This document shows positions 1 to 64,000 of a DNA stretch of 64,000 nucleotides, one piece after another. Source of the stretch: Burkholderia sp. BCC0322. Lineage in GTDB: Bacteria; Pseudomonadota; Gammaproteobacteria; Burkholderiales; Burkholderiaceae. Where the stretch lies: contig NZ_CADFDU010000003.1 of the NCBI RefSeq assembly GCF_902833045.1, forward strand, positions 310,001 through 374,000, in the 5' to 3' direction. The notes under the pieces are model-generated. The model saw nothing but the letters and a program-made list of their open reading frames with translations, did no database searches and was not told where the DNA came from. Both the position numbers and the translations under genes were made by a program. Numbering within the stretch: position 1 is the first letter of the stretch; each line of letters begins with the position of its first letter.

Positions 1-1504
1 CCGTGCCGCCGAAGCCGCCGAGATACGACAGCACGATCATCGCGGCATAGAACGCGATCAGCCACGCGGACGAGCGCACCTGCTCGGCGAGGCTCAGGTG
101 CGCGGTCGGCACCCAGCGGCGGCATGCGAGATAGATGACGAACATCACGATCTGCAGGCCGAGCAGCCAGGACACCGTGCTCCAGCCCGACCAGTAGACG
201 ATCAGCGCGGCGATCACGAACGACGCGGGGCCGGTGACGCCGAACGCGCTTGCGCGGAACGGCCGCGGCAGGTCGGGCGCGGTGCGGCGCAGTGCGGCGA
301 CCGATACCGGTGCGACCGCATAGCTCAGCACCAGCGCGGCCGACACGATGTTGATCAGCGCTTCCCACGACGGGAACGGCAGCGTCCAGAAGATCGCGAG
401 GCCGAACGTGAGCCACAGGCCCGCGCGCGGGATGCCCGACGCTTCGTCGACGCGCGTGAACACCTTGAAGAAGGTGCCCGTCTTCGCCCAGCCGTAGACG
501 ACGCGCGGCGTCGCGTTCATGTAGATGTTGCCGCAGCCGCTCGGCGAGATCATCGCGTCGGCGACGACCATCACCGCGAGCCAGCCGACGCCGAGCGCCA
601 GCGCGATGTCGCGGTACGGCAGCGTGAATGCTTTGCTGATGTCGTGCCAGCCGCCGGCGAGCATCGCAGTCGGGATGCTGCCGATGAACGCGAGCTGCAG
701 CAACACGTAGATCAGTGTCGACAGCAGGATCGACAGGATCAGCGCGATCGGGATCGTGCGCTGCGGATTGCGCACCTCGCTCGCGACCGACACGATCGGC
801 GTGAGCCCGAGATACGCGAAGATGATGCCGCCCGCGGACACGGCCATCTCGATGCCCGGCATGCCGAACGGCGCGAAGCCGTGCATGGTCAGGTTCGCGG
901 GCTTGAAGAACGTGAACAGCACCGCGATCACCGACAGCGGCACGATGAACTTGAAGATGCTGATGATGTTGTTCGCCTTCGCGAACGTCTTCACGCTCGA
1001 ATAGTTCAGGTAAAAGAAGAAGCAGAGGAGCGCGGCCTGCACGAGCCAGCCGATCGTCGTCGGGTCGCTCGATCCTTCGACGGTCAGGCCCGGAAACCAT
1101 GCGGCCGCATACTGGCGCGCGGCGACGACTTCGATCGCGATCAGGCTCGAAAAGGCGATCAGCGTGATGAAGCCCATCAGGTAGCCGAGCAGCGGGCCGT
1201 GCGAGAACACCGGGTAGCGGACCACGCCGCCCGCGCGCGGCAGCGCGGCGCCGAGTTCGCAGTAGACGATGCCGAGCAGCAGCACCGCGAAGCCGCCGAG
1301 CAGCCACGAGAAAACGCCGGCCGGGCCCGCGATCGTCGACACGTGACTCGCGGCGAACAGCCACCCCGAACCGAAAATGGCGCCGAGACCGATGAACGTG
1401 AGATCGGTCAGCGACAGCTGTTTCTTGAACTTGCCGTGACCCGCGTCGGGGTGCGCGGTACGGGAAAGCGGGACAGACGGGTGAGCGTTGCCTTGGCCTG
1501 GCAT
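1..1504 (-). CDS. APC-family amino acid permease (partial at window edge)
   Basis: Inner-membrane amino acid transporter of the APC superfamily. Reading leftward from an ATG at 1504 with an AGGAGA ribosome site about 6 bases upstream, the frame stays open to the window edge (about 500 residues, stop not seen). The N-terminal part has the family pattern (LTFIGLGAIFGSGWLF in the first helix) and is followed by many hydrophobic helices. It lies downstream of the DapA-like deaminase on the same strand with a 233-base gap, so it is a plausible uptake system for hydroxyproline or a related amino acid. The substrate is inferred from neighbours only. Confidence 0.8.
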   Translation of the reverse strand, partial: MPGQGNAHPSVPLSRTAHPDAGHGKFKKQLSLTDLTFIGLGAIFGSGWLFAASHVSTIAGPAGVFSWLLGGFAVLLLGIVYCELGAALPRAGGVVRYPVFSHGPLLGYLMGFITLIAFSSLIAIEVVAARQYAAAWFPGLTVEGSSDPTTIGWLVQAALLCFFFYLNYSSVKTFAKANNIISIFKFIVPLSVIAVLFTFFKPANLTMHGFAPFGMPGIEMAVSAGGIIFAYLGLTPIVSVASEVRNPQRTIPIALILSILLSTLIYVLLQLAFIGSIPTAMLAGGWHDISKAFTLPYRDIALALGVGWLAVMVVADAMISPSGCGNIYMNATPRVVYGWAKTGTFFKVFTRVDEASGIPRAGLWLTFGLAIFWTLPFPSWEALINIVSAALVLSYAVAPVSVAALRRTAPDLPRPFRASAFGVTGPASFVIAALIVYWSGWSTVSWLLGLQIVMFVIYLACRRWVPTAHLSLAEQVRSSAWLIAFYAAMIVLSYLGGFGGT

Positions 1505-1737
1505 GGGCTTGTCTCCTGGGAGGAATATCGGCACAGGCTTGAGGTGCGCCGCGCTCCGACGGAGCAGCGGCGCATGCCTGCCGGCCGGCGTCGCCCGGTT
1601 CGAACGACCGGGGCGGGCCGCGGGCCGTTCACGCGCGGCGCGGGCAGGCGCCGGGGCGAACGGTCCCGCAGGCCATGCCGGACCGAAGACGGCGGCGCGA
1701 GGGGGGAAAGCCTTGCGCCGCCGCCGGGGGAAGTCGA

Positions 1738-2658
1738 TCAGAGACCGACGTCGGGCAGCGCCGGGCGCGTGTCGAGCGCCTTGGCGACGATGGCCTTCAC
1801 TTCCGCGAGCGTGTCGCCCTGCAGCGCGAGGCGCGGCGGACGCGTGATCGCGCTGCCGCGGCCGACCAGCTCTTCGCACAGCTTGATGCACTGCACGAGA
1901 TCGGGGCGCGCGTCGAGGTGCAGCAGCGGCATGAACCAGCGATACAGCGCGAGCGCTTCGTCGAAACGCTTTTGCTTCGCGAGACGGAACAGCGTCTCGC
2001 CTTCCTTCGGGAACGCGTTCGACATGCCCGACACCCAGCCTTCGGCGCCGACGGCAATGCTTTCGACCACGACGTCGTCGAGGCCCGCGAACAGCACGAA
2101 GCGATCGCCGACCGCGTTGCGCAGGTCGATGAAGCGGCGCGTATCGCCAGACGAATCCTTGAAGCAGACGATGTTCTCGCAATCCTGCAGCGCGATCAGC
2201 ACGTCGGGCGTCACGTCGTTCTTGTAGATCGGCGGGTTGTTGTAGACCATCACCGGCAGGTCGGTGCTGGTGGCGACCGCCCGGAAGTGCGCGGCGGTTT
2301 CGTGCGGCTTCGCCGAGTAGACGAGCGCGGGCATCACCATCACGCCGTCGACGCCGACGCGCTGCGCTTCACGCACCGTGTTGCGCGCGAATTCGGTCGT
2401 GAATTCGGCGATGCCGGCGATCACCGGAATCTTGCCGCCGGCCGCGTCGCGCGCAGCCTCGATCACCTGGAGCTTCTCGCTCGTCGACAGCGACGTGTTT
2501 TCGCCGACCGTGCCGCAGACCACGAGGCCCGATACGCCGTCGTTCACCAGGTTCTTCACCACGCGGTGCGTGGCGTCGATGTCGAGGGAAAAGTCCGGCT
2601 TGAACTGGGTGCTGACGGCCGGGAAAACCCCGGTCCACTGAATGGCGTTTCGGCTCAC
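1738..2658 (-). CDS. lhpC: DapA-family aldolase/deaminase, probable 1-pyrroline-4-hydroxy-2-carboxylate deaminase
   Basis: 306-residue member of the dihydrodipicolinate synthase/N-acetylneuraminate lyase family. A GTVGE loop lies near residue 50, the catalytic tyrosine in YNNPP is Y139 and the Schiff-base lysine in FKDSSGD is K167. It faces a hydroxyproline epimerase and a three-subunit dehydrogenase, the arrangement known for trans-4-hydroxyproline degradation, where the DapA-like enzyme turns 1-pyrroline-4-hydroxy-2-carboxylate into 2,5-dioxovalerate and ammonia. The family assignment is firm; the specific reaction rests on context. The 2,5-dioxovalerate dehydrogenase of that pathway is not in the window. 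Confidence 0.8.
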   Translation of the reverse strand: MSRNAIQWTGVFPAVSTQFKPDFSLDIDATHRVVKNLVNDGVSGLVVCGTVGENTSLSTSEKLQVIEAARDAAGGKIPVIAGIAEFTTEFARNTVREAQRVGVDGVMVMPALVYSAKPHETAAHFRAVATSTDLPVMVYNNPPIYKNDVTPDVLIALQDCENIVCFKDSSGDTRRFIDLRNAVGDRFVLFAGLDDVVVESIAVGAEGWVSGMSNAFPKEGETLFRLAKQKRFDEALALYRWFMPLLHLDARPDLVQCIKLCEELVGRGSAITRPPRLALQGDTLAEVKAIVAKALDTRPALPDVGL

Positions 2659-2764
2659 TTCAATCTCCTACGTGTTTGTATCGGTCGGCCGACAGGTGTC
2701 GGTGTGGCAACCAGTATCGCCGCGCAAATGCCCATCACGCTTGAGTCGTATCGCGGAGCAAAAT

Positions 2765-2827
2765 GACGAAATCGGCACAGCGCCCGGACGGCGCGGGAAG
2801 GGCGCATCGCACTATGCCGATTTCGTC
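2765..2827. promoter_or_regulatory. 13-bp perfect inverted repeat between divergent hydroxyproline genes
   Basis: GACGAAATCGGCA at 2765-2777 is repeated as its exact reverse complement at 2815-2827, 37 bases apart, in the 248-base space between the leftward deaminase and the rightward epimerase. The position suits an operator bound by a regulator at two half-sites. No regulator gene lies inside this locus, so the protein is unknown. Confidence 0.5.
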
Positions 2828-2906
2828 GTCGTCCTCATCGAAAAGCCACAAGCGGGCGGACGCGCGACGGAGGAAGCTGTGCTCCTTTCCCCACTTCGGA
2901 CGGCTC

Positions 2907-3842
2907 ATGATGAAGCGCATCCAGATCATCGATTCGCACACGGGCGGCGAACCCACTCGGCTCGTCGTGTCCGGTTTCCCCGCGCTCGGCAGCGGCACCA
3001 TGGCCGAGCGCCGCGACGTGCTCGCGCGCGAGCACGACCGCTACCGCACCGCATGCATTCTCGAACCGCGCGGCAGCGACGTGCTGGTCGGCGCGCTGCT
3101 GTGCGAGCCCGTGTCGCCCGATGCGGCGGCCGGCGTGATCTTCTTCAACAATAGCGGCTATCTCGGGATGTGCGGGCACGGCACGATCGGCGTCGTGCGC
3201 ACGCTGCACCATATGGGGCGCATCGCGCCCGGCGTGCACCGGATCGAAACACCGGTCGGCACCGTCGAGGCGACGCTGCACGACGACCTGTCGGTCAGCG
3301 TGCGCAACGTGCCCGCGTATCGCCATGCGAAGGACGTCGCGCTCGACGTGCCCGGTTACGGCCCCGTAAAAGGCGACATCGCGTGGGGCGGCAACTGGTT
3401 CTTCCTGATCAGCGACCACGGGCAGCGTGTCGCCGGCAACAACGTCGCGGCGCTCACCGCGTATGCGTCGGCCGTGCGCGAAGGGCTCGAACGCGCGGGC
3501 ATCACCGGCGCGAGCGGCGGGGAGATCGACCATATCGAGCTGTTCGCCGACGATCCCGAGCACGACAGCCGCAGCTTCGTGCTGTGCCCGGGCCTCGCGT
3601 ACGACCGTTCGCCGTGCGGCACCGGCACGAGCGCGAAGCTCGCGTGCCTCGCGGCCGACGGCAAGCTCGCGCCGGGTGCCGTCTGGCGGCAGGCGAGCGT
3701 GATCGGCAGCGTGTTCCACGCGAGCTACGAGCAGGCCGAAGGCGGCATCGTGCCGACGATCCGCGGCAGCGCGCACCTGAGCGCGGAAGCGACGCTGCTG
3801 ATCGAGGAAGACGATCCATTCGGCTGGGGTATCGCGCCGTGA
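2907..3842 (+). CDS. lhpA: Proline racemase family, 4-hydroxyproline 2-epimerase
   Basis: Converts trans-4-hydroxy-L-proline to cis-4-hydroxy-D-proline, the first step of the pathway. The 311-residue product has both catalytic cysteines of the racemase/epimerase class: C89 in GMCGHGTIG and C237 in [11 protein letters not shown] threonine at the first site would have indicated a dehydratase. The frame is open further upstream, but family alignment ([16 protein letters not shown]) favours the paired ATGs at 2907/2910; the ribosome site is weak. Its stop overlaps the GTG start of the next gene (GTGA), so the two are probably translationally coupled. Confidence 0.88.
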
Positions 3843-4966
3843 GCGACACGAAGGCGGATGTCGTCGTGATCGGCGCCGGCATCGTCGGCGCGGCGTGCGC
3901 GCACGAACTCGCGCAGCGCGGGCTGCGCGTGCTCGTCGTCGACGACGCGAGCGGCGGCGCGACCGGCGCGGGGATGGGCCACCTCGTCGCGATGGACGAC
4001 AACGCGGCCGAACTCGCGCTCAGCCATTACTCGATCGAACTGTGGCGCGCGCTGAGCGGCGAGATGCCGGAAGGCTGCGCGTACCGCAACTGCGGCACGC
4101 TGTGGCTCGCCGCCGATGCGCACGAAATGGATCTGGCGCGAGCGAAGCAGGTGACGCTGGCCGCGCACGGCGTGGCGGGCGAGCTGATCGATGCGGCGAC
4201 GCTCGCGCAACTGGAGCCGATGCTGCGTGCCGGCCTGGGCGGTGCGCTGAAGATTCCCGGCGATGCGATCCTCTATGCGCCCGTCACCGCGAACTGGCTG
4301 CTGCAACGCGCGCCGCGCATCACGTTGCGGCGCGACCGGGCCGTCGCGGTCGATGGGCCGAGCGTGACGCTCGCGAGCGGCGACACGCTGCGCGCGGAGC
4401 GGGTGGTCGTCGCGAACGGCGTTGCCGCGCGCACGCTGCTGCCCGAACTGCCGCTGCGCCCGAAAAAGGGCCATCTGCTGATTACCGACCGCTACCCGGG
4501 CCAGGTATCACACCAGCTCGTCGAGCTCGGCTATGCGGCAAGCGCGCATGCGAGCGACGGCACGTCGGTCGCGTTCAACGTGCAGCCGCGGCCGACCGGC
4601 CAGTTGCTGATCGGTTCGTCGCGCCAGTTCGACACCGAGGACGCGCAAGTCGATCCGCCCGTGCTCGCGCGCATGCTGCGCCGCGCGGTGGGTTATCTGC
4701 CCGGTCTCGCCGACCTGAACGGCATCCGCGCATGGACGGGGTTCCGTTCCGCAAGCCCCGACGGGCTGCCGCTGCTCGGCGAGCATCCGGCGCGGCCGGG
4801 CGTGTGGCTCGCGGTCGGGCACGAAGGGCTCGGCGTGACGACCGCGCCGGGTAGTGCGCGGCTCGTCGCTGCGCGGATGGCCGGTGAACGGCCGCCCATC
4901 GATATCGAACCGTATTTGCCGGGACGCTTCCTCACCGCGTCCCTTGAAGCCGGAGCGCTGACATGA
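3839..4966 (+). CDS. FAD-dependent amino acid oxidoreductase, D-hydroxyproline dehydrogenase beta-type subunit
   Basis: 375-residue DAO-family flavoprotein starting at a GTG that overlaps the epimerase stop. The N-terminal dinucleotide-binding fold is [12 protein letters not shown] (residues about 10-21) and the C-terminal [14 protein letters not shown] is typical of sarcosine oxidase beta-like subunits. With the following small ferredoxin-like protein and the FAD/NAD-type subunit it matches the heterotrimeric D-hydroxyproline dehydrogenases that oxidise cis-4-hydroxy-D-proline to 1-pyrroline-4-hydroxy-2-carboxylate. The subunit role is inferred from gene order. Confidence 0.82.
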
Positions 4967-5196
4967 TCATTCATCTGGACGGCCGCGCGCTGACGGTGGC
5001 CGACGGCGCGACCGTCGCGGCCGCTGTCGCGGCGAGCGGCGACGACACGACGCGCGTGTCGTGCACGGGCGCGGCGCGTGCGCCGTTTTGCGGGATGGGC
5101 GTTTGCCAGGAGTGCAGGATGACGATCGACGGCCGGCGCCGGCTGGCCTGCCAGACGCTGTGCCGTGACGGGATGCAGGTGGAGCGCACGCGATGA
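4963..5196 (+). CDS. Small (2Fe-2S)-binding subunit, D-hydroxyproline dehydrogenase gamma-type
   Basis: 77-residue ferredoxin-fold protein with the plant-type cysteine set C-x8-CGMGVC-x2-C, followed by a fourth ligand in LACQTLC. It is similar to the small iron-sulfur subunits of sarcosine oxidase-like and hydroxyproline dehydrogenase complexes, passing electrons between flavin subunits. It overlaps both neighbours by ATGA (4963-4966 and 5193-5196), so the three subunits are translated as a coupled unit. Confidence 0.85.
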   Translation: MIIHLDGRALTVADGATVAAAVAASGDDTTRVSCTGAARAPFCGMGVCQECRMTIDGRRRLACQTLCRDGMQVERTR

Positions 5197-6461
5197 AACA
5201 GGAACGACTGAGCGTCGACGTCGCGATCGTCGGCGCGGGCCCGGCCGGGCTGTCGGCCGCGCGGGCCGTCGCGCGAAGCGGTGCGACGGTTGCGATCGTC
5301 GACGACAACCCGCGCGCGGGCGGGCAGATCTGGCGGCAAGGTGCGGCGGCGACGCCGACGCCGGCCGCCGCCGAGCGGTTCGCCGTGTTGCGGCAGCCGA
5401 ACGTCACGCATCTCGCGGCGACGCGCATCGTCGCCGAAACGCAGCCGGGCACGCTGCTGCTCGAAGACGACGAACGCGGGCTGCTGCTCGATTTCCGGAC
5501 GCTGATTCTCTGTTGCGGCGCACGCGAGCTGCTGCTGCCGTTTCCGGGCTGGACGCTGCCGGGTGTGACCGGCGCGGGCGGCTTGCAGGCGTTGATCAAG
5601 TACGGCCTCGACGTGCGCGCGCAGCGCACGGTGATCGCGGGCAGCGGGCCACTGCTGCTGGCGAGCGCCGCGACGGCCCGTCAGGCCGGCGCACGCGTGT
5701 CGCATGTGCTCGAACAGGCCGCATGGGGCGACGTGGCCGGTTTCGGGGCGGGGCTGTGGCGCTGGCCGTCGAAGCTCGCGCAGGCCGCGAAGCTCGTCAC
5801 CGCCGCCTATCGGCCCGATGCACATGTCGTCGAAGCGTTCGGCGACAAGCGGCTCGAGCGCGTGCGGATTCGTCAGGGCGATCGCGAGTTCGACGTCGAC
5901 TGCGACCGGCTCGCATGCGGCTTCGGCCTCGTGCCGAATACCGTGCTGCCGAGCCATCTCGGCTGCCGGATCGACAACGGCGCGGTGGCGATCGATGCGC
6001 ACCAGCACACGAGCCGCGACGGGGTCTTCGCGGCGGGCGAGTGTACGGGCGTCGGCGGCAGCGAACTGGCGATGGTCGAAGGCGAAATCGCCGGTTTGGC
6101 GGCGACCGGGCAGGCCGCGCAGTTGGCCGCGCTCGTCGCGCGACGAGCGCATTGGCAGGCGTTTGCGGATGCCGTACGCGAGCGCTTCGCGATTCGCGAA
6201 CCGATCCGCCGGCTCGCGCGGGCCGACACGCTGCTGTGCCGTTGCGAGGACGTGCGCTTCGACGCGGTCGCGCAGGAGCCGGGCTGGACGGCCGCGAAAC
6301 TGCAGTCGCGCTGCGGGATGGGCGCGTGCCAGGGCCGCGTGTGCGGCGCGGCCGCGCAGGCACTGTTCGGCTGGACGCCGCCGAGCCCGCGCACGCCGCT
6401 CGTGCCCGCGCGGGTCGGCACGCTGATGCTGGACGGCACGGCGTCTTGCGACGGCGCGTGA
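5193..6461 (+). CDS. FAD/NAD(P)-binding oxidoreductase with BFD-like [2Fe-2S] tail, D-hydroxyproline dehydrogenase alpha-type subunit
   Basis: 422-residue protein. The N-terminal FAD site is VAIVGAGPAGLSAARA (about residues 10-25), a second nucleotide-binding motif is VIAGSGPLLLA (about residue 149), and the C-terminal cysteine-rich BFD-like domain carries LLCRCED and CGMGACQGRVCG. This domain order is that of the alpha subunits of octopine/nopaline oxidase-like and D-hydroxyproline dehydrogenase complexes. It is the last gene of the coupled rightward set. Confidence 0.83.
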   Translation: MKQERLSVDVAIVGAGPAGLSAARAVARSGATVAIVDDNPRAGGQIWRQGAAATPTPAAAERFAVLRQPNVTHLAATRIVAETQPGTLLLEDDERGLLLDFRTLILCCGARELLLPFPGWTLPGVTGAGGLQALIKYGLDVRAQRTVIAGSGPLLLASAATARQAGARVSHVLEQAAWGDVAGFGAGLWRWPSKLAQAAKLVTAAYRPDAHVVEAFGDKRLERVRIRQGDREFDVDCDRLACGFGLVPNTVLPSHLGCRIDNGAVAIDAHQHTSRDGVFAAGECTGVGGSELAMVEGEIAGLAATGQAAQLAALVARRAHWQAFADAVRERFAIREPIRRLARADTLLCRCEDVRFDAVAQEPGWTAAKLQSRCGMGACQGRVCGAAAQALFGWTPPSPRTPLVPARVGTLMLDGTASCDGA

Positions 6462-6497
6462 CGTGATGTGATGCGGCATCGCGGCAACGCAACAACA

Positions 6498-6519
6498 CGG
6501 CCCGGTTGACGCCGGGCCG
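6498..6519. terminator. Hairpin between convergent genes
   Basis: CGGCCCGG and CCGGGCCG pair as an 8-bp GC stem around a 6-base loop, in the 66-base gap between the dehydrogenase operon and the convergent LysR gene. The T-tract is poor on the plus strand and modest (TGTTGTT) on the minus strand, so it may serve mainly the LysR transcript or both. Confidence 0.5.
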
Positions 6520-6527
6520 CGCCACAT

Positions 6528-7472
6528 TCAATCCGCCTGCACGTGCCCCCATCCGCCGACCTGCGGGGCCGCACAGGCGCGCAGGCACTCGATCGTCGCG
6601 GCCACGGCCGAGCGATTCGCGCTGTCGGGGTGCCAGTACATCGACACCGCGCCCTGGCCCTCGAGCTGCATCGGCAGGATCCGGATCGCGTTCAATTGCG
6701 CGAAGCGCTGCGCGGCACGGTGCGACGCGACACCGAGCAGGTCGGTGTTGTTCAGCAGCGTGAGGTTGAGGATCGACGAATTCGATTCGACGCAGTGCGG
6801 CGGCCGTACGCGGCCGGCGGCCGTCAGCGCGGCCTCCAGCGCGTTGTGCACGGGCGTGCCCGACGGCCACACGATCCACGAATAGGCGAGCACGTCGTCC
6901 CAGCCGACCGACGCCGCACCGGCGAGCGCGTGGCCCGGCCGCGCGACGAACACGACCGGATCGACATACAGCGCTTCGGCATGCAGCAACGGATCGACGG
7001 AGGTCGACCCGGAGCGGCCCACGACGATATCCAGTTCGCTGCGCGCGAGCTGCGGCATCAGCAGGTTCATCGTGCTTTCGGTCATCCGAACTTGCGCGCG
7101 CGGCATCCGTTTCAGCAGTTGCGACACCGCGAGCGGCACCGTGTCGGCCGCCGCCACGCCCGACGTGCCGATCGTCACGAGGCCGCTGCCGCCTTCCCGC
7201 AACGCGGCCATGTCGTCGCGCGCGATGTCGAGCTGTGCTTCGACGCGCCGCGCATGCTCGATCAGCGCTTCACCGTAGGGCGTCGGCCGCAGGCCCCGTG
7301 CATGCCGCTCGAACAGCGGCAGCCCGACATCCTCTTCCAGTTCCTTCAGCCATTTCGACAGCGCGGGCTGCGTGGTCGCGAGCGCGACCGCCGACTGGCT
7401 CAGATTGCCGGTGCCGGCAACGCTCAACAGTACCTGCAGGTGCCGCAGTCGCAGCCGGTGGGTCCAGTCCAT
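6528..7472 (-). CDS. LysR-family transcriptional regulator, probable regulator of the gentisate operon
   Basis: 314-residue LysR protein: an N-terminal winged helix-turn-helix (LRHLQVLLSVAGTGNLSQSA, then TQPALSKWLKELEEDVGLPLFER) and a C-terminal substrate-binding domain. It is transcribed divergently from the gentisate dioxygenase operon across 168 bases, the usual arrangement for a LysR activator of an aromatic pathway. It could instead serve the convergent hydroxyproline genes, but the divergent operon is more likely. Effector unknown; gentisate or 3-hydroxybenzoate are natural candidates. Confidence 0.85.
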   Translation of the reverse strand: MDWTHRLRLRHLQVLLSVAGTGNLSQSAVALATTQPALSKWLKELEEDVGLPLFERHARGLRPTPYGEALIEHARRVEAQLDIARDDMAALREGGSGLVTIGTSGVAAADTVPLAVSQLLKRMPRAQVRMTESTMNLLMPQLARSELDIVVGRSGSTSVDPLLHAEALYVDPVVFVARPGHALAGAASVGWDDVLAYSWIVWPSGTPVHNALEAALTAAGRVRPPHCVESNSSILNLTLLNNTDLLGVASHRAAQRFAQLNAIRILPMQLEGQGAVSMYWHPDSANRSAVAATIECLRACAAPQVGGWGHVQAD

Positions 7473-7497
7473 CGCATGCCTCGTCGCGAGTAGGTAT

Positions 7498-7515
7498 ATC
7501 CAGAAATATATGGAT
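7498..7515. promoter_or_regulatory. Candidate LysR operator
   Basis: ATCCA-N8-TGGAT is a short perfect dyad 25 bases upstream of the lysR start, in the divergent promoter region. It fits the T-N11-A style of LysR sites and would let the regulator control itself and the gentisate operon. It is a short match found by eye. Confidence 0.35.
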
Positions 7516-7640
7516 CAGATGATTTGACCATTTTACCGGGTATGTCTGGGTCGAATATAAATCGGCTGACGGACTGCAACACGGTCCCCGACCCGACCGA
7601 CACAGCGCCGACGCCGATCGGCCGACGCCAAGGAGACAAC

Positions 7641-8687
7641 ATGACGACCCGCCATCCGGACGTGCCGCGCGCCGCCTACTACGCACGGATCGCCGAGCAG
7701 CGCCTGGCGCCGCTGTGGGAATCGCTGCACAACCTCGTGCCGACATCCCCGCAGCCCGCCGCACAGGCCGCGATCTGGAAGTACGCGCAGATGCGCGACC
7801 TCGTGATGCAGGCCGGCAGCGTGATCAGCGCGGAAGAAGCCGTGCGCCGCGTGCTCGTGCTGGAGAACCCGGGGCTGCCCGGCAAGTCGAGCATGACGCC
7901 GACCCTGTACGCGGGCTTGCAGCTGATCCTGCCGGGCGAGATCGCGCCGAGCCACCGGCATACGCAGTCGGCGCTGCGCTTCATCGTCGAAGGGCGTGGC
8001 GCGTGGACGGCCGTGAACGGCGAGCGCACGACGATGCATCCGGGCGACTTCATCATCACGCCGTCGTGGGCATGGCATGACCACGGCAACCCGTCGGAGG
8101 AAGAGGGGGGCGAGCCGGTCGTGTGGCTCGACGGGCTCGACATCCCGCTCGTCGCGAACCTCGACGCGGGCTTCGCGGAGAACTACCCGGAAGCCGTGCA
8201 GCCCGTGAATTGCCCGGAAGGCGACAGCTTCGCGCGCTTCGGTCACAACATGGTGCCGGTGCGGCATCGCGTGAGCGATCCGACGTCGCCGGTATTCAGC
8301 TATCCGTATGCACGCACCCGCGAAGCGCTCGACGCGCTGTACCGGAATGGCGAGCTCGATGCGTGGGATGGGGTGAAGCTGCGCTATGTGAACCCCGCGA
8401 CCGGCGGCTGGCCGATGCCGACGATCGCCACCTTCATGCAGTTCCTGCCTGCCGGTTTCGACGGCCGCACGTACCGCGGCACCGACGCGACGATCTACTG
8501 CGTCGTCGAAGGCAGCGGCACCGCGCACATCGGCGGCAACGCATTCGCATTCGAGCCGCACGACATCTTCCTCGCGCCGTCGTGGGCGCCCGTGCGGCTG
8601 TCGGCATCGTCCGACAGCGTGCTGTTCAGCTATTCCGACCGGCCCGTGCTGTCTGCGCTGAACCTGCTGCGCGAAGCGCGCGACTGA
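7641..8687 (+). CDS. Gentisate 1,2-dioxygenase
   Basis: Ring-cleaving non-heme iron dioxygenase that opens gentisate to maleylpyruvate. 348 residues from the ATG at 7641, which has AGGAGA 6 bases upstream; the frame is open upstream but has no such signal. It has two cupin domains. The first has the metal-binding SHRHTQ (H105, H107) and WHDH (H146, H148). The second, around residue 290, lacks matching histidines, as in the known bicupin gentisate dioxygenases where one domain holds the iron. It is first in a five-gene operon with the rest of the gentisate pathway. Confidence 0.92.
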
Positions 8688-8775
8688 CGCCGGCCGCTTT
8701 CAACGACTCGTTTCCCGTTTCCCGTGCGCCGTCGCGGCGGCGCACCGTTCGTTCGCATTTTCGCTGGAGCCACTC

Positions 8776-9474
8776 ATGACTTTCGTTTTCCCGCCCGAAG
8801 CGCCCGTGGCGCTCCCCGTCGCTGGCAGCGACGCGCAGTTCGCGGTACGCCGCGTCTATTGCGTCGGTCGCAACTACGCGGCCCATGCGCGCGAAATGGG
8901 CTTCGATCCCGATCGCGAGCCGCCGTTCTTCTTCTGCAAGCCGGCCGATTCGATCGTGCCGGTCGCGTACGGCGAAACGCTCGATCTCGCGTATCCGTCG
9001 CAGACGCAGAACTATCACTACGAAGCCGAACTCGTCGCGGTGATCGGCAAGGGCGGTGCGGACATTCCGCTCGAGCGCGCGCTCGAACACGTGTGGGGCT
9101 ATGCGGTCGGCCTCGACATGACGCGCCGCGACCTGCAGATGAAGATGCGCGAGATGGGCCGGCCGTGGGAGATCGGCAAGGCGTTCGACCGCTCGGCACC
9201 GATCGGGCCCGTGCATCCGGCAAGCGACGTCGGTCATGTCGAGCAGGGCGCCCTGTGGTTGACCGTCAATGGCACGACGAAGCAGCAGAGCGACGTGTCG
9301 CACCTGATCTGGTCGGTTGCGGAAACGGTGGCCGACCTGTCGAAGTTCTTCCGCCTCGAACCGGGCGACGTGATCTTCACGGGCACGCCCGAGGGCGTCG
9401 GCGCGGTCGTCGCGGGCGACGTGATGAGGGTCGGCGTCGAACGGCTCGGCGAGCTGACCGTGCGCGTGGTCTGA
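8776..9474 (+). CDS. nagK: Fumarylacetoacetate hydrolase family, fumarylpyruvate hydrolase
   Basis: 232-residue FAH-fold hydrolase that splits fumarylpyruvate to fumarate and pyruvate, the last step of the glutathione-dependent gentisate pathway. It contains the core RVYCVGRNYAAHAREMG, the metal ligands in YHYEAELV (E83, E85) and YAVGLDMTRRD (D114), and the IFTGTPEGVG motif near the C-terminus. It sits between gentisate dioxygenase and the maleylpyruvate isomerase. The symbol follows the nag naphthalene/gentisate literature. Confidence 0.88.
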   Translation: MTFVFPPEAPVALPVAGSDAQFAVRRVYCVGRNYAAHAREMGFDPDREPPFFFCKPADSIVPVAYGETLDLAYPSQTQNYHYEAELVAVIGKGGADIPLERALEHVWGYAVGLDMTRRDLQMKMREMGRPWEIGKAFDRSAPIGPVHPASDVGHVEQGALWLTVNGTTKQQSDVSHLIWSVAETVADLSKFFRLEPGDVIFTGTPEGVGAVVAGDVMRVGVERLGELTVRVV

Positions 9475-9499
9475 CGCATCTTCCTCGAAAGGCGACATC

Positions 9500-10141
9500 G
9501 TGCAACTGCATAGCTTCTTCAACAGTTCGACATCCTACCGGGTGCGCATTGCGCTTGGGCTGAAAGGGCTGCCGTACGACACGCTGCCGGTGAACATCCG
9601 TATCGGCGAGCATCGCGATGCCAATTACGTCGCGCAGGTGAACCCGTCGGCGTCGGTGCCCGCGCTGGTCGACGGCGATTTCCGTCTCGGCCAGTCGCTC
9701 GCGATCCTCGATTACCTCGACCAGATCCAGCCGGAGCCTCGGCTGATTCCACTCGAACCGCACCGTCGTGCGCGCGTGCTGGAACTCGCGACGCTGATCG
9801 CATGCGACATCCATCCGGTCAACAACCTGCGCGTGCTGCGCTATCTCGACAGCGAGCTGAAGGTCACGCCGCAGCAGAAGACCGCGTGGTACCGGCACTG
9901 GGTCGCGGAAGGGATGGCCGGCGTCGAGCGGCTGCTCGCGCGCGCGGACGCGGGGCCGTGGTGCTTCGGCGACACGCCGACGCTCGCCGATCTATGCCTG
10001 GTGCCGCAGGTCGCGAATGCGTTGCGGATGGATTGCGACCTGAGCGCGTATCCGCGAAGCCTCGCGGTGTTTGAACACGCGCGGCGCGAGCCGGCGTTCG
10101 ACGCGGCACAGCCGCAGCGACAACCGGATTACGTCGCATAA
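9500..10141 (+). CDS. nagL: Zeta-class glutathione S-transferase, maleylpyruvate isomerase
   Basis: 213-residue cytosolic enzyme that uses glutathione to isomerise maleylpyruvate to fumarylpyruvate. The N-terminal FNSSTSYRVRIALGLKGL carries the serine-rich active site of the zeta class (maleylacetoacetate/maleylpyruvate isomerases), and TPTLADLCLVPQ is the typical C-terminal helix motif. It starts at GTG 9500 with GAAAGG upstream. Maleylacetoacetate isomerase is the main alternative, but the gentisate context favours maleylpyruvate. Confidence 0.87.
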   Translation: MQLHSFFNSSTSYRVRIALGLKGLPYDTLPVNIRIGEHRDANYVAQVNPSASVPALVDGDFRLGQSLAILDYLDQIQPEPRLIPLEPHRRARVLELATLIACDIHPVNNLRVLRYLDSELKVTPQQKTAWYRHWVAEGMAGVERLLARADAGPWCFGDTPTLADLCLVPQVANALRMDCDLSAYPRSLAVFEHARREPAFDAAQPQRQPDYVA

Positions 10142-10160
10142 CACGAAGCAGGAGACAGAC

Positions 10161-11369
10161 ATGAGAGAGACAAACAACAGCGGCCGGCGCGTACTCGTGA
10201 TCGGCGGCGGTATCGGCGGGCTCGCGGCGGCGCTCGCGCTCGCGCGCCAGGGCATTCGCGTGAAGCTGCTCGAACAGGCAGGCCAGATCGGCGAGATCGG
10301 CGCGGGGATCCAGCTCGCGGCGAATGCATTCAACGCACTCGACGCGCTGGGTGTCGGCGAGGCTGCGCGCCGCCGGGCGGTGTTCACCGACCGGCTGCAA
10401 CTGATGGATGCGGTCGACGCGCGCGAGGTGGTGCGCATCGATACGGGCGCCGCGTACCGCGAGCGCTTCGGCAATCCGTATGCGGTGATTCATCGCGCCG
10501 ACATTCACCTGTCGATCTACGAGGCGGTCAAGGATCATCCGCTGATCGAATTCCGGACGAGCACGCAGGTGTGCGGCTTCGAGCAGGACGGCAACGGCGT
10601 GACCGTGACCGACCAGCACGGCGAACGTTTTCGCGCCGATGCGGTGATCGGCTGCGACGGCGTGAAATCCGCGATCCGTCATGCGCTGATCGGCGACGCC
10701 CATCGCGTGACGGGCCACGTCGTGTATCGCGCGGTGGTGGACGTCGACAACATGCCGCAGGATCTGCGGATCAATGCGCCGATCGTGTGGGCCGGCCCGC
10801 ATTGCCATCTCGTCCACTATCCGCTGCGCGGCGGGCGGCAGTACAACCTCGTCGTCACGTTCCACAGCCGCGAACAGGAAACCTGGGGCGTGCGCGAGGG
10901 CAGCAAGGAGGAAGTGCTGTCGTACTTCGACGGCATCCATCCACTGCCGAAGCAGATGCTCGACCGGCCGACGTCGTGGAAGCGCTGGGCGACCGCCGAT
11001 CGCGATCCGGTCGAACGCTGGAGCGAGGGCCGTGCGACGGTACTCGGCGACGCCGCGCATCCGATGACGCAATACCTCGCGCAGGGCGCGTGCCAGGCGC
11101 TCGAGGATGCCGTGACGCTCGGCGCGGCCGTGGCACGGACCGACGGCGATTTCGAAGCGGCGTTCTCGCGCTACGAGCGCGTGCGGATTCCGCGCACCGC
11201 GCGCGTGCTGTATTCGGCACGAGAAATGGGGCGGATCTATCACGCGAAGGGCGTCGAGCGGCAGGTGCGCAACGGGCTTTGGGCCGGCCGCACACAGGCG
11301 CAGTTCTACGACGCGCTCGACTGGTTGCACGGCTGGCGTGCCGAGGATTGCCTGAAACCCGTCGCGTAA
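10161..11369 (+). CDS. mhbM: FAD-dependent 3-hydroxybenzoate 6-monooxygenase
   Basis: 402-residue class A flavoprotein hydroxylase. It has the N-terminal VLVIGGGIGGLAAALALA FAD site (about residues 11-28), the DG motif IGCDGVKSAIRHAL and the second FAD motif LGDAAHPMTQYLAQGACQALED. It starts at an ATG with AGGAGA upstream. In this setting it most likely converts 3-hydroxybenzoate to gentisate, as NagX/XlnD/MhbM do. Salicylate 5-hydroxylation normally uses a Rieske oxygenase, so salicylate is a less likely substrate. Substrate inferred from operon context. Confidence 0.85.
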   Translation: MRETNNSGRRVLVIGGGIGGLAAALALARQGIRVKLLEQAGQIGEIGAGIQLAANAFNALDALGVGEAARRRAVFTDRLQLMDAVDAREVVRIDTGAAYRERFGNPYAVIHRADIHLSIYEAVKDHPLIEFRTSTQVCGFEQDGNGVTVTDQHGERFRADAVIGCDGVKSAIRHALIGDAHRVTGHVVYRAVVDVDNMPQDLRINAPIVWAGPHCHLVHYPLRGGRQYNLVVTFHSREQETWGVREGSKEEVLSYFDGIHPLPKQMLDRPTSWKRWATADRDPVERWSEGRATVLGDAAHPMTQYLAQGACQALEDAVTLGAAVARTDGDFEAAFSRYERVRIPRTARVLYSAREMGRIYHAKGVERQVRNGLWAGRTQAQFYDALDWLHGWRAEDCLKPVA

Positions 11370-11448
11370 CGCGCGTTTTCAGCCCGATTCCGGCGGCGCG
11401 CATTTCAACGACATGACGCGCGACCGCCTTCCTGGAGGAGACCCCATC

Positions 11449-12810
11449 ATGGCCGATACGCTGTCCATCGACGTCAGCGAATGGATCGACCGGCATCGCG
11501 TTGCGCCGTTTCAGGCCGCGATCGTCGTCCTGTGCTTTCTGATCGTCGCGATCGACGGGTTCGATACCGCATCGATCGGTTTCATTGCCCCCGTCATCCG
11601 CGCGGAATGGGGCCTGTCGCCCGCGCAGCTCGCCCCTGTGTTCGGTGCGGGGCTTGCCGGGCTGATGGCCGGTGCGCTCGTGTTCGGGCCGTTCGGCGAC
11701 CGGTTCGGCCGCAAGCGCCTGCTGCTCGCCTGCGTGGCGTGCTTCGGCATCGCGAGCGCCGCGTCGGCGAGCGCCGGCGGCCTGACCGAGCTGATCGCGT
11801 GGCGCTTCGTGACCGGGCTCGGGCTCGGCGGCGCGATGCCCAATGCGATCACGCTGACGTCCGAATACTGCCCGGCGCGGCGCCGTTCGCTGCTGGTGAC
11901 GACGATGTTCTGCGGCTTTACGATCGGCTCCGCGCTCGGCGGGCTCGCGGCGGCGTCGCTGATCGAGTATTGCGGCTGGCGCTCGGTGCTCGTCGTCGGC
12001 GGCGCCGCGCCGCTGCTTTTGCTGCCGGTGCTCGCGTGGCGGTTGCCGGAATCGGTGCGCTATCTCGTCAACACCGGCGCGGCTCGCGAGCGGATCGCGG
12101 CGATGCTCGGTCGTATCGCGCCTGATCCGCATCTTCCGAGCGCGTCGTTCATCGCGCCAGCCGGCAAGCCGGCCGGATCGCCGCTTGGCCGCCTGTTCAG
12201 CGCCGACCTGCTGCGCGGCACGCTGCTGCTGTGGCTCGCGTTCTTCATGAGCCTGCTCGTCATCTACCTGCTGTCGAGCTGGCTGCCGACGCTGCTGCGC
12301 ACGACCGGCGCGACGCTGCAGACGGCCGCGCGCGTGACCGCGATGTTTCAGGTCGGCGGCACGTTCGGCGCGATCGTCCTCGGCGGGTTGATGGACCGTT
12401 TCGACCCGCATCGCGTACTGGCCTGCAGCTATGCAGCGGCCGGCGTGTTCGTTGCCGCGATCGGCGTGTTGGCCGCATCGCCGTGGGGCGCCGCGCTCGC
12501 CGTGTTTGCAGCCGGTTTCTGCGTGTCGGGTTCACAGGTTGGCGCGAACGCGCTGTCGGCCGCGTTCTATCCGACCGAGTGCCGCACCACCGGCGTGAGC
12601 TGGGCGAACGGGATCGGCCGTGGCGGCTCGGTGGTCGGATCGATGGCGGGCGGCGCGATGCTGGCGATGGGCGTGCCGTTGCCGACCGCGTTTGCCGTTG
12701 TCGCGGCGCCGTGCGTGATCGCGGGGATGGCGGTGCTGGCGCTCGGCGTGGTCCGTGCCGATGCGGCGCGCATCCCTGCCGCGAAAGCGATTGCGGGCGA
12801 GCAGGCCTGA
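11449..12810 (+). CDS. MFS transporter, aromatic acid:H+ symporter (AAHS) family
   Basis: 453-residue, 12-helix inner-membrane permease. The first helix contains DGFDTASIG, the signature of PcaK/MhpT-type aromatic acid symporters, and the loop 2-3 motif is GPFGDRFGRKRLL. The chosen ATG has GGAGGAG 8-14 bases upstream; an in-frame ATG 36 bases earlier lacks one. As last gene of the gentisate operon it probably imports 3-hydroxybenzoate or gentisate. Confidence 0.87.
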   Translation: MADTLSIDVSEWIDRHRVAPFQAAIVVLCFLIVAIDGFDTASIGFIAPVIRAEWGLSPAQLAPVFGAGLAGLMAGALVFGPFGDRFGRKRLLLACVACFGIASAASASAGGLTELIAWRFVTGLGLGGAMPNAITLTSEYCPARRRSLLVTTMFCGFTIGSALGGLAAASLIEYCGWRSVLVVGGAAPLLLLPVLAWRLPESVRYLVNTGAARERIAAMLGRIAPDPHLPSASFIAPAGKPAGSPLGRLFSADLLRGTLLLWLAFFMSLLVIYLLSSWLPTLLRTTGATLQTAARVTAMFQVGGTFGAIVLGGLMDRFDPHRVLACSYAAAGVFVAAIGVLAASPWGAALAVFAAGFCVSGSQVGANALSAAFYPTECRTTGVSWANGIGRGGSVVGSMAGGAMLAMGVPLPTAFAVVAAPCVIAGMAVLALGVVRADAARIPAAKAIAGEQA

Positions 12811-12856
12811 GCGGAGGAGGGTACAAGACCGCCTGGTGGCAAGCGGTGGGGCGTAA

Positions 12857-12880
12857 CAATATATTAATATATATAATATT
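12857..12880. promoter_or_regulatory. AT-rich palindromic operator with consensus -10, BigR-box-like
   Basis: A sharp AT island in GC-rich DNA. It contains a perfect 14-base palindrome (ATATATTAATATAT, 12859-12872) overlapping a consensus -10 hexamer TATAAT at 12872-12877, 30 bases before the ArsR-family start. BigR repressors of Xylella and Agrobacterium bind an AT-rich palindrome over the -10 of their own operon, which this resembles, so autorepression is likely. Confidence 0.6.
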
Positions 12881-12906
12881 GATTCTTTAATTGTCTCCCT
12901 CCATCG

Positions 12907-13257
12907 ATGAAGGACGATCTTTCCACCGGGTTGCCGGAACCCGACCTGATGCGCGCGGCCGCCGAATCGGCCTGCGCGCTGCTCAAGGTGCTGTCGAATC
13001 CCGACCGGCTTCTGCTGCTCTGCGAACTGTCCCAAGGCGAGCGCTGCGTGAGCGATCTCGAGACAGCGCTGGATATCCGCCAGCCGACGCTGTCGCAGCA
13101 ACTCGGCGTGTTGCGGGATAACGCGCTGGTTCGCACTCGCCGCGAGGGCAAGAACGTCCACTATTCGCTCGACAGCCCGGCCGCGATTGCGGTGATGGCC
13201 GTGCTGTACGAACAGTTCTGCGGCCCCGCCGCGAAGGGGCGGCGCGATGCAGATTGA
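12907..13257 (+). CDS. bigR: ArsR-family repressor, BigR/SqrR-like persulfide sensor
   Basis: 116-residue winged-helix ArsR protein with recognition helix region PTLSQQLGVLRDNALVRTRREG. Cysteines C39 (LLLLCEL) and C105 (YEQFC) are 66 residues apart, the same spacing as the thiol pair of BigR and SqrR that forms a tetrasulfide on sensing hydrogen sulfide or persulfide. It overlaps by 11 bases the first of two YeeE/YedE genes, as in BigR operons. No persulfide dioxygenase (blh) is present here. No clear ribosome site precedes the ATG, so a leaderless or short-leader transcript is possible. Confidence 0.78.
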   Translation: MKDDLSTGLPEPDLMRAAAESACALLKVLSNPDRLLLLCELSQGERCVSDLETALDIRQPTLSQQLGVLRDNALVRTRREGKNVHYSLDSPAAIAVMAVLYEQFCGPAAKGRRDAD

Positions 13258-13681
13258 TGCCCTTCATTTCACGCCGTGGCTGTCGCTGGCCGGCGGCGTG
13301 CTGATCGGGCTCGCGGCCGCGTGGCTCGTCGCGTTCAACGGCCGGATTGCCGGCATCAGCGGCATCGTCGGCGGTCTGTTCACGGCACGCGCGGGCGAGC
13401 GCGACTGGCGCGCCGCGTTCGTCGTCGGGCTGATCGCCGCACCGCTCGTGATGCGCGTCGTCGGGCACCATCCGACGCCGCAGGTCGATGCAGGCTGGGT
13501 CGAATTGGCGGCAGCCGGCCTGCTGGTCGGAGTCGGCACGCGGTATGCGGGCGGTTGCACGAGCGGCCACGGCGTGTGCGGGATGTCACGCGGTGCGCTC
13601 CGTTCGATGGTCGCGACGGCGGTCTTCATGGCCGCCGGCTTCGTGACCGTATTCGTGCGACGGCACGTGCCGGGAGGCTGA
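13247..13681 (+). CDS. YeeE/YedE (DUF395) family membrane protein, first half
   Basis: 144-residue integral membrane protein with four predicted helices and the family signature GGCTSGHGVCGMSRG near residue 103, whose cysteines are thought to relay thiosulfate or sulfide in YeeE-type transporters. It overlaps the repressor gene and is followed 1 base later by a second YeeE-like gene; such half-length pairs are common in BigR operons. Likely role: moving reduced sulfur species across the inner membrane. Confidence 0.82.
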   Translation: MQIDALHFTPWLSLAGGVLIGLAAAWLVAFNGRIAGISGIVGGLFTARAGERDWRAAFVVGLIAAPLVMRVVGHHPTPQVDAGWVELAAAGLLVGVGTRYAGGCTSGHGVCGMSRGALRSMVATAVFMAAGFVTVFVRRHVPGG

Positions 13682-13682
13682 C

Positions 13683-14105
13683 ATGCAGGCAGGATTCGCG
13701 TTTCTGGCGGGGCTGCTGTTCGGCGTCGGCCTCATCGTGTCGGGCATGGCCAATCCGCAGAAAGTGCTCGGTTTTCTCGACCTGGCGGGCCGCTGGGATC
13801 CGTCGCTTGCGTTCGTGATGGCCGGCGCGACGGGCGTGGCCGTGTTCGCGTTCGCATGGGCGAAGCGCCGGGCGCGGTCGTGGCTCGGCTTGCCGATGCA
13901 GTTGCCGGCCGTGCGGGCGATCACCGTGCGCCTGGTTGCCGGAAGTGCCGTGTTCGGCATCGGCTGGGGGATCGCCGGGTTCTGCCCCGGGCCCGCAATC
14001 GTGTCGATCGGCTTCGGGTCGGCGAAGGGGATCGTGTTCGTCGTCGCGATGCTGGCGGGGATGGGGGGATTCGAGTGGGTCGAGCGGCGCAGGAGCGTGC
14101 GGTGA
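13683..14105 (+). CDS. YeeE/YedE (DUF395) family membrane protein, second half
   Basis: 140-residue membrane protein with four hydrophobic segments. It has SGMANPQKVLGFLD near the N-terminus and GWGIAGFCPGPAIVSIG near residue 100; the cysteine of the latter is characteristic. It probably works with the preceding half-protein as a heteromeric sulfur-compound channel under control of the BigR-like repressor. Confidence 0.82.
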   Translation: MQAGFAFLAGLLFGVGLIVSGMANPQKVLGFLDLAGRWDPSLAFVMAGATGVAVFAFAWAKRRARSWLGLPMQLPAVRAITVRLVAGSAVFGIGWGIAGFCPGPAIVSIGFGSAKGIVFVVAMLAGMGGFEWVERRRSVR

Positions 14106-14255
14106 CGTGACCGCCGCGTGCCGAACAGGCTGCGGCGGTTGGACGGTCAAGGTTGGTCGATCCGCATGAGTGCGGTGGAACCGGATCGCTCCGGATCTCC
14201 GCCGGAGGATGCGGTGCCAGCCAGACGCCCCTGGGTGACGCGGCAAGCCGCCATT

Positions 14256-14606
14256 TCAGGAATGCTCGCGCACATGATGGCCGCCGCGTATCCGTCCGGA
14301 CAGCCGGCGCAGGATCGCGCGCCATGCAACGATCAAGCGTCTCGGGCGTGCCGGCTCCACGACCGTCGCGCTGACCGCTCCCGTGCCGTCGGCCGACAGC
14401 GCCACGTGGCCGGCCGTCTCGAGCGTCAGGCATTCGCCCTCGTCGAGCAGGCGGCGAATGTGCTGTGGCTCGTCGGGCAGCCAGTCGAGCCTGCCGTGAC
14501 GCAGCGTGACCGCAAGCGCGCCGTCCAGCGCGATCACCTGGCTGCCCTTGTCGAACCACGCAAAGTGGCTTTGCCCGGCGTCGAGCCGGATGTGATGCGT
14601 TTGCAT
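14256..14606 (-). CDS. DUF2917 domain protein
   Basis: 116-residue soluble protein resembling the DUF2917 family. Its short beta-rich N-terminal part (HHIRLDAGQSHFAWFDKGSQ, then ALDGALAVTLRHGRLDWLPD) looks cupin-like, followed by a basic, arginine-rich C-terminal tail. It is divergent from the MocR-type regulator across about 200 bases, a pairing that recurs in Burkholderia as far as I recall. No catalytic function can be assigned. Confidence 0.65.
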   Translation of the reverse strand: MQTHHIRLDAGQSHFAWFDKGSQVIALDGALAVTLRHGRLDWLPDEPQHIRRLLDEGECLTLETAGHVALSADGTGAVSATVVEPARPRRLIVAWRAILRRLSGRIRGGHHVREHS

Positions 14607-14809
14607 GGCGATTCCCTTTCCCGGTTGCGCGGCCTCGCGACGGCGAGGCGACAGCGTGCGATCAGGTTAGGGAAACGGCCACCGGCGTGACAGATTCAGG
14701 GGCCGGGAATCTGTTGCGGTGCAGACGACGATTTCGCGACGCTGTATCGGTGGGTTTCCCCGGAATCTGTATCTGGCGTGCGATCGGCCGCGCGGGCACG
14801 ATCGCCTGC

Positions 14810-16294
14810 ATGACGCCTTTCACCGATTCATCCCGCCCGCCCTTGCCAATGGACGGCGAACCGCTTTACGAACGGCTCGCCGAGCATTACCGCCGCATCA
14901 TCGCGGCCGGCACGCTGTCGCCCGGCGACCGGATGCCGTCGGTGCGCGCGGTCATGGCACAGCACGGCGTGAGCCTGTCGACCGCGATCCAGGCGTTCCG
15001 GCGGCTCGAGGATACCGGCTGGTGCGAGGCGAAGCCGCGCTCCGGCTACTTCGTGCGGCGCCGCGCGGCGGTCGCGCTCGAAACGCTGCCGGAAAGCGAG
15101 GGGCCACCGCTGAGCGTCGAGCCGCCGTTCGCGGGCCTGCACGAACGCGTATCGCGTGTGATCGATCGCGCGAACGCGGCGCCCGATGCGCTGAATCTCG
15201 GCGGCGCGTCCGCGCTGGCCACGCTGTATCCGGCCGAGCGCCTGCAGGCGCTCGCGATCCGGCTGTTGCGGCGCAAGCCCACCTTGCTGACCGACGCGGG
15301 GCCCGTTGGCGGTTCGCCTGAATTCCGGCAGGCGATGGCCAAGCGCGCGCTGTCGTACGGCGTGACGGTGACGCCGGACGACGTGATGTCGACGAGCGGC
15401 GGCGTCGATGCCGTGAATCTCGCATTGCGCGCGGTGGCGCGCCCCGGCGACACGATCGCGATCGAATCGCCGGCCTTTTTCGGCTTGATCCAGTTGCTCG
15501 AAAGTCTCGGCTTGCGCGCGCTCGAAATCCCGGCCAGCCCGACGACCGGCCTGTCGATCGAGGCGCTCGAAGTGGCGCTGACCGCGTATCCGGACATTCG
15601 GGCCGTGGTGGTCGTGCCGAACCTGCAGAACCCGCTCGGCTGCGTGATGCCCGACGAGCGCAAGGCCGCGCTGGTCTCGCTGTGTTCGCGCCATGGCGTG
15701 GCCGTGATCGAGGACGAGCCTTATCGCGAGCTCGTCGAGGCGCCGCAGCCGGTCAAGCCGGTGAAGGCATGGGACCGCGACGGCACGGTGATCTACTGCC
15801 CGTCGTTTAACAAGGTGCTGGCCCCCGGAATGCGGCTTGGCTGGATAAGCGCGGGGCGCTGGCACGCGCGCGTGAAGATGCTGAAGTTCGCGCACAGCCG
15901 GCACAACGCCGCGTTGCTGCAGGCCGTTGCGGCCGAATTCGTCGGCTCGGGCGCGTTCGATCGCCATCTGCGCCGGTTCCGCGAACAGTTGCGCGTGCAG
16001 CGCGACGTGACGATCGATGCGATCGCGCGGCATTTCCCGGCTGGAACCCGGATGAACCAGCCGCCGGGCGGGATGCTGCTGTGGATCGCACTGCCGGACG
16101 GCGTGCGCTCCGAAGCGCTGTTCGACGCCGCGCTGGCGCACGGGGTCAGAATCGCGCCCGGTTCGATCTTCTCGAATTCCGACCGCTTCGACGGTTATAT
16201 CCGGCTCGCTTGCACGCGCGTGTTCGATGCGGCGCACGAAGCGGCATTCGAAACGCTCGGCCGCCTCGTACGGGAAGCCACGGCAGCCATGTAA
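14810..16294 (+). CDS. MocR/PdxR-type GntR regulator with PLP aminotransferase domain
   Basis: 494-residue chimera. The N-terminal GntR winged helix (LYERLAEHYRRIIAAGTLSPG, then MPSVRAVMAQHGVSLSTAIQAFRRLE, residues about 19-75) is joined to a fold-type I aminotransferase domain. The latter has VVVPNLQNPLG, the IEDEPYREL motif and the probable PLP lysine in CPSFNKVLAPGMRLGW. MocR proteins sense PLP or amino compounds and control adjacent genes; the divergent DUF2917 gene is a natural target. The frame is open upstream to 14687, but the GntR domain begins soon after 14810. Confidence 0.85.
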   Translation: MTPFTDSSRPPLPMDGEPLYERLAEHYRRIIAAGTLSPGDRMPSVRAVMAQHGVSLSTAIQAFRRLEDTGWCEAKPRSGYFVRRRAAVALETLPESEGPPLSVEPPFAGLHERVSRVIDRANAAPDALNLGGASALATLYPAERLQALAIRLLRRKPTLLTDAGPVGGSPEFRQAMAKRALSYGVTVTPDDVMSTSGGVDAVNLALRAVARPGDTIAIESPAFFGLIQLLESLGLRALEIPASPTTGLSIEALEVALTAYPDIRAVVVVPNLQNPLGCVMPDERKAALVSLCSRHGVAVIEDEPYRELVEAPQPVKPVKAWDRDGTVIYCPSFNKVLAPGMRLGWISAGRWHARVKMLKFAHSRHNAALLQAVAAEFVGSGAFDRHLRRFREQLRVQRDVTIDAIARHFPAGTRMNQPPGGMLLWIALPDGVRSEALFDAALAHGVRIAPGSIFSNSDRFDGYIRLACTRVFDAAHEAAFETLGRLVREATAAM

Positions 16295-16312
16295 GCGCGG
16301 TGTCGGCCGGCC

Positions 16313-16344
16313 GGGCTTGCGAATAGGCAAGCCCCGCGGCTTTT
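16313..16344 (+). terminator. Rho-independent terminator of the MocR gene
   Basis: GGGCTTGC and GCAAGCCC form a perfect 8-bp stem with a 6-base loop, 18 bases after the MocR stop codon, followed within 10 bases by TTTT. Confidence 0.6.
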
Positions 16345-16375
16345 CGCGCGACCGACGCCGCCAGCCGCCGCCATT

Positions 16376-16651
16376 TCATCGGCTGGCCGAATGCATGGCG
16401 AGGTGCTGGCGGATCAGCGACAGGTAACGATCGCCGACCGAGAAATCACGCGCGGCGCGGGGCCGTTCGGCCTGACGCAGCGTGGCCGGTGCGCTCATGC
16501 CCAGGTAGCGGCATACGGCGGACGGGAAGGGCTTGCGCGTATGCCCGAGCTGGCGAGCCGCGCGCTCGACGCGGGCATCACCGACCTGGGCACGGAGCCA
16601 CGCCAGCACTTGGCGATCGGCTTCGTTGACGATACGAACCAGATGTTCCAT
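16376..16651 (-). CDS. Small unknown protein under a LexA-like box
   Basis: 91-residue basic protein with no family that I recognise and no signal peptide or membrane helix. The N-terminal half (MEHLVRIVNEADRQVLAWLR, then VERAARQLGHTRKPFPSAV) looks helical; the tail has a tyrosine-rich SVGDRYLSLIRQHLA. The start at 16651 is supported by GAGGTG 5 bases upstream; an in-frame start at 16663 lacks one. An SOS-type operator overlaps the region just upstream, so the gene is probably induced by DNA damage. Function unknown. Confidence 0.65.
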   Translation of the reverse strand: MEHLVRIVNEADRQVLAWLRAQVGDARVERAARQLGHTRKPFPSAVCRYLGMSAPATLRQAERPRAARDFSVGDRYLSLIRQHLAMHSASR

Positions 16652-16660
16652 CGCGCACCT

Positions 16661-16680
16661 CACTGTTCATAAATACAGTA
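16661..16680 (-). promoter_or_regulatory. LexA (SOS) box
   Basis: On the minus strand the sequence is TACTGTATTTATGAACAGTG, matching CTG-N10-CAG and, more strictly, CTGT-N8-ACAG with an AT-rich core, the E. coli-type LexA consensus that beta-proteobacteria share. It ends 10 bases before the ATG of the small gene at 16651. The left side also contributes to a 12-base palindrome, TACAGTACTGTA (16674-16685). Confidence 0.7.
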
Positions 16681-16748
16681 CTGTAAATATAACCAGTGTT
16701 TGCGGCGACCGCAAGCGGGTGCGCGTGCGGCTGGCCGTTCGGCCAGGG

Positions 16749-18143
16749 TCAGCGAGCCGGCACGGCGGTTCGCGCGATCCGGCCAGCAGCGGCAGCGGGC
16801 GCCACGGGGGGAGCGATCTTCGTATAGCGCGCGTCCGTCAGCGTGCCGAGGAACGCGACGATGTCGTCGATTTCCGCATCGGTCAGCGCGGGCGGCGTGC
16901 CGGGCCGGCGGTTCATCGGCGTCGAGTTGACGTTGATGTTGCCGCGATAGGCAGCCGGCACGTCGTCGAACGTTCTGGCCCCGTGATACCAGAAGCCCGG
17001 GTCGGTCGAGCGCGTGTTGTAGAACGCGACCGCGTCGCGCAGCGTCGTGAACACGCCGTTGTGCATGAACGTCTGCTTGACCGCGACGTTGCGCAGCCCG
17101 GGCGTGCGCAGGTAGCCGCACCATTGTGTCGGCTCGGGCCAGCGCAGCCGCCGTGCGGTGTCGCACAAGCCGTTGTCGAAATGGCGCGGATCGCGGTTCG
17201 CCGGCAGCGCGCGGTTGCGCGGCACCGCGATTGCGTCGTAGCCGAAATCGGTGAAGAGCGAACGCTCGGGGCGGCTCGACGTCTCCGACAGCGTATGGCA
17301 GCTCATGCAGTTGCCCTTGTCCGGATTCCGGAACAGCGCGAGCCCGCGCGTCTCGGCCGGTGCGAGCGGTGTGCGCGTGCGCAGGAACGTGTCGAAGCGC
17401 GACGTGAACGGCGCCATCTCGTCGCTCTGCAGATAGGCCTCGACAGCCAGGCCCAGCGCACGCACCAGTTGCTCGGGATCGCGCCGCACCGTCGCGCCGA
17501 AGCGTGCGGCGAGATCGGGCGCGAGTTCGGTCGCGTCGACCTTGTGCAGCAGCGCGGCCGGCGACCGGTTGTTCATCTCGTTCGGGTCGAACAGCGGCCC
17601 GCGAATCTGCTCGGCGAGCGTATCCGCGCGGCCGTCGCTGAACAGGCCGCCGAACGGCGACGGCGCGGGTGCGTCGTCGTCCTGGTAGAAGTGGCGGCGT
17701 GGGACGTAGCGCACATAGAGCAGCGACGGTGCGTTGCGCTGGCTGAAACGCCCGGGCCGGCTGCCTTCCGGCACGCCTGGCCCCGCGAGCGAGGCGGCCG
17801 ACAGCGTTGGCGCGAATGCGCGGCCGGGGTCGTGGCAGCCCGCGCACGACATGCCGCGTGGCTCGGACAATCTCGGATCGAAGAAGATCCGGCGGCCGAG
17901 CGCGACGAGCGTCGGGTCGGGCGCGAAGCGCGCGGTGGCTGCATCGATCTTGCCCGTTACCTGCGGCGTGCCGTTGCCGATCGTGCCGACGACTCGCGAA
18001 GGCGGAGCACCGGGAAGCAGGACCGTTTCGGCCGGCGCGGCGTGAGACGCGAGCGCCACGCCGGCGAGCACGGCAGCGGCGAGGGTGCGCAGCGTCTGCC
18101 GGCCGCGTGCACGGCGGCCGTCACATCGAGCTCCTTCACTCAC
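16749..18143 (-). CDS. Di-heme cytochrome c peroxidase, MauG/CcpA-like
   Basis: Periplasmic di-heme protein of 464 residues. A basic start (RRARGRQ) and hydrophobic run (LAAAVLAGVALASHA) form a signal peptide ending near residue 35. The two c-type heme sites are CAGCH (C100, C103, H104) and CMSCH (C279, C282, H283). LRTPGLRNVAVKQTFMHNG is the family's C-terminal core. The start is a GTG at 18143 overlapping the stop of the upstream phosphoesterase (GTGA). This family reduces peroxide or oxidises protein residues; here it may handle hydroperoxides formed by the upstream lipoxygenase, which is speculation from context. Confidence 0.85.
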   Translation of the reverse strand: MSEGARCDGRRARGRQTLRTLAAAVLAGVALASHAAPAETVLLPGAPPSRVVGTIGNGTPQVTGKIDAATARFAPDPTLVALGRRIFFDPRLSEPRGMSCAGCHDPGRAFAPTLSAASLAGPGVPEGSRPGRFSQRNAPSLLYVRYVPRRHFYQDDDAPAPSPFGGLFSDGRADTLAEQIRGPLFDPNEMNNRSPAALLHKVDATELAPDLAARFGATVRRDPEQLVRALGLAVEAYLQSDEMAPFTSRFDTFLRTRTPLAPAETRGLALFRNPDKGNCMSCHTLSETSSRPERSLFTDFGYDAIAVPRNRALPANRDPRHFDNGLCDTARRLRWPEPTQWCGYLRTPGLRNVAVKQTFMHNGVFTTLRDAVAFYNTRSTDPGFWYHGARTFDDVPAAYRGNINVNSTPMNRRPGTPPALTDAEIDDIVAFLGTLTDARYTKIAPPVAPAAAAGRIARTAVPAR

Positions 18144-19603
18144 GGCGCAATGAACCCCGTCTTGTCGCACGCGAGCGTCGTGCCCGACTGGTTGCACGAC
18201 GCGAGCAGCTTGCCGGCCGCCGAATATGCGTGGAACACCCAGCCGGTCGCCGGGGCGGCGCGGCGTTCCATGATCAGGAACCCGAAGCTGTTGTTGTGCG
18301 ACAGCCGCTCGATCACGGCGCCCGGTGCGGGCGTCAGTCCGGCCGGGAACGGGTCGGGCAGCGCGACGTCGAGATTGTCGCCGCCGTTGCCTGACACGAT
18401 CGTCGCCGGATGCCCGGACGAGAAGTTGATCGCCTGGAAATCGTGCACGTGGCCGTGCAGCGCGACGTGCACGCCGGGCGGGTAGTACGCCTGCGCGTTG
18501 AGGCTCGACATCACCGACTGCAGCGCGAGATTGCCCGGCGCGGGGGTGCTGCCGGCGATCGGCGCGAACGCGAGGATCGGATGGTGGTTCGTGAAGATCG
18601 TCGTCGTCATGCCGGCCTTCGACGCGAGCGCGGCGACCGTCTGGAACTGCTTCTGGTAGATGCCGAATTGCGCGTCGGTCGTCTTGAGCGGCGTGCGGCC
18701 GACCTTCGCGGTGTCGAACACGATCACCTGCGAGCCGCCGCCGAGCGATACCGCATAGGGTTCCGAATAGTTCGCGTTGTTGTCGTTGGCCGGATCGTCG
18801 CACGAGCGCGCGGCCGAATACGGGCGCGGATCGAGGAAGCGGAACCAGCCCTGGCCCGCCCGCGCGCATTCCTCGTGGTTGCCACGCACGACGACCCACG
18901 GCGCCTTCGCGAGCAGCGGGGCGGCCGGACGGAACAGGTCGGCCTGCCACGTATCCCAGCCATAACCCCACGGGCTGTCCTTGCAGCCGGCGATGTCCGG
19001 CGGGCATGCGTTCTCGCGATAGTGGTAGTCGCCGATGTGCATCACGAGGTCGGGCGACAGTTTCGCGACGCTGGCCGCGATCGTGTCGAGCGGCCAGACA
19101 GTCGCGTCGTTGCACGCCTGCCAGGCGTTGTCGGCCTTCTTCATGCGGCAGCCGGTGTCGGCGATGATCGCGATGCGTTGCGGCTGCGCCTTCGGCAGCG
19201 GCAGCGTGCGGCCCGCGACGCTCGCCGCCTGCGCGCCGGCCGGCAGCGTCATCTCGCAGACGGACACCGGGAAGCTCGACGGCTTCGAATCGGACGGATC
19301 GCTGGCGGTCGGCCGCTGCGCGAGGGTCGCGGCGCCTGCGCGCAGCGTCATGCGCGACAGTTTGCCGTCGACGGTCAGTTGCGGGCAAAGCGGATCGCTG
19401 GCCGAAGGGGGCGTGTAGTTCGTGATGACGCGCGCGATCGCCTGGTTCGCGTCGCCGATCTCGACCCATGCGGCCTGGACGTTGACCGACGCACTCGCCG
19501 GATCGGCCGGCGAATCGATGTGGTTCGAGCACGCGGACAGCGCCGCGACGAGCGCGAGCGACGCGATGCAGGCGAACCGCGCGAGGGAAAGGAGTCGTTG
19601 CAT
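18140..19603 (-). CDS. Metallophosphoesterase lipoprotein (calcineurin-like)
   Basis: 487-residue exported phosphoesterase. The N-terminus MQRLLSLARF... ends in the lipobox LSAC (C25), so the protein is probably a lipoprotein. Calcineurin-fold motifs appear in order: IADTG, HIGDYHY, RGNHEEC, TNHHP and LHGHVHDF, giving a dinuclear metal site. An upstream in-frame start at 19639 would spoil the signal peptide, so 19603 is chosen. It is coupled to the di-heme peroxidase and lies 107 bases downstream of the lipoxygenase. Substrate unknown; a phospholipid-derived phosphomonoester is one possibility given the lipoxygenase. Confidence 0.82.
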   Translation of the reverse strand: MQRLLSLARFACIASLALVAALSACSNHIDSPADPASASVNVQAAWVEIGDANQAIARVITNYTPPSASDPLCPQLTVDGKLSRMTLRAGAATLAQRPTASDPSDSKPSSFPVSVCEMTLPAGAQAASVAGRTLPLPKAQPQRIAIIADTGCRMKKADNAWQACNDATVWPLDTIAASVAKLSPDLVMHIGDYHYRENACPPDIAGCKDSPWGYGWDTWQADLFRPAAPLLAKAPWVVVRGNHEECARAGQGWFRFLDPRPYSAARSCDDPANDNNANYSEPYAVSLGGGSQVIVFDTAKVGRTPLKTTDAQFGIYQKQFQTVAALASKAGMTTTIFTNHHPILAFAPIAGSTPAPGNLALQSVMSSLNAQAYYPPGVHVALHGHVHDFQAINFSSGHPATIVSGNGGDNLDVALPDPFPAGLTPAPGAVIERLSHNNSFGFLIMERRAAPATGWVFHAYSAAGKLLASCNQSGTTLACDKTGFIAP

Positions 19604-19710
19604 GGGGAGCCACCGTGGAAAAACCGACACCCTACGCAATGAAGATGTAATGAATATGAAGGCAAATCATCGGCGCCGGACGCCTGCATCGGGCGTCCGG
19701 CGCCGCCGCA

Positions 19711-21777
19711 TCAGATGTTGGTGCTGGCCGGAATCCGGCTCGGCAACAGGTACGGATACGGCGTCGGCCGCGTCTGGTTACGCGTGTTGATGGTGGCTTC
19801 CGCCTGCTGCAGCGCCTGCTGGAAGCGCGACAGCGGGCCGCCGCTTTGCGCGATGCGCGGATCGGTGAGCAGCGGTGCGTACGGGAACGCATTGCTCTTG
19901 TACTGGCCGAGCTGCCGGTAATACACGCCGCCCAGCAGTTCGTAGATGGCCACCCGCTCGACGGCCGAGACCATCGGCGGCAGCATCCGGTTCCAGTTGT
20001 TCTGCGACTGGCCGCCGGCGCTGGTCGGCGCGGGGGCCGACAGCAGCGCCGACAGTGCCGGCGCGTAGGTGCAGAGGTCCGGCTGCGAGAAGTTGACGGC
20101 CGCGTGCTGCGCGCTGGCGTTGAAGATCACGAGCGTCAGCACGTTCGCGAGCTGCGCCCTCGACGTGATCGGCACGAAGCCCTTCACATGCCCGTTGCCG
20201 GCGACGTCGTCGACCCAGGCAGTCAGTTCGTAGTCGTTCGTCACGTCGCTGTCCGACGCGTAGTAGACGTTCACGTAATCGGTCGTCCACGCGTGGATCG
20301 CGTTCCAGATCAGCAGGCCGTCGTCGCGATACGGATAGTCGGGCAGCGTGACCGGGTTGTCGACCTTCCGGTTCGCGAGATCGGTCGGCAGCATGTGCGC
20401 GTAGAAATCGAATGCCAGCCGGTCGCTCGCGATGTCCTGCGCAATGGTCGGCATCGGCGCCGCGAACAATGTGTTGATGAAGCCGAGCGGCACGTTCGGC
20501 ATCAGGATCAGCGCGGCGCCTTCGTTGATGAAGAGCGTGCCTTCGAAGTGCGGGGCGAGCAGCAGATACAGCGGGTGCGTCTGCGCCAGGTTGCGCCAGG
20601 TCGCCATCGCGAACACCTCGCTCACGAAGTGCGTGCGCGACAGGTGGACGAACATCTCGTGATAGTTCTCTTCCGCACACTGCACGACCGTCTTCGCCTG
20701 CTGCCACGCCCAGTAGGCCGAGGTATCGGACGGGGCGGCAGGCAGGAAGATCGGGTTCGTCGCCGGATCCTGGCCGCACTGGATCGCGACCGGAACCAGC
20801 GACGTGCCGCCCTTCGGGATCGCGAACAGCGCGATCGGCGCGTACGAATAGCCGGTGCCCGTCAGCAGCTTCGATACCGGGCCGGCGGTCGCGATCGTGC
20901 CGAGATCCACATAGTCGAGGAGGAACAGGCGGTTTTCGATGCCGGCGGTTGCGAGGTCGTCGGCCGCGCCCATCACCTGCCGGTACTGCGTGTCCGTCAG
21001 CGGGAACTTCGTCGGCAGGCTCGCGACGCCCCGGATCAGCACGGGGTTCTGGCCCGCGACCCGCAGGCGCGCGAACACGTCGTCGCGATGAAACGTGTTG
21101 GCGATGTCGGGCAGCGGAATGGTCGCGAACAGCGCCTTGTAGTTCGACTCGTTGCGCGTGGCGTCCTGCGCGGCGAATACCGTGTTCAGCTGCGGAATGA
21201 TCGACTGGATCAGCGCGTTGATCGTTTGCAGCACGCCGAGCAGCGTCGTCTGGAGCGACGGGATCGTCACAGCGGCCGAACCGAGGTTCGGGTTCGCCGT
21301 CAACGCGTCGTAGCTCGATTGCGCGGCCGCGACGCTGGCGGCGATCGCGTTCAGCTGGTTCTGCCAGAGGGACGCGGCGGTGCCCGGCAGCGCGGCGATG
21401 AAGTTGGTGAGGATCTTGACGAGCGTGCTCGCCGCCAGCAGTAGCCATTCGACGGTCGGCAGGTCGTCGGCCGTCACCGTCGCGGCCATCGGAATGCCTG
21501 GGGCATTCAGGAAATTGCCGGTCCAGACGTAGTTCAGTTTCTGGGCCTGCGTGTACCCAGCGCGGGCCAACTGGCCGGCATAGGTATCGTGCTGGGGCAG
21601 TACCGGCGAGGTCGAAGGGGCCACCGTCGCGGCCACCGCGGCGACCGGGGCCGTGACTGTACCGACCACGGAGTTGATCCAGTTGCCGAGCCCGGTCAGG
21701 CCGGCTTTGGCGGCGAAAGGAACGGTGGCAGCTCCCGCCGCAACGGCGGAAGCTTTCAGTAAGTCGCGTCGTTTCAT
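19711..21777 (-). CDS. Secreted bacterial lipoxygenase
   Basis: 688-residue lipoxygenase that dioxygenates polyunsaturated fatty acids. The N-terminal MKRRDLLKA plus a hydrophobic stretch to about residue 25 is a twin-arginine (Tat) signal. The iron ligands are all visible: H378 and H383 in HLSRTH, H558 and N562 in AQHAAVN, and the C-terminal carboxylate of I688. Spacing matches Pseudomonas aeruginosa LoxA (from memory H377, H382, H555, N559, I685). Bacterial lipoxygenases are sparsely distributed. The gene heads a leftward set with a phosphoesterase and a di-heme peroxidase. Confidence 0.9.
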   Translation of the reverse strand: MKRRDLLKASAVAAGAATVPFAAKAGLTGLGNWINSVVGTVTAPVAAVAATVAPSTSPVLPQHDTYAGQLARAGYTQAQKLNYVWTGNFLNAPGIPMAATVTADDLPTVEWLLLAASTLVKILTNFIAALPGTAASLWQNQLNAIAASVAAAQSSYDALTANPNLGSAAVTIPSLQTTLLGVLQTINALIQSIIPQLNTVFAAQDATRNESNYKALFATIPLPDIANTFHRDDVFARLRVAGQNPVLIRGVASLPTKFPLTDTQYRQVMGAADDLATAGIENRLFLLDYVDLGTIATAGPVSKLLTGTGYSYAPIALFAIPKGGTSLVPVAIQCGQDPATNPIFLPAAPSDTSAYWAWQQAKTVVQCAEENYHEMFVHLSRTHFVSEVFAMATWRNLAQTHPLYLLLAPHFEGTLFINEGAALILMPNVPLGFINTLFAAPMPTIAQDIASDRLAFDFYAHMLPTDLANRKVDNPVTLPDYPYRDDGLLIWNAIHAWTTDYVNVYYASDSDVTNDYELTAWVDDVAGNGHVKGFVPITSRAQLANVLTLVIFNASAQHAAVNFSQPDLCTYAPALSALLSAPAPTSAGGQSQNNWNRMLPPMVSAVERVAIYELLGGVYYRQLGQYKSNAFPYAPLLTDPRIAQSGGPLSRFQQALQQAEATINTRNQTRPTPYPYLLPSRIPASTNI

Positions 21778-22165
21778 GAGTAATCAGTCCTCGTTTGAAT
21801 CGGTTTATTTACGAATATTTCGACCCGGCCTACTTTATTTTTTTAGGATGGCTTATGTTTATTATTGATGGCGATTGGCTTGAATATGATGGGTTTATGT
21901 TCGATTTGGAAATTGCCTGATCCGGCGAAAAAATTGTCACATGGTAAAAAGGGTTTTGTCTTGGGGGCTTCGCGGATCTTGCATTGTTTAAATAAGTTGC
22001 CGGTGATTTGAAGAATGATGGTTGTCGTATTGGCAGTGACGCGTGTGAAAAATCATTGAGCGGATTTAATGACTCTGCAATGGCTGCAATCTTCGAGGAA
22101 TTCGTTTGGTTTGAAACGCAATTGTCGGGACGCGTCGGCATGCCGCTTCGCCGGTCGGAAACCGC
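21778..22165. other. AT-rich intergenic region upstream of the lipoxygenase
   Basis: About 390 bases clearly richer in A/T than the surroundings, between the leftward lipoxygenase and the rightward methyltransferase. A 103-codon minus-strand reading frame covers part of it, but its composition (Ser/Asn/Pro/Lys-rich, no ribosome site) does not look coding. It probably holds the lipoxygenase promoter and a long leader. The base composition suggests transferred DNA. Confidence 0.5.
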
Positions 22166-22196
22166 TTGACCTCAAGCCGGCTTGAAGTAGCACAGT
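22166..22196 (+). promoter_or_regulatory. MerR/SoxR-type promoter
   Basis: TTGACC at 22166-22171 is a good -35; CACAGT at 22191-22196 is a poor -10. The spacer is 19 bases and contains the perfect dyad TCAAGCCGGCTTGA (22172-22185). Over-long spacers with a central CTCAAG/CTTGA dyad are the hallmark of MerR-family activated promoters, and the dyad closely resembles the SoxR box. It lies 47 bases upstream of the methyltransferase start. No MerR-family gene is in the window. Confidence 0.6.
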
Positions 22197-22242
22197 GGGG
22201 GTCTCGCCCGACACGGGCTCACGGAACGGGAGGGCTTTCGAA

Positions 22243-23094
22243 ATGAGTGAAGCGCACGACGCAAATCGAGATCAGGCCATGCTGTGGAACGGGCCGTCGG
22301 GCCGTGCATGGGTCGACGTGCAACCGATGCTCGACGGCATGTTCGCGCCCTTCGGGGCGTGGCTGGCTGACGAGGCCGTCGCGCTATCCGCGCGACACGT
22401 GCTCGATGTCGGCTGCGGCACGGGCGCGGTGACGGTCGACATTGCGCGCCGCATCGGGGCGGGCGGAACCTGTACCGGCATCGATGTATCGGCAACGATG
22501 CTCGACGCCGCGCGGGCGCGCGCCGCGCGCGACGCCGTACCGGCGCACTTCGTCCGTGCGGATGCGCAGACCCATGGGTTCACGCCCGGAAGTTTCGACC
22601 TGATCGTGTCGCGCATGGGCGTGATGTTCTTCGACGATCCGGTCCGGGCCTTCGCGAATCTGCGGCACGCGGCGCGGCCGGATGCGCAGATGCGGTTCGT
22701 CGCATGGCGCAGCGCGGCCGACAACCCGTTCATGACGACGGCCGAGCGGGCCGCCGCGCCGTTGCTGCCGAACCTGCCCGCGCGGCGGCCCGGCGCGCCG
22801 GGGCAGTTCGCGTTCGGCGACCGGCAGCGAATTGCTGCGGCGCTGTCGGACAGCGGCTGGGCCGACGTTGCGATCGAGCCGGTCGATATGGCGTGCGCGC
22901 TGCCCGAACCCGCACTGGACGACTACATCGCCCGGCTGGGCCCGGTCGGGCTCGCGCTGCTGGAGACGGACGACGCGACGCGGCGGCGCGTGATCGGCAC
23001 GGTGCGTGCCGCGTTCGAACGCTACGTGCACGGCGCGCAGGTGCGCTTCGACGCGGCGTGCTGGCTCGTGACGGCACGCGCGCCTTCCGCGTAA
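22243..23094 (+). CDS. Class I SAM-dependent methyltransferase
   Basis: 283-residue soluble methyltransferase. Motif I is VLDVGCGTGAVTVDIA (about residues 49-64), followed by an acidic loop GIDVSATMLDAAR and FDLIVSRMGVMFFDDP. It begins at ATG 22243 with GGAGGG about 10 bases upstream. It is monocistronic and preceded by a MerR/SoxR-type promoter, suggesting induction by a redox stress, metal or drug rather than housekeeping use. The substrate cannot be told from sequence. Confidence 0.82.
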   Translation: MSEAHDANRDQAMLWNGPSGRAWVDVQPMLDGMFAPFGAWLADEAVALSARHVLDVGCGTGAVTVDIARRIGAGGTCTGIDVSATMLDAARARAARDAVPAHFVRADAQTHGFTPGSFDLIVSRMGVMFFDDPVRAFANLRHAARPDAQMRFVAWRSAADNPFMTTAERAAAPLLPNLPARRPGAPGQFAFGDRQRIAAALSDSGWADVAIEPVDMACALPEPALDDYIARLGPVGLALLETDDATRRRVIGTVRAAFERYVHGAQVRFDAACWLVTARAPSA

Positions 23095-23121
23095 TGCGTG
23101 GCAATCGAGGCGGATCGAGAA

Positions 23122-23140
23122 AGGGGCGTCTGCCGCCCCT
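23122..23140. terminator. Hairpin between convergent genes
   Basis: AGGGGCG and CGCCCCT form a 7-bp stem with a 5-base loop between the rightward methyltransferase and the leftward membrane gene. The minus-strand side is followed by TTTCT. A weak bidirectional terminator candidate. Confidence 0.35.
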
Positions 23141-23203
23141 GTACATTGCCGCTCGCGCACGACGAAACCGCGCAGCGAAACTTCGCCGCGCGCCATGCGG
23201 GAG

Positions 23204-23515
23204 TCAGCGTTTGCGCGCGCGCAGCATCAGCCACGCGCAACCGCCGGCGACCAGCACGAGGCCCAGCAGGACGGACTCGACGCCGAGCGCGAAACCGGGC
23301 GGCATTTCCCCGCTGTTCGGCGCGGGCGACAGATTGCCGCCCATCGCGACGGCCCCGCCGGCCAGCAGCGCCATGCAGACGATCCAGTAGACCTTGCCGC
23401 GCGGCGCCGCGGCCCGGATCCGCCACAGCGCGATGCCGGCCCCGCCGAGATAAAGCACGGCGAGCGTGCCGAGCGCGACGAGGTCGGTGGAGCGGCTTTG
23501 CAGAAACCCGCTCAT
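23204..23515 (-). CDS. Small membrane protein downstream of betT
   Basis: 103-residue protein with three hydrophobic segments (about residues 12-30, 42-60 and 76-97) and a basic RARKR end, so an inner-membrane protein. It starts 61 bases after the BCCT transporter stop on the same strand, suggesting one transcript. No family is recognised with certainty and no catalytic motif is visible. Confidence 0.6.
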   Translation of the reverse strand: MSGFLQSRSTDLVALGTLAVLYLGGAGIALWRIRAAAPRGKVYWIVCMALLAGGAVAMGGNLSPAPNSGEMPPGFALGVESVLLGLVLVAGGCAWLMLRARKR

Positions 23516-23576
23516 CGCGTGGCTCCGTCGATCGCGCCGCAGGGGGGCCGCGCGGTCAAGGCTCCGGCGGACGTGT

Positions 23577-25607
23577 TCATTCAGCCTCCGTCGCGTGCCC
23601 CGGCGCGCGGCTCAGCAGATGCGTGCGTTTGTCGGCCGCGAGCGACACGTAGCGTTCGTACTGGCGCAACACGTCGGCAATCACTTCGTCGCTGCGCAGG
23701 TATTCGACGTCGTAGCCGAGCCGCCCGTCCTCGAAGAACGTGACGATCCCGTAGACGTGTGCCCGCTCCGTTTCCGGCTCCGCCGCCTCGCGCACGAGGA
23801 ACGCCGCCGCGGATTTCACCGTCACGCGCACGCCATACACGAAATCGCGGTGGTCGGCGGTCGGCACGGTGAGGCGCACGGCATCGTCGCTGTCGCGTTG
23901 CACGTTCGCATCGACGCCGCTCGCGCGCAGCTCGTCGGCGACTTTGCGCAACGCGGGCTCGACCGTCTCGGCAACGAACTGGCGTGCCTCGGCTTCGGTC
24001 GTCTGCCGCAGGATGTGGGTCAGGCGGTGGCGCCAGTGCTGGCCGGTCCAGAAGCTCGTCGCGGGGGCGACGTCCTGCGAATAGTGCACGCGGTCGGCGG
24101 CGAGCCCGCGCCACAGCCCGTAGCAGAGCGCGATCATGATGATCGCGACCGGCAGCGCGGCGATCAGCGTCATTGCCTGCAATGCGCCGAGCCCGCCCGC
24201 GACCAGCAGCACCGCGGCCGTCACGCCCAGCAGTGCGGCCCAGAACAGCCGTTGCCAGACGGGCGAGTGCGCGTTGCCGCGCGTCGCGATCTGGTCGATC
24301 ACGAACGCGCCCGAATCGGCGGACGTCACGAAGAACACCGCGATCAGCACGATCGCGACGATCGACAGCAGTTGCGGCATCGGCAGGAAGTCGAAGAAGC
24401 GGAACAGCAGTGCGTCGACATTGGTGGCCGTTTGCGCGAGCGCGCCGGCCGCGCCGTGCGTATCGAGCCAGATCGCGCTGTTGCCGAACACGGTCATCCA
24501 CACGAGGTTGAACGCGGTCGGCACGAGCAGCACGCCGATCACGAACTGGCGGATCGTGCGGCCGCGCGAGATGCGCGCGATGAACATGCCGACGAACGGC
24601 GACCACGACACCCACCATGCCCAGTAGAGGATCGTCCAGCCGCCGAACCAGCCTTCCTCGCGCGGCGGTGCGTACGCGTACGTCCTGAAGGACAGGTCGA
24701 CGAGGCTCGACAGATACTGGCCGATGTTGTCGCCAAGCGCACGCAGCAGGAACGCCGTCGGGCCTGCGACGACCACGAACGCGAGCAGCAGGAACGCCAG
24801 CAGCAGGTTCAGCTCGGACAGTCGCCGCACGCCCTTGTCGAGGCCGGTTGCGGCCGATACGCCCGCGAGGATCACGACGACCGCGACGAGCCCGATGCGA
24901 AACAGGTTGCTGCCGGTGTCCCAGCCGGCGACGGTATGCAGGCCCGCGCTCAGCTGCATCACGCCGTAGCCGAGCGTCGTCGCGATACCGGCGACCGTGC
25001 CGACCAGCGCGAACGCGTCGACCGTGTGGCCGATCCACCCGTTGATGCGCTCGCGCAGCACCGGATACAGCCCGGAGCGCAGCGTCAGCGGCAGGTTGTA
25101 GCGGAAGCCGAAGTACGCGAGCACGAGCCCCATCAGCCCGTAGATCGCCCACGCGTGGAAGCCCCAGTGGAAGAAGGTCATCAGCATCGCTTCGCGCGCG
25201 GCGGCGGGCGTGCCGGGGTCGACGGTCGGCGGCTTCAGGAAGTGCTGCATCGGCTCGCCGACGCCGAAATACATGAGGCCGATGCCCATGCCGGCTGCGA
25301 ACAGCATGGCTGTCCACGATACGAAGCTGAATTCGGGCTCGGCATCATCGGGGCCGAGCCGGATGTTGCCGAAGTCGCTCGCGGCGATCAGCACGAGAAA
25401 CACGAGGAAGCCGGTGACGGCGAGTACGTAGAACCAGTCGAAGCGCGCGATGACCCATTGCTGGCCGGCGGAGAACAGCGCGCCGGCTTCGCTCGGGCGC
25501 AACGCGCACACGACGAGCAGCGCGCCGATGACCGCGAGCGCGGGCAGGACGACCTGCGGCTTGAATGTCGTGCGGGGCGAGGGACGGGAATCTGGCATGG
25601 CGGGCAT
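23577..25607 (-). CDS. betT: BCCT-family choline transporter, BetT-like
   Basis: 676-residue betaine/choline/carnitine transporter, close to the length of E. coli BetT (677). Twelve hydrophobic segments are followed by a long soluble C-terminal domain (from about residue 510) of the type that in BetT senses osmotic stress. The family core ILYWAWWVSWSPFVGMFIARISRGRT, split here only for length, spans about residues 325-350. It probably imports choline for conversion to glycine betaine; no bet oxidation genes are in the window. Confidence 0.87.
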   Translation of the reverse strand: MPAMPDSRPSPRTTFKPQVVLPALAVIGALLVVCALRPSEAGALFSAGQQWVIARFDWFYVLAVTGFLVFLVLIAASDFGNIRLGPDDAEPEFSFVSWTAMLFAAGMGIGLMYFGVGEPMQHFLKPPTVDPGTPAAAREAMLMTFFHWGFHAWAIYGLMGLVLAYFGFRYNLPLTLRSGLYPVLRERINGWIGHTVDAFALVGTVAGIATTLGYGVMQLSAGLHTVAGWDTGSNLFRIGLVAVVVILAGVSAATGLDKGVRRLSELNLLLAFLLLAFVVVAGPTAFLLRALGDNIGQYLSSLVDLSFRTYAYAPPREEGWFGGWTILYWAWWVSWSPFVGMFIARISRGRTIRQFVIGVLLVPTAFNLVWMTVFGNSAIWLDTHGAAGALAQTATNVDALLFRFFDFLPMPQLLSIVAIVLIAVFFVTSADSGAFVIDQIATRGNAHSPVWQRLFWAALLGVTAAVLLVAGGLGALQAMTLIAALPVAIIMIALCYGLWRGLAADRVHYSQDVAPATSFWTGQHWRHRLTHILRQTTEAEARQFVAETVEPALRKVADELRASGVDANVQRDSDDAVRLTVPTADHRDFVYGVRVTVKSAAAFLVREAAEPETERAHVYGIVTFFEDGRLGYDVEYLRSDEVIADVLRQYERYVSLAADKRTHLLSRAPGHATEAE

Positions 25608-25766
25608 CCAGTTGTGGGCGCAACAAGGCGCAACGCCGCCCGGCGCGCGGGTTGCGCGTCGGACCCTGATACGGCGTGCGTCGAGTGTACCGCGGTGTCA
25701 GGACTGCAAGAAGGGGTATGCAGAAGAGATAAGCCTGACGAATTGTAAGGTATTGAGGGGATCGAG

Positions 25767-25798
25767 AAAACCCGCGGGGTTCGCCCGGCGGGCGAACC
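25767..25798 (-). terminator. Rho-independent terminator of the porin operon
   Basis: GGTTCGCCC and GGGCGAACC form a perfect 9-bp stem with a 3-base loop; on the minus strand the hairpin is followed by a short GC stretch and then TTTT. It lies about 120 bases beyond the porin stop. A second 8-bp hairpin (25885-25907) lies nearer the stop but has no T-tract. Apart from these the 308-base gap holds the betT promoter region with no recognisable gene. Confidence 0.5.
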
Positions 25799-25915
25799 GG
25801 GCGCCGAAAACGCCGTGGCGGACGTGGGTCGGGCGCCCGGACGGCACGCGTGGAATGCGAGAAAAGCGTGTCGCCCGGGGCAGCGGCAGCGCGCCGATGG
25901 CGCTGCCGTGGAGGT

Positions 25916-27103
25916 TCAGAAGGTGACGGCGATGCCGGCCATGCCGACGAACTGGCCGCGCGTCGTCGACGGCGTGAGCTGCTGCGAATCGCCGACGATC
26001 GGTGCCGCGTCGATGACGTGGCCGGCGCCTTGCGCACCGAGCGTCTGTCCGCTCGAATGCGTGTATGCCTGCAGTGCATAGAGTGTCGTGCGCTTCGACA
26101 GGCTGTACGACTCCTTCAGCGAATACTGCTGGTAGCGGGCCGCACTGTTGATGCCGTTCGCCTTCGACGCGAGCGTGTATGCGAACGCGCCTGCCACCGA
26201 GAACACCGGTGTGAAGCGGTACGCGGCGAGCGCGCCGTAGGTGTTGAACACGGCCGTGTCCGTGAACGCGGAGCCGTTGCCGGGCAGGTACTTCACGTTC
26301 GAATAGTTGACGCCCATCGTCAGGTCGCCGAGCGTATAGTTGCCGGCCGCCGCGACCTGCTCCACGGCCTTCGCGGTCAGGTAGCCCTGGTTCAGTACGG
26401 ACACCGCGAAGCTGCCCGAGGCGGCGGTCGCCGGATTCAGGAAGCCGGCCGACGAGCCCGAGCTGTTGATGCGCAGGTAGCCGGCCGCGACGCCGATCGG
26501 CCCGTTCGCATAACGCAGCGCGGCGCTGAACGTGTTGCCCTTGCCGGTCGCGCCCGCAATGCCGCCGAATGCGTACATCGCGCTTGCGGTCAGCCCCGCG
26601 AAGGTCGGCGACGTATAGGTAACCGAATTGTTCACGCGGATCGTCGTGTCGAGGCCGTCGATGTCGCCCGGATGCGCGCCCGTTGCGCCGGTCAGCCAGC
26701 TGCTCGACGCGTACGGGCCGACGAACAGGAAGTAGGGCGTGTACTGGCGGCCGGCCGTCATCGTGCCGTAATGATCGTTGCGCAGGCCGACGAATGCCTG
26801 GCGGTTGAAGATCGTGCCGGCGGCGGATTGCGCGCCGGTGTTCAGGTTGAAGCCGGACTGCAGATCGAAGATCGCATGCGTGCCGCCGCCGAGATCCTCG
26901 TCGCCGCGCAGCCCGAACTTCGACGCATACAGGTTGCCGTCGCGCATGTAGATGTTCGAGTGGCCCTGCTGGTTGTTCACGTACGCGAGCGAGTCGTCGA
27001 CAACGCCGTACAGCGTCACGCTGCTCTGCGCGTGGGCGGCGGTCGTGCCGAGCGATGCGGCCGATAAAATCAGGATTGCATAGCGGTTGACGGGTGCTTT
27101 CAT
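25916..27103 (-). CDS. Gram-negative general porin (OmpC/PhoE-like, Burkholderia type)
   Basis: 395-residue outer-membrane trimeric porin. The signal peptide ends at AHA before QSSVTLYGVVDDSLAYV, the typical first strand of Neisseria/Burkholderia porins, and the chain ends in VTF, the terminal phenylalanine needed for outer-membrane assembly. The ATG at 27103 is preceded by GGAG; the open frame upstream is not signal-like. It is last of a three-gene set with a GH31 glycosidase and an MFS permease, so it may be a dedicated entry pore for the glycoside. Confidence 0.88.
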   Translation of the reverse strand: MKAPVNRYAILILSAASLGTTAAHAQSSVTLYGVVDDSLAYVNNQQGHSNIYMRDGNLYASKFGLRGDEDLGGGTHAIFDLQSGFNLNTGAQSAAGTIFNRQAFVGLRNDHYGTMTAGRQYTPYFLFVGPYASSSWLTGATGAHPGDIDGLDTTIRVNNSVTYTSPTFAGLTASAMYAFGGIAGATGKGNTFSAALRYANGPIGVAAGYLRINSSGSSAGFLNPATAASGSFAVSVLNQGYLTAKAVEQVAAAGNYTLGDLTMGVNYSNVKYLPGNGSAFTDTAVFNTYGALAAYRFTPVFSVAGAFAYTLASKANGINSAARYQQYSLKESYSLSKRTTLYALQAYTHSSGQTLGAQGAGHVIDAAPIVGDSQQLTPSTTRGQFVGMAGIAVTF

Positions 27104-27206
27104 CGTCGAATCTCCAGATCTCTTCATCTTTTCAAGGTGGGCGGGAGGCTTGGTCGCCTCCTCTGTGACGGGCGGCGGGCCGCTTGAACGGCCCGCGTTG
27201 CCTGGG

Positions 27207-29636
27207 TCATGCGGTTCGGTTGTCGAATACGACGACGAGGCGGCGCCATGCGCCATCCTGCGCATCCTGCTCGACGCGCGCGCCGCGCACGGCGACCGGG
27301 CCTTGCAGCGACGCGGGCAGCAGGATCTCGACGCGATCGGCCGGGCGCGCCGGGCGGCCGTCCCAGCGCACCGCTACGCCGAGCGTGCCCGACGCCTCGC
27401 GGCCGGTCTCGATGCGCCACAGCCCGTATTCGCCGTCGCGCCATGCTTCCGTCTCGCCGTCGTCCTCGACGCATTCGCCCTGTGCGACGCCGTCCTCGAT
27501 GCGCGGCGCGACGAGGAAGCCGCGCGTGTCGGCCCGCGCGCCGAAATGCTGTTCCGCGACGTTCAGCGGCAGCACGCGGCCCTCGCGCAGCAACATCACC
27601 GGCGTGTCGAACGGCGCGGGCAGCGTCACGCTCGTGCCGCCGTCGAACGACAGCGCGCTTGCGCAGCACATCCAGCGCGCGCCCGACGGCAGGTAGACGG
27701 TGCGCGCCGTCAGGCCGGGATCGACGACCGGCGCGACGAGCAGCCCGTCGCCGAGCATCATCTCGTCACATTCGTCGTAGCAGCGCGCATCGCCGGGGAA
27801 ATCGGCGAAGGTCGGCCGCAGCACGGGTTCGTAGCGCGTCGTCGACAGCCACAGCAGGTGATAGAGGTAGGGCAGCAGCCGGTAGCGCTGCTTGATCAGC
27901 GACGCAATCTGCTCGGTGATCTCCGGGTACATCCACGGCTCGTTGACGGTGCCGTCGTCGTTCCACGAATGGATGCTGAAGCGCGGCATGAATATGCCGA
28001 ACTGCACCCAGCGCAGCAGCAGTTCCGGCGACGGCGCGGGCCCGGAGAAGCCGCCGATGTCGTGACCGATGTTCGACACGCCCGACAGCGCGAGCCCCAG
28101 GCCCATCTTCAGGTTGTAGCGCAAGGTTTCCCACGACGTGTAGTTGTCGCCGGACCAGGTCTGCACATAGCGCTGCATGCCGGCGCCGCCGGAGCGCGAC
28201 ACCAGGAACGGCCGCTGCGCCGGCGCATGCGCGCGCTGCGCGTCGCGCGACGCGCGCATCATCAGCATCGTCTGCAGCACCTTCGCCTCGCGCGCGGGGA
28301 ACGGCTGGCCGAAGCCGTGTGCGATCGCGTCGGGCGACCAGATCTCGTATTCGTTGTTGTCGTTCCAGGTCGACTCGATCCCGTATTCGAGCAACGCCGA
28401 CGTGACCTGCTCGCGCCACCAGCGGTATGCGTCGGGCTGCGTAAAGTCGAGATATGCGCCGACTTCGTCCCAGAACTGCACCCACGCAGGCTCGCCGGAC
28501 GCCGAGCGGATCAGCAGCCCGCGCTTTGCGGCGTCGTCGAATGCGGGATGGTCGCGCAGCAGGCACGGCTTGATGTTCGCGCACAGGCGAATGCCGTGGT
28601 CGCGGTAATGCTTCACGAAGCCCTTCGCGTCGGGAAACTTGTCGCGGTTCCAGTTGAACACGTAGCGCTTCGCGCCGATCGACGTATAGCCCGACGACAG
28701 GTGGAACGAATCGCACAGGATGTCGTGCGTGTCGCACTGGTCGACGAACTGGTTCATTTGCTGCTGCGCGTCCGGCGCATCGGTGTAGCTCATCGTCGAG
28801 CCCGAATAGCCGAGCCCCCATTTCGGCGTGCGCGCGGGGCGCCCGGTGAGCCACGTGAAGCGCCGGGCGGCCGCGAGCGGCGTATCGGGCGATGCGATGA
28901 AGTAGTAGTCGAGATCGCCGTGCTCGGCGACGAAATAGCGGTACGGGCCGTGATAGTTGTCGAGCTCGCGGCCCATGTCGAACGAGCAGTCCGACAGCGT
29001 GTCGTAGAACAGCCCGAACCCCTGGCATGCATCGGGCGACCACGTGATGTAAAACGGAATGTGCTTGTACAGCGGGTCGGTGTGCTTCGCGCTGTAGCCC
29101 ATCGCGTCGATGTTGCGCATCTCGAAGCGCGCGCCGGTGCGGTCGAGGTCGCCCGCGCGTTCGCCGAGGCCGAACACCTTGTCGCCCCGCTCGCGGGCGA
29201 CGTAGTGATACGCGCGGTTGTCCCACCAGCCGAAGTTGTACGCCTGCGTCGCGCGATCGGCGAGCACAACGCGCCACGTGCCGTCCGCGCCGCGCATCGA
29301 CCACGTGCAATGGCCGCCTTGCCGGCGCACCACGACGCGAATCTGCGCGGTCTCGATACGCACGCCGTCGTCGTCTTCGACGAGCGTATAGGCGGGCAGG
29401 GCGAAGCCGTCGAGGTCGAGGCGGTCGCGCCCGTCGAGCGGCACGTCGTCGAGGCCCGGTGCGATCGACCAGGTGCGCGGGTTGCGCGCCGTCGCGTCGG
29501 GCAGCACGCGCACCCGCACGATGTCGTCCTCGAGCACGAAGATCTCGACGGTTGCGCCCGCCTCGGACGCGAGCAGCACACGGTTCGCGTGCTGATCGGC
29601 GACGCGGAACACGGGCGGATGAAGAAGCGAAGTCAT
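27207..29636 (-). CDS. Glycoside hydrolase family 31 (alpha-glucosidase/alpha-xylosidase-like)
   Basis: 809-residue retaining alpha-glycosidase with no signal peptide, so cytoplasmic. The N-terminal beta-sandwich (about 1-260) precedes the TIM barrel. The nucleophile is probably D426 in STWNDNNEYEIW, with D497 in TWSGDNYTSWE as acid/base; NIGHDIGGFSG and PRFSIHSW are further family motifs. The C-terminal third is the usual pair of beta domains. It lies between an MFS importer and a porin on one transcript, implying hydrolysis of an imported alpha-linked oligosaccharide or glycoside. Linkage and sugar cannot be read from sequence. Confidence 0.87.
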   Translation of the reverse strand: MTSLLHPPVFRVADQHANRVLLASEAGATVEIFVLEDDIVRVRVLPDATARNPRTWSIAPGLDDVPLDGRDRLDLDGFALPAYTLVEDDDGVRIETAQIRVVVRRQGGHCTWSMRGADGTWRVVLADRATQAYNFGWWDNRAYHYVARERGDKVFGLGERAGDLDRTGARFEMRNIDAMGYSAKHTDPLYKHIPFYITWSPDACQGFGLFYDTLSDCSFDMGRELDNYHGPYRYFVAEHGDLDYYFIASPDTPLAAARRFTWLTGRPARTPKWGLGYSGSTMSYTDAPDAQQQMNQFVDQCDTHDILCDSFHLSSGYTSIGAKRYVFNWNRDKFPDAKGFVKHYRDHGIRLCANIKPCLLRDHPAFDDAAKRGLLIRSASGEPAWVQFWDEVGAYLDFTQPDAYRWWREQVTSALLEYGIESTWNDNNEYEIWSPDAIAHGFGQPFPAREAKVLQTMLMMRASRDAQRAHAPAQRPFLVSRSGGAGMQRYVQTWSGDNYTSWETLRYNLKMGLGLALSGVSNIGHDIGGFSGPAPSPELLLRWVQFGIFMPRFSIHSWNDDGTVNEPWMYPEITEQIASLIKQRYRLLPYLYHLLWLSTTRYEPVLRPTFADFPGDARCYDECDEMMLGDGLLVAPVVDPGLTARTVYLPSGARWMCCASALSFDGGTSVTLPAPFDTPVMLLREGRVLPLNVAEQHFGARADTRGFLVAPRIEDGVAQGECVEDDGETEAWRDGEYGLWRIETGREASGTLGVAVRWDGRPARPADRVEILLPASLQGPVAVRGARVEQDAQDGAWRRLVVVFDNRTA

Positions 29637-29663
29637 GAATGCGATTTCCTATGAAAGCGAAGG

Positions 29664-30935
29664 TCAGGCGTGCCGTGCGAGCAGGCGTTCCTGCTTCGAC
29701 TGTCCGCGGATCAGCACCGCGAGCAGCGTGACGCCGATGATGTCGAACAGGCCGAGGCATGCGAACAGCGGCGCGTAGCCGATCTTGTCCGCGAGCGCGC
29801 CGACCAGCAGCGAGAAACCGAGCCCGCCGATCCACGCGGCCATCCCGGCGAAGCCGCTCGCGGTGCCGACTTCCTCGGAATCGAACACGTCGGCCGACAG
29901 CGTGTTGACGAGCGCGGAGATCATCTGGTGCGCGAAGCCGCCGACGCAGAACAATGCGATGGCCGTGTACGGCGACGCCACGAGACCGATCATCGCGGGC
30001 CCGAGCATCAGCACCGCGCCGAGCGCGACGCCGGCGACGCGCGACCACACGAGCGGCAGTTTGAAGCGGTTGGCGAGAAACGGCGACAGGTAGCCGCCCG
30101 CGATGCCGCCGGCGTCGGCCGCGAGAAACGGCATCCACGCGAAGATCGCGATCTGCGTGAGCGGCATGTGGCGCTCGGTCGCGAGGTACAGCGGAATCCA
30201 GAAGCTGAAGGTCTGCCAAGCGGGCTCGGCGAAGAAGCGCGGCAGCGCGATGGCCCAGAAGCGCCGCGCGGTGACCACGTCGCGGATGCGGCGCTTCGAC
30301 ACGGGCGGCATCGTCGCCTGGCCGTCGCGGATCAGCGCGCGCTCCTGCGGCGTGATGCGCGGATGATCGGCCGGCGACCGGTACTGCGTGTACCAGAGCG
30401 CGGCCCACGCGAAGCCGAGCGCGCCGGTGACCATGAATGCCGCCTGCCAGCCGAACCGCATCGAGATGAACACGACGAGCGGCGGCGCGATCGCGGCGCC
30501 GAGCGACGTGCCCGCGTTGAAGTAGCCGACCGCGACCGATTTCTCGCGATCGGGAAACCATTCGGCAACCGCCTTCATCCCCGACGGAATCGCGGCGGCT
30601 TCGAACAGGCCGAGGAAGCCGCGCAGGATGCCGAGCGACAGCCAGCCCGACGCGAAACCGTGCGCAACGCCGACCACCGACCACAGCATCGCGAACAGCG
30701 CGAACCCGAGCCTCAGCCCGATCAGGTCGACGACGAAGCCGCACACGGGCTGCATGATCGTGTAACCGATCTGGAACGCGCCGACGATGTACGAGTACTG
30801 CTGCGTCGAGATCGCGAACACCTGCTTCAGCTCGGGGGCGAGGACCGCGAGGGAATTCCGTGCGAGGTAATTGAGGATCGTGCCGAGACACACGAGCACG
30901 ATGATCCACCAGCGCAACGCCTTGACTGTCTTCAC
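29664..30935 (-). CDS. MFS transporter, ACS (hexuronate/ExuT-like) family
   Basis: 423-residue 12-helix permease. The first helix region (RWWIIVLVCLGTILNYLARNSL) and FNAGTSLGAAIAPPLVVFI are typical of the anion:cation symporter family that takes up hexuronates, galactarate and similar acids. It is the first gene of the leftward set and is followed after 27 bases by the GH31 enzyme. A charged disaccharide or glycoside of a sugar acid is a reasonable guess at the substrate. Confidence 0.83.
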   Translation of the reverse strand: MKTVKALRWWIIVLVCLGTILNYLARNSLAVLAPELKQVFAISTQQYSYIVGAFQIGYTIMQPVCGFVVDLIGLRLGFALFAMLWSVVGVAHGFASGWLSLGILRGFLGLFEAAAIPSGMKAVAEWFPDREKSVAVGYFNAGTSLGAAIAPPLVVFISMRFGWQAAFMVTGALGFAWAALWYTQYRSPADHPRITPQERALIRDGQATMPPVSKRRIRDVVTARRFWAIALPRFFAEPAWQTFSFWIPLYLATERHMPLTQIAIFAWMPFLAADAGGIAGGYLSPFLANRFKLPLVWSRVAGVALGAVLMLGPAMIGLVASPYTAIALFCVGGFAHQMISALVNTLSADVFDSEEVGTASGFAGMAAWIGGLGFSLLVGALADKIGYAPLFACLGLFDIIGVTLLAVLIRGQSKQERLLARHA

Positions 30936-31093
30936 TGCTGTCTCCTGTCGGGCAGGGCCGGCGCGTGGCGCCGGCCCGATCCATGACGACCATCCGTTCG
31001 GGTGGCCTGTTTCGCTTTATTTGTACGATGTCCGATCTTGGTGGGCGCCAATTTTCCCGGTTTGAGCCGGGATAGCGTCGTTCAAGTGAACAT

Positions 31094-31163
31094 TTCGACG
31101 TCGTCGAAGGTTGATGTTATCTGACGACTGATCATTTTCGAACATCCTATGTTCGAATTCGAA
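31094..31163. promoter_or_regulatory. Cluster of TTCGAA-type inverted repeats (operators)
   Basis: Within the 471-base gap between the divergent MFS and RpiR genes are three dyads: TTCGAC-GTC-GTCGAA (31094-31108), the perfect 9-3-9 repeat TTCGAACAT-CCT-ATGTTCGAA (31137-31157), and an overlapping palindrome TTCGAATTCGAA (31152-31163). A further ATTCGAAC lies near 31185. They probably bind one regulator, perhaps the adjacent RpiR protein, controlling one or both operons. A GTCGGGG-TTTT-CCCCGAC hairpin follows at 31199-31216. No gene is seen in the gap. Confidence 0.55.
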
Positions 31164-31406
31164 TCCGGTCAACGTGAAATTGCATTCGAACGAACTTGGT
31201 CGGGGTTTTCCCCGACTCACGAGGGCGGGCAGCAGGCGCGGCGCCGCTCGGCGATCACGCGCCAACGGCCCGTGCGGCGGGGCTGTGCGGGCGTCGGGCG
31301 TTTGAAAGGCGCGGGATGGGGCGTGACAACCGGAATGAAAATTTATTTCTTTTCAGGATTGTAGTTGTGTAAATTCATTTTCATCATCCTTGCAACCACC
31401 CTTCGC

Positions 31407-32351
31407 ATGACGCCTCTCGTTCCGCACGACGCCAGTCAAGACGAACCCGCGATTGCCGAGCGGATCGCGTCGGCGATGCCGTTGATGACGCCGATCCACC
31501 GGCGCATGGGGGAGTTCGTGCTCGCGAATCCGTTCCGCGCGGCGACGATGCGCATCGACGAACTCGCGCAGGCCGTGAACGCGTCGATCGCGACCGCGAA
31601 CCGCTTCGCGAAGGCACTCGGTTTCGACGGCTATCCGGCGATGCGCGCGGCGCTGGTGCGTGGCTTCGAGGCGACGCTCGGGCCGGTCGAGCGGCTGCGT
31701 TCCGCGCAGGAGCAGGAGCCCGGCGTACGCGGCGCTGCGTGGATCGATGCGGTATTCGACCAGGCCGTCGCGAACATCGAGAACACGCGCGCGCAACTGG
31801 ACGCCGCCGATGTCGAGGCCGCGGTCGAGGCGATCGTCGGCGCGCGTCGCGTGCTGATCCTCGGCGCGGGGTCGAGCGCGTTTCTCACCGGGCTGATGGA
31901 GCACGGACTGTCCGTCTGCCATGACAACGTACAGTCGCTCGCGCTGCTCGGCGGCCCGTCGCACGCGGCGCGGCGGTTGTATACGGCCGACTCGCGCGAT
32001 CTCGTGATCGCGCTGGCGTTTCCGCGCTACGTGAAGGACACGATCGAACTCGCCCGTCGCGCGGCCGCACGCGGTGCACGCGTACTGGGTATTTCCGACG
32101 GCCCGCAATCGCCGCTTGCGCCGATCGCGTCGCTGAACCTGTACGTCAAGGCCGAACGGCGCTTCGCGGCCACCTCGGAAGCGGCCGTGCTCGCGATGAT
32201 CGAGGCCCTGATCGACGCGGTCGCGCTGCGCACGCACCGGTCCGCGAAATCCGCGGCCGAGATGACCGAATTCCTGCTGCCGTGGCTCGTCCAGCCGCAA
32301 GCGACGCTGCCGGCCGCCAACCCTCCTTCTCACCGTCCGAAAAAAACATGA
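31407..32351 (+). CDS. MurR/RpiR-family transcriptional regulator
   Basis: 314-residue regulator with an N-terminal RpiR helix-turn-helix (MTPIHRRMGEFVLANPF, then MRIDELAQAVNASIATANRFAKALGFDGYP) and a C-terminal SIS phosphosugar-binding domain from about residue 130 (VLILGAGSSAFLTGLME). The ATG at 31407 is chosen; a TTG at 31365 is also in frame and neither has a good ribosome site. Its stop overlaps the isoaspartyl peptidase start (ATGA), so it is co-transcribed with the peptide-uptake genes and probably regulates them. A phosphorylated amino sugar such as a muropeptide derivative is a possible effector. Confidence 0.82.
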   Translation: MTPLVPHDASQDEPAIAERIASAMPLMTPIHRRMGEFVLANPFRAATMRIDELAQAVNASIATANRFAKALGFDGYPAMRAALVRGFEATLGPVERLRSAQEQEPGVRGAAWIDAVFDQAVANIENTRAQLDAADVEAAVEAIVGARRVLILGAGSSAFLTGLMEHGLSVCHDNVQSLALLGGPSHAARRLYTADSRDLVIALAFPRYVKDTIELARRAAARGARVLGISDGPQSPLAPIASLNLYVKAERRFAATSEAAVLAMIEALIDAVALRTHRSAKSAAEMTEFLLPWLVQPQATLPAANPPSHRPKKT

Positions 32352-33343
32352 CTTCATCCGCGATCGTTGCGATTCACGGCGGCGCAGGCACGATCCTGCG
32401 CGAGGCGATGGATTCCGACACCGAACGTCAATACCGTGCCGAACTGACCGCGATCCTGCGGGCCGCGCAGCAGGTGCTGGCCGACGGCGGCAGCGCGCTC
32501 GACGCCGTCACCGTCGCGGTGCGGATGCTCGAGGACTGTCCGCTGTTCAACGCCGGGCGTGGCGCCGTCTATACGGCCGAAGGCAGGCACGAACTCGACG
32601 CGGCGGTCATGGACGGCGCGACGCTCGGCGCCGGCGCGATCTGCTGCGCGACGCGCGTGCGCAATCCCGTGCTTGCCGCGCGGCGCGTGATGGAGGCGAG
32701 CGAGCACGTGCTGTTCGCGGGTGAGGGCGCCGATGCGTTCGCGGCCGCGCAGGGGCTCGAACTCGCGGAACCGGGCTACTTCGACACCGAGGCGCGTCAC
32801 GCGCAGTGGGTCAAGGCGTGCGCAGCGGCGGGCACCATGCTCGACCACGACGCGGCGAGTCTCGCGTTCGGCAAATCGCGGCAGCAGCCGGCCGAACCGC
32901 TCGATCCGGACCGCAAGCACGGCACGGTCGGCGCGGTCGCGTGCGACCGGCATGGTCACATCGCGGCGGCGACGTCGACGGGCGGCATCACGAACAAGCA
33001 GCCGGGGCGTGTCGGCGATTCGCCGATCATCGGCGCGGGCTGCTATGCGGACGACGCAACGTGCGCAGTGTCGTCGACGGGCACCGGCGAGATGTTCATC
33101 CGGCTCGCGACCGCGCATGACGTGGCCGCGCAGATCGCGTATCGCGGCGCATCGCTCGCCGACGCCGCGCACGACGTCGTGATGAACAAACTGCCGCGCC
33201 TGGCGGGCCGCGGCGGGATCATCGCGGTCGACGCGCAGGGCAATGTCGCGATGCCGTTCAACACCGAAGGGATGTACCGCGGCTACGCGCGCGTCGGTGA
33301 AGCGCCGGTGGTCGGCATCTATCGCGACGACGACACGGCCTGA
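32348..33343 (+). CDS. iaaA: Isoaspartyl peptidase/L-asparaginase (plant type)
   Basis: 331-residue N-terminal nucleophile hydrolase that cuts beta-aspartyl dipeptides. It has [11 protein letters not shown] at the N-terminus and the autoprocessing site [11 protein letters not shown], making T193 the nucleophile of the beta subunit; [25 protein letters not shown] follows in two blocks as in the family. It overlaps the RpiR gene by ATGA and precedes gsiABCD, the same order as iaaA-gsiABCD in E. coli. Confidence 0.9.
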
Positions 33344-33372
33344 TCCCGGACCGCACGAGGAGGAAACCCACG

Positions 33373-35280
33373 ATGACTTCGAGCCGTAACCCGTCCGGCC
33401 TGGTGCTGCCCGAGCAGCGTGTGGTGGCCGTCGACGACCTGTCGGTCACGTTCCGCCGCGAAGGCGCGACGTTCGACGCGGTGCGCAACGTGTCGTTTCA
33501 CGTCGATCGCGGCGAGACGCTCGCGATCGTCGGCGAATCGGGCTCGGGCAAGTCGGTCACGTCGCTCGCGCTGATGCGGCTCGTCGAGCATGGCGGCGGC
33601 GCGATCACGAACGGCCGGATCGCGTTCCGCCGGCGCGGCGGCGCGCTCGTCGATCTTGCGCAGGCCAGCGGCGCGACGATGCGCGGCATTCGCGGCGCGG
33701 ACATTGCGATGATCTTCCAGGAGCCGATGACGTCGCTGAACCCGGTGTTTACCGTCGGTGACCAGATCAGCGAGGCGATCGCGCTGCATCAGTCGAAAAA
33801 CATGTCGGAAGCGCGCGCGGAGACGCTGCGGCTGCTCGAACTCGTGCGCATCCCGGAGGCGCGCCGCGTGTTCGCGCGCTATCCGCACCAGCTGTCGGGC
33901 GGGATGCGGCAGCGCGTGATGATCGCGATGGCGTTGTCGTGCCGGCCCTCGCTGCTGATCGCCGACGAGCCGACGACCGCGCTCGACGTGACGATCCAGG
34001 CGCAGATCCTGCAACTGGTGCGCGGGCTGCAGGACGAAATGAACATGGGCGTGATCTTCATCACGCACGACATGGGCGTGGTGGCCGAAGTGGCCGACCG
34101 CGTGCTCGTGATGTATCGCGGCGAGAAGGTCGAGGAGGGCGAATCGGAGCGCATCTTCGCGGCGCCTGAGCATCGCTACACGCGCGCGCTGCTCGCGGCC
34201 GTGCCGAAGCTCGGCTCGATGCAGGGCACCGATGCGCCCGAAAAATTCCCGCTGCTGAAGGTGGAGGGCGCGTGCGCGGGAGCACCGGCGGCGTCGCCCG
34301 CGCCCGCGGCGAACGACGACGCGCAGCCGCCTGTTGATCAGGCTGCAGCGCCGATCCTGCGCGTGCGCGATCTCGTGACGCGCTTCCCGGTGAAGAGCGG
34401 CGTGTTCGGCCGTGTGGCGCAATACGTGCATGCGGTCGAGCGCGTGAGCTTCGAACTGCACGCGGGCGAGACGCTCGCGCTGGTCGGCGAATCGGGCTGC
34501 GGCAAGTCGACCACCGGCCGTTCGCTGCTGCGCCTCGTCGAATCGCAGAGCGGCTCGATCGAGTTCGACGGCCGCGACATCAGCGCGCTGAAGGGCCCGG
34601 AGCTGCAGGCGCTGCGCCGGAACATCCAGTTCATCTTCCAGGATCCGTTCGCGTCGCTGAACCCGCGCCTGACCGTCGGCTTCTCGATCATGGAGCCGTT
34701 GCTCGTGCATGGCGTCGCGAGCGGCCGCGAAGCGCAGGCGCGCGTCGACTGGCTGCTCGACAAGGTCGGCCTGCCGCCGGAGGCCGCGCGCCGCTATCCG
34801 CACGAATTCTCGGGCGGCCAGCGCCAGCGGATCGCGATCGCGCGTGCGCTCGCGCTGAACCCGAAGGTCGTGATCGCCGACGAATCGGTGTCGGCGCTCG
34901 ACGTGTCGGTGCAGGCGCAGATCGTCAACCTGATGCTCGACCTGCAGCGCGAGCTCGGCGTCGCGTACCTGTTCATCTCGCACGACATGGCCGTGGTCGA
35001 GCGCATCAGCCATCGCGTCGCGGTGATGTATCTCGGCCAGATCGTCGAGATCGGCCCGCGCCGCGCGGTGTTCGAGGCGCCGCAACATCCCTATACGAAG
35101 AAGCTGATGAGCGCGGTGCCGGTGGCCGACCCCGCGCGCCGGCATGCGCCGCGCCAGCTTGCGGCGGACGAGATTCCGAGCCCGATCCGCGCGCTCGGCG
35201 ACGAGCCGGTCGTCGCGCCGCTCGTCGCGGTCGGCCCCGATCATTACGTCGCGACGCACCGCGTCGGCGGCGCGTACTGA
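33373..35280 (+). CDS. gsiA: Peptide/glutathione ABC importer, fused ATP-binding protein
   Basis: 635-residue double ATPase. The first half has [15 protein letters not shown] (about residue 55) and [15 protein letters not shown]; the second half has [15 protein letters not shown] (about residue 375) and [15 protein letters not shown], each with Walker B and an oligopeptide-transporter C-terminal extension. A low-complexity Ala/Pro linker (about residues 300-325) joins the halves. GGAGGA precedes the ATG. It drives the GsiCD permease. Confidence 0.88.
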
Positions 35281-35375
35281 AGGCATGCATCGCGACGGCG
35301 GTGCGCGAGCCTGCAGGAAGTCGAAACCGAAACGCCCAAGAGGCGTCACCGATTCACCGATAGGAGCCCAGCAAC

Positions 35376-36938
35376 ATGACCAAGCAGCATTCGTTCCCGA
35401 TGTTTCGTCCGCGCGCGTGTTTCGTCGCGCTCGCCGGCGCATTCGCGCTGCAGGCCGCAGTGCCCGCGTTCGCGCAGCAGACCGCGGTGATGGCGGTGGA
35501 TTCGACGTTTACGACGATGGACCCGTACGACGCGAACGACACGGTGTCGCAGGCCGTCGTCAAGTCGTTCTACCAGGGGCTGTTCGGCTTCGACAAGGAC
35601 ATGAAGCTCGTCAACGTGCTGGCGACCGGCTACGACGCGAGCCCCGATGCGAAGGTCTACACGATCAAGCTGCGCCAGGGCGTGAAGTTCCACGACGGCA
35701 CCGATTTCAACGCGGCGGCCGTGAAGGCGAACTTCGACCGCGTGACCGATCCCGCGAACCACCTGAAGCGCTACAACATGTTCCGCGTGATCGAGAAGAC
35801 CGAAGTGGTCGATCCGTACACGGTGAAGATCACGCTGCGCGAGCCGTTCTCGGCGCTGATCAACACGCTTGCGCACCCGTCGGCCGTGATGATCTCGCCG
35901 GCTGCGCTGAAGAAGTGGGGCCGCGACATCGCGCTGCATCCGGTCGGCACGGGCCCGTTCGAGTTCGTCGAATGGAAGCAGACCGACGACCTGAAGGTGA
36001 AGAAGTTCGCCGGCTACTGGAAGAAGGGCTATCCGAAGATCGACGCGATCGACTGGAAGCCGGTGGTCGACAACAACACGCGCGCCGCGCTGATCAAGAC
36101 GGGTGAAGCCGATTTCGCGTTCCGCATCCCGTTCGAGCAGGCGGTCGACCTGAAGGGCAACCCGAAGGTCGACATCGTGGAGCGGCCGTCGATCGTGCAG
36201 CGCTACGTGTCGCTGAACATGCTGCAGAAGCCGTTCGACAACCCGAAGGTGCGGCAGGCGCTGAACTACGCGGTGAACAAGGAAGCGCTCGCGAAGGTCG
36301 CGTTCTCCGGCTTCGCGACGCCGTCGACCGGCGTGGTGCCGCAGGGTGTCGACTACGCGACGAAGCTGGGCCCGTGGCCGTACGACCCGGCGAAGGCACG
36401 CGCGCTGCTGAAGGAAGCCGGCTATCCGAACGGCTTCGAGACGACGCTGTGGTCCGCCTATAACAACTCGACGTCGCAGAAGGCGATCCAGTTCGTGCAG
36501 CAGCAACTCGCGCAGGTCGGCGTGAAGGTGCAGGTGCAGGCGCTGGAAGCCGGCGAGCGCGTCGCGAAGGTCGAGAGCGCGCCGGATCCGGCTAAGGCGC
36601 CGGTGCGGATGTACTACATCGGCTGGTCGTCGTCGACGGGTGAAGCGAACTGGGCGATCACGCCGCTGCTGGCCGGCGCGTCGGCGCCGCCGAAGCTCGT
36701 CAACACCGCGTACTACAAGAACGACACGGTCGACGGCGACCTGACGAAGGCGCTCGAGACGGTCGATCGCGCGAAGAAGGCCGACCTCTACGCCGATGCG
36801 CAGAAGCAGATCTGGACCGATGCGCCGTGGATCTTCCTCGTGCAGGAGAAGATCGTGTATGCACGCAGCAAGCGGCTGCAGGGCGCGTACGTGATGCCGG
36901 ACGGCTCGTTCAATTTCGACGAAATCTCGCTGAAATGA
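35376..36938 (+). CDS. gsiB: Peptide/glutathione ABC importer, periplasmic binding protein
   Basis: 520-residue family 5 solute-binding protein. The signal peptide ends at AFA before QQTAVMAV. Family blocks [18 protein letters not shown] and [11 protein letters not shown] are present. It starts with AGGAG 10 bases upstream. It delivers peptides (glutathione in E. coli) to GsiCD. Codon use is notably uniform and lysine codons are almost all AAG, suggesting high expression. Confidence 0.88.
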
Positions 36939-37017
36939 CAGTGGTGATGACGGCGGTTCGTCCGCCATGCGGTGCCGGCGGCGCAAGCTGCCGGCACGCT
37001 GATTCGATCGGTGCCCC

Positions 37018-37938
37018 ATGCTGAATTTTCTCGTCAAACGCCTGTTCGGCCTGCTGCCGACGCTCGCGATCGTCGCGGTGCTGGTGTTCCTGTTCGTCCA
37101 CCTGCTGCCGGGCGATCCGGCGCGGCTCGCGGCCGGCCCCGAAGCCGACGATGCGACGGTCGCGCTCGTGCGTGCCGATCTCGGGCTCGACCGGCCGCTG
37201 CCCGCGCAGTTCATGACCTTCTTCACGAAGATCGCGCACGGCGACTTCGGCATGTCGACGCGCAGCAAGCGGCCGGTCTCGACCGAGATCGGCGAACGCT
37301 TCACGCCGACGCTGATGCTGACGCTCGTCAGCATGGTGTGGGCGACGGCGTTCGGGATGGCGATCGGGATCGCGTCGGCGGTGTGGCGCAACCGCTGGCC
37401 CGACCGCCTCGGCATGACGCTGGCGGTGTCGGGCATCTCGTTTCCCGCGTTCGCGCTCGGCATGCTGCTGATGGAAATCTTCTCGGTGAAGCTCGGCTGG
37501 CTGCCGGTCGTGCCGGACGGCTCGTGGAAAAGCTACGTGCTGCCGTCGCTGACGCTCGGCGCCGCGGTCGCGGCCGTGATGGCGCGCTTCACGCGAGCGT
37601 CGTTCGTCGAGGTGCTGAACGAGGATTTCGTGCGCACCGCGCGCGCGAAGGGCGTGCACGAGCCGATGGTGGTGCTCAAGCACTGCCTGCGCAACGCGAT
37701 GATCCCGGTCGTCACGATGATGGGGCTGCAGTTCGGCTTCCTGCTCGGCGGCTCGATCGTCGTCGAGGTCGTGTTCAACTGGCCGGGGCTCGGGCGCCTG
37801 CTCGTCGACGCGGTGACGATGCGCGACTACCCCGTGATCCAGGCGATCGTGCTGCTGTTTTCGCTCGAGTTCATCCTGATCAACCTGACCGTCGACGTGC
37901 TGTACGCGGTCATCAACCCGACCATCCGGTTCAAGTGA
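37018..37938 (+). CDS. gsiC: Peptide/glutathione ABC importer, permease
   Basis: 306-residue inner-membrane permease of the DppB type, with the first helix [29 protein letters not shown], here described by its ends, six predicted helices and the EAA loop [22 protein letters not shown] near residue 205. It pairs with the next gene, 7 bases downstream. Confidence 0.88.
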
Positions 37939-37945
37939 GGCGCGC

Positions 37946-38839
37946 ATGAACGCGACAGTCCAGACCGCGGCGCCGGCCGCACCCGCCGCGATCCGCACGC
38001 CGTGGCGCGAATTCTGGCGCAAGTTCCGCAAGCAGACCGTCGCGCTCGTCGCGGGCGGCTTCGTGCTGGCGCTCGTCGTGCTGGCGTTCGTCGGCCCGCA
38101 CATCGTGCCGTTCGATCCGGAGAACTATTTCGACTACGACGCGCTGAATGCGGGGCCGTCGGCCGTGCACTGGTTCGGCGTCGATTCGCTCGGTCGCGAC
38201 ATCTTCAGCCGGATCGTCGCCGGCACGCGCATCTCGCTCGCGGCCGGCTTCTTCTCGGTCGCGCTCGGCGCGGTGATCGGCACGTTCTTCGGGCTGCTCG
38301 CCGGTTACTACGAAGGCTGGTGGGACCGCATCACGATGCGTGTGGCCGACGTGCTGTTCGCGTTCCCGGGCATCCTGCTCGCGATCGGCGTGGTCGCGAT
38401 CCTCGGCAACGGGATGGTCAACGTGATCTGCGCGGTCGCGATCTTCAGCATCCCGGCGTTCGCACGGCTGGTGCGCGGCAACACGCTGATGCTCAAGCAC
38501 ATGACCTATGTCGAAGCCGCGCGCAGCATCGGCGCGTCGGACTGGACGATCATCATGCGGCACATCCTGCCGGGCACGGTGTCGTCGGTCGTCGTCTACT
38601 TCACGATGCGGATCGGCACGTCGATCATCACGGCCGCGAGCCTGTCGTTCCTCGGGCTCGGCGCGCAGCCGCCGACGCCGGAGTGGGGCGCGATGCTCAA
38701 CGAGGCGCGTGCGGACATGGTGACGGCGCCGCACATCGCGATCTTCCCGAGCCTCGCGATCTTCCTGACCGTGCTCGCGTTCAACCTGCTCGGCGACGGG
38801 CTGCGCGACGCGCTCGATCCGAAGCTGGAGCGCCGTTGA
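37946..38839 (+). CDS. gsiD: Peptide/glutathione ABC importer, permease
   Basis: 297-residue DppC-type permease with an N-terminal cytoplasmic segment, six helices and the EAA loop [20 protein letters not shown] near residue 190. [21 protein letters not shown] is the family's extracytoplasmic motif. Its stop overlaps the next start by one base (TGATG). Confidence 0.88.
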
Positions 38840-39912
38840 TGCGCACTTCACCGATGTGGACGGCGACACTGCCGGCCGGGCCGCGCGGCACGATCGCCGA
38901 CGTGCCGGGCGTGACGGTCGGCCATTGCACGCTCGATGCCGGCAACGTGCAGACGGGCGTGACCGTCGTGAAGCCGCATCCGGGCGACGTGTATCGCAGC
39001 AAGGTGCCGGCGGGGGTTGCCGTGATCAACGGGTTCGGCAAGAGCGTCGGGCTCGTGCAGGTCGAGGAACTCGGCATGCTCGATACGCCGATCGCGCTGA
39101 CCAATACCTTCGGCGTCGGCGCGGTCGCGCAGGCGCAGATTCGCGCGGCGATCGCGGCGAATCCGCAGATCGGCCGCGACTGGTCGACCGTCAACCCGCT
39201 GGTGTTCGAGTGCAACGACGGCTATCTGAACGATATCCAGGCGTTCGCGGTCACGGCCGCGCATTACGACGACGCGTGCCGCACGGCGTCGCGTGACGTC
39301 GCACGCGGCGCGGTGGGTGCCGGGCGCGGGATGTCGAGCTTCGACCTGAAGGGCGGGCTCGGTTCCGCATCGCGCGTCGCTGTCGCGGCCGGGCGGCCTT
39401 ATACGGTCGGCGCGCTCGTGCTCGCGAATTTCGGCCGGCTGCCGATGCTGACGCTCGGCGGCGTGCCGCTCGGGCGCATCGTCGCGCAACGTCGTGCGGC
39501 CGAGGCTGCGCACGCGGCCCCGCCCGAGCAAGGCTCGATCATCCTGTTGCTGGCCACCGATGCGCCGCTCGATGCGCGGCAACTATCGCGGCTCGCGCGC
39601 CGCGCGGGCGCGGGACTGGCCCGCACGGGCTCGGTCTACGGGCACGGCAGCGGCGACATCGCGCTTGCCTTCTCCACCGCGTACACGATCGCGCACGACG
39701 CGTCGACGGTCGCGCTGCCGGCCCTCGTCGCCGATGCGGCGCTCGATCCGCTGTTCATGGCCGCGGCCGAAAGCGTCGAGCACGCCATCGCCGATGCATT
39801 GCTGCAGGCCGTGACGGTGGCCGGGCGCGACGGCCACGTGCGGCAATCGCTGCGCGACGCGGTGCCCGATCTCGACTCTCTGCTCAACGCACACCGTCCC
39901 AACTATTCATGA
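38839..39912 (+). CDS. P1-family (DmpA-like) aminopeptidase
   Basis: 357-residue self-processing Ntn-type hydrolase. Family P1 enzymes release N-terminal D- or L-residues or beta-amino acids from small peptides. The probable cleavage site is G232/S233 in EQGSIILLLATDAPL, exposing the serine nucleophile; VPGVTVGHCT at the N-terminus and VYGHGSGDIALAFSTAY are family blocks. It overlaps gsiD by one base and the M55 gene by ATGA, so it acts with imported peptides. No signal peptide is seen, so it is cytoplasmic. Confidence 0.83.
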   Translation: MRTSPMWTATLPAGPRGTIADVPGVTVGHCTLDAGNVQTGVTVVKPHPGDVYRSKVPAGVAVINGFGKSVGLVQVEELGMLDTPIALTNTFGVGAVAQAQIRAAIAANPQIGRDWSTVNPLVFECNDGYLNDIQAFAVTAAHYDDACRTASRDVARGAVGAGRGMSSFDLKGGLGSASRVAVAAGRPYTVGALVLANFGRLPMLTLGGVPLGRIVAQRRAAEAAHAAPPEQGSIILLLATDAPLDARQLSRLARRAGAGLARTGSVYGHGSGDIALAFSTAYTIAHDASTVALPALVADAALDPLFMAAAESVEHAIADALLQAVTVAGRDGHVRQSLRDAVPDLDSLLNAHRPNYS

Positions 39913-40736
39913 AGATCCTGATTTCGACCGACATCGAAGGCGTCGCCGGCGTGTTCGCCACCGAGCAGACGCGCGCCGGCAATCCGGAATACGAGCGTGC
40001 ACGTCGCTGGATGACCGCCGAGGCGAACGCGGCGATCGAAGGCGCGTTCATGGGCGGTGCGCAGGCGGTGTGGGTCAACGATTCGCATGGCGGCTTCCGC
40101 AACCTGCTGCCCGACGGGCTCGATGCGCGTGCGCGTGTCGTGCTCGGCAAGCCGCGCACGCTCGGGATGATGGCGGGCCTCGAACAGCGGCCGGACCTCG
40201 TGTTCATGATCGGCTATCACGCGAAATCGCAGACCCGCGGCGTACTCGCGCACACGATCAACGGCTTCGCGTTCACGCAGGTATGGCTGAACGGCGTCGA
40301 ACTCGGCGAAGCGGGGCTGTACGGCGCGCTGGCGCGGGAATACGGCGCGCACGTCGCGCTGGCCACGGGCGACGACGTATTCGCCGAGGAAACGCAGCCG
40401 CTGTTTCCGGATGCGCATTTCGAGACGGTCAAGACGGCCGGCGGCGCATCGAGCGGCGATACGCTCACGCCCGCCGCGTCGTGTGCGCGGATCGCGGCGG
40501 CTGCGCGCGAAGCGGTCGCGCACGCGCTGTCGGCAGGTGTGCGCGCCGGCGCCCATCGGCCCGCGCCGGCCGCTTGCACGCTGCGCGTGCAGACCGCGGC
40601 GCTGGCCGACCTGTTCTGCGTGCTGCCGTCGCTGGCGCGCGTCGATGCAGTGACGCTGCGCTTCGACGGGCCGTCGGTCGAGCACGTGGTGCGCACGCTG
40701 AACAGTTTGTCGGCGATGTCGTTCATGCTGCGGTGA
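39909..40736 (+). CDS. M55-family D-aminopeptidase (DppA-like)
   Basis: 275-residue zinc peptidase of the DppA family, which hydrolyses D-Ala-D-Ala and similar D-peptides. The metal-binding N-terminus ISTDIEGVAGV, WVNDSHGGFRNLLP, GYHAKSQT and AHTIN hold the usual aspartate, glutamate and histidine ligands. It is the last gene of the coupled operon. Together with the P1 enzyme it suggests that the imported peptides include D-amino acids, for example from peptidoglycan turnover. Confidence 0.85.
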   Translation: MKILISTDIEGVAGVFATEQTRAGNPEYERARRWMTAEANAAIEGAFMGGAQAVWVNDSHGGFRNLLPDGLDARARVVLGKPRTLGMMAGLEQRPDLVFMIGYHAKSQTRGVLAHTINGFAFTQVWLNGVELGEAGLYGALAREYGAHVALATGDDVFAEETQPLFPDAHFETVKTAGGASSGDTLTPAASCARIAAAAREAVAHALSAGVRAGAHRPAPAACTLRVQTAALADLFCVLPSLARVDAVTLRFDGPSVEHVVRTLNSLSAMSFMLR

Positions 40737-40774
40737 TGCGGGTCTCCGCCATGCTGCTTGCGCGCCGTGCGTCG

Positions 40775-41554
40775 TCAGTGGTCGCCGGTGGGGCTCGCGT
40801 TCGCGGCGAGCAGGAACGCTTCCATCGCCGCGACCAGCGCGAGCGGCGTCTCGTTCATCGGGTAGTGGCCCGCGTTGCGCAGCACGTCGACGGTGGCGAG
40901 CGGATAGCGCCGCAGGTAGGTGCGGGCCATCAGCGCCGCGTCGAACGCCGGATCGTGCTCGCCGATCAGCACTTTCACCGGATGGATGCCGGCGATCTCG
41001 TCGCTGAAATCCGTGTCGGCCCATGCGCGGAAGTACGCGCCGAACGCCGTCGGCGACGAACGGGCTGCCGAATACGCGGCTTTCCACTCGACCCAGGCGG
41101 CGGGCAGCCGGCCGCCGGTGCTGCGATCGATGATGGTCCGGCGATCGGCGACGTGGTTGGCGGCGCGTTCGAATAGCGCGCGCTTCTCCGCGTCGAACGG
41201 CAGGCCGCCGCACGGCACGGGCGTGATCGGCACCAGCGCGCGCACGCGCCCGGGCGCGATGACGGCGATTTTCTCGGCCGCCATCGCGCCCATCGAGTGC
41301 CCGACGACGCTGAAGGTCGCGAAATCGAGCGCGTCGGCCAGCGCGAGCGCGTCGGCAGCGATCTCGTCGATCGTGTAGTAGCCCGCTGAGTCGCGCATCT
41401 GGCCGTAACCTCGGTAGTCCATGAATACATAGCTGAAGTGGTCACGCGACAGCCACGCTTCGACGGGTTCGAACGCGTGGGCGTCGCCGAACCAGCCGGG
41501 CAGTACAAGAACAGGGTGGGGGCCGTTCCCCACGCGATGAAACGTATTCGGCAT
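40775..41554 (-). CDS. Alpha/beta hydrolase
   Basis: 259-residue alpha/beta-fold hydrolase from the ATG at 41554 (MPNTFHRVG...); the frame is open upstream but is basic and unlike the family. It has the oxyanion region LPGWFGDAHAF, nucleophile elbow GHSMGAM (serine at about residue 87), an acid in GEHDPAFD and the histidine in RNAGHYPMNE. It is divergent from an AraC-type regulator and probably controlled by it. The substrate is unknown; an ester or lactone is likely. Confidence 0.8.
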   Translation of the reverse strand: MPNTFHRVGNGPHPVLVLPGWFGDAHAFEPVEAWLSRDHFSYVFMDYRGYGQMRDSAGYYTIDEIAADALALADALDFATFSVVGHSMGAMAAEKIAVIAPGRVRALVPITPVPCGGLPFDAEKRALFERAANHVADRRTIIDRSTGGRLPAAWVEWKAAYSAARSSPTAFGAYFRAWADTDFSDEIAGIHPVKVLIGEHDPAFDAALMARTYLRRYPLATVDVLRNAGHYPMNETPLALVAAMEAFLLAANASPTGDH

Positions 41555-41693
41555 GTCCGCTCCGATGCAGTAAACCGGCCGATCAGGCCGACGGGTCTTG
41601 CGGCCGTCAGGTCGCGCAAGGGTGGAGCGGATCGTAAATCGCGCGAAGGAGACCCGCCTTCGATATCGGGTCATTGATGATGGAATTCGGGCC

Positions 41694-42473
41694 GTGAGAA
41701 ATACGTTGCTAGATCCCTACGAAAACATTCCCCGGAGCGTGGTCGTGACCGCCAACGACTATGCGGCGGGCACGACGTTTCCGGCGCACGCGCATGCGCG
41801 CGGGCAATTCGCGTTCGCGTCGCGCGGCACGATCAGCGTGTCGACGCCGCACGGGCGCTGGCTGGTGCCGCCGCAGCGCGCGTGCTGGGTGCCGGCCGGC
41901 GTGCGGCACGAAATGACGATGACCGGGCCGGTCACGATGCTCAACACGTTCGTGTCCGGCGACGCCGCGCGGGAGGCGGGCCTGTCCGAACAGTGCGGTG
42001 TCTATGGCGTGTCCGCGCTGCTGCGGCAACTGATCGACGATGCGATCGACCTGCCGGCCTTGTACGACGTCGGCGGGCGCGCGGGCAAGCTGATGGCGCT
42101 GCTGGTCGCGGAAATCGCGACGATGCCGCGCCTGTCGCTGCATGCGCCGCTGCCGGCCGACGCACGGCTGGCGAAGGTGTGCCGGCATCTGTTCGCGTCG
42201 CCGTCGATCGCGGCCGATCTCGACCAGGTGGCCGCCGATGCAGGCGTGAGCCGCCGCACGTTCACGCGGCAGTTTCGCGCGCAGACGGGGGTGAGTTTTG
42301 CCGCATGGCGCCAGCAGGTGTGCATGCTCGCGGCGATCGCGCGCCTGAGCGACGGGCAGCCGGTGACGCTCGTCGCGCTCGATCTCGGGTACGCGAGCGC
42401 CAGCGCGTTCACGTCGGCGTTTCGCCGCATTCTGGGCGATACGCCGAGCCGCTATCTGGAGATTCGGCGCTAA
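41694..42473 (+). CDS. AraC-family transcriptional regulator
   Basis: 259 residues from the GTG at 41694, which has GGAA 10 bases upstream; the frame is open to 41598, but that segment overlaps the divergent promoter. It has an N-terminal cupin-like domain (FPAHAHARGQFAFASRGTI) and two C-terminal helix-turn-helix units (LDQVAADAGVSRRTFTRQFRA and VALDLGYASASAFTSAFRRI). It probably regulates the divergent alpha/beta hydrolase. Confidence 0.8.
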   Translation: MRNTLLDPYENIPRSVVVTANDYAAGTTFPAHAHARGQFAFASRGTISVSTPHGRWLVPPQRACWVPAGVRHEMTMTGPVTMLNTFVSGDAAREAGLSEQCGVYGVSALLRQLIDDAIDLPALYDVGGRAGKLMALLVAEIATMPRLSLHAPLPADARLAKVCRHLFASPSIAADLDQVAADAGVSRRTFTRQFRAQTGVSFAAWRQQVCMLAAIARLSDGQPVTLVALDLGYASASAFTSAFRRILGDTPSRYLEIRR

Positions 42474-42846
42474 CCGGAGGGCGTCGGCGCACGCCAGGCC
42501 GGTGCGTCGGCTGCCGCCAAAAAATACGCGCCTGCCAACTTCGGTCAGACGCGTTTAAAGGCACTCGGTCAGAAAAAAATGCGCGCACAGCCTGCCGGGC
42601 GGTGTCGCGCATGACATGCGTAATTGTTGCTGATCGTGATTCAATTCCATGGTCATGTTGCGGATAACGAAGAATACGCCGCATAACGCGCAAACGATAT
42701 CCTGCCGAATCGACAAGTTGTGTGCAGTCGCAGCATGCGTTTCAATCGCGCGTTCGCTACAAGGGGCGGAAGCTCGCGATAACGGGCATCGGCACTCATG
42801 GCCCAGCGCAATGCGCCGCAGCATCGAATGATGACGGCGGAACACG
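42474..42846. other. Intergenic region with no recognisable gene
   Basis: About 370 bases between the AraC gene and the pcaG terminator. The composition is less GC-rich than the neighbours. Short open frames occur on both strands (up to about 96 codons) but lack ribosome sites, family resemblance and coding-type third positions. Nothing further is claimed. Confidence 0.4.
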
Positions 42847-42894
42847 AAAAACGCCGCGTGGCGCGATGCCGGTTAGGTATCGCGCCACGCGGCG
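42847..42894 (-). terminator. Rho-independent terminator of pcaHG
   Basis: A perfect 16-bp stem (42852-42867 with 42879-42894) around an 11-base loop, followed on the minus strand by TTTTT, 30 bases beyond the pcaG stop. It is the strongest terminator in the window. Confidence 0.88.
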
Positions 42895-42924
42895 GTGCGG
42901 TAGCGGGCGAAGCCGGCGTGCGCG

Positions 42925-43518
42925 TCACACGTCGAAGAACACGGTTTCGTCCGGCCCCTGCATGCGGATGTCGAAGCGGTAGACGACCGGGCGGCCCGGC
43001 TGCGCGTCGCGTTTCGCGACGAGCGTCGCGCGGCGCTCGGCCGGCACGGCGTTCAGCACGGGGTCGGCTGCGTTCGCGGCGGCTTCGTCGTCGAAGTACA
43101 CGCGCGTGAACGCGTGGGTGAGGATCCCGCGCATCATCACGGTCACGTTGATGTGCGGCGCTTCGTCGGCGGCGATGCGGCCCGGCTTCACCGTCTCGAC
43201 GACGAAGCGCTGCTGCGCATCGGTGCCGGTGCCGACTCGCGCGAAGCCCGTGAAGCCGGATTTCGCGATGTCGTCGCGCGACGCGGGGTAGCGGCCCGCG
43301 CCGTCCACCTGCGTGAATTCGAGCACCGCGTCGCCGACGACGTTGCCGTCGCCGTCGAACACCTGGCCGACCAGCAGCACGTGCTCGCCTTCGGCGTGTG
43401 CCGCGGCGATCGTCGGCGTGAACAGGCTCTTCAAGTCGTAGTCGTATTGCTGCGGGCACAGGCCGTACGCGAAATACGGGCCGACCGTCTGCGAAGGGGT
43501 TTGCTTCAGCGTCGTCAT
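42925..43518 (-). CDS. pcaG: Protocatechuate 3,4-dioxygenase alpha subunit
   Basis: 197-residue alpha subunit of the intradiol ring-cleaving enzyme that turns protocatechuate into 3-carboxy-cis,cis-muconate. It has TPSQTVGPYFAYGL at the N-terminus and VTVMMRGILTHAFTRVYF toward the C-terminus, as in PcaG. It lacks the iron-ligand set, which the beta subunit supplies. It starts 3 bases after the pcaH stop. Confidence 0.92.
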   Translation of the reverse strand: MTTLKQTPSQTVGPYFAYGLCPQQYDYDLKSLFTPTIAAAHAEGEHVLLVGQVFDGDGNVVGDAVLEFTQVDGAGRYPASRDDIAKSGFTGFARVGTGTDAQQRFVVETVKPGRIAADEAPHINVTVMMRGILTHAFTRVYFDDEAAANAADPVLNAVPAERRATLVAKRDAQPGRPVVYRFDIRMQGPDETVFFDV

Positions 43519-43521
43519 GGT

Positions 43522-44229
43522 TCAGCGCTCCATCGGGGTGGCGTCGCGGCCGCGCAGCACGATGTCGAATTCGTAGCCGAGCGCATAGCCTTCTTCGGTG
43601 ATGTCCATCGAGAAGCGCGAGATCAGGCGATCGCGCGCGGCCTCGGGCGTGCCCTGGAAGATCGGGTCGTACGCGAGCAGCGGGTCGCCGGGGAAATACA
43701 TCTGCGTGACGAGACGCGAGCCGAAGTAATCGCCGAACAGCGAGAAGTGGATGTGATTCGGGCGCCACGCGTTCGGATGGTTGCCCCACGGGTACGCGCC
43801 GGGCTTGATCGTCAGGAAGCGGTAGCGGCCTTCGCTGTCGGTCAGGCAGCGGCCCGCGCCGAGGAAGTTGGGGTCGAGCGGTGCGTCGTGCTGGTCGACC
43901 TTGTGCACGTAGCGGCCGGCCGCGTTCGCCTGCCATACCTCGACGAGCGTGTTGCGCACGGGCTTGCCGCCTTCGTCGAGCACGCGGCCCGTGACGACCA
44001 TGCGCTCGCCGAGCGGCTCGCCGTTTTTCACCGCGTTCTTCGTCAGGTCATGGTCGAGTGCGCCGAGATCTTCGGCGCCGTAGACGGGCGCGTACTGGTC
44101 GCGGAGCTTCTCCTTCAGCGGGATCAGCGGGCGCGTCGGGCCGCGCTTCACGGACGAACGGTACTCGGGGTGGATGTAGGCCGGATGCGACGGCCAGTCG
44201 CGCGGCGTGAGGATCGTGGGGGAATCCAT
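43522..44229 (-). CDS. pcaH: Protocatechuate 3,4-dioxygenase beta subunit
   Basis: 235-residue catalytic subunit holding Fe(III). The four ligands are Y107 (NAAGRY), Y146 (GAYPWGNH), H159 and H161 (PNHIHFSLFG), with the same spacing as Y408/Y447/H460/H462 of the Pseudomonas putida enzyme. No other pca genes accompany it, so later steps of the beta-ketoadipate pathway must be encoded elsewhere. A PcaQ-type operator lies about 50 bases upstream. Confidence 0.93.
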   Translation of the reverse strand: MDSPTILTPRDWPSHPAYIHPEYRSSVKRGPTRPLIPLKEKLRDQYAPVYGAEDLGALDHDLTKNAVKNGEPLGERMVVTGRVLDEGGKPVRNTLVEVWQANAAGRYVHKVDQHDAPLDPNFLGAGRCLTDSEGRYRFLTIKPGAYPWGNHPNAWRPNHIHFSLFGDYFGSRLVTQMYFPGDPLLAYDPIFQGTPEAARDRLISRFSMDITEEGYALGYEFDIVLRGRDATPMER

Positions 44230-44280
44230 CGGGCGTCTCCTGATAGGTATTTCACGAAGTGGATGGCAGGACTTTAGCTA

Positions 44281-44337
44281 ATCCGGAAAGTTATGCAAAA
44301 TGACCTTTTTTCGCAAATCGCATAACTGTTCGTTATG
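44281..44337. promoter_or_regulatory. PcaQ-type operator, copy A (pcaH promoter)
   Basis: 57-bp element matching copy B at 45951-46007 at 47 of 57 positions by eye. It contains GTTATGC (44290-44296), its inverted partner GCATAAC (44320-44326) and the dyad CATAAC-N5-GTTATG (44321-44337), which fits the LysR T-N11-A rule and resembles the ATAACC-N4-GGTTA site of rhizobial PcaQ. It lies 52 bases upstream of pcaH. Confidence 0.75.
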
Positions 44338-44352
44338 TTTGATGCGCCAATG

Positions 44353-44387
44353 AAAATTCCGCCGGACAGGATGCCTGTCCGGCGGAA
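44353..44387 (-). terminator. Rho-independent terminator of the YebB-like gene
   Basis: A perfect 14-bp stem (44357-44370 with 44374-44387) with a 3-base loop, followed on the minus strand by TTTT. It lies about 115 bases beyond the stop of the leftward YebB-like gene and insulates pcaH from read-through. Confidence 0.75.
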
Positions 44388-44502
44388 AAAGCGATCGGGC
44401 TTCGCGTCGTCGGTGACGACCCCGTGCACGGCCCTCCAGCCAGCCCGTCGCTGTTTTTTTGTGTTGTCGTTCTTGTTGTTGTCGGGTCTCCCTGAGCGCC
44501 TG

Positions 44503-45069
44503 TTATGACTGGCGGCCGGGATCGAACACGATCCCGTCGAATTCGAGTGCCAGCGCGCCGCTGCGCAGCAGTGCGGCCAGCGTCGCATCCCGGTCGGCGC
44601 CGAGCACGTCGCTCACGTAGTTCGCGCAGAACCCGCGCCGCGTCCGCAGGTTGAAGCGGTTGCCGAGCAGCGCGTCGATCCGCCGTTCAGCCGTTGAATG
44701 AATCCGGCGCTGCGCTTCGGTGGTCGGTGCCGCGACGCGACGGGCCAGCGCGATGCGTCCGCCGTCGGTCCGGGCGACGAAGCGCGACAGCGGCGTGAGC
44801 TTCGTCCACGCAAACGCCGATTCGGCGATCACGGGCTCGTCGCCCGAGGTGTCGACGACGATGCCGAAGCGATTGGCCCACGCACCCGTCGCGCCTGCCG
44901 CGTCGCGCGGCGCATTCGCCCGCACGCGGATGAACACGAGATCCCCGACGTGCGCGCTGGCGGCCAGCGTGCGGACCGTGGCGAGCGGGATCGTGCGATC
45001 CGTGTCGCGGGCATCGCGCGGGGCGGTGTGATGCGATTCGTAGGCAGCGGTTTCGGTTCGGGTGGTCAT
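44503..45069 (-). CDS. YebB/YiiX-family permuted papain-like protein
   Basis: 188-residue protein from the ATG at 45069 with GGAG 7 bases upstream. It has the permuted NlpC/P60 order of the YiiX/YebB family: VGDLVFIRV, then RFGIVVDTSGDEPVIAES, TKLTPLSRFVAR and a late cysteine block RRGFCANYVSDVL with the presumed catalytic cysteine near residue 160. The usual histidine before GIV is replaced by phenylalanine here, so hydrolase activity is uncertain. It lies with the next regulator between pcaH and pcaQ. Confidence 0.7.
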   Translation of the reverse strand: MTTRTETAAYESHHTAPRDARDTDRTIPLATVRTLAASAHVGDLVFIRVRANAPRDAAGATGAWANRFGIVVDTSGDEPVIAESAFAWTKLTPLSRFVARTDGGRIALARRVAAPTTEAQRRIHSTAERRIDALLGNRFNLRTRRGFCANYVSDVLGADRDATLAALLRSGALALEFDGIVFDPGRQS

Positions 45070-45189
45070 TTCGGCTCCGTCGTTCAGTGACAGCACGGAG
45101 CGGATTATGCAGACAAGTATCTGAAAGTGTTCATCTGTACGCTCAGGTAGCCTAATATCTGACCTGGAGCATCATTTTTCGATACCAAA

Positions 45190-45927
45190 ATGACCGAAAC
45201 CGCCCAACTTATCGACATGCTGAAGCGCCAGTTGAAGGCGCAGGGCATGACCTACCGCGACGTCGCACGTGCGCTCGACGTCTCCGAGACAAGCGTGAAG
45301 CGGCTGTTCGCCAGCGGCCGCTTTACGCTGGAGCGTGTCGTGGAGATCGCGCAACTGCTCGGCTATACGCTGGCCGAGCTCGTGCAGGAGGCGTCCGCGT
45401 CGGCGCCGAGGCTGCACGTGCTGACCGAGCAGCAGGAGACGCTGCTCGTGTCGGACGACAAACTGCTGCTCGTTGCCGTGTGCGCGATCAACTACTGGAC
45501 CGTGGAGGACATCGTGTCGGCCTATCAGGTGACGAAGGCCGAGTGCGTGAAATACCTGCTGATGCTCGACCGGATGAACGTCGTCGCGCTGTTGCCGGGC
45601 GACCGGATTCGCGTGCGCGTCGCGCGCGATTTCGACTGGCTGCCCGGCGGGCCGATCCGCCGTTACTTCCATGCGCACGCGCTCGGCGATTTCCTCGACA
45701 GCCGCTTCGACGGGGAGGGCGAGACGATGACGTTCTCGCAGGGGATGCTGACGGAGGCTGCGTCCGCGGAGCTCGAACTGGAGTTGCGCCGGCTGCGCAG
45801 CAAGGCCGCCGCGCTCCATGCGGAATCGTCGTCCGCACCGCTCGCGCAAAAGCACGGCACCAGCTTGCTGATCGCGAAGCGGATGTGGGAGCCGGCCGGT
45901 TTCCAGGCACTGCGGCGTCACGCGTGA
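45190..45927 (+). CDS. XRE-family transcriptional regulator
   Basis: 245-residue protein with an N-terminal helix-turn-helix (MTYRDVARALDVSETSVKRLFASGRFTLERV split over residues about 20-50) and a longer C-terminal domain with no recognised family. Part of the latter (VEDIVSAYQVTKAECVKYLLMLDRMNVV) looks like a second winged-helix segment. It is divergent from the YebB-like gene across 120 bases and is its likely regulator. Confidence 0.75.
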   Translation: MTETAQLIDMLKRQLKAQGMTYRDVARALDVSETSVKRLFASGRFTLERVVEIAQLLGYTLAELVQEASASAPRLHVLTEQQETLLVSDDKLLLVAVCAINYWTVEDIVSAYQVTKAECVKYLLMLDRMNVVALLPGDRIRVRVARDFDWLPGGPIRRYFHAHALGDFLDSRFDGEGETMTFSQGMLTEAASAELELELRRLRSKAAALHAESSSAPLAQKHGTSLLIAKRMWEPAGFQALRRHA

Positions 45928-45950
45928 TGCAGCGTCGAGTGCTTGGGACT

Positions 45951-46007
45951 ATCCGGAAAGTTATGCAAAATGGCATTTCATCGTCAATCGCATAACAACC
46001 CGTTATG
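45951..46007. promoter_or_regulatory. PcaQ-type operator, copy B (pcaQ promoter)
   Basis: Second copy of the 57-bp element. GTTATGC (45960-45966), GCATAAC (45990-45996) and CATAAC-N5-GTTATG (45991-46007) keep exactly the spacing of copy A. The ATG inside the right arm (46005) is the regulator's start codon, so binding here would block its expression: an autorepression site. Confidence 0.75.
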
Positions 46008-46991
46008 AATAACCGTATCGCCGACGGCCGCGTCAAGTTCCGGCACCTGCAGTGCTTTCTCGCGGTCGCGCAACTGGGCGGCGTGCAGAAGGCGGCCGAA
46101 AGCCTGTCGATCACGCAGCCGGCCGTCTCGAAGACGATTGCCGAACTGGAGGCGATCCTCGGCGTGAAACTGTTCGAGCGTGGCCGTCAGGGGGCGCAGC
46201 CGACCCGCGAGGCGCAGCTGTTCATGCCGCACGCGAATGCGTGCGTGCTGGCGCTGCGGCAGGGCGTCGGGTTGCTCGCGCGCGAAGGCGGGGCCGCCGC
46301 GGCGACGCTGGAAATCGGCATGCTGCCGACCGTCGCGGCATCGCTCGCGCCCGCGTTGATGAAGGCGCTCGCCGAGCGCTGGCCGCGCGTCGTCGTGCGG
46401 ATCGCGACGGCCGCGAACGCCGATCTGCTCGAACGCCTGAAGTCCGGTGCGATCGAGTGCGCGATCGGGCGGCTGTCGGAGCCGGAGCGGATGATCGGGC
46501 TCGCGTTCGAGCAGTTGTACAACGAGCCGCTCGTCGCCGTCGTGCGCGCCGGGCATCCGCTGCTGTCGAGCGCGGCGCCGGCGGCCGAGCTTGTGCGCTA
46601 TCCGGTCGTGCTGCCGCCGTACGGCACGCTGATCCGCCAGTCGGCCGAGCAGTTGCTCGGCGCTTGCGGCGTGCCGCCGCTGGATTCGTTCGTCGAGGTG
46701 CTTTCGGTATCGGTCGCGCGTGCGCTGGCGCTCGAGAACGATGCGGTGTGGTTCGTGCCGCTCTATGCGGCCGAATACGATCTGTCGGCCGGTGCGCTGG
46801 CGCGCCTGCCGCTGCCGTCCGCGGGTACCGACGAGCCGGTCGGGCTCATTCTGCGCACCGATGCGCAGCCGTCGCCCGTCGCACGGACGCTGATCGATGC
46901 CGTGCGCGAGATCGCACGATCACGGTTCGGCGACAAGCGCCCGCACCGGACGCCACGCGCCGCGCGCAAGCCGGGGCGCGGCAATCGCTGA
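46005..46991 (+). CDS. pcaQ: LysR-family regulator of protocatechuate catabolism, PcaQ-like
   Basis: 328-residue LysR protein. The N-terminus GRVKFRHLQCFLAVAQLGGVQKAAESLSI, described here by its ends, and ITQPAVSKTIAELEAILGVKLFERG form the DNA-binding domain; the C-terminal co-inducer domain follows. Its start lies inside an operator identical in layout to that of pcaH, which supports PcaQ identity and autoregulation. No ribosome site precedes the ATG, so translation may be weak or leaderless. It is separated from pcaH by two unrelated genes. Confidence 0.85.
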   Translation: MNNRIADGRVKFRHLQCFLAVAQLGGVQKAAESLSITQPAVSKTIAELEAILGVKLFERGRQGAQPTREAQLFMPHANACVLALRQGVGLLAREGGAAAATLEIGMLPTVAASLAPALMKALAERWPRVVVRIATAANADLLERLKSGAIECAIGRLSEPERMIGLAFEQLYNEPLVAVVRAGHPLLSSAAPAAELVRYPVVLPPYGTLIRQSAEQLLGACGVPPLDSFVEVLSVSVARALALENDAVWFVPLYAAEYDLSAGALARLPLPSAGTDEPVGLILRTDAQPSPVARTLIDAVREIARSRFGDKRPHRTPRAARKPGRGNR

Positions 46992-47118
46992 TCCTTCGGG
47001 CCGGGCGGCAAGCCTGGCTCGGTTCCTGTCTCCGCTTCCGGACCGGCCATCCGGCCAGTAGCCGTCCTCGTGGTGCTTGGCATATCGTATCGTTTTTGGT
47101 ACGCTTGGTGTCAAGACG

Positions 47119-47478
47119 ATGACGAGACAGCAGATCCAGGTCACGCTCGGCGTGCGGTTCTTTCGCACGGCCCGAGGCAACGAGCCGGTGCGCGAATGGC
47201 TGAAGGCGCTCGGGCAAGCGGAGCGAAGGGCGATCGGCGAAGAGATCAAGACCGTTCAACTGGGCTGGCCGCTCGGTATGCCGCTGGTCCGGAAGATGGC
47301 GCGGGATCGGTGGGAGATCCGCGTGATGCTGCCGGGGCGGAGCGCCCGTGTGCTGTTTACAGTCGTCGGCGACACGATGGTCCTGCTGCATGGCTTCTTC
47401 AAGCAGTCGCGGGACACGCCGTCGGACGACCTCGACGTCACCGTCGCGCGCCTGAAGGCGCTGACGCACGCCATTTGA
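47119..47478 (+). CDS. Type II toxin, RelE/HigB (phage Gp49-like) family
   Basis: 119 residues from ATG 47119. Family blocks are VRFFRTARGNEPVREWLKAL, GMPLVRKMARDRWEIRVMLPGR and LLHGFFKQSRDTP with several basic residues, as in Gp49-like/HigB ribosome-dependent mRNA interferases. The toxin precedes its antitoxin, the HigBA order. An AT-rich tract with an imperfect CGTATC...GGTACG dyad (about 47083-47105) lies in front and may be the operator. Confidence 0.8.
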   Translation: MTRQQIQVTLGVRFFRTARGNEPVREWLKALGQAERRAIGEEIKTVQLGWPLGMPLVRKMARDRWEIRVMLPGRSARVLFTVVGDTMVLLHGFFKQSRDTPSDDLDVTVARLKALTHAI

Positions 47479-47550
47479 ATTTCCGGTTGCGCCTGAACGC
47501 ACCGTCTCCGACGGTCGGGCAGCCGGCAACGCCATGCACTGGAGTACGAC

Positions 47551-47847
47551 ATGACGACCACGAACAATCCGCATATCGGCAGCGACTTCGATACCTTCCT
47601 CGAAGAGGACGGCAATCTCGAAGCGGCCACCGCCACCGCGATCAAGCGCGTGATCGCGTGGCAGATCGGGCAGGAGATGAAGGCGCAGCACATCACGAAA
47701 ACCGCGATGGCCGCACGGATGAAGACCAGCCGCGCCGCGCTCAACCGGCTGCTCGACGAAACCGACACGAGCCTCACGCTGGCCACGCTCGCGAGCGCGG
47801 CCACCGCACTCGGCAAACGGCTCAGCTTCGAGCTGGTGCCGGCCTGA
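47551..47847 (+). CDS. Type II antitoxin, XRE/HigA family
   Basis: 98-residue DNA-binding antitoxin with the helix-turn-helix HITKTAMAARMKTSRAALNRLLDET (about residues 48-72, given by its ends) and a short C-terminal LSFELVPA. It follows the Gp49-like toxin by 72 bases and should both neutralise it and repress the pair. Confidence 0.8.
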   Translation: MTTTNNPHIGSDFDTFLEEDGNLEAATATAIKRVIAWQIGQEMKAQHITKTAMAARMKTSRAALNRLLDETDTSLTLATLASAATALGKRLSFELVPA

Positions 47848-48009
47848 CGGGCGTGAAGGATCGGCGGCCGGCCGAGTCCGCGCCCCTGTGCGTGACGCGC
47901 GCGGCGGAGTGGACGGCACTCCGGCCAGCGGCTCGGCCATCGGTTCGGTCATGATCAGTCCGCGCGTCGCCGCAAGCAGGCGAGTGCCGGCCCGAGCACG
48001 CATGGCGGG

Positions 48010-49284
48010 TCACTGACGCGGCCCGGCCACCTGCAGATAGAGCAGCGCACCGCCCGCGAGCAGCAACGGGCACAGGATGTACCAGCCGGTCGTCAGGAAC
48101 AGCCCGGCGACCGCGACCAGCGAAATCCATGCACAACGGTGCGCGATGCCGCCGCGTGGCAGCAGTTTCAGCGCGGCGGCCGCGCCGAGCCCGTACACCA
48201 TCACGAAGCACCCGGACGTGACGAGCACGAGGGGCTTCGGCCCGACGTCCGTCAGCGTCGTCGCAGCCAGTGCGACAACAGCGAGCACGGCGATCACGCC
48301 GAGGCTGCGGCGCGGGACGCCGCCGACCTGGCTGCCTTGCGCGAGCCACGCGGGCAACGCGCCGTCGCGCCCGAGCGCCGCGCCGAGCTTGGCCGCGCCC
48401 GCGAAATACGCGTTCATCGTGCCGAGCGTGAGCAGCACCGCGGCCGCGGCGGCCAGCACCTGCGCATGACCGCCGATGCCGCCCGCGATCAGTTCGGCGA
48501 GCGGCGCCCCCGATCCGCCCGCGGACGGCCCGAGCACCGTCACGCTCGCGGCAGCAACCGACAGATACAGGAACCCGACCACCACGACGGCGATACCGGC
48601 CGAGCGCGGCATGTCGTGCGCGGGCCGGCGGAATTCGGCCGCGAGATGCGTGATCGCTTCCCAGCCGGCGAAACTCCACACGAGCAGCGCGGCCGCCTGG
48701 CCGACCGCGAGCCAGCCGTGCGGCGCGAACTGATGCAGGTTCTCGGTGCGCGCATGCGGCGCGGAGGCGAGCACCGCGGCGAGCAGCAGCGTGACGAGCA
48801 GCGCCGACAACACGAGCTGCATGCGGCCCGAGACGGTGACGCCGAATGCATTCGCGGCCGACACGGTCGCGATCAGCGCGGCCGCCGTGACGACGACGGT
48901 CGTGTGCCCGCCGCCCATGACGGCCGCGACGTATGCGCCGCCGAACATCGCGGCCGCCGGCGCACCGGCCGGGACCGCGAAGTAGAAGCACCAGCCGACG
49001 ATGGCCGCGGCCTTCGGGCCGAATGCACGCCGGGCGTAAGTCGAGACGCCGCCTGCGTCGGGATAGCGCGCGCCGAGTGCGGCGAAGGTGGCGGCGAGCG
49101 GCCCGGACAGCACGACCAGCGCGGCCCATGCGAGCAGCGATGCCGGGCCCGCGACTTCCGCGGCGAGCGCGGGCAACGCGATCACGCCGGTGCCGAGCAC
49201 CGCGCCGATATACAGCGCGGCGCCCTGGAAAATCGTCAGCGAGCCCGCGTGATGAGCGGTGGGCGAATCAACATGCGAGGACAT
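48010..49284 (-). CDS. APC-family amino acid permease
   Basis: 424-residue inner-membrane permease with 12 hydrophobic segments. YIGAVLGTGVIALPALAA in the first helix is the APC substrate-binding motif, and WSFAGWEAITHLAAEFRRP the helix 6 block, close to YjeH/basic amino acid and methionine exporters. The substrate is not predictable here. It lies downstream of lhr on the same strand with a 135-base gap. Confidence 0.82.
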   Translation of the reverse strand: MSSHVDSPTAHHAGSLTIFQGAALYIGAVLGTGVIALPALAAEVAGPASLLAWAALVVLSGPLAATFAALGARYPDAGGVSTYARRAFGPKAAAIVGWCFYFAVPAGAPAAAMFGGAYVAAVMGGGHTTVVVTAAALIATVSAANAFGVTVSGRMQLVLSALLVTLLLAAVLASAPHARTENLHQFAPHGWLAVGQAAALLVWSFAGWEAITHLAAEFRRPAHDMPRSAGIAVVVVGFLYLSVAAASVTVLGPSAGGSGAPLAELIAGGIGGHAQVLAAAAAVLLTLGTMNAYFAGAAKLGAALGRDGALPAWLAQGSQVGGVPRRSLGVIAVLAVVALAATTLTDVGPKPLVLVTSGCFVMVYGLGAAAALKLLPRGGIAHRCAWISLVAVAGLFLTTGWYILCPLLLAGGALLYLQVAGPRQ

Positions 49285-49419
49285 GGATAGCCGTCTCCGA
49301 AAGTTTCGTTGTGTTTGGGCGCGCGCGTCCGCGCGGAAAATCGTTCGATGCTACCCGAACGACGCCGGCAGCGCGGCCCGGCGATCAGTAGTCCGTGCGG
49401 TGTCGCGTGTCAGCCAATG

Positions 49420-52400
49420 TCAGCAGTGCCGCGCGAGCCGCAGGCGGGCATCCTCGCGGGCAGCGGGTGACAGCTCGGGCGCGTAGTGGAACGCTCCCGA
49501 AACCAGCGATGCGACCGGCACGCCGTCGCGGAACAGCACGCGATTGCCGGCCAGCGCGGGCACCTTGTCGCCGGGCAGCAGCGTGCCGGCGAGGTTCAGC
49601 GGATCGGCGCCCGTCACGCACACGTACTGTCCGTCGCCCGGTTGCCGCCGCAGTTCGCGCAGGATCGGAATCGCTTCGGGCAGCGCGAACTGTTCGCCCG
49701 CGAGCCCGGCGACGAAGCGTCCGCCACGAATCTCGCCGCGCGCCTCGAGGCGCTGCAGGACACGCACGAGTTCGCGCCAGCTCGGCAGCCAGTCGGCTTC
49801 GCGTTCGAGCAGCCGCCAGAACACGACGCCGTAACGGCGCAGCAGCGTCCATGCGATGTGTTCGAGTGCATCGGGGTCGGTTGCGACCTGGCCGCGTTTC
49901 GGCACGGGCGCATCGTCCGGCGGCGCGTGACGTTGCACGAGCGCCCAGCGGCCCGCGTCGTCCATCCCGCCGATCAGCGCGCCGCCGCGCCGTGTGCGTG
50001 GCGCATAGGTCGCGCTGCGCTTGACGGCGGGCTTCAACAGCGCACGCAGGCCCGCGTAGCTGTCCGCATTCACGAGGCCGGCCGACACGAGTTCACCGAG
50101 CGCCTGTTCGAGTTCGACGGGCAGCATGTGCAGCTCGTCGAGCAGCGCATCGAAGAACATCGCGCCGTGCGCGGCGAGGGCATCGCGCACCTGTGCGGCG
50201 CGCGCGGACAGCGCCGGTTGCGCGTCGGGATCGCGCAGCGCCTGCCACGCGCTGAGGTGGCGGCGCGGCAGCAGCACGATCGGCGTCGTCTTCACGGGTG
50301 TGCCTGCCGCGCGCGCCGGCGCGCCGATGCGCGTCCACACGAGCTTGCCGGAGCGGCACAGCTCGTCGAGCCCGCCTGCCATGTAGTCGGTGAGCCGCGC
50401 GGGCAGCAGCGCGTCTTCCCAGGCGCTTGCCGCGGCCTCGTAGCCTTCGAGCTGTTCGACCACGGCCGCGAGTGCGTCGCGGCCCGTGCCGCGCGTGTCG
50501 GGCGTCAGGTGTTGCCAGTGGAACAGGAAGCGCATGAAATCGGCGCGCTCGACCGGCTCGATCTCGCGGCGCAGCCGCTTCACCGTATAGCGATGAATGC
50601 GCGCAAGCAGATGGCGTTCGCACCATTCGTCCGTCGTCGCGCCCGGCGTGAACCGGCCGCGCATCACATAGCCTTCGCGCTCCAGCGCCGCAAGTGCCGT
50701 CGCGATCGACGCAGGCGGCAGCCCGAGCGGTGTCGCGATCGAGTCGAGGGCAAGCGGGCCGAAGCCGGTGAGCCGCGCGCGGATCACGTCGACGAGTGCG
50801 GCATCCGCTTCCCACGGCTGCGCGCAGGCAGCCGGCACCTTGAGCGCCGGTGCGGTGTGCGCGTCGGGATGCAGCGCACGCATGCATACGAGCCGTTCGA
50901 CCGGCACCCACAGGGCGGCACCGTTCGGCGCGACGAGTTTTGTTGCGCGGCGGCGTTCGGCGAGCGTCGCGAGCCGGTCGGACCAGCCTTCGTGTGCGCG
51001 TGCTTCGCTATCGGCGATGCACGCGAGCGTGAGCAGCGCGTCGTGCATTTCGTCGGCATCGCGCACGAGCGGCCATGCTTCGTCGCGCACTGCATCGATC
51101 GCGTCGGCGTCGAGCGCGCCGAGATCGTCGGCCGACTCGGGATCGCTCCAGCGGCGCGACTGCACGGCCTGCGTGCGGCGTTCCTCGAGCGGTGCATCGT
51201 CGAGGAACGCGTAGGGTTTCGCGTTCAGGATCTCGGCCGCGAGCGGCGACGGCGCGGGCAGGTCGCGCGCGACGAGCTCGATTGCGCCGCTTTCGATCCG
51301 GCGCAGCAGCGCAAGCCAGCCGTCGGAGTCCATCGCGTCGTGCAGGCAGTCGTCGAGTGTCTGGTCGACGAGCGGGTGATGCGGTATCTCGCGCTCGCCG
51401 ACAATGTTCTCGAGGCACGCGACCTGATCGGGGAACACGGTCGCGAGCAGGTCCTCGCTCTTCATCCGCTGCAGTTGCGGCGCGGTGCGCTTGCCGCCGG
51501 TGAAGCGCGGCAGCGCGAGCGCGGTCGTCGCGTTCCAGCGCCAGCGCACACCGAACATCGGCGCGTCGAGCAGGGCCTGGATCAGCACGTGCTCGGCGCT
51601 CGCCGGACGCAGGTAGCGCCACACTTCGTCGAGCGCGAAGCTGTGCGCGAGCGACAGCGACAGGATGATCGCGTCGTCGGTCGCGGCCGCCTGCAGCTCG
51701 AAGTTGAAACTGCGGCAGAAGCGCTTGCGTAGCGCGAGCCCCCAGGCGCGGTTGATGCGGCTGCCGAACGGCGAATGGATGACGAGCTGCGTGCCGCCCG
51801 ATTCGTCGAAGAAGCGCTCCATCACGAGCGTGTCCTGCGTCGGCAGTGCGCCGAGCGCGGCGCGCGAGCGCGCGAGATAGTCGGCGATCTGGCCGGCGGC
51901 GTCGGGCGACAGGTGAAGATCGTCGACGAGCCAGCGCAACGCCGGTGCGAGGCGGCTTTCGGCGGTGCCGGCGACAACGGTGTCGGGCCGCACGTCGACC
52001 GCGGCATCGGTGTCGGCTTTGAGCCCGGCCTTTGATTTCGCATTCGCGCCGGCTTTGGCGTTGGTTCGGGGCGAGGATTTCCCGCTCGTCCCGTCGCCGA
52101 TGCGCTCATGGTCCTTGCCAAAAGCCTGACGGTCGCCGTCGGCGAACAGTGCGTCGAGCCGCGCGCGCAGCCGGCCGACCGCCGCCGACAGCTCGTCGCT
52201 GCGTCCCGGCGCCTCGCCGAGCCAGAACGGGAGGTTCGGCGACTGGCCCTGCGCGTCCTCGACGCGTACGCGGCCCGTTTCCACGCGAATGATCCGGTAC
52301 GACTGGTTGCCCAGCTGGAACACGTCGCCCGCGAGACTCTCGATCGCGAAATCCTCGTTGACCGTGCCGACCTGGATGCCCTGCGGTTCGAGCAGCACCG

Positions 52401-53943
52401 CGTAGTCGGCCATGTCGGGGATCGTGCCGCCCGACGTGGTGGCGGTCATCATCGCGTTGCGGCGCCCGCGCACGGTGCCGCCGACAATATCGCGATGCAG
52501 GTAGGCACCGCGCACGCCGCGCCGGCTCGTGAAGCCTTCGGCGAGCATCTTCATCACTTCGTCGAAGCGCTCGCGCGTCAGCCGTGCGTACGGCGCCGCG
52601 CGTGTGAAGCTCGCATACAGCGCGTCTTCCTGCCATTCCGTGCACGCCACTTCGGCGACGATCTGTTGCGCGAGCACGTCGAGCGGCGCTTCGGGAATGC
52701 GCAGCGTGTCGAGTTCGCCGCGCTGCACGCAATCGAGCAGCGCCGCGCACTCGACGAGTTCGTCGCGCGACAGCGGGAACAGCCGGCCTTTCGGCACGCC
52801 GCCGACATGGTGCCCGGAGCGGCCGACGCGCTGCAGGAACGGCGCGATCCCGCGCGGCGAGCCGACCTGGCAGACGAGATCGACGTCGCCGATATCGATG
52901 CCGAGTTCGAGCGATGCGGTGGCGACGAGCAGCTTCAGTTCGCCTCGCTTCAGGCGCTGCTCGGCGTCGAAGCGGTGCTCCTTCGCGAGGCTGCCGTGAT
53001 GGGTGGCGATCGCTTCCTTGCCCAGCCGGTCGGCGAGATGGCGCGCCATGCGCTCGGCGGTGCGCCGTGTGTTGACGAACACCAGCGTCGTGCGATGCGC
53101 GGCCGCGAGCCCGGCGATGCGGTCGTACACCTGTTCCCACACGTCGGTTGCCATCACGGGCTCGAGCGGCACGTTCGGCAGTTCGAGCGCGAGGTCGCGC
53201 TCGCGCGTGTGGCCGGTGTCGACGATCGTGCAATCGCGCGGCGCGTCAGCCGGGCCGCCTACCAGGAAGCGCGCGACCGCGTCGATCGGTTTTTGCGTGG
53301 CCGACAGCCCGATCCGCGGCAGCGCACGTCCGGCCAGCGCGTCGAGACGCTCGAGCGACAACGCGAGATGGCTGCCGCGCTTCGACGACGCGAGCGCATG
53401 GATTTCGTCGACGATGACCGAGCGCACGTTCGACAGCATCTGCCGCCCCGACGTGGACGACAGCAGCACGTACAGCGACTCGGGCGTCGTGACGAGGATG
53501 TGTGGCGCGCGCTTGCGCAACGCGGCGCGCTCGGCCTGCGTCGTGTCGCCGGTGCGCACGGCGGTGCGGATCGCCGGCACCGGCAGGCCGAGTTGCGCGA
53601 GCGATTCGGCGATGCCGGCAAGCGGCGCATCGAGGTTCACGTGGATGTCGTTCGACAGCGCTTTTAGCGGCGACACGTACACGACGAGCGTCGCGTCGGG
53701 CAGCGTGCCGTCGTGCGCCAGCGCATCGCGCACCAGATCGTCGAGCGCGCACAGGAACGCGGTGAGCGTCTTGCCGGAACCGGTCGGCGCGGCGACCAGC
53801 GTCGAGCGCCCGGCCTTGATGTGCGGCCACGCGAGCACCTGCGCGCCGGTGGGCGCGGCGAACGTGCGCCGGAACCACGCGGCGACGGCCGGGTGGAACA
53901 CATCGAGCGCACTGGCGGCAGGGCGGGTAGCGGTGACGTCCAT
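49420..53943 (-). CDS. lhr: Large ATP-dependent helicase Lhr
   Basis: 1507-residue superfamily 2 helicase, close to the usual length of full-length bacterial Lhr. The N-terminal core has Walker A APTGSGKT (52-59), VIVDEIHAL (DEIH box), LSATQKP and the motif VI region [11 protein letters not shown]; a winged-helix domain and the long C-terminal Lhr-specific domain follow. A Lys/Ala-rich linker (about residues 615-640) is variable. Lhr unwinds DNA:RNA hybrids 3'-to-5' and is linked to DNA repair. Confidence 0.93.
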
Positions 53944-54155
53944 CGGAGCGTTGAAATGGGGTGCAAGCGGGGTGCAAGCGCGCGGAAGGCGCGCGCACGA
54001 ATCGAATCGTCAGTGTGCCAGACGTCGCGCGCGCGTGCCGGGCACGCGTGTCGACGATTCGAATTCAGATGGGGGCCGCCACCGCACTTTCAACGAACGG
54101 AAAGTTGCATGTGCGTCGGCACGCCGATCGCGCGCCGAATTGCGTCAAATCGCCA

Positions 54156-54680
54156 CTAAACGCGGTTCAGCCAGCCGAGCCAGTGTTCGAGCAGCGGCGC
54201 GCGCGACCACAGCGACTGCGCGAGCCACAGCGTGCCGCCCCATGCGGCGGCCACGACGATCAGGTCGCAATGCCCGCTGTTCCACAGGTTGAGCGAGTGG
54301 CGCCGCCAGATCCACGGCACGCCGAGCGGGTTCGGCCAGTCGGCGAGCAGGTGCATCAGGCCGCCGCATGCGAAGCCGAACAGCGGCGCGGCCCACAGTG
54401 GATGCGGATGATGGATGAGCCCGTGCCACCCGATCGCAAGCAGGGCGATCCAGCCGATGCCCCAGTGCGTGATGGTGCGATGCGTGATCCACAGGCGGCG
54501 CTTGCGGCTCCACCATGCGACTTCGAGCCAGTCGGGCGCGGTGCCGCCCGCGACACCGGCCGCGAATGCGGCGAACAGACCCGAGTGCCACGGGCCGGTT
54601 GCACCGGTTTGTGCGACGAGAGCGGCGGCGGCGACGCCGGCCGCGACGCCGGACGCGTGATGCGCATTGTGTGATGCCAT
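54156..54680 (-). CDS. YdjM-like membrane-bound metal-dependent hydrolase (DUF457)
   Basis: 174-residue membrane protein. It has several histidine- and aspartate-rich blocks between helices: GTAPDWLEVAWW, THRTITHWGIGW and HLLADWPNPLG, the pattern of the YdjM/LexA-regulated hydrolase-like family. The start at 54680 gives a compact N-terminus; the frame remains open 83 codons upstream without a ribosome site. The true activity of the family is unproven. Confidence 0.75.
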   Translation of the reverse strand: MASHNAHHASGVAAGVAAAALVAQTGATGPWHSGLFAAFAAGVAGGTAPDWLEVAWWSRKRRLWITHRTITHWGIGWIALLAIGWHGLIHHPHPLWAAPLFGFACGGLMHLLADWPNPLGVPWIWRRHSLNLWNSGHCDLIVVAAAWGGTLWLAQSLWSRAPLLEHWLGWLNRV

Positions 54681-55062
54681 ACGAAGCGAGACGAGGAAAC
54701 GTGAAGCGGAGCGTGCACGAAACATGATGCAGCGCGAAAGCGGGGCGCTATCTTCGCAGATCGGCCCGTGCCGCGGGAGGGACGTTTGCAGATTTTTTTT
54801 CGAGCGCCACGTGGCCCGCTGCGCAGTTCGCAACTTTCGGTTTTGTGCGCCGCGTGATGACGCGCATCGCGCGCCATATCGGTCGATGCGCATGCATGTT
54901 CCGAAACCGCAGCGTGACCGGGCGCACACAACGGACGTGGTTTCGTTGCACGCCCCGTGTTCGACCCTTTTTGTCCCCCTATACTACGAAACCGGATGTG
55001 GCCGTCGGCGCGCCAGCGGCCATGAGCGGAACAGAGGCTTTTACGGCCTGAAGGAGATCCAC
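54681..55062. other. Divergent promoter region, no gene seen
   Basis: About 380 bases between the leftward YdjM-like gene and ggt. A good -10 hexamer TATACT lies at 54980-54985 for the rightward gene, with no clear -35 at 17 bases. A poly-T run (54790-54798) is present. No further gene is supported apart from the minicistron just before ggt. Confidence 0.4.
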
Positions 55063-55080
55063 ATGGGGGACATGCAATGA
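55063..55080 (+). other. Five-codon leader minicistron overlapping the ggt start
   Basis: AAGGAG at 55051-55056 is ideally placed 6 bases before an ATG at 55063 that encodes only MGDMQ before TGA at 55078-55080. That stop overlaps the ggt ATG (ATGA). The best ribosome site here thus feeds a tiny cistron, and ggt would be translated by reinitiation, although GGGGGA at 55065-55070 could also serve ggt directly. Confidence 0.45.
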
Positions 55081-56798
55081 CTACGCTGAATCGCTTCAAA
55101 TCATCCGCTGTCGTGCTCGCGACGGTGGCCGGCATCGGGTTCCTGCCGAACGCGCCCGTCTATGCGAAGGGGCCGCAGCCCGCGGTCCTGACGAGCTCGG
55201 CGGTCGCGGTGGCTGACAAGTACAGCGCGGATGCCGCGGAGCGGATCTTCAAGGAAGGCGGCAACGCGATCGACGCGGCCGTCGCGATCGCATTCACGCT
55301 CGCCGTCACGTATCCGGAAGCCGGCAACATCGGTGGCGGCGGCTTCATGACGATCTACAAGGACGGCAAGCCGTACTTCATCGACTACCGCGAGCGTGCG
55401 CCGCTCGCCGCGACGAAGGACATGTACCTCGACAAGGACGGCAACGTCGTCAAGGGCATGAGCCTGTACGGCCCGCGCGCGGTCGGCGTGCCGGGCACGG
55501 TCGCGGGCATGTGGGAAGCGCAGAAGCGCTTCGGCAAGCTGAAGTGGAAGCAGGTGCTCGCGCCGGCGATCCACTACGCGCGCGATGGCTTCGTCGTCGA
55601 CGAACAGCTCGCGCAGCGCGGCGTCGACGCGTCGAAGGAGTTCGGCGGCAAGACCAACTTCGACAAGTATTTCTCCGGGCTGAAGGCCGGCGTGAACTTC
55701 AAGCAGCCGGATCTCGCCGATGTGCTCACGCGCATCGCGAACGACGGCGCGGAAGGTTTCTACAAGGGCAAGACGGCCGAGCTGATCGCCGCGTCGATGA
55801 AGACCGGCGACGGCAACGGGCTGATCACCACCGAGGATCTCGCGCAATACCATGCGGTGTGGCGCCAGCCGGTGCAGGCGAAGTGGAACGGCTATGACGT
55901 GATCACCGCGCCGCCTCCGAGCTCGGGCGGCATCGGCCTCGTGCAATTGCTGAAGATGAAGGCCGACCTCAAGCAGGACTTCGAGGGCGTGAAGCTCAAC
56001 TCGCCGCAGTACATCCACCTCGTCGCGGAAATCGAGAAGCGCGTGTTCGCCGATCGTGCGCAGTATCTCGGCGATCCGGATTTCTACAAGGTGCCGATCG
56101 CGCAGCTGACCGACGACGCCTACATCGCGAAGCGGGCGGGTGAAGTCAACCCGAAGGAGCCGTCGGACACGAAGAGCGTGCAGCCCGGCCTCGGCACGAC
56201 GATGCCGGAGAAGGCCGAAACGACACACTTCTCGGTGGTCGACAAGTGGGGCAACGCGGTGTCGAACACGTACACGATCAATGGGTATTTCGGCTCGGGC
56301 GTGATCGCCGACGGCACGGGCATCGTGCTGAACGACGAGATGGACGACTTCTCCGCGAAGCCGGGCGTCGCGAACATGTTCGGCGTGGTCGGCAGCGACG
56401 CGAACGCGATCGAACCGAAGAAGCGCCCGCTGTCGTCGATGTCGCCGACGATCATGACCAAGGACGGCAAGGTGTCGCTCGTGATCGGCACGCCGGGCGG
56501 TTCGCGGATCTTCACGTCGATCTTCCAGGTGATCAACAACATCTACGACTTCAAGATGCCGTTGAAGGAGGCCGTCGGCGCGATGCGCTTCCATCACCAG
56601 CTGCTGCCGCCGAACACGATCTTCTGGGAGCCGTACCACCCGATCGAAGGCGAACTCGCGAAGCAGATCGAGGCGCGCGGCTACACGCTGAAGGGGCAGG
56701 ATTTCAGCGGCGACATCCAGGTGATCAAGATCGACGGCAAGACGCCGGAAGCGATGGCCGACCCGCGCGGGCGGGGGGTGACGCGGATCATTCACTGA
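55077..56798 (+). CDS. ggt: Gamma-glutamyltranspeptidase
   Basis: 573-residue periplasmic Ntn hydrolase that cleaves glutathione and transfers the gamma-glutamyl group. The signal peptide ends at about VYA (residue 30). GGNAIDAAVA and GNIGGGGFM are family blocks. The autocleavage site lies before T382 in KAETTHFSVVDKWGNAVSNT, giving the small subunit with its threonine nucleophile; PLSSMSPTI is the late oxyanion block. It is monocistronic. Its product could feed the GsiABCD-type uptake of the same genome. Confidence 0.92.
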   Translation: MTTLNRFKSSAVVLATVAGIGFLPNAPVYAKGPQPAVLTSSAVAVADKYSADAAERIFKEGGNAIDAAVAIAFTLAVTYPEAGNIGGGGFMTIYKDGKPYFIDYRERAPLAATKDMYLDKDGNVVKGMSLYGPRAVGVPGTVAGMWEAQKRFGKLKWKQVLAPAIHYARDGFVVDEQLAQRGVDASKEFGGKTNFDKYFSGLKAGVNFKQPDLADVLTRIANDGAEGFYKGKTAELIAASMKTGDGNGLITTEDLAQYHAVWRQPVQAKWNGYDVITAPPPSSGGIGLVQLLKMKADLKQDFEGVKLNSPQYIHLVAEIEKRVFADRAQYLGDPDFYKVPIAQLTDDAYIAKRAGEVNPKEPSDTKSVQPGLGTTMPEKAETTHFSVVDKWGNAVSNTYTINGYFGSGVIADGTGIVLNDEMDDFSAKPGVANMFGVVGSDANAIEPKKRPLSSMSPTIMTKDGKVSLVIGTPGGSRIFTSIFQVINNIYDFKMPLKEAVGAMRFHHQLLPPNTIFWEPYHPIEGELAKQIEARGYTLKGQDFSGDIQVIKIDGKTPEAMADPRGRGVTRIIH

Positions 56799-56807
56799 CG
56801 TGAAGGC

Positions 56808-56841
56808 GGCGTGCGCGGTTGCGAAGGCGGCCGCGCACGCC
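56808..56841. terminator. Hairpin between convergent ggt and hydrolase genes
   Basis: GGCGTGCGCGG and CCGCGCACGCC form a perfect 11-bp stem around a 12-base loop in the 86-base gap. There is no T-tract, so it may act as a barrier or with Rho. Confidence 0.4.
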
Positions 56842-56884
56842 GTGTGCCACAGCCGGGTGCCGTACCGCCGGCTGCGGAACACAC

Positions 56885-57808
56885 TCAGCCGGTGGTCCGG
56901 ATGAATCGTGCGATGCGCGCCGCGATGACGTCGGGCGCATCCTCGAGACAGTAGTGCCCGACGCCCGCCAGCCGCTCGATGGGCGCGGACGGAAACAGTG
57001 CGATGAAGAGCGGCAGGAAGTGTTCGGCGCCGAGCGTCCGGTCGGCGTCTCCCCAGATCGCGAGCGCGGGTTTTTCGCGTATCGCGCGCAGCGCCGCCGC
57101 ATCGGGCTCCTCGAACCGGTGCGCGCCGGCGGCAAACCCGCGGGCCCATCCGATCGCGCCGAGACAGTCGGCCGGTTGCGCGAACGGCGCACCGTATGCG
57201 GCGATCCAGGTGTCGTTGATGATCGCGTGGTTTTCGAACCCGTTCAGCTTCAGCGTGCTCAGGATGTTGAAGCCGAGCTGACCGAGCACCGTCTCGAGCG
57301 TATCGTCCGCCGCCGCGCGCATGATCCACTGGAACCACGGCGCGTCGCGACCGTTCGCGTTCAGGCGCTCGACAAGATCGGGCTGGCCGAGCGGCGTCGG
57401 CCCGTTCACGGACACGATCCGCCGGATGCGATCCGGATGCCGCGCGGCAAGCCCCATGCCGACCGGGCCGCCGAAGTCGTGCATCACGAGCGTGATGCGA
57501 TCGAGGCCGCGCGCGAGTACGAAACGTTCCAGGTTGTCGATGTGGTCCTGCAACCAGTAGCTGCGGCCCGGCGGCGTCGCGCTTTTGCCAAATCCCATGT
57601 GATCGGGGACGACGACGCGGTGCGTCGGACTGAGCGCGGCAACCAGATGGCGGAACAGGTAGCCCCACGTGGGTTCGCCATGCAGGCACAGGATGGTTTC
57701 GCCATCGTGCGGGCCTTCGTCCACGTAGTGCATCCGGAAGCCGGATGCGTCGTCGAAATGCGGGGCGAATGGAAAGGTGCCGTCGAACGTGGCATCGGAC
57801 CGGATCAT
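56885..57808 (-). CDS. Alpha/beta hydrolase, haloalkane dehalogenase/epoxide hydrolase-like
   Basis: 307-residue hydrolase. HGEPTWGYLF (H43) is the oxyanion motif of dehalogenases and epoxide hydrolases, and the nucleophile elbow VMHDFGGPVG puts an aspartate (D111) as nucleophile. The catalytic histidine is in GVGHYCLEDAP. The tryptophan that normally follows the nucleophile in true haloalkane dehalogenases is phenylalanine here, so halide binding is doubtful. It is divergent from an HxlR regulator with a strong operator between. Confidence 0.8.
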   Translation of the reverse strand: MIRSDATFDGTFPFAPHFDDASGFRMHYVDEGPHDGETILCLHGEPTWGYLFRHLVAALSPTHRVVVPDHMGFGKSATPPGRSYWLQDHIDNLERFVLARGLDRITLVMHDFGGPVGMGLAARHPDRIRRIVSVNGPTPLGQPDLVERLNANGRDAPWFQWIMRAAADDTLETVLGQLGFNILSTLKLNGFENHAIINDTWIAAYGAPFAQPADCLGAIGWARGFAAGAHRFEEPDAAALRAIREKPALAIWGDADRTLGAEHFLPLFIALFPSAPIERLAGVGHYCLEDAPDVIAARIARFIRTTG

Positions 57809-57833
57809 CGAACGCTCCTTCGGATAGTCGGAT

Positions 57834-57893
57834 AATTTGGTTTCAAGTTGAAACCAAATTGAAGCGTAGGCTATCGGGTTTCAAGTTGCAACC
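57834..57893. promoter_or_regulatory. HxlR-type operators: 27-bp perfect palindrome plus a second site
   Basis: AATTTGGTTTCAA-G-TTGAAACCAAATT (57834-57860) is a perfect 13-1-13 palindrome 26 bases upstream of the leftward hydrolase. A second copy of its core, GGTTTCAAGTTGCAACC, lies at 57877-57893 and a half-site TTGCAACC at 58088-58095 near the HxlR start. The shared core identifies the binding motif of the adjacent HxlR protein. The rest of the 353-base divergent gap holds no gene. Confidence 0.8.
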
Positions 57894-58161
57894 GAAAAGA
57901 AGTCCGGGCCAACTGCGGAGCGACCGGGCGATGGGGGCGTGACGACCCGTCAGAAAGGAACGGCACCGTAATTTAGCGGCTGGAAGCTGGGGTTAGCGTG
58001 CCAATCAGGCCCGAATCGACCCTGCCATTCGTCGATCGCGAACAGTCGGGCTCCGAGCGATTGATCTTTCGCGTAGTGAGTTTTATATTGCAACCATTCA
58101 CTTCAACGGAAACGGCCGCCGTTCCGCCCGCATTCCGGGAACGGACGCGCCCCATGCATCG

Positions 58162-58611
58162 ATGAACAGACGAACCACGCACGAGGATTCCCCCTGCGGC
58201 GTTGCCCGCCCGCTGGACGCGATCGGCGACTGGTGGTCGCTGCTGATCGTGCGCGATGCGTTCGACGGGCTGCGCCGTTTCGGCGAATTCCAGAAGAACC
58301 TCGGGCTGGCCAAGAACATCCTGGCCGCGCGTCTGCGCAATCTGGTCGCGCACGGGATCATGGACATCGTGCCGGCCGCGGATGGCGGCGCGCATCACGA
58401 ATACGTGCTGACCGAGAAAGGGCGCGGCCTGTTTCCGCTGCTCGTCGCGCTGCGGCAGTGGGGCGAGGATTTCTTCTTCGAACCGGACGAGGCGCACGTG
58501 CTGCTCGTCGACCGGAAGAGCGGGTTGCCGGTCAGGAAGCTCGAGTTGCGTTCGCAGGACGGGCGCGTGCTCGGGCCGGAGGACACGGTCGTGTTGCCAC
58601 CGCCGGACTGA
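58162..58611 (+). CDS. HxlR-family transcriptional regulator
   Basis: 149-residue winged-helix regulator. CGVARPLDAIGDWWSLLIVRDA has the single N-terminal cysteine and the start of the HxlR fold, followed by RRFGEFQKNLGLAKNILAARL. The C-terminal part (residues about 100-149) extends beyond the minimal domain. It is divergent from the alpha/beta hydrolase and almost certainly binds the palindromes between them. HxlR proteins often respond to aldehydes, quinones or oxidants through the cysteine. Confidence 0.85.
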   Translation: MNRRTTHEDSPCGVARPLDAIGDWWSLLIVRDAFDGLRRFGEFQKNLGLAKNILAARLRNLVAHGIMDIVPAADGGAHHEYVLTEKGRGLFPLLVALRQWGEDFFFEPDEAHVLLVDRKSGLPVRKLELRSQDGRVLGPEDTVVLPPPD

Positions 58612-58632
58612 CGTGCGGCGACGGCGCCCGCG

Positions 58633-58752
58633 TTACCTCAGCAGCGCGTGTGCCTGCACGATCTGATCGGCGAGCTGGTTGATGGAAATACGCCGCTCCA
58701 TCGCCTGCGAGCGGATCTGCTGGCAGGCCTCTGCCTCGCTGATTGCGTATCG
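58633..58752 (-). pseudogene. Remnant C-terminal end of an ANTAR (NasT/AmiR-type) regulator
   Basis: On the minus strand an open frame of 39 codons ending in TAA at 58633 reads RYAISEAEACQQIRSQAM then ERRISINQLADQIVQAHALL. The SE-EA---IRS-AM pattern followed by N/S-x-L-AD-I is the end of an RNA-binding ANTAR domain. In-frame stops (TAA, TGA) lie immediately upstream and no receiver domain is present, so only the tail of the gene survives next to the tolC-like gene. Confidence 0.55.
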
Positions 58753-58815
58753 TCATTACCGAATAAGGTTGCGTGTACAACCTTCTGTCGAATGCCGATG
58801 CGCGTCGAGACGCGC

Positions 58816-60231
58816 TCAACTCCGGTCGTTCGCCGCGTTGCTTTCGAGGAAGCTGTCCACCGCGATCAGCGACTGTTCGTCGAGCGTACCCAGCACGCTT
58901 TTCAGTTTCAGCTGCAGCTTCAGCGCGTCGAGATAGCTGTCGAACAGCTTCTGCCGGATGCCCGAGATGTCGCGCCGCAGGTTCAGCGTCTCGTACGTCG
59001 TGCTGTAGCCGACCTGGTGCGCCTTCATCGACGAATCGTAGGCGAGACGCGCGGCCTGCAGCGACTGCTGCAGCGCGCGGATGCGCTTGCCGACCGATTC
59101 GAGCGCGGACAGCGCCTCGCGATGATCGGTGCCCAGTTGCTCCTCGACCTCGCGCAGCCGGTTGCGGTACTGCTCGGTCACGTGCTCGGCCTCCACCTGC
59201 CGGTAGTACACGCTGCCGCCGGAGAAGATCGGGATCGTCACCTGCACGCCGACCGCGCTCTGATGAAAGTCGGAGCGATCGGTGAGCCCGCGCAGGTTCG
59301 GGTTGAGCCCGCGCGAATACGACGCGAACAGGTCGACGGTCGGCAAGTGCTCGGCGCTGACGCGCTTCGCGGCGAGCCGCGCGACCTGGACGTCACGATA
59401 CGCCTGCCGGTACGCGGGGTTGTCCTGCGGCGCGTATTCGCCCGACGGAATGCGCGGCGACGACCCGCGCAGCGCGAGCCGGGGCCAGCGCGAGAAATCG
59501 ATCGTCGAACCGAGCAGTGTCTCGTAGCGGGCGCGGCGTGCGTCGACGTCGGTTTGCGCGAGCGCTTCGTCGGATTGCGCGAGGCTGCGGCGCGCCTCGA
59601 TTTCGGCCGTATCGCCGATCGTCTTCATCCCGAGCTGCGCCATGCGGCGCGTATCGCTTTCGAGCCGGGTGAGCGCGTTCACTTCGTCGTCGGCCGACTG
59701 CAGTTTCTCGCGCGCGCTCAGCAGGTCGAAGCACGCGTTCGCGACGCGCAGGATCAGGTCCTGCCTCGCCACCTCGAGCTTCTGTCTTGCCGATTCCTCG
59801 TACTCGGTGGCGCGCCGCATGTCGTACAGGTAGGGCACGTTGAACAGCGCCTGGGTGACCTGCGCGGAACCGTATGCGGCATTGCTCGATCCGCTGACGT
59901 CGATGCCGAACAGGTTCGCGTGCGTACCGTAGCGTCCCCATTCGAGTTGCGCGGCGGCCTGCGGCAGCATCTGCGCGCGCGCTTCGGGGAATTTCTGGCG
60001 GGCCGCGTCGTATTCGCTGCGCGCCTGCAGGTAGCGCGGATCGTGCACGACCGCGTACTGGAAGGCGGTGTCGAGGCAGAACGCACGGGCGTTCGCAGAC
60101 ATGCCGGCTATCGTTACAGCGAACAATGTCACGGTTGCAAGTCGGGGATTCCACCTAGTCGTAAAACTTGATAGGGAGTTACCCGCATTCCGCGTCGTCG
60201 ATCCGCGATTCGCGCGCCTCGTTTCAAACAT
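58816..60231 (-). CDS. TolC-family outer-membrane channel
   Basis: 471-residue type I secretion outer-membrane protein. The ATG at 60231 has GGAG 6 bases upstream; the frame is open 24 codons earlier without such a site. The signal peptide hydrophobic core is LATVTLFAVTIAGM, cleaved near ANA. Two TolC repeats, rich in helix and Ala/Gln/Arg, follow, with FSGGSVYYRQVEAEH and NLRRDISGIRQKLFDSYLDALKLQ, given by its ends, typical of TolC. It is divergent from the GG-leader peptide genes and is the likely exit channel for them. Confidence 0.87.
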   Translation of the reverse strand: MFETRRANRGSTTRNAGNSLSSFTTRWNPRLATVTLFAVTIAGMSANARAFCLDTAFQYAVVHDPRYLQARSEYDAARQKFPEARAQMLPQAAAQLEWGRYGTHANLFGIDVSGSSNAAYGSAQVTQALFNVPYLYDMRRATEYEESARQKLEVARQDLILRVANACFDLLSAREKLQSADDEVNALTRLESDTRRMAQLGMKTIGDTAEIEARRSLAQSDEALAQTDVDARRARYETLLGSTIDFSRWPRLALRGSSPRIPSGEYAPQDNPAYRQAYRDVQVARLAAKRVSAEHLPTVDLFASYSRGLNPNLRGLTDRSDFHQSAVGVQVTIPIFSGGSVYYRQVEAEHVTEQYRNRLREVEEQLGTDHREALSALESVGKRIRALQQSLQAARLAYDSSMKAHQVGYSTTYETLNLRRDISGIRQKLFDSYLDALKLQLKLKSVLGTLDEQSLIAVDSFLESNAANDRS

Positions 60232-60512
60232 GGCCGTCTCCGTCTCCTGCCCGTGCCGCAACGTATTGCGGCGGGATTTAAACGTGTTGAAATTGAAATT
60301 CAAACAGCGTGAATGCCTGCTACCGGTGGCGCATCGGAAAACGCGCCTGTAAGAGTGTGTCCTCCATTGAATTCCGATGCGCTCGCATGATAGCCTGATT
60401 TCGGCTCGTAATCGCAGTGATTATTAGATTAACAAGTCGCTAGGGATTAAAAGCCGTTTGTCTTTCAATGAAGGTTCTTTGCATCATCTTTATTTTTTAC
60501 GAGGAGAGAATG

Positions 60513-60686
60513 ATGAAGGTCATGACGACGGAACAGGTCAGGAATGTGCATGGCGGCGGTGCGATCAGCTCGCTGGGTAGCCTCGCCGTTGACGCCGCGC
60601 CGGTGGTCACCGCGCTCGGCCAGTTCCTGCCGAGCCTCGGCAATTACCTGCAGAACCCGAAGACGTTCAATAACACCGGCAAGTAA
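60513..60686 (+). CDS. Double-glycine leader peptide precursor 1
   Basis: 57-residue peptide, start 60513 with GAGGAG 6 bases upstream (ATG 60510 is also possible). The leader MKVMTTEQVRNVHGG is 15 residues and ends in GG, the cleavage site of C39 peptidases. The remaining core (about 42 residues: GAISSLGSLAV..., ending NTGK) is glycine-, serine- and leucine-rich with no cysteine, so it is not a lanthipeptide or disulfide bacteriocin. It resembles class II microcin or bacteriocin-like or signalling peptides. Same leader pattern as the second peptide. Confidence 0.75.
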   Translation: MKVMTTEQVRNVHGGGAISSLGSLAVDAAPVVTALGQFLPSLGNYLQNPKTFNNTGK

Positions 60687-60693
60687 CCGCCGT

Positions 60694-60716
60694 GCGCGGG
60701 GAGGCGCCCCCCGCGC
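60694..60716 (+). terminator. Intercistronic hairpin after peptide 1
   Basis: GCGCGGGG and CCCCGCGC form a perfect 8-bp stem with a 7-base loop, 8 bases past the peptide 1 stop and with no T-tract. It probably stabilises the upstream message or attenuates read-through, raising peptide over transporter expression. Confidence 0.5.
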
Positions 60717-60818
60717 GAAATGCTGCGAAACAGAAGGAAAAGAATCGATCGCCGCAGTGGAAATAAAGCGAATCCGAAATGTATTGCTTTCGGTTCGGGC
60801 GATTATCAGGAGGCAGGA

Positions 60819-60881
60819 GTGCCGGATTATATCCGTAATAAAGTAAAGGCCATTGAGATTGCAATTGTTGCAATTGGCTGA
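60819..60881 (+). CDS. Possible 20-residue peptide with strong ribosome site
   Basis: AGGAGG at 60808-60813 lies 5 bases before GTG 60819, the start of a 20-codon frame (MPDYIRNKVKAIEIAIVAIG) ending at TGA 60881. It lies between the two GG-leader peptides, is hydrophobic at its C-terminus and has no leader. It could be an immunity-like or regulatory peptide or a translational leader. Only the ribosome site supports it. Confidence 0.35.
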   Translation: MPDYIRNKVKAIEIAIVAIG

Positions 60882-60919
60882 CGGTGGCGGGCATTCCGAC
60901 AATATAAAGGCCACAGCAA

Positions 60920-61105
60920 ATGCGAGACATCACGGAAGAACAGGCCCGCCAGATTCGCGGCGGCGCGTCGCTTTACTCCAATTCGGCCGCCTATACGGTC
61001 GATCTCGTCAACCAGTCGATCGGGACCACGCTCCAGGGCCTGATGACCCAGTACCAGACCCGCGCCGTCGAGCAGTTCCGGATGTCGCTCGGCTCGTCGC
61101 GCTGA
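60920..61105 (+). CDS. Double-glycine leader peptide precursor 2
   Basis: 61-residue peptide from ATG 60920 with AAAGG about 8 bases upstream. The leader MRDITEEQARQIRGG is 15 residues, aligning with precursor 1 as M-x-x-x-T-x-E-Q-x-R-x-x-x-G-G. The core ASLYSNSAAY... (46 residues, ending GSSR) is rich in Ser, Gln and Thr and has no cysteine. It is a probable export substrate of the downstream C39 transporter. Confidence 0.75.
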   Translation: MRDITEEQARQIRGGASLYSNSAAYTVDLVNQSIGTTLQGLMTQYQTRAVEQFRMSLGSSR

Positions 61106-61143
61106 GCGGCCCGCCCAACAGCCGGTAACACCGATCTACCGTC

Positions 61144-61166
61144 GCAGCCGGCAGCGTGCCGGCTGC
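61144..61166 (+). terminator. Intercistronic hairpin before the exporter gene
   Basis: GCAGCCGGCA and TGCCGGCTGC form a perfect 10-bp stem with a 3-base loop, between peptide 2 and the exporter. With no T-tract it is more likely an attenuator or stabiliser than a full terminator. Confidence 0.5.
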
Positions 61167-61250
61167 GCCCATGCGTATCGCGTACGACCCGTCGCGGGCC
61201 TGCTACCGGCAGGCCCGGGCGGCGCGTCGTCGCGCCCCGGGTGCCCGACC

Positions 61251-63371
61251 ATGCTCTTCAATACGCGTAAAGTCCGTCCGGTCCTGCAGGACGAGGTGAC
61301 GGAGTGCGGCCTGGCCTGCCTCGCGATGATCGCGTCGTGGCACGGGCGCGAAACGACGTTGCGCACGCTGCGCAATCGCTATCCGGTCCGGATCGATTCC
61401 GGGCTGTCGTTCTTCGACCTGATGGAGATCGCGAACGATCTCGGCCTGCGCGCACGCGGGCTGCAGTTCGACGCGGGCGAGCTCGATGCGTTGAAGACGC
61501 CGTGCATCCTGCACTGGGGGATGAACCACTATGTCGTGCTGACGAAGGTCGGCTACGGCAGCGTGCACATCGTCGATCCCGCGCTCGGCGAAACGAAGCT
61601 GCCGCTCGCGCAGGCGCTCACGCACATCACCGGCTATGCGCTCGAACTGAATCCGGACATCGGCTTCACGCGCGCGGGGCAGGCCGACCGGATCCGGCTG
61701 CGCGACTACCTCGAAGGGCTCACCGGCATTCGCAAGAGCCTCGCGATCGGCATCGCGGGCGGCGTCGCCGCGCAGCTCCTGCTGCTGCTCGGCCCGTCGT
61801 ACGTGCAGCTGACGATCGACGAGGCGCTGAAGAAGACCGACGTCGACATCCTGTACCTGCTGACGATCCTGTTCGCGATCGTGTTCCTGTTCGACACGCT
61901 GTACGCGAACCTCGTCGGCAACATCAAGAGCTACCTGCGCAACATCGTGTCGCAGCAGTTGTCGGCGAACATGGTCGGGCATCTCGCGCGGCTGCCGATC
62001 GGCTATTTCCTGTTCCACAACACCGGCGATTCGATCTCGCGCGTGTCGTCGGTGTCGGAGGTCGGGCGCTTTCTGGTCGATGGCCTCGTCGGCGGGCTGC
62101 TCAATATCGTCACCTGCACGCTGACGCTCGTGCTGATGCTGTACTACAGCCCGGTGCTGGCCGGCATCAGCCTGGCCGGGATGGTGCTGTTCGCGCTCAG
62201 CCGGCTCGCGATCCAGCCGCAACTGCAGGACGCGATGTCGCAGATCCTCACGCGCGGCGCCGAAGCCGACGCGCTGCTGATCGAGAACATCCGCTCCGCG
62301 CACTCGATCAAGCTGCTGTCGGCCGAGACCGCGCGCAGCAGCCTGTGGGTGAACGCGTTCACGCAGAAGCTGCAGGCGATGCGCCAGCAGGAGCGGCTGC
62401 AACTGCTGTTCGACGCGATCTCGAAAGGCATCGTGCACGTCGAGCAGCTCGTGATCGTCACGTATGGCGCGTGGCTCGTGATGCACGGCCAGAGCACGAT
62501 CGGCGTGATCTACGCGTTCATCCAGTACAAGAACCTGTTTGCCGACAAGTTCATCGATTCGATCCAGCTCTACGTGCGCCGCAAGGTGCTGCAGGTGCAC
62601 ATGGATCGCGTCGCCGACGTGCTGCAGACCGAGACCGAGGAGCCCGCGCCGGACGCGGTCGTGCGTCCGGTCGACGGTTTCGACGGCGCGCTGTCGATTC
62701 GCGCGCTGTCGTATACGCCGAAAGGCGGCCACCGCCCGATCCTGCGCGACATCGCGCTCGATGTGCCGGCGGGCGGCAAGGTCGCGATCGTCGGCCGCAC
62801 CGGCAGCGGCAAGACGACGCTGCTGAACCTGATCTGCGGGCTCGTGCGGCCCGAGCCCGGCACGCTGTTCGTCGGCGGCGTCGATCTCGCGGAAGTGAAC
62901 CTGCGGCAGTACCGCAAGCATCTCGCGGCCGTCACGCAGTCCGACCAGCTGTTTCGCGGGACGATCCGCGACAACATCACGAACTTCGCGCCCGCGCCGC
63001 GGATCGGCGCGATGTTCGACGCGGCGAGGCTCGCGTGCATCCACGACGAGATCGAGCGGCTCGACCATCGCTACGACACGCCGCTCGGCGATACGCAGAA
63101 ATTCCTGTCGGCCGGCCAGATGCAGCGGCTGCTGATCGCGCGGGCGCTGTATTGCGAGCCGCGCCTGCTGATTCTCGACGAATTCTCGTCGAACCTCGAC
63201 CAGGCGACGACGCACGAGATCTGCCGCAACGTGCTGACGCTGCCGTGCACGATCGTGCTCGTCACGCACGATGCGTCGATCCTGTCGATGGTCGACCGGA
63301 TCTACGAGATGCAGGACGGCGTGTTGACCGACGCGACCGACGCATGGCGTTCGGCCGAGGAGGCGCGGTGA
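61251..63371 (+). CDS. Peptidase-containing ABC transporter (C39 PCAT)
   Basis: 706-residue inner-membrane exporter-protease. The N-terminal C39 peptidase has Cys19 in EVTECGLACL, His93 in GMNHYVVLT and Asp109 in HIVDPALG. Six transmembrane helices span about 165-420. The C-terminal ATPase has GRTGSGKTTLLNL, the signature LSAGQMQRLLIARAL and Walker B LLILDEFSSNLD. It would cleave after the GG of the two small precursors while exporting them. A membrane fusion protein is not seen in the window and may lie downstream. Confidence 0.92.
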   Translation: MLFNTRKVRPVLQDEVTECGLACLAMIASWHGRETTLRTLRNRYPVRIDSGLSFFDLMEIANDLGLRARGLQFDAGELDALKTPCILHWGMNHYVVLTKVGYGSVHIVDPALGETKLPLAQALTHITGYALELNPDIGFTRAGQADRIRLRDYLEGLTGIRKSLAIGIAGGVAAQLLLLLGPSYVQLTIDEALKKTDVDILYLLTILFAIVFLFDTLYANLVGNIKSYLRNIVSQQLSANMVGHLARLPIGYFLFHNTGDSISRVSSVSEVGRFLVDGLVGGLLNIVTCTLTLVLMLYYSPVLAGISLAGMVLFALSRLAIQPQLQDAMSQILTRGAEADALLIENIRSAHSIKLLSAETARSSLWVNAFTQKLQAMRQQERLQLLFDAISKGIVHVEQLVIVTYGAWLVMHGQSTIGVIYAFIQYKNLFADKFIDSIQLYVRRKVLQVHMDRVADVLQTETEEPAPDAVVRPVDGFDGALSIRALSYTPKGGHRPILRDIALDVPAGGKVAIVGRTGSGKTTLLNLICGLVRPEPGTLFVGGVDLAEVNLRQYRKHLAAVTQSDQLFRGTIRDNITNFAPAPRIGAMFDAARLACIHDEIERLDHRYDTPLGDTQKFLSAGQMQRLLIARALYCEPRLLILDEFSSNLDQATTHEICRNVLTLPCTIVLVTHDASILSMVDRIYEMQDGVLTDATDAWRSAEEAR

Positions 63372-64000
63372 TGCTCGGACGGCTCTTTCTGCTCAACCCG
63401 TTTTCGTATGCGTTCCTGGTGCGGCGCGCGGTGCGCGCCGTCGCGCTGCGCACGTCCCCCGCGCGCGGGCTGCGGCTGATGCGCTGGTGCTCGGGCGCAT
63501 GCCTGCGCTGCTTTCCGTGCATTCGCGAGTCGATCGAGCGCGCGGTCGCATACATGCTGAGCGCGCACCTGAACGACGATCCGCGACGGGTGCGGGAGGT
63601 GTCGGCGGCGATCGTGCGCGAGCTGTTCGAGGCCGAGTTCGCGGGGCTCAAGCTGCGCACGCACAGCCTCGAATCGATGAAGTCGATGATCGACGGCATG
63701 GCGTGCGAAGGCGACGAGCAGTTGCGCACGGCGCTCGCGCGCGGCGGCCCGCTGATGCTCGCGGGGCTGCACTTCGGCAACCTGATGCTGTTCGTCACGA
63801 AGCTGCGCTTCATGATTCCCGACGACCGCAAGCTGATGGTGATCCTGCACCGCGATGCGCCGGGCGCATTCTTCGACGATGCGCTGCGGCTCGTCGCCGA
63901 ATACGGCGCCGGCGAAGTGGAGTTCATCGACATCGAGGAGCGCGTGCACCTGCGGCGGCTGATCACGAGCCTGCGGCGCGAGGCGCCCGTCTTCCTGCTG
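63371..64000 (+). CDS. LpxL-like acyltransferase (LPLAT fold), partial at window edge
   Basis: First 210 residues visible; the frame stays open to the edge. The ATG at 63371 overlaps the exporter stop by one base (a GTG at 63368 is also possible). The block GGPLMLAGLHFGNLMLF (H134) resembles the active site of lipid A/LPLAT acyltransferases, but the acidic residue expected five positions after the histidine is methionine, so activity or specificity may be unusual. Coupling to the exporter suggests a role in peptide lipidation or membrane modification. Confidence 0.5.
   Translation, partial: MLGRLFLLNPFSYAFLVRRAVRAVALRTSPARGLRLMRWCSGACLRCFPCIRESIERAVAYMLSAHLNDDPRRVREVSAAIVRELFEAEFAGLKLRTHSLESMKSMIDGMACEGDEQLRTALARGGPLMLAGLHFGNLMLFVTKLRFMIPDDRKLMVILHRDAPGAFFDDALRLVAEYGAGEVEFIDIEERVHLRRLITSLRREAPVFLL

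Follow-up and report, generated by a model that had tools for sequence, protein, structure and literature searches.

A putative ribosomal lipopeptide locus in Burkholderia, in which an acyltransferase of LpxM/PatA fold is coupled to GG-leader peptides and a C39 exporter

Small peptides with GG leaders, encoded with a C39 exporter, HlyD and TolC, make up the layout of the class II microcins. In Xanthomonas, the RaxX-RaxST-RaxA-RaxB system unites a modifying enzyme, a peptide with a GG-type leader and an HlyD-like plus C39 exporter in one locus, and the modifying enzyme there is a sulfotransferase, unlike the acyltransferase (AT) described here. Other ribosomal peptides carry fatty acyl groups: as named in one account, microvionin/lipolanthines, goadvionins, lipoavitides, selidamides and nostolysamides are lanthipeptides acylated by GNAT enzymes (PMC13060382). 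A dedicated acyltransferase is also part of the Vi antigen locus, whose polymer is ABC-exported; this enzyme, VexE, has a TPR domain and acylates UDP-GlcNAc (PMC9597891). The LPLAT enzymes treated in the PatA and VexE papers acylate glycolipids or sugars, not peptides (PMC4792965, PMC9597891).

The locus examined here is read, with a probability of roughly 0.58, as encoding a ribosomal lipopeptide: an AT of LPLAT fold would acylate a GG-leader peptide that is then cut by the C39 domain and exported by the type I route. The genes, their conservation and the fold and motif of the AT are observed, and from these we infer peptide acylation, its site and export of the acylated form. The likeness to lipidated RiPPs, a ribosomal peptide bearing a fatty acyl group, is proposed from genes alone, and the differences from the GNAT-type systems are an LPLAT (LpxM/PatA) fold, GG leaders and C39/type I export. 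No GNAT match was found among the operon proteins scanned, part of the flanking genes included. Within the open-licence PMC literature, judged by titles and the openings of abstracts, no description of an LPLAT gene in a GG-peptide/C39 locus was found. The features in the window, by which the whole 64-kb stretch of DNA analysed is meant, are the following.

58816..60102, minus strand: outer-membrane factor of TolC type, transcribed divergently from the peptide operon; the reading frame reaches 60303 and the start is uncertain
60513..60686, plus strand: precursor pA, 57 aa; leader 60513-60557, core 60558-60683; Cys-free, ending in N-x-x-G-K
60920..61105, plus strand: precursor pB, 61 aa; leader 60920-60964, core 60965-61102; Cys-free
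61251..63371, plus strand: peptidase-containing ABC exporter, 706 aa, with C39 domain, membrane domain and ATPase
61275..61655, plus strand: C39 leader-peptidase domain of the exporter (PF03412, residues 9-135)
63368..64000, plus strand: LpxL/PatA-fold acyltransferase (AT), 5' 211 codons, running past the window end

Two Cys-free precursors of 57 and 61 aa had been claimed in a preliminary description, and both are found where it placed them; its 15-residue leader, M-x3-T-x-E-Q-x-R-x3-G-G, fits the first 15 residues of pA and pB. No other match to the pattern occurs when the entire 64 kb is translated in six frames (open reading frames of at least 25 aa), and none arose in 40 mononucleotide shuffles of the window. 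The absence of a known bacteriocin family was also upheld, in that no Pfam or NCBIfam model describes either peptide: pA reaches 14.7 bits against Bacteriocin_IIc (Pfam), below the cut-off of 27.1 and over the leader, and pB has no Pfam or NCBIfam match. The N-x-x-G-K terminus of pA is present in all nine sequences aligned, and the pB core in the window has no Lys. A resemblance of pB to R-body Reb proteins was considered and set aside; Pfam gave pB no match. In B. ubonensis, pB (L010 3752-3934 / L067 7565-7741) has a Cys directly before the GG (ICGG), unlike the other aligned leaders. Rfam returned no match in 58000-64000 of the window. Upstream of the locus, 56885-58611 holds an alpha/beta hydrolase gene (Pfam) and an HxlR-type regulator; this flank is variable, with hydrolase/HxlR genes in some relatives and another gene (upL21) in others.

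The exporter scores 99.2 bits against PF03412 (Peptidase_C39), 94.4 against PF00664 (ABC_membrane) and 102.6 against PF00005 (ABC_tran), and Gln13, Cys19, His93 and Asp109, which we take to be the C39 site residues, are all present; domains and residues both agree with the C39-peptidase ABC exporter first proposed downstream of the precursors. The divergent TolC-like neighbour was likewise recovered as a minus-strand gene with 174.5 bits against PF02321 (OEP) and 194.7 bits against TIGR01844, below the cut-off of 225. Genes past the window end were read from the loci of relatives, not from the window's own strain. In them the AT is completed (334 aa in close relatives) and is followed by an HlyD adaptor of 431 aa, an OmpW-like protein, which has 449 aa in L021, and a gene that is presumably PPK2. 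The HlyD-type adaptor, which the preliminary description had suggested seeking beyond the window, lies directly after the AT in 22/22 related loci. All features of C39/GG-leader type I secretion were found, namely a C39-ABC exporter, adjoining GG precursors, TolC in the window and HlyD in relatives.

GG leaders, C39 exporter, HlyD and TolC are shared with class II microcin secretion, and this common layout argues for an ordinary, unmodified GG-leader bacteriocin or microcin, with the AT making a separate lipid product for export or use beside the peptides. Sub-threshold Bacteriocin_IIc matches, the 14.7 bits of pA and 21.0 bits of a peptide in genus g297, point the same way. This explanation is nevertheless considered improbable. 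Here the AT is fixed in the operon, overlapping the exporter stop in the window; no immunity gene is recognised among the called open reading frames of the operon, and the peptides stay below curated cut-offs, all of which sets the locus apart from microcin secretion. The OmpW-like protein and the AT are possible candidates for an immunity function.

Conservation was followed in 22 loci of Burkholderia and Paraburkholderia, 19 from genome contigs (L058-L076) and three from a plasmid collection (L021-L023). pA, pB, exporter, AT, HlyD and TolC occur in 22/22, a contig end cutting TolC in L074 and HlyD in L076, so that the precursors stand beside the exporter in every locus checked. The OmpW-like gene is found in 21/22 (the contig of L076 ends before its position) and PPK2 in 20/22, being missing in L071 and in L076, where the contig ends before it. 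Since Paraburkholderia acidicola ATCC 31363 (L071) has the set through OmpW and lacks the PPK2 neighbour, the OmpW-like gene, but not PPK2, moves together with the system. The AT is present in 31/65 Burkholderia genomes. Of 37 Burkholderia genomes searched for exporter and AT, 17 have both and 20 neither, with exporter orthologues in the 17 at 89-99% identity; peptides, exporter and AT are inherited as a unit. Similar DNA in the plasmid collection amounted to three Burkholderia records and a 1% Nonomuraea match; the three carry no annotation over this stretch. In one of the 31 Burkholderia genomes (G073, C2:632517-633514) the AT is in two pieces and the system may be decaying; copies in other species are intact.

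The peptides themselves change slowly. pA is identical to that of the window in 12/19 genome-contig loci, and pairwise counts between the window and six loci gave 0 nonsynonymous changes in pA against L058, L061 and L073 and 0 to 2 in pB, with dN/dS against L067 and L068 of 0.06-0.08 (pA) and 0.19-0.30 (pB). Both peptides are under purifying selection among near Burkholderia species. This is not the diversifying selection that an unmodified bacteriocin would lead one to look for, and a conserved signal or surface role fits such slow change better than a fast-evolving bacteriocin. Against the distant L070, the more diverged pA has a dN/dS of 0.69 and pB of 0.15; the weaker constraint on pA there counts against a lipopeptide.

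An LpxL-like acyltransferase overlapping the exporter stop had been claimed from the start, and the overlap is confirmed, the AT beginning at GTG 63368 or ATG 63371. The Burkholderia AT scores 18.5 bits against PF03279 (cut-off 22.3) and 35 bits against a PatA-type NCBIfam model (cut-off 209), and by sequence it is remote from curated families; the ATs of L077, L078 and L103, unlike it, pass the Pfam cut-off (28.9-39.1 bits). A fold search with the predicted structure, a model of middling confidence (pLDDT 68.6), gave an LPLAT fold of LpxM/PatA type, and a sequence search of solved structures gave no convincing match, PatA appearing only at E 0.63. The conserved His135 lies at 63770-63772 with no acid at His+5 (Met140), and Asp214 falls past the window end. 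Across the family the catalytic His is kept in 50/50 ATs and the acid of HX4(D/E) in 0/50, with a block-3 Asp conserved alongside the His; by contrast, the HX4(D/E) motif is present in 25/27 other alignable LPLATs (a comparison by profile of 29 rows, of which L108 and L137 are unreadable at the motif, L133 having been dropped as a copy of L124). Fold, conserved His and block-3 Asp are thus shared with LpxL/LpxM and PatA, from which the Burkholderia AT differs in its sub-threshold scores, the lost acid and its place in peptide-export operons.

The missing acid in 50/50 ATs could mean that the AT is a degenerate, catalytically dead LpxL relative with a structural role in the exporter complex. 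We regard this as very improbable, because His and block-3 Asp are conserved and because related enzymes work without the acid. In PatA, E200 is the acid that partners the catalytic His, and the D131A variant, altered at the HX4D motif, keeps 37% activity (PMC4792965); VexE has Tyr at the acid position and is active (PMC9597891). VexE also resembles the AT as a dedicated LPLAT in an ABC-export locus, with the HX4(D/E) acid replaced, a His and block-3 Asp, and PatA and LpxM as nearest solved folds. It differs from the ATs here, which are about 300-360 aa long and sit beside a C39 peptide exporter; Pfam found no TPR domain in the Burkholderia AT, in contrast to the TPR-bearing VexE.

Outside Burkholderia, a profile of the Burkholderia AT led to a distant homologue in Methylobacterium fujisawaense DSM 5686 (L077), at 24-25% identity, and one in another Burkholderiaceae genus (G713/L078) came from a family sample of 299 genomes. 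Each has HlyD, a C39 exporter and a GG-leader peptide as neighbours. In L078 the exporter frame (10122-12246) is broken by stops, C39 and membrane domains being intact before them, and this copy of the system may be decaying. Its AT groups with L106, an LPLAT without adjacent C39 exporter, on long branches, so no single origin is claimed for all these ATs; both observations on L078 weigh against a lipopeptide. Further members are found in Rhizobium sp. SSA_523 (L082), G848, G960 and G1262. In the genus of G848, by inference Methylobacterium, 27/111 genomes have an AT homologue, with AT, HlyD and C39 exporter contiguous on one strand in 27/27 loci and TolC in 24/27. The range thus spans Methylobacterium, Rhizobium, one more alphaproteobacterial family and one more Burkholderiaceae genus. 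The family is sparse, with strong matches in 3/398 genomes of a phylum sample (G001, G848, G960) and 3/297 of an order sample. Around weaker LPLAT matches (L105-L116, from 11/16 genomes, with G1045, G766, G996, G870 and G813 left out), 0/12 regions have an adjacent C39 exporter, and 5/12 have partial ABC-ATPase matches at least 4 kb away. Gammaproteobacterial matches (L079-L081), sited among housekeeping genes, were dropped as ordinary LPLATs.

The functional coupling of the acyltransferase, proposed in the preliminary description, gains from this recurrence in distant bacteria with unrelated peptides, sometimes with acyl-carrier and ketosynthase genes, and coupling of the AT with the GG-peptide/C39 system is well supported. 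Contiguity of AT, exporter and HlyD in both bacterial classes, in differing gene orders, also speaks against an unmodified bacteriocin with a separate lipid product. The same stability can be read in another way: an AT that stays with the export genes while peptides vary by clade is what a general resistance enzyme would look like. Self-protection, the second option offered by the preliminary description, is the main rival to a lipopeptide, and in it the AT remodels a membrane lipid (lipid A or other), making the producer resistant to the unmodified, membrane-active peptides that it makes. The LpxM/PatA fold of the AT suits this, as does the lack of a small immunity gene among the called operon genes. 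Self-protection is held to be unlikely, though less so than the other alternatives. Additional LPLAT copies besides the AT were found in all five genomes searched, and the AT active site departs from those of other LPLATs as that of VexE does (PMC9597891); both count against it.

In the distant loci, too, peptides accompany the AT. By a rule-based scan, leader-type peptides lie no more than 5 kb from the AT in 27/29 alphaproteobacterial loci (L163, a copy of L077, being omitted); the exceptions are L178, with a run of N upstream of the AT, and L183, where the contig starts close to it. The same scan around other LPLAT genes gave 0/15, a rough control that was centred mid-locus, left other genes unmasked and had a G+C content unlike that of Methylobacterium genomes. 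The 50 peptides have very unlike cores (proline/cysteine-rich, glycine-rich, histidine-rich, asparagine/serine-rich), and no peptide scanned against curated families exceeded a cut-off. Their ends are alike: Lys lies within the last five residues in 47/50, and a hand-kept set ends in Cys or Ser in 47/49, many peptides in both counts being close kin and not independent. In the hand-kept set Lys density is 0.40 in the last six residues, compared with 0.04 in the remaining core. A tail that is kept while the core changes suggests, on sequence grounds, that common machinery reads the peptide tails, which could be the AT or alternatively the exporter. Such shared Lys/Ser/Cys tails on unlike cores count against self-protection, in which the peptides stay unmodified, and against an ordinary bacteriocin. 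Several loci have two or more peptides, up to six (L179). The peptide gene of L082 and the AT there lie on different strands, which counts against a lipopeptide. One locus of the Methylobacterium genus, L169, encodes at 8004-9362 four GG peptides whose cores are of two dissimilar kinds and whose tails read SSKKS/SSKKC and GKDKS.

Dedicated acyl-chain genes are the best indication that an acyl product is made here. An ACP and a FabF-like ketosynthase occur in 8/29 alphaproteobacterial loci (L082, L103, L104, L121, L164, L165, L166, L187), and a MaoC-like dehydratase in seven of those eight; three (L082, L104, L121) have a class III aminotransferase as well. Pfam matches bear out the ACP of L082, L103 and L104, the ketosynthase of the first two, MaoC of L103 and L104, and the aminotransferase of L082 and L104; the other assignments rest on tblastn. 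The DS motif is kept in four of four ACPs checked, and the ketosynthases of L082 and L103 have the expected Cys and His motifs, which we take to be the signatures of these proteins. A special acyl product is better fitted by these genes than self-protection is, and they could also build a separate aminolipid beside an unmodified bacteriocin. The ACP/ketosynthase pair was found in none of the Burkholderia loci and is absent from 21/29 alphaproteobacterial loci, which counts against a lipopeptide. In L187 (G1381) the AT is split in two at 8977-9838, with exporter, ACP, ketosynthase and peptide genes otherwise present.

For the proposed lipopeptide, a route can be sketched. Each precursor, pA or pB, starts out with a GG leader of 15 residues. 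In the cytosol the AT would take an acyl chain from acyl-ACP and transfer it to a precursor residue, perhaps in the conserved C-terminal tail, presumably using the His135/Asp214 pair as in PatA and VexE. By analogy with well-known families, the C39 domain would cut after GG, and ABC exporter, HlyD and TolC would move the core across both membranes. In Burkholderia the OmpW-like protein might, speculatively, handle or receive the product at the outer membrane; in some alphaproteobacteria a dedicated ACP/ketosynthase pair, often joined by a dehydratase, would supply a special acyl chain. A lipopeptide, surface-held or released, would result. A single Lys-acylation rule fails, since the Burkholderia pB core and the g297 peptide core have no Lys, and one nucleophile cannot serve all peptides. 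The wider proposal is of a class of ribosomal lipopeptides, widespread in Alpha- and Betaproteobacteria and apparently undescribed, in which GG-leader precursors are acylated on their conserved C-terminal tail by an LPLAT (non-GNAT) enzyme ahead of C39 processing and type I export, in some species with a custom chain from the dedicated ACP and ketosynthase; it stands at about even odds. Were this so, an enzyme fold of the lipid A type would have been taken over for lipidating ribosomal peptides, and an LPLAT without HX4D/E beside C39 and GG peptides would serve as a class marker in genome mining. Methylobacterium and the Burkholderia cepacia complex would then share a secreted-peptide family with a role that could be signalling, surface modification or competition. 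With small peptides and a compact enzyme set, peptide acylation and its site are directly testable.

A further arrangement was seen in genus g297, whose six loci (L188-L193) were kept out of the main counts. Its six weak matches include three (L189, L192, L193) with no C39-like exporter/GG-peptide arrangement and three (L188, L190, L191) in which a GG peptide and a remote LPLAT-like protein occur with a C39-like exporter directly downstream. In L188, the Pfam C39 domain is followed further downstream by HlyD_3 and MacB domains. The peptides of L188 and L191 have a common C-terminal stretch, VNVYVRRGKWG.
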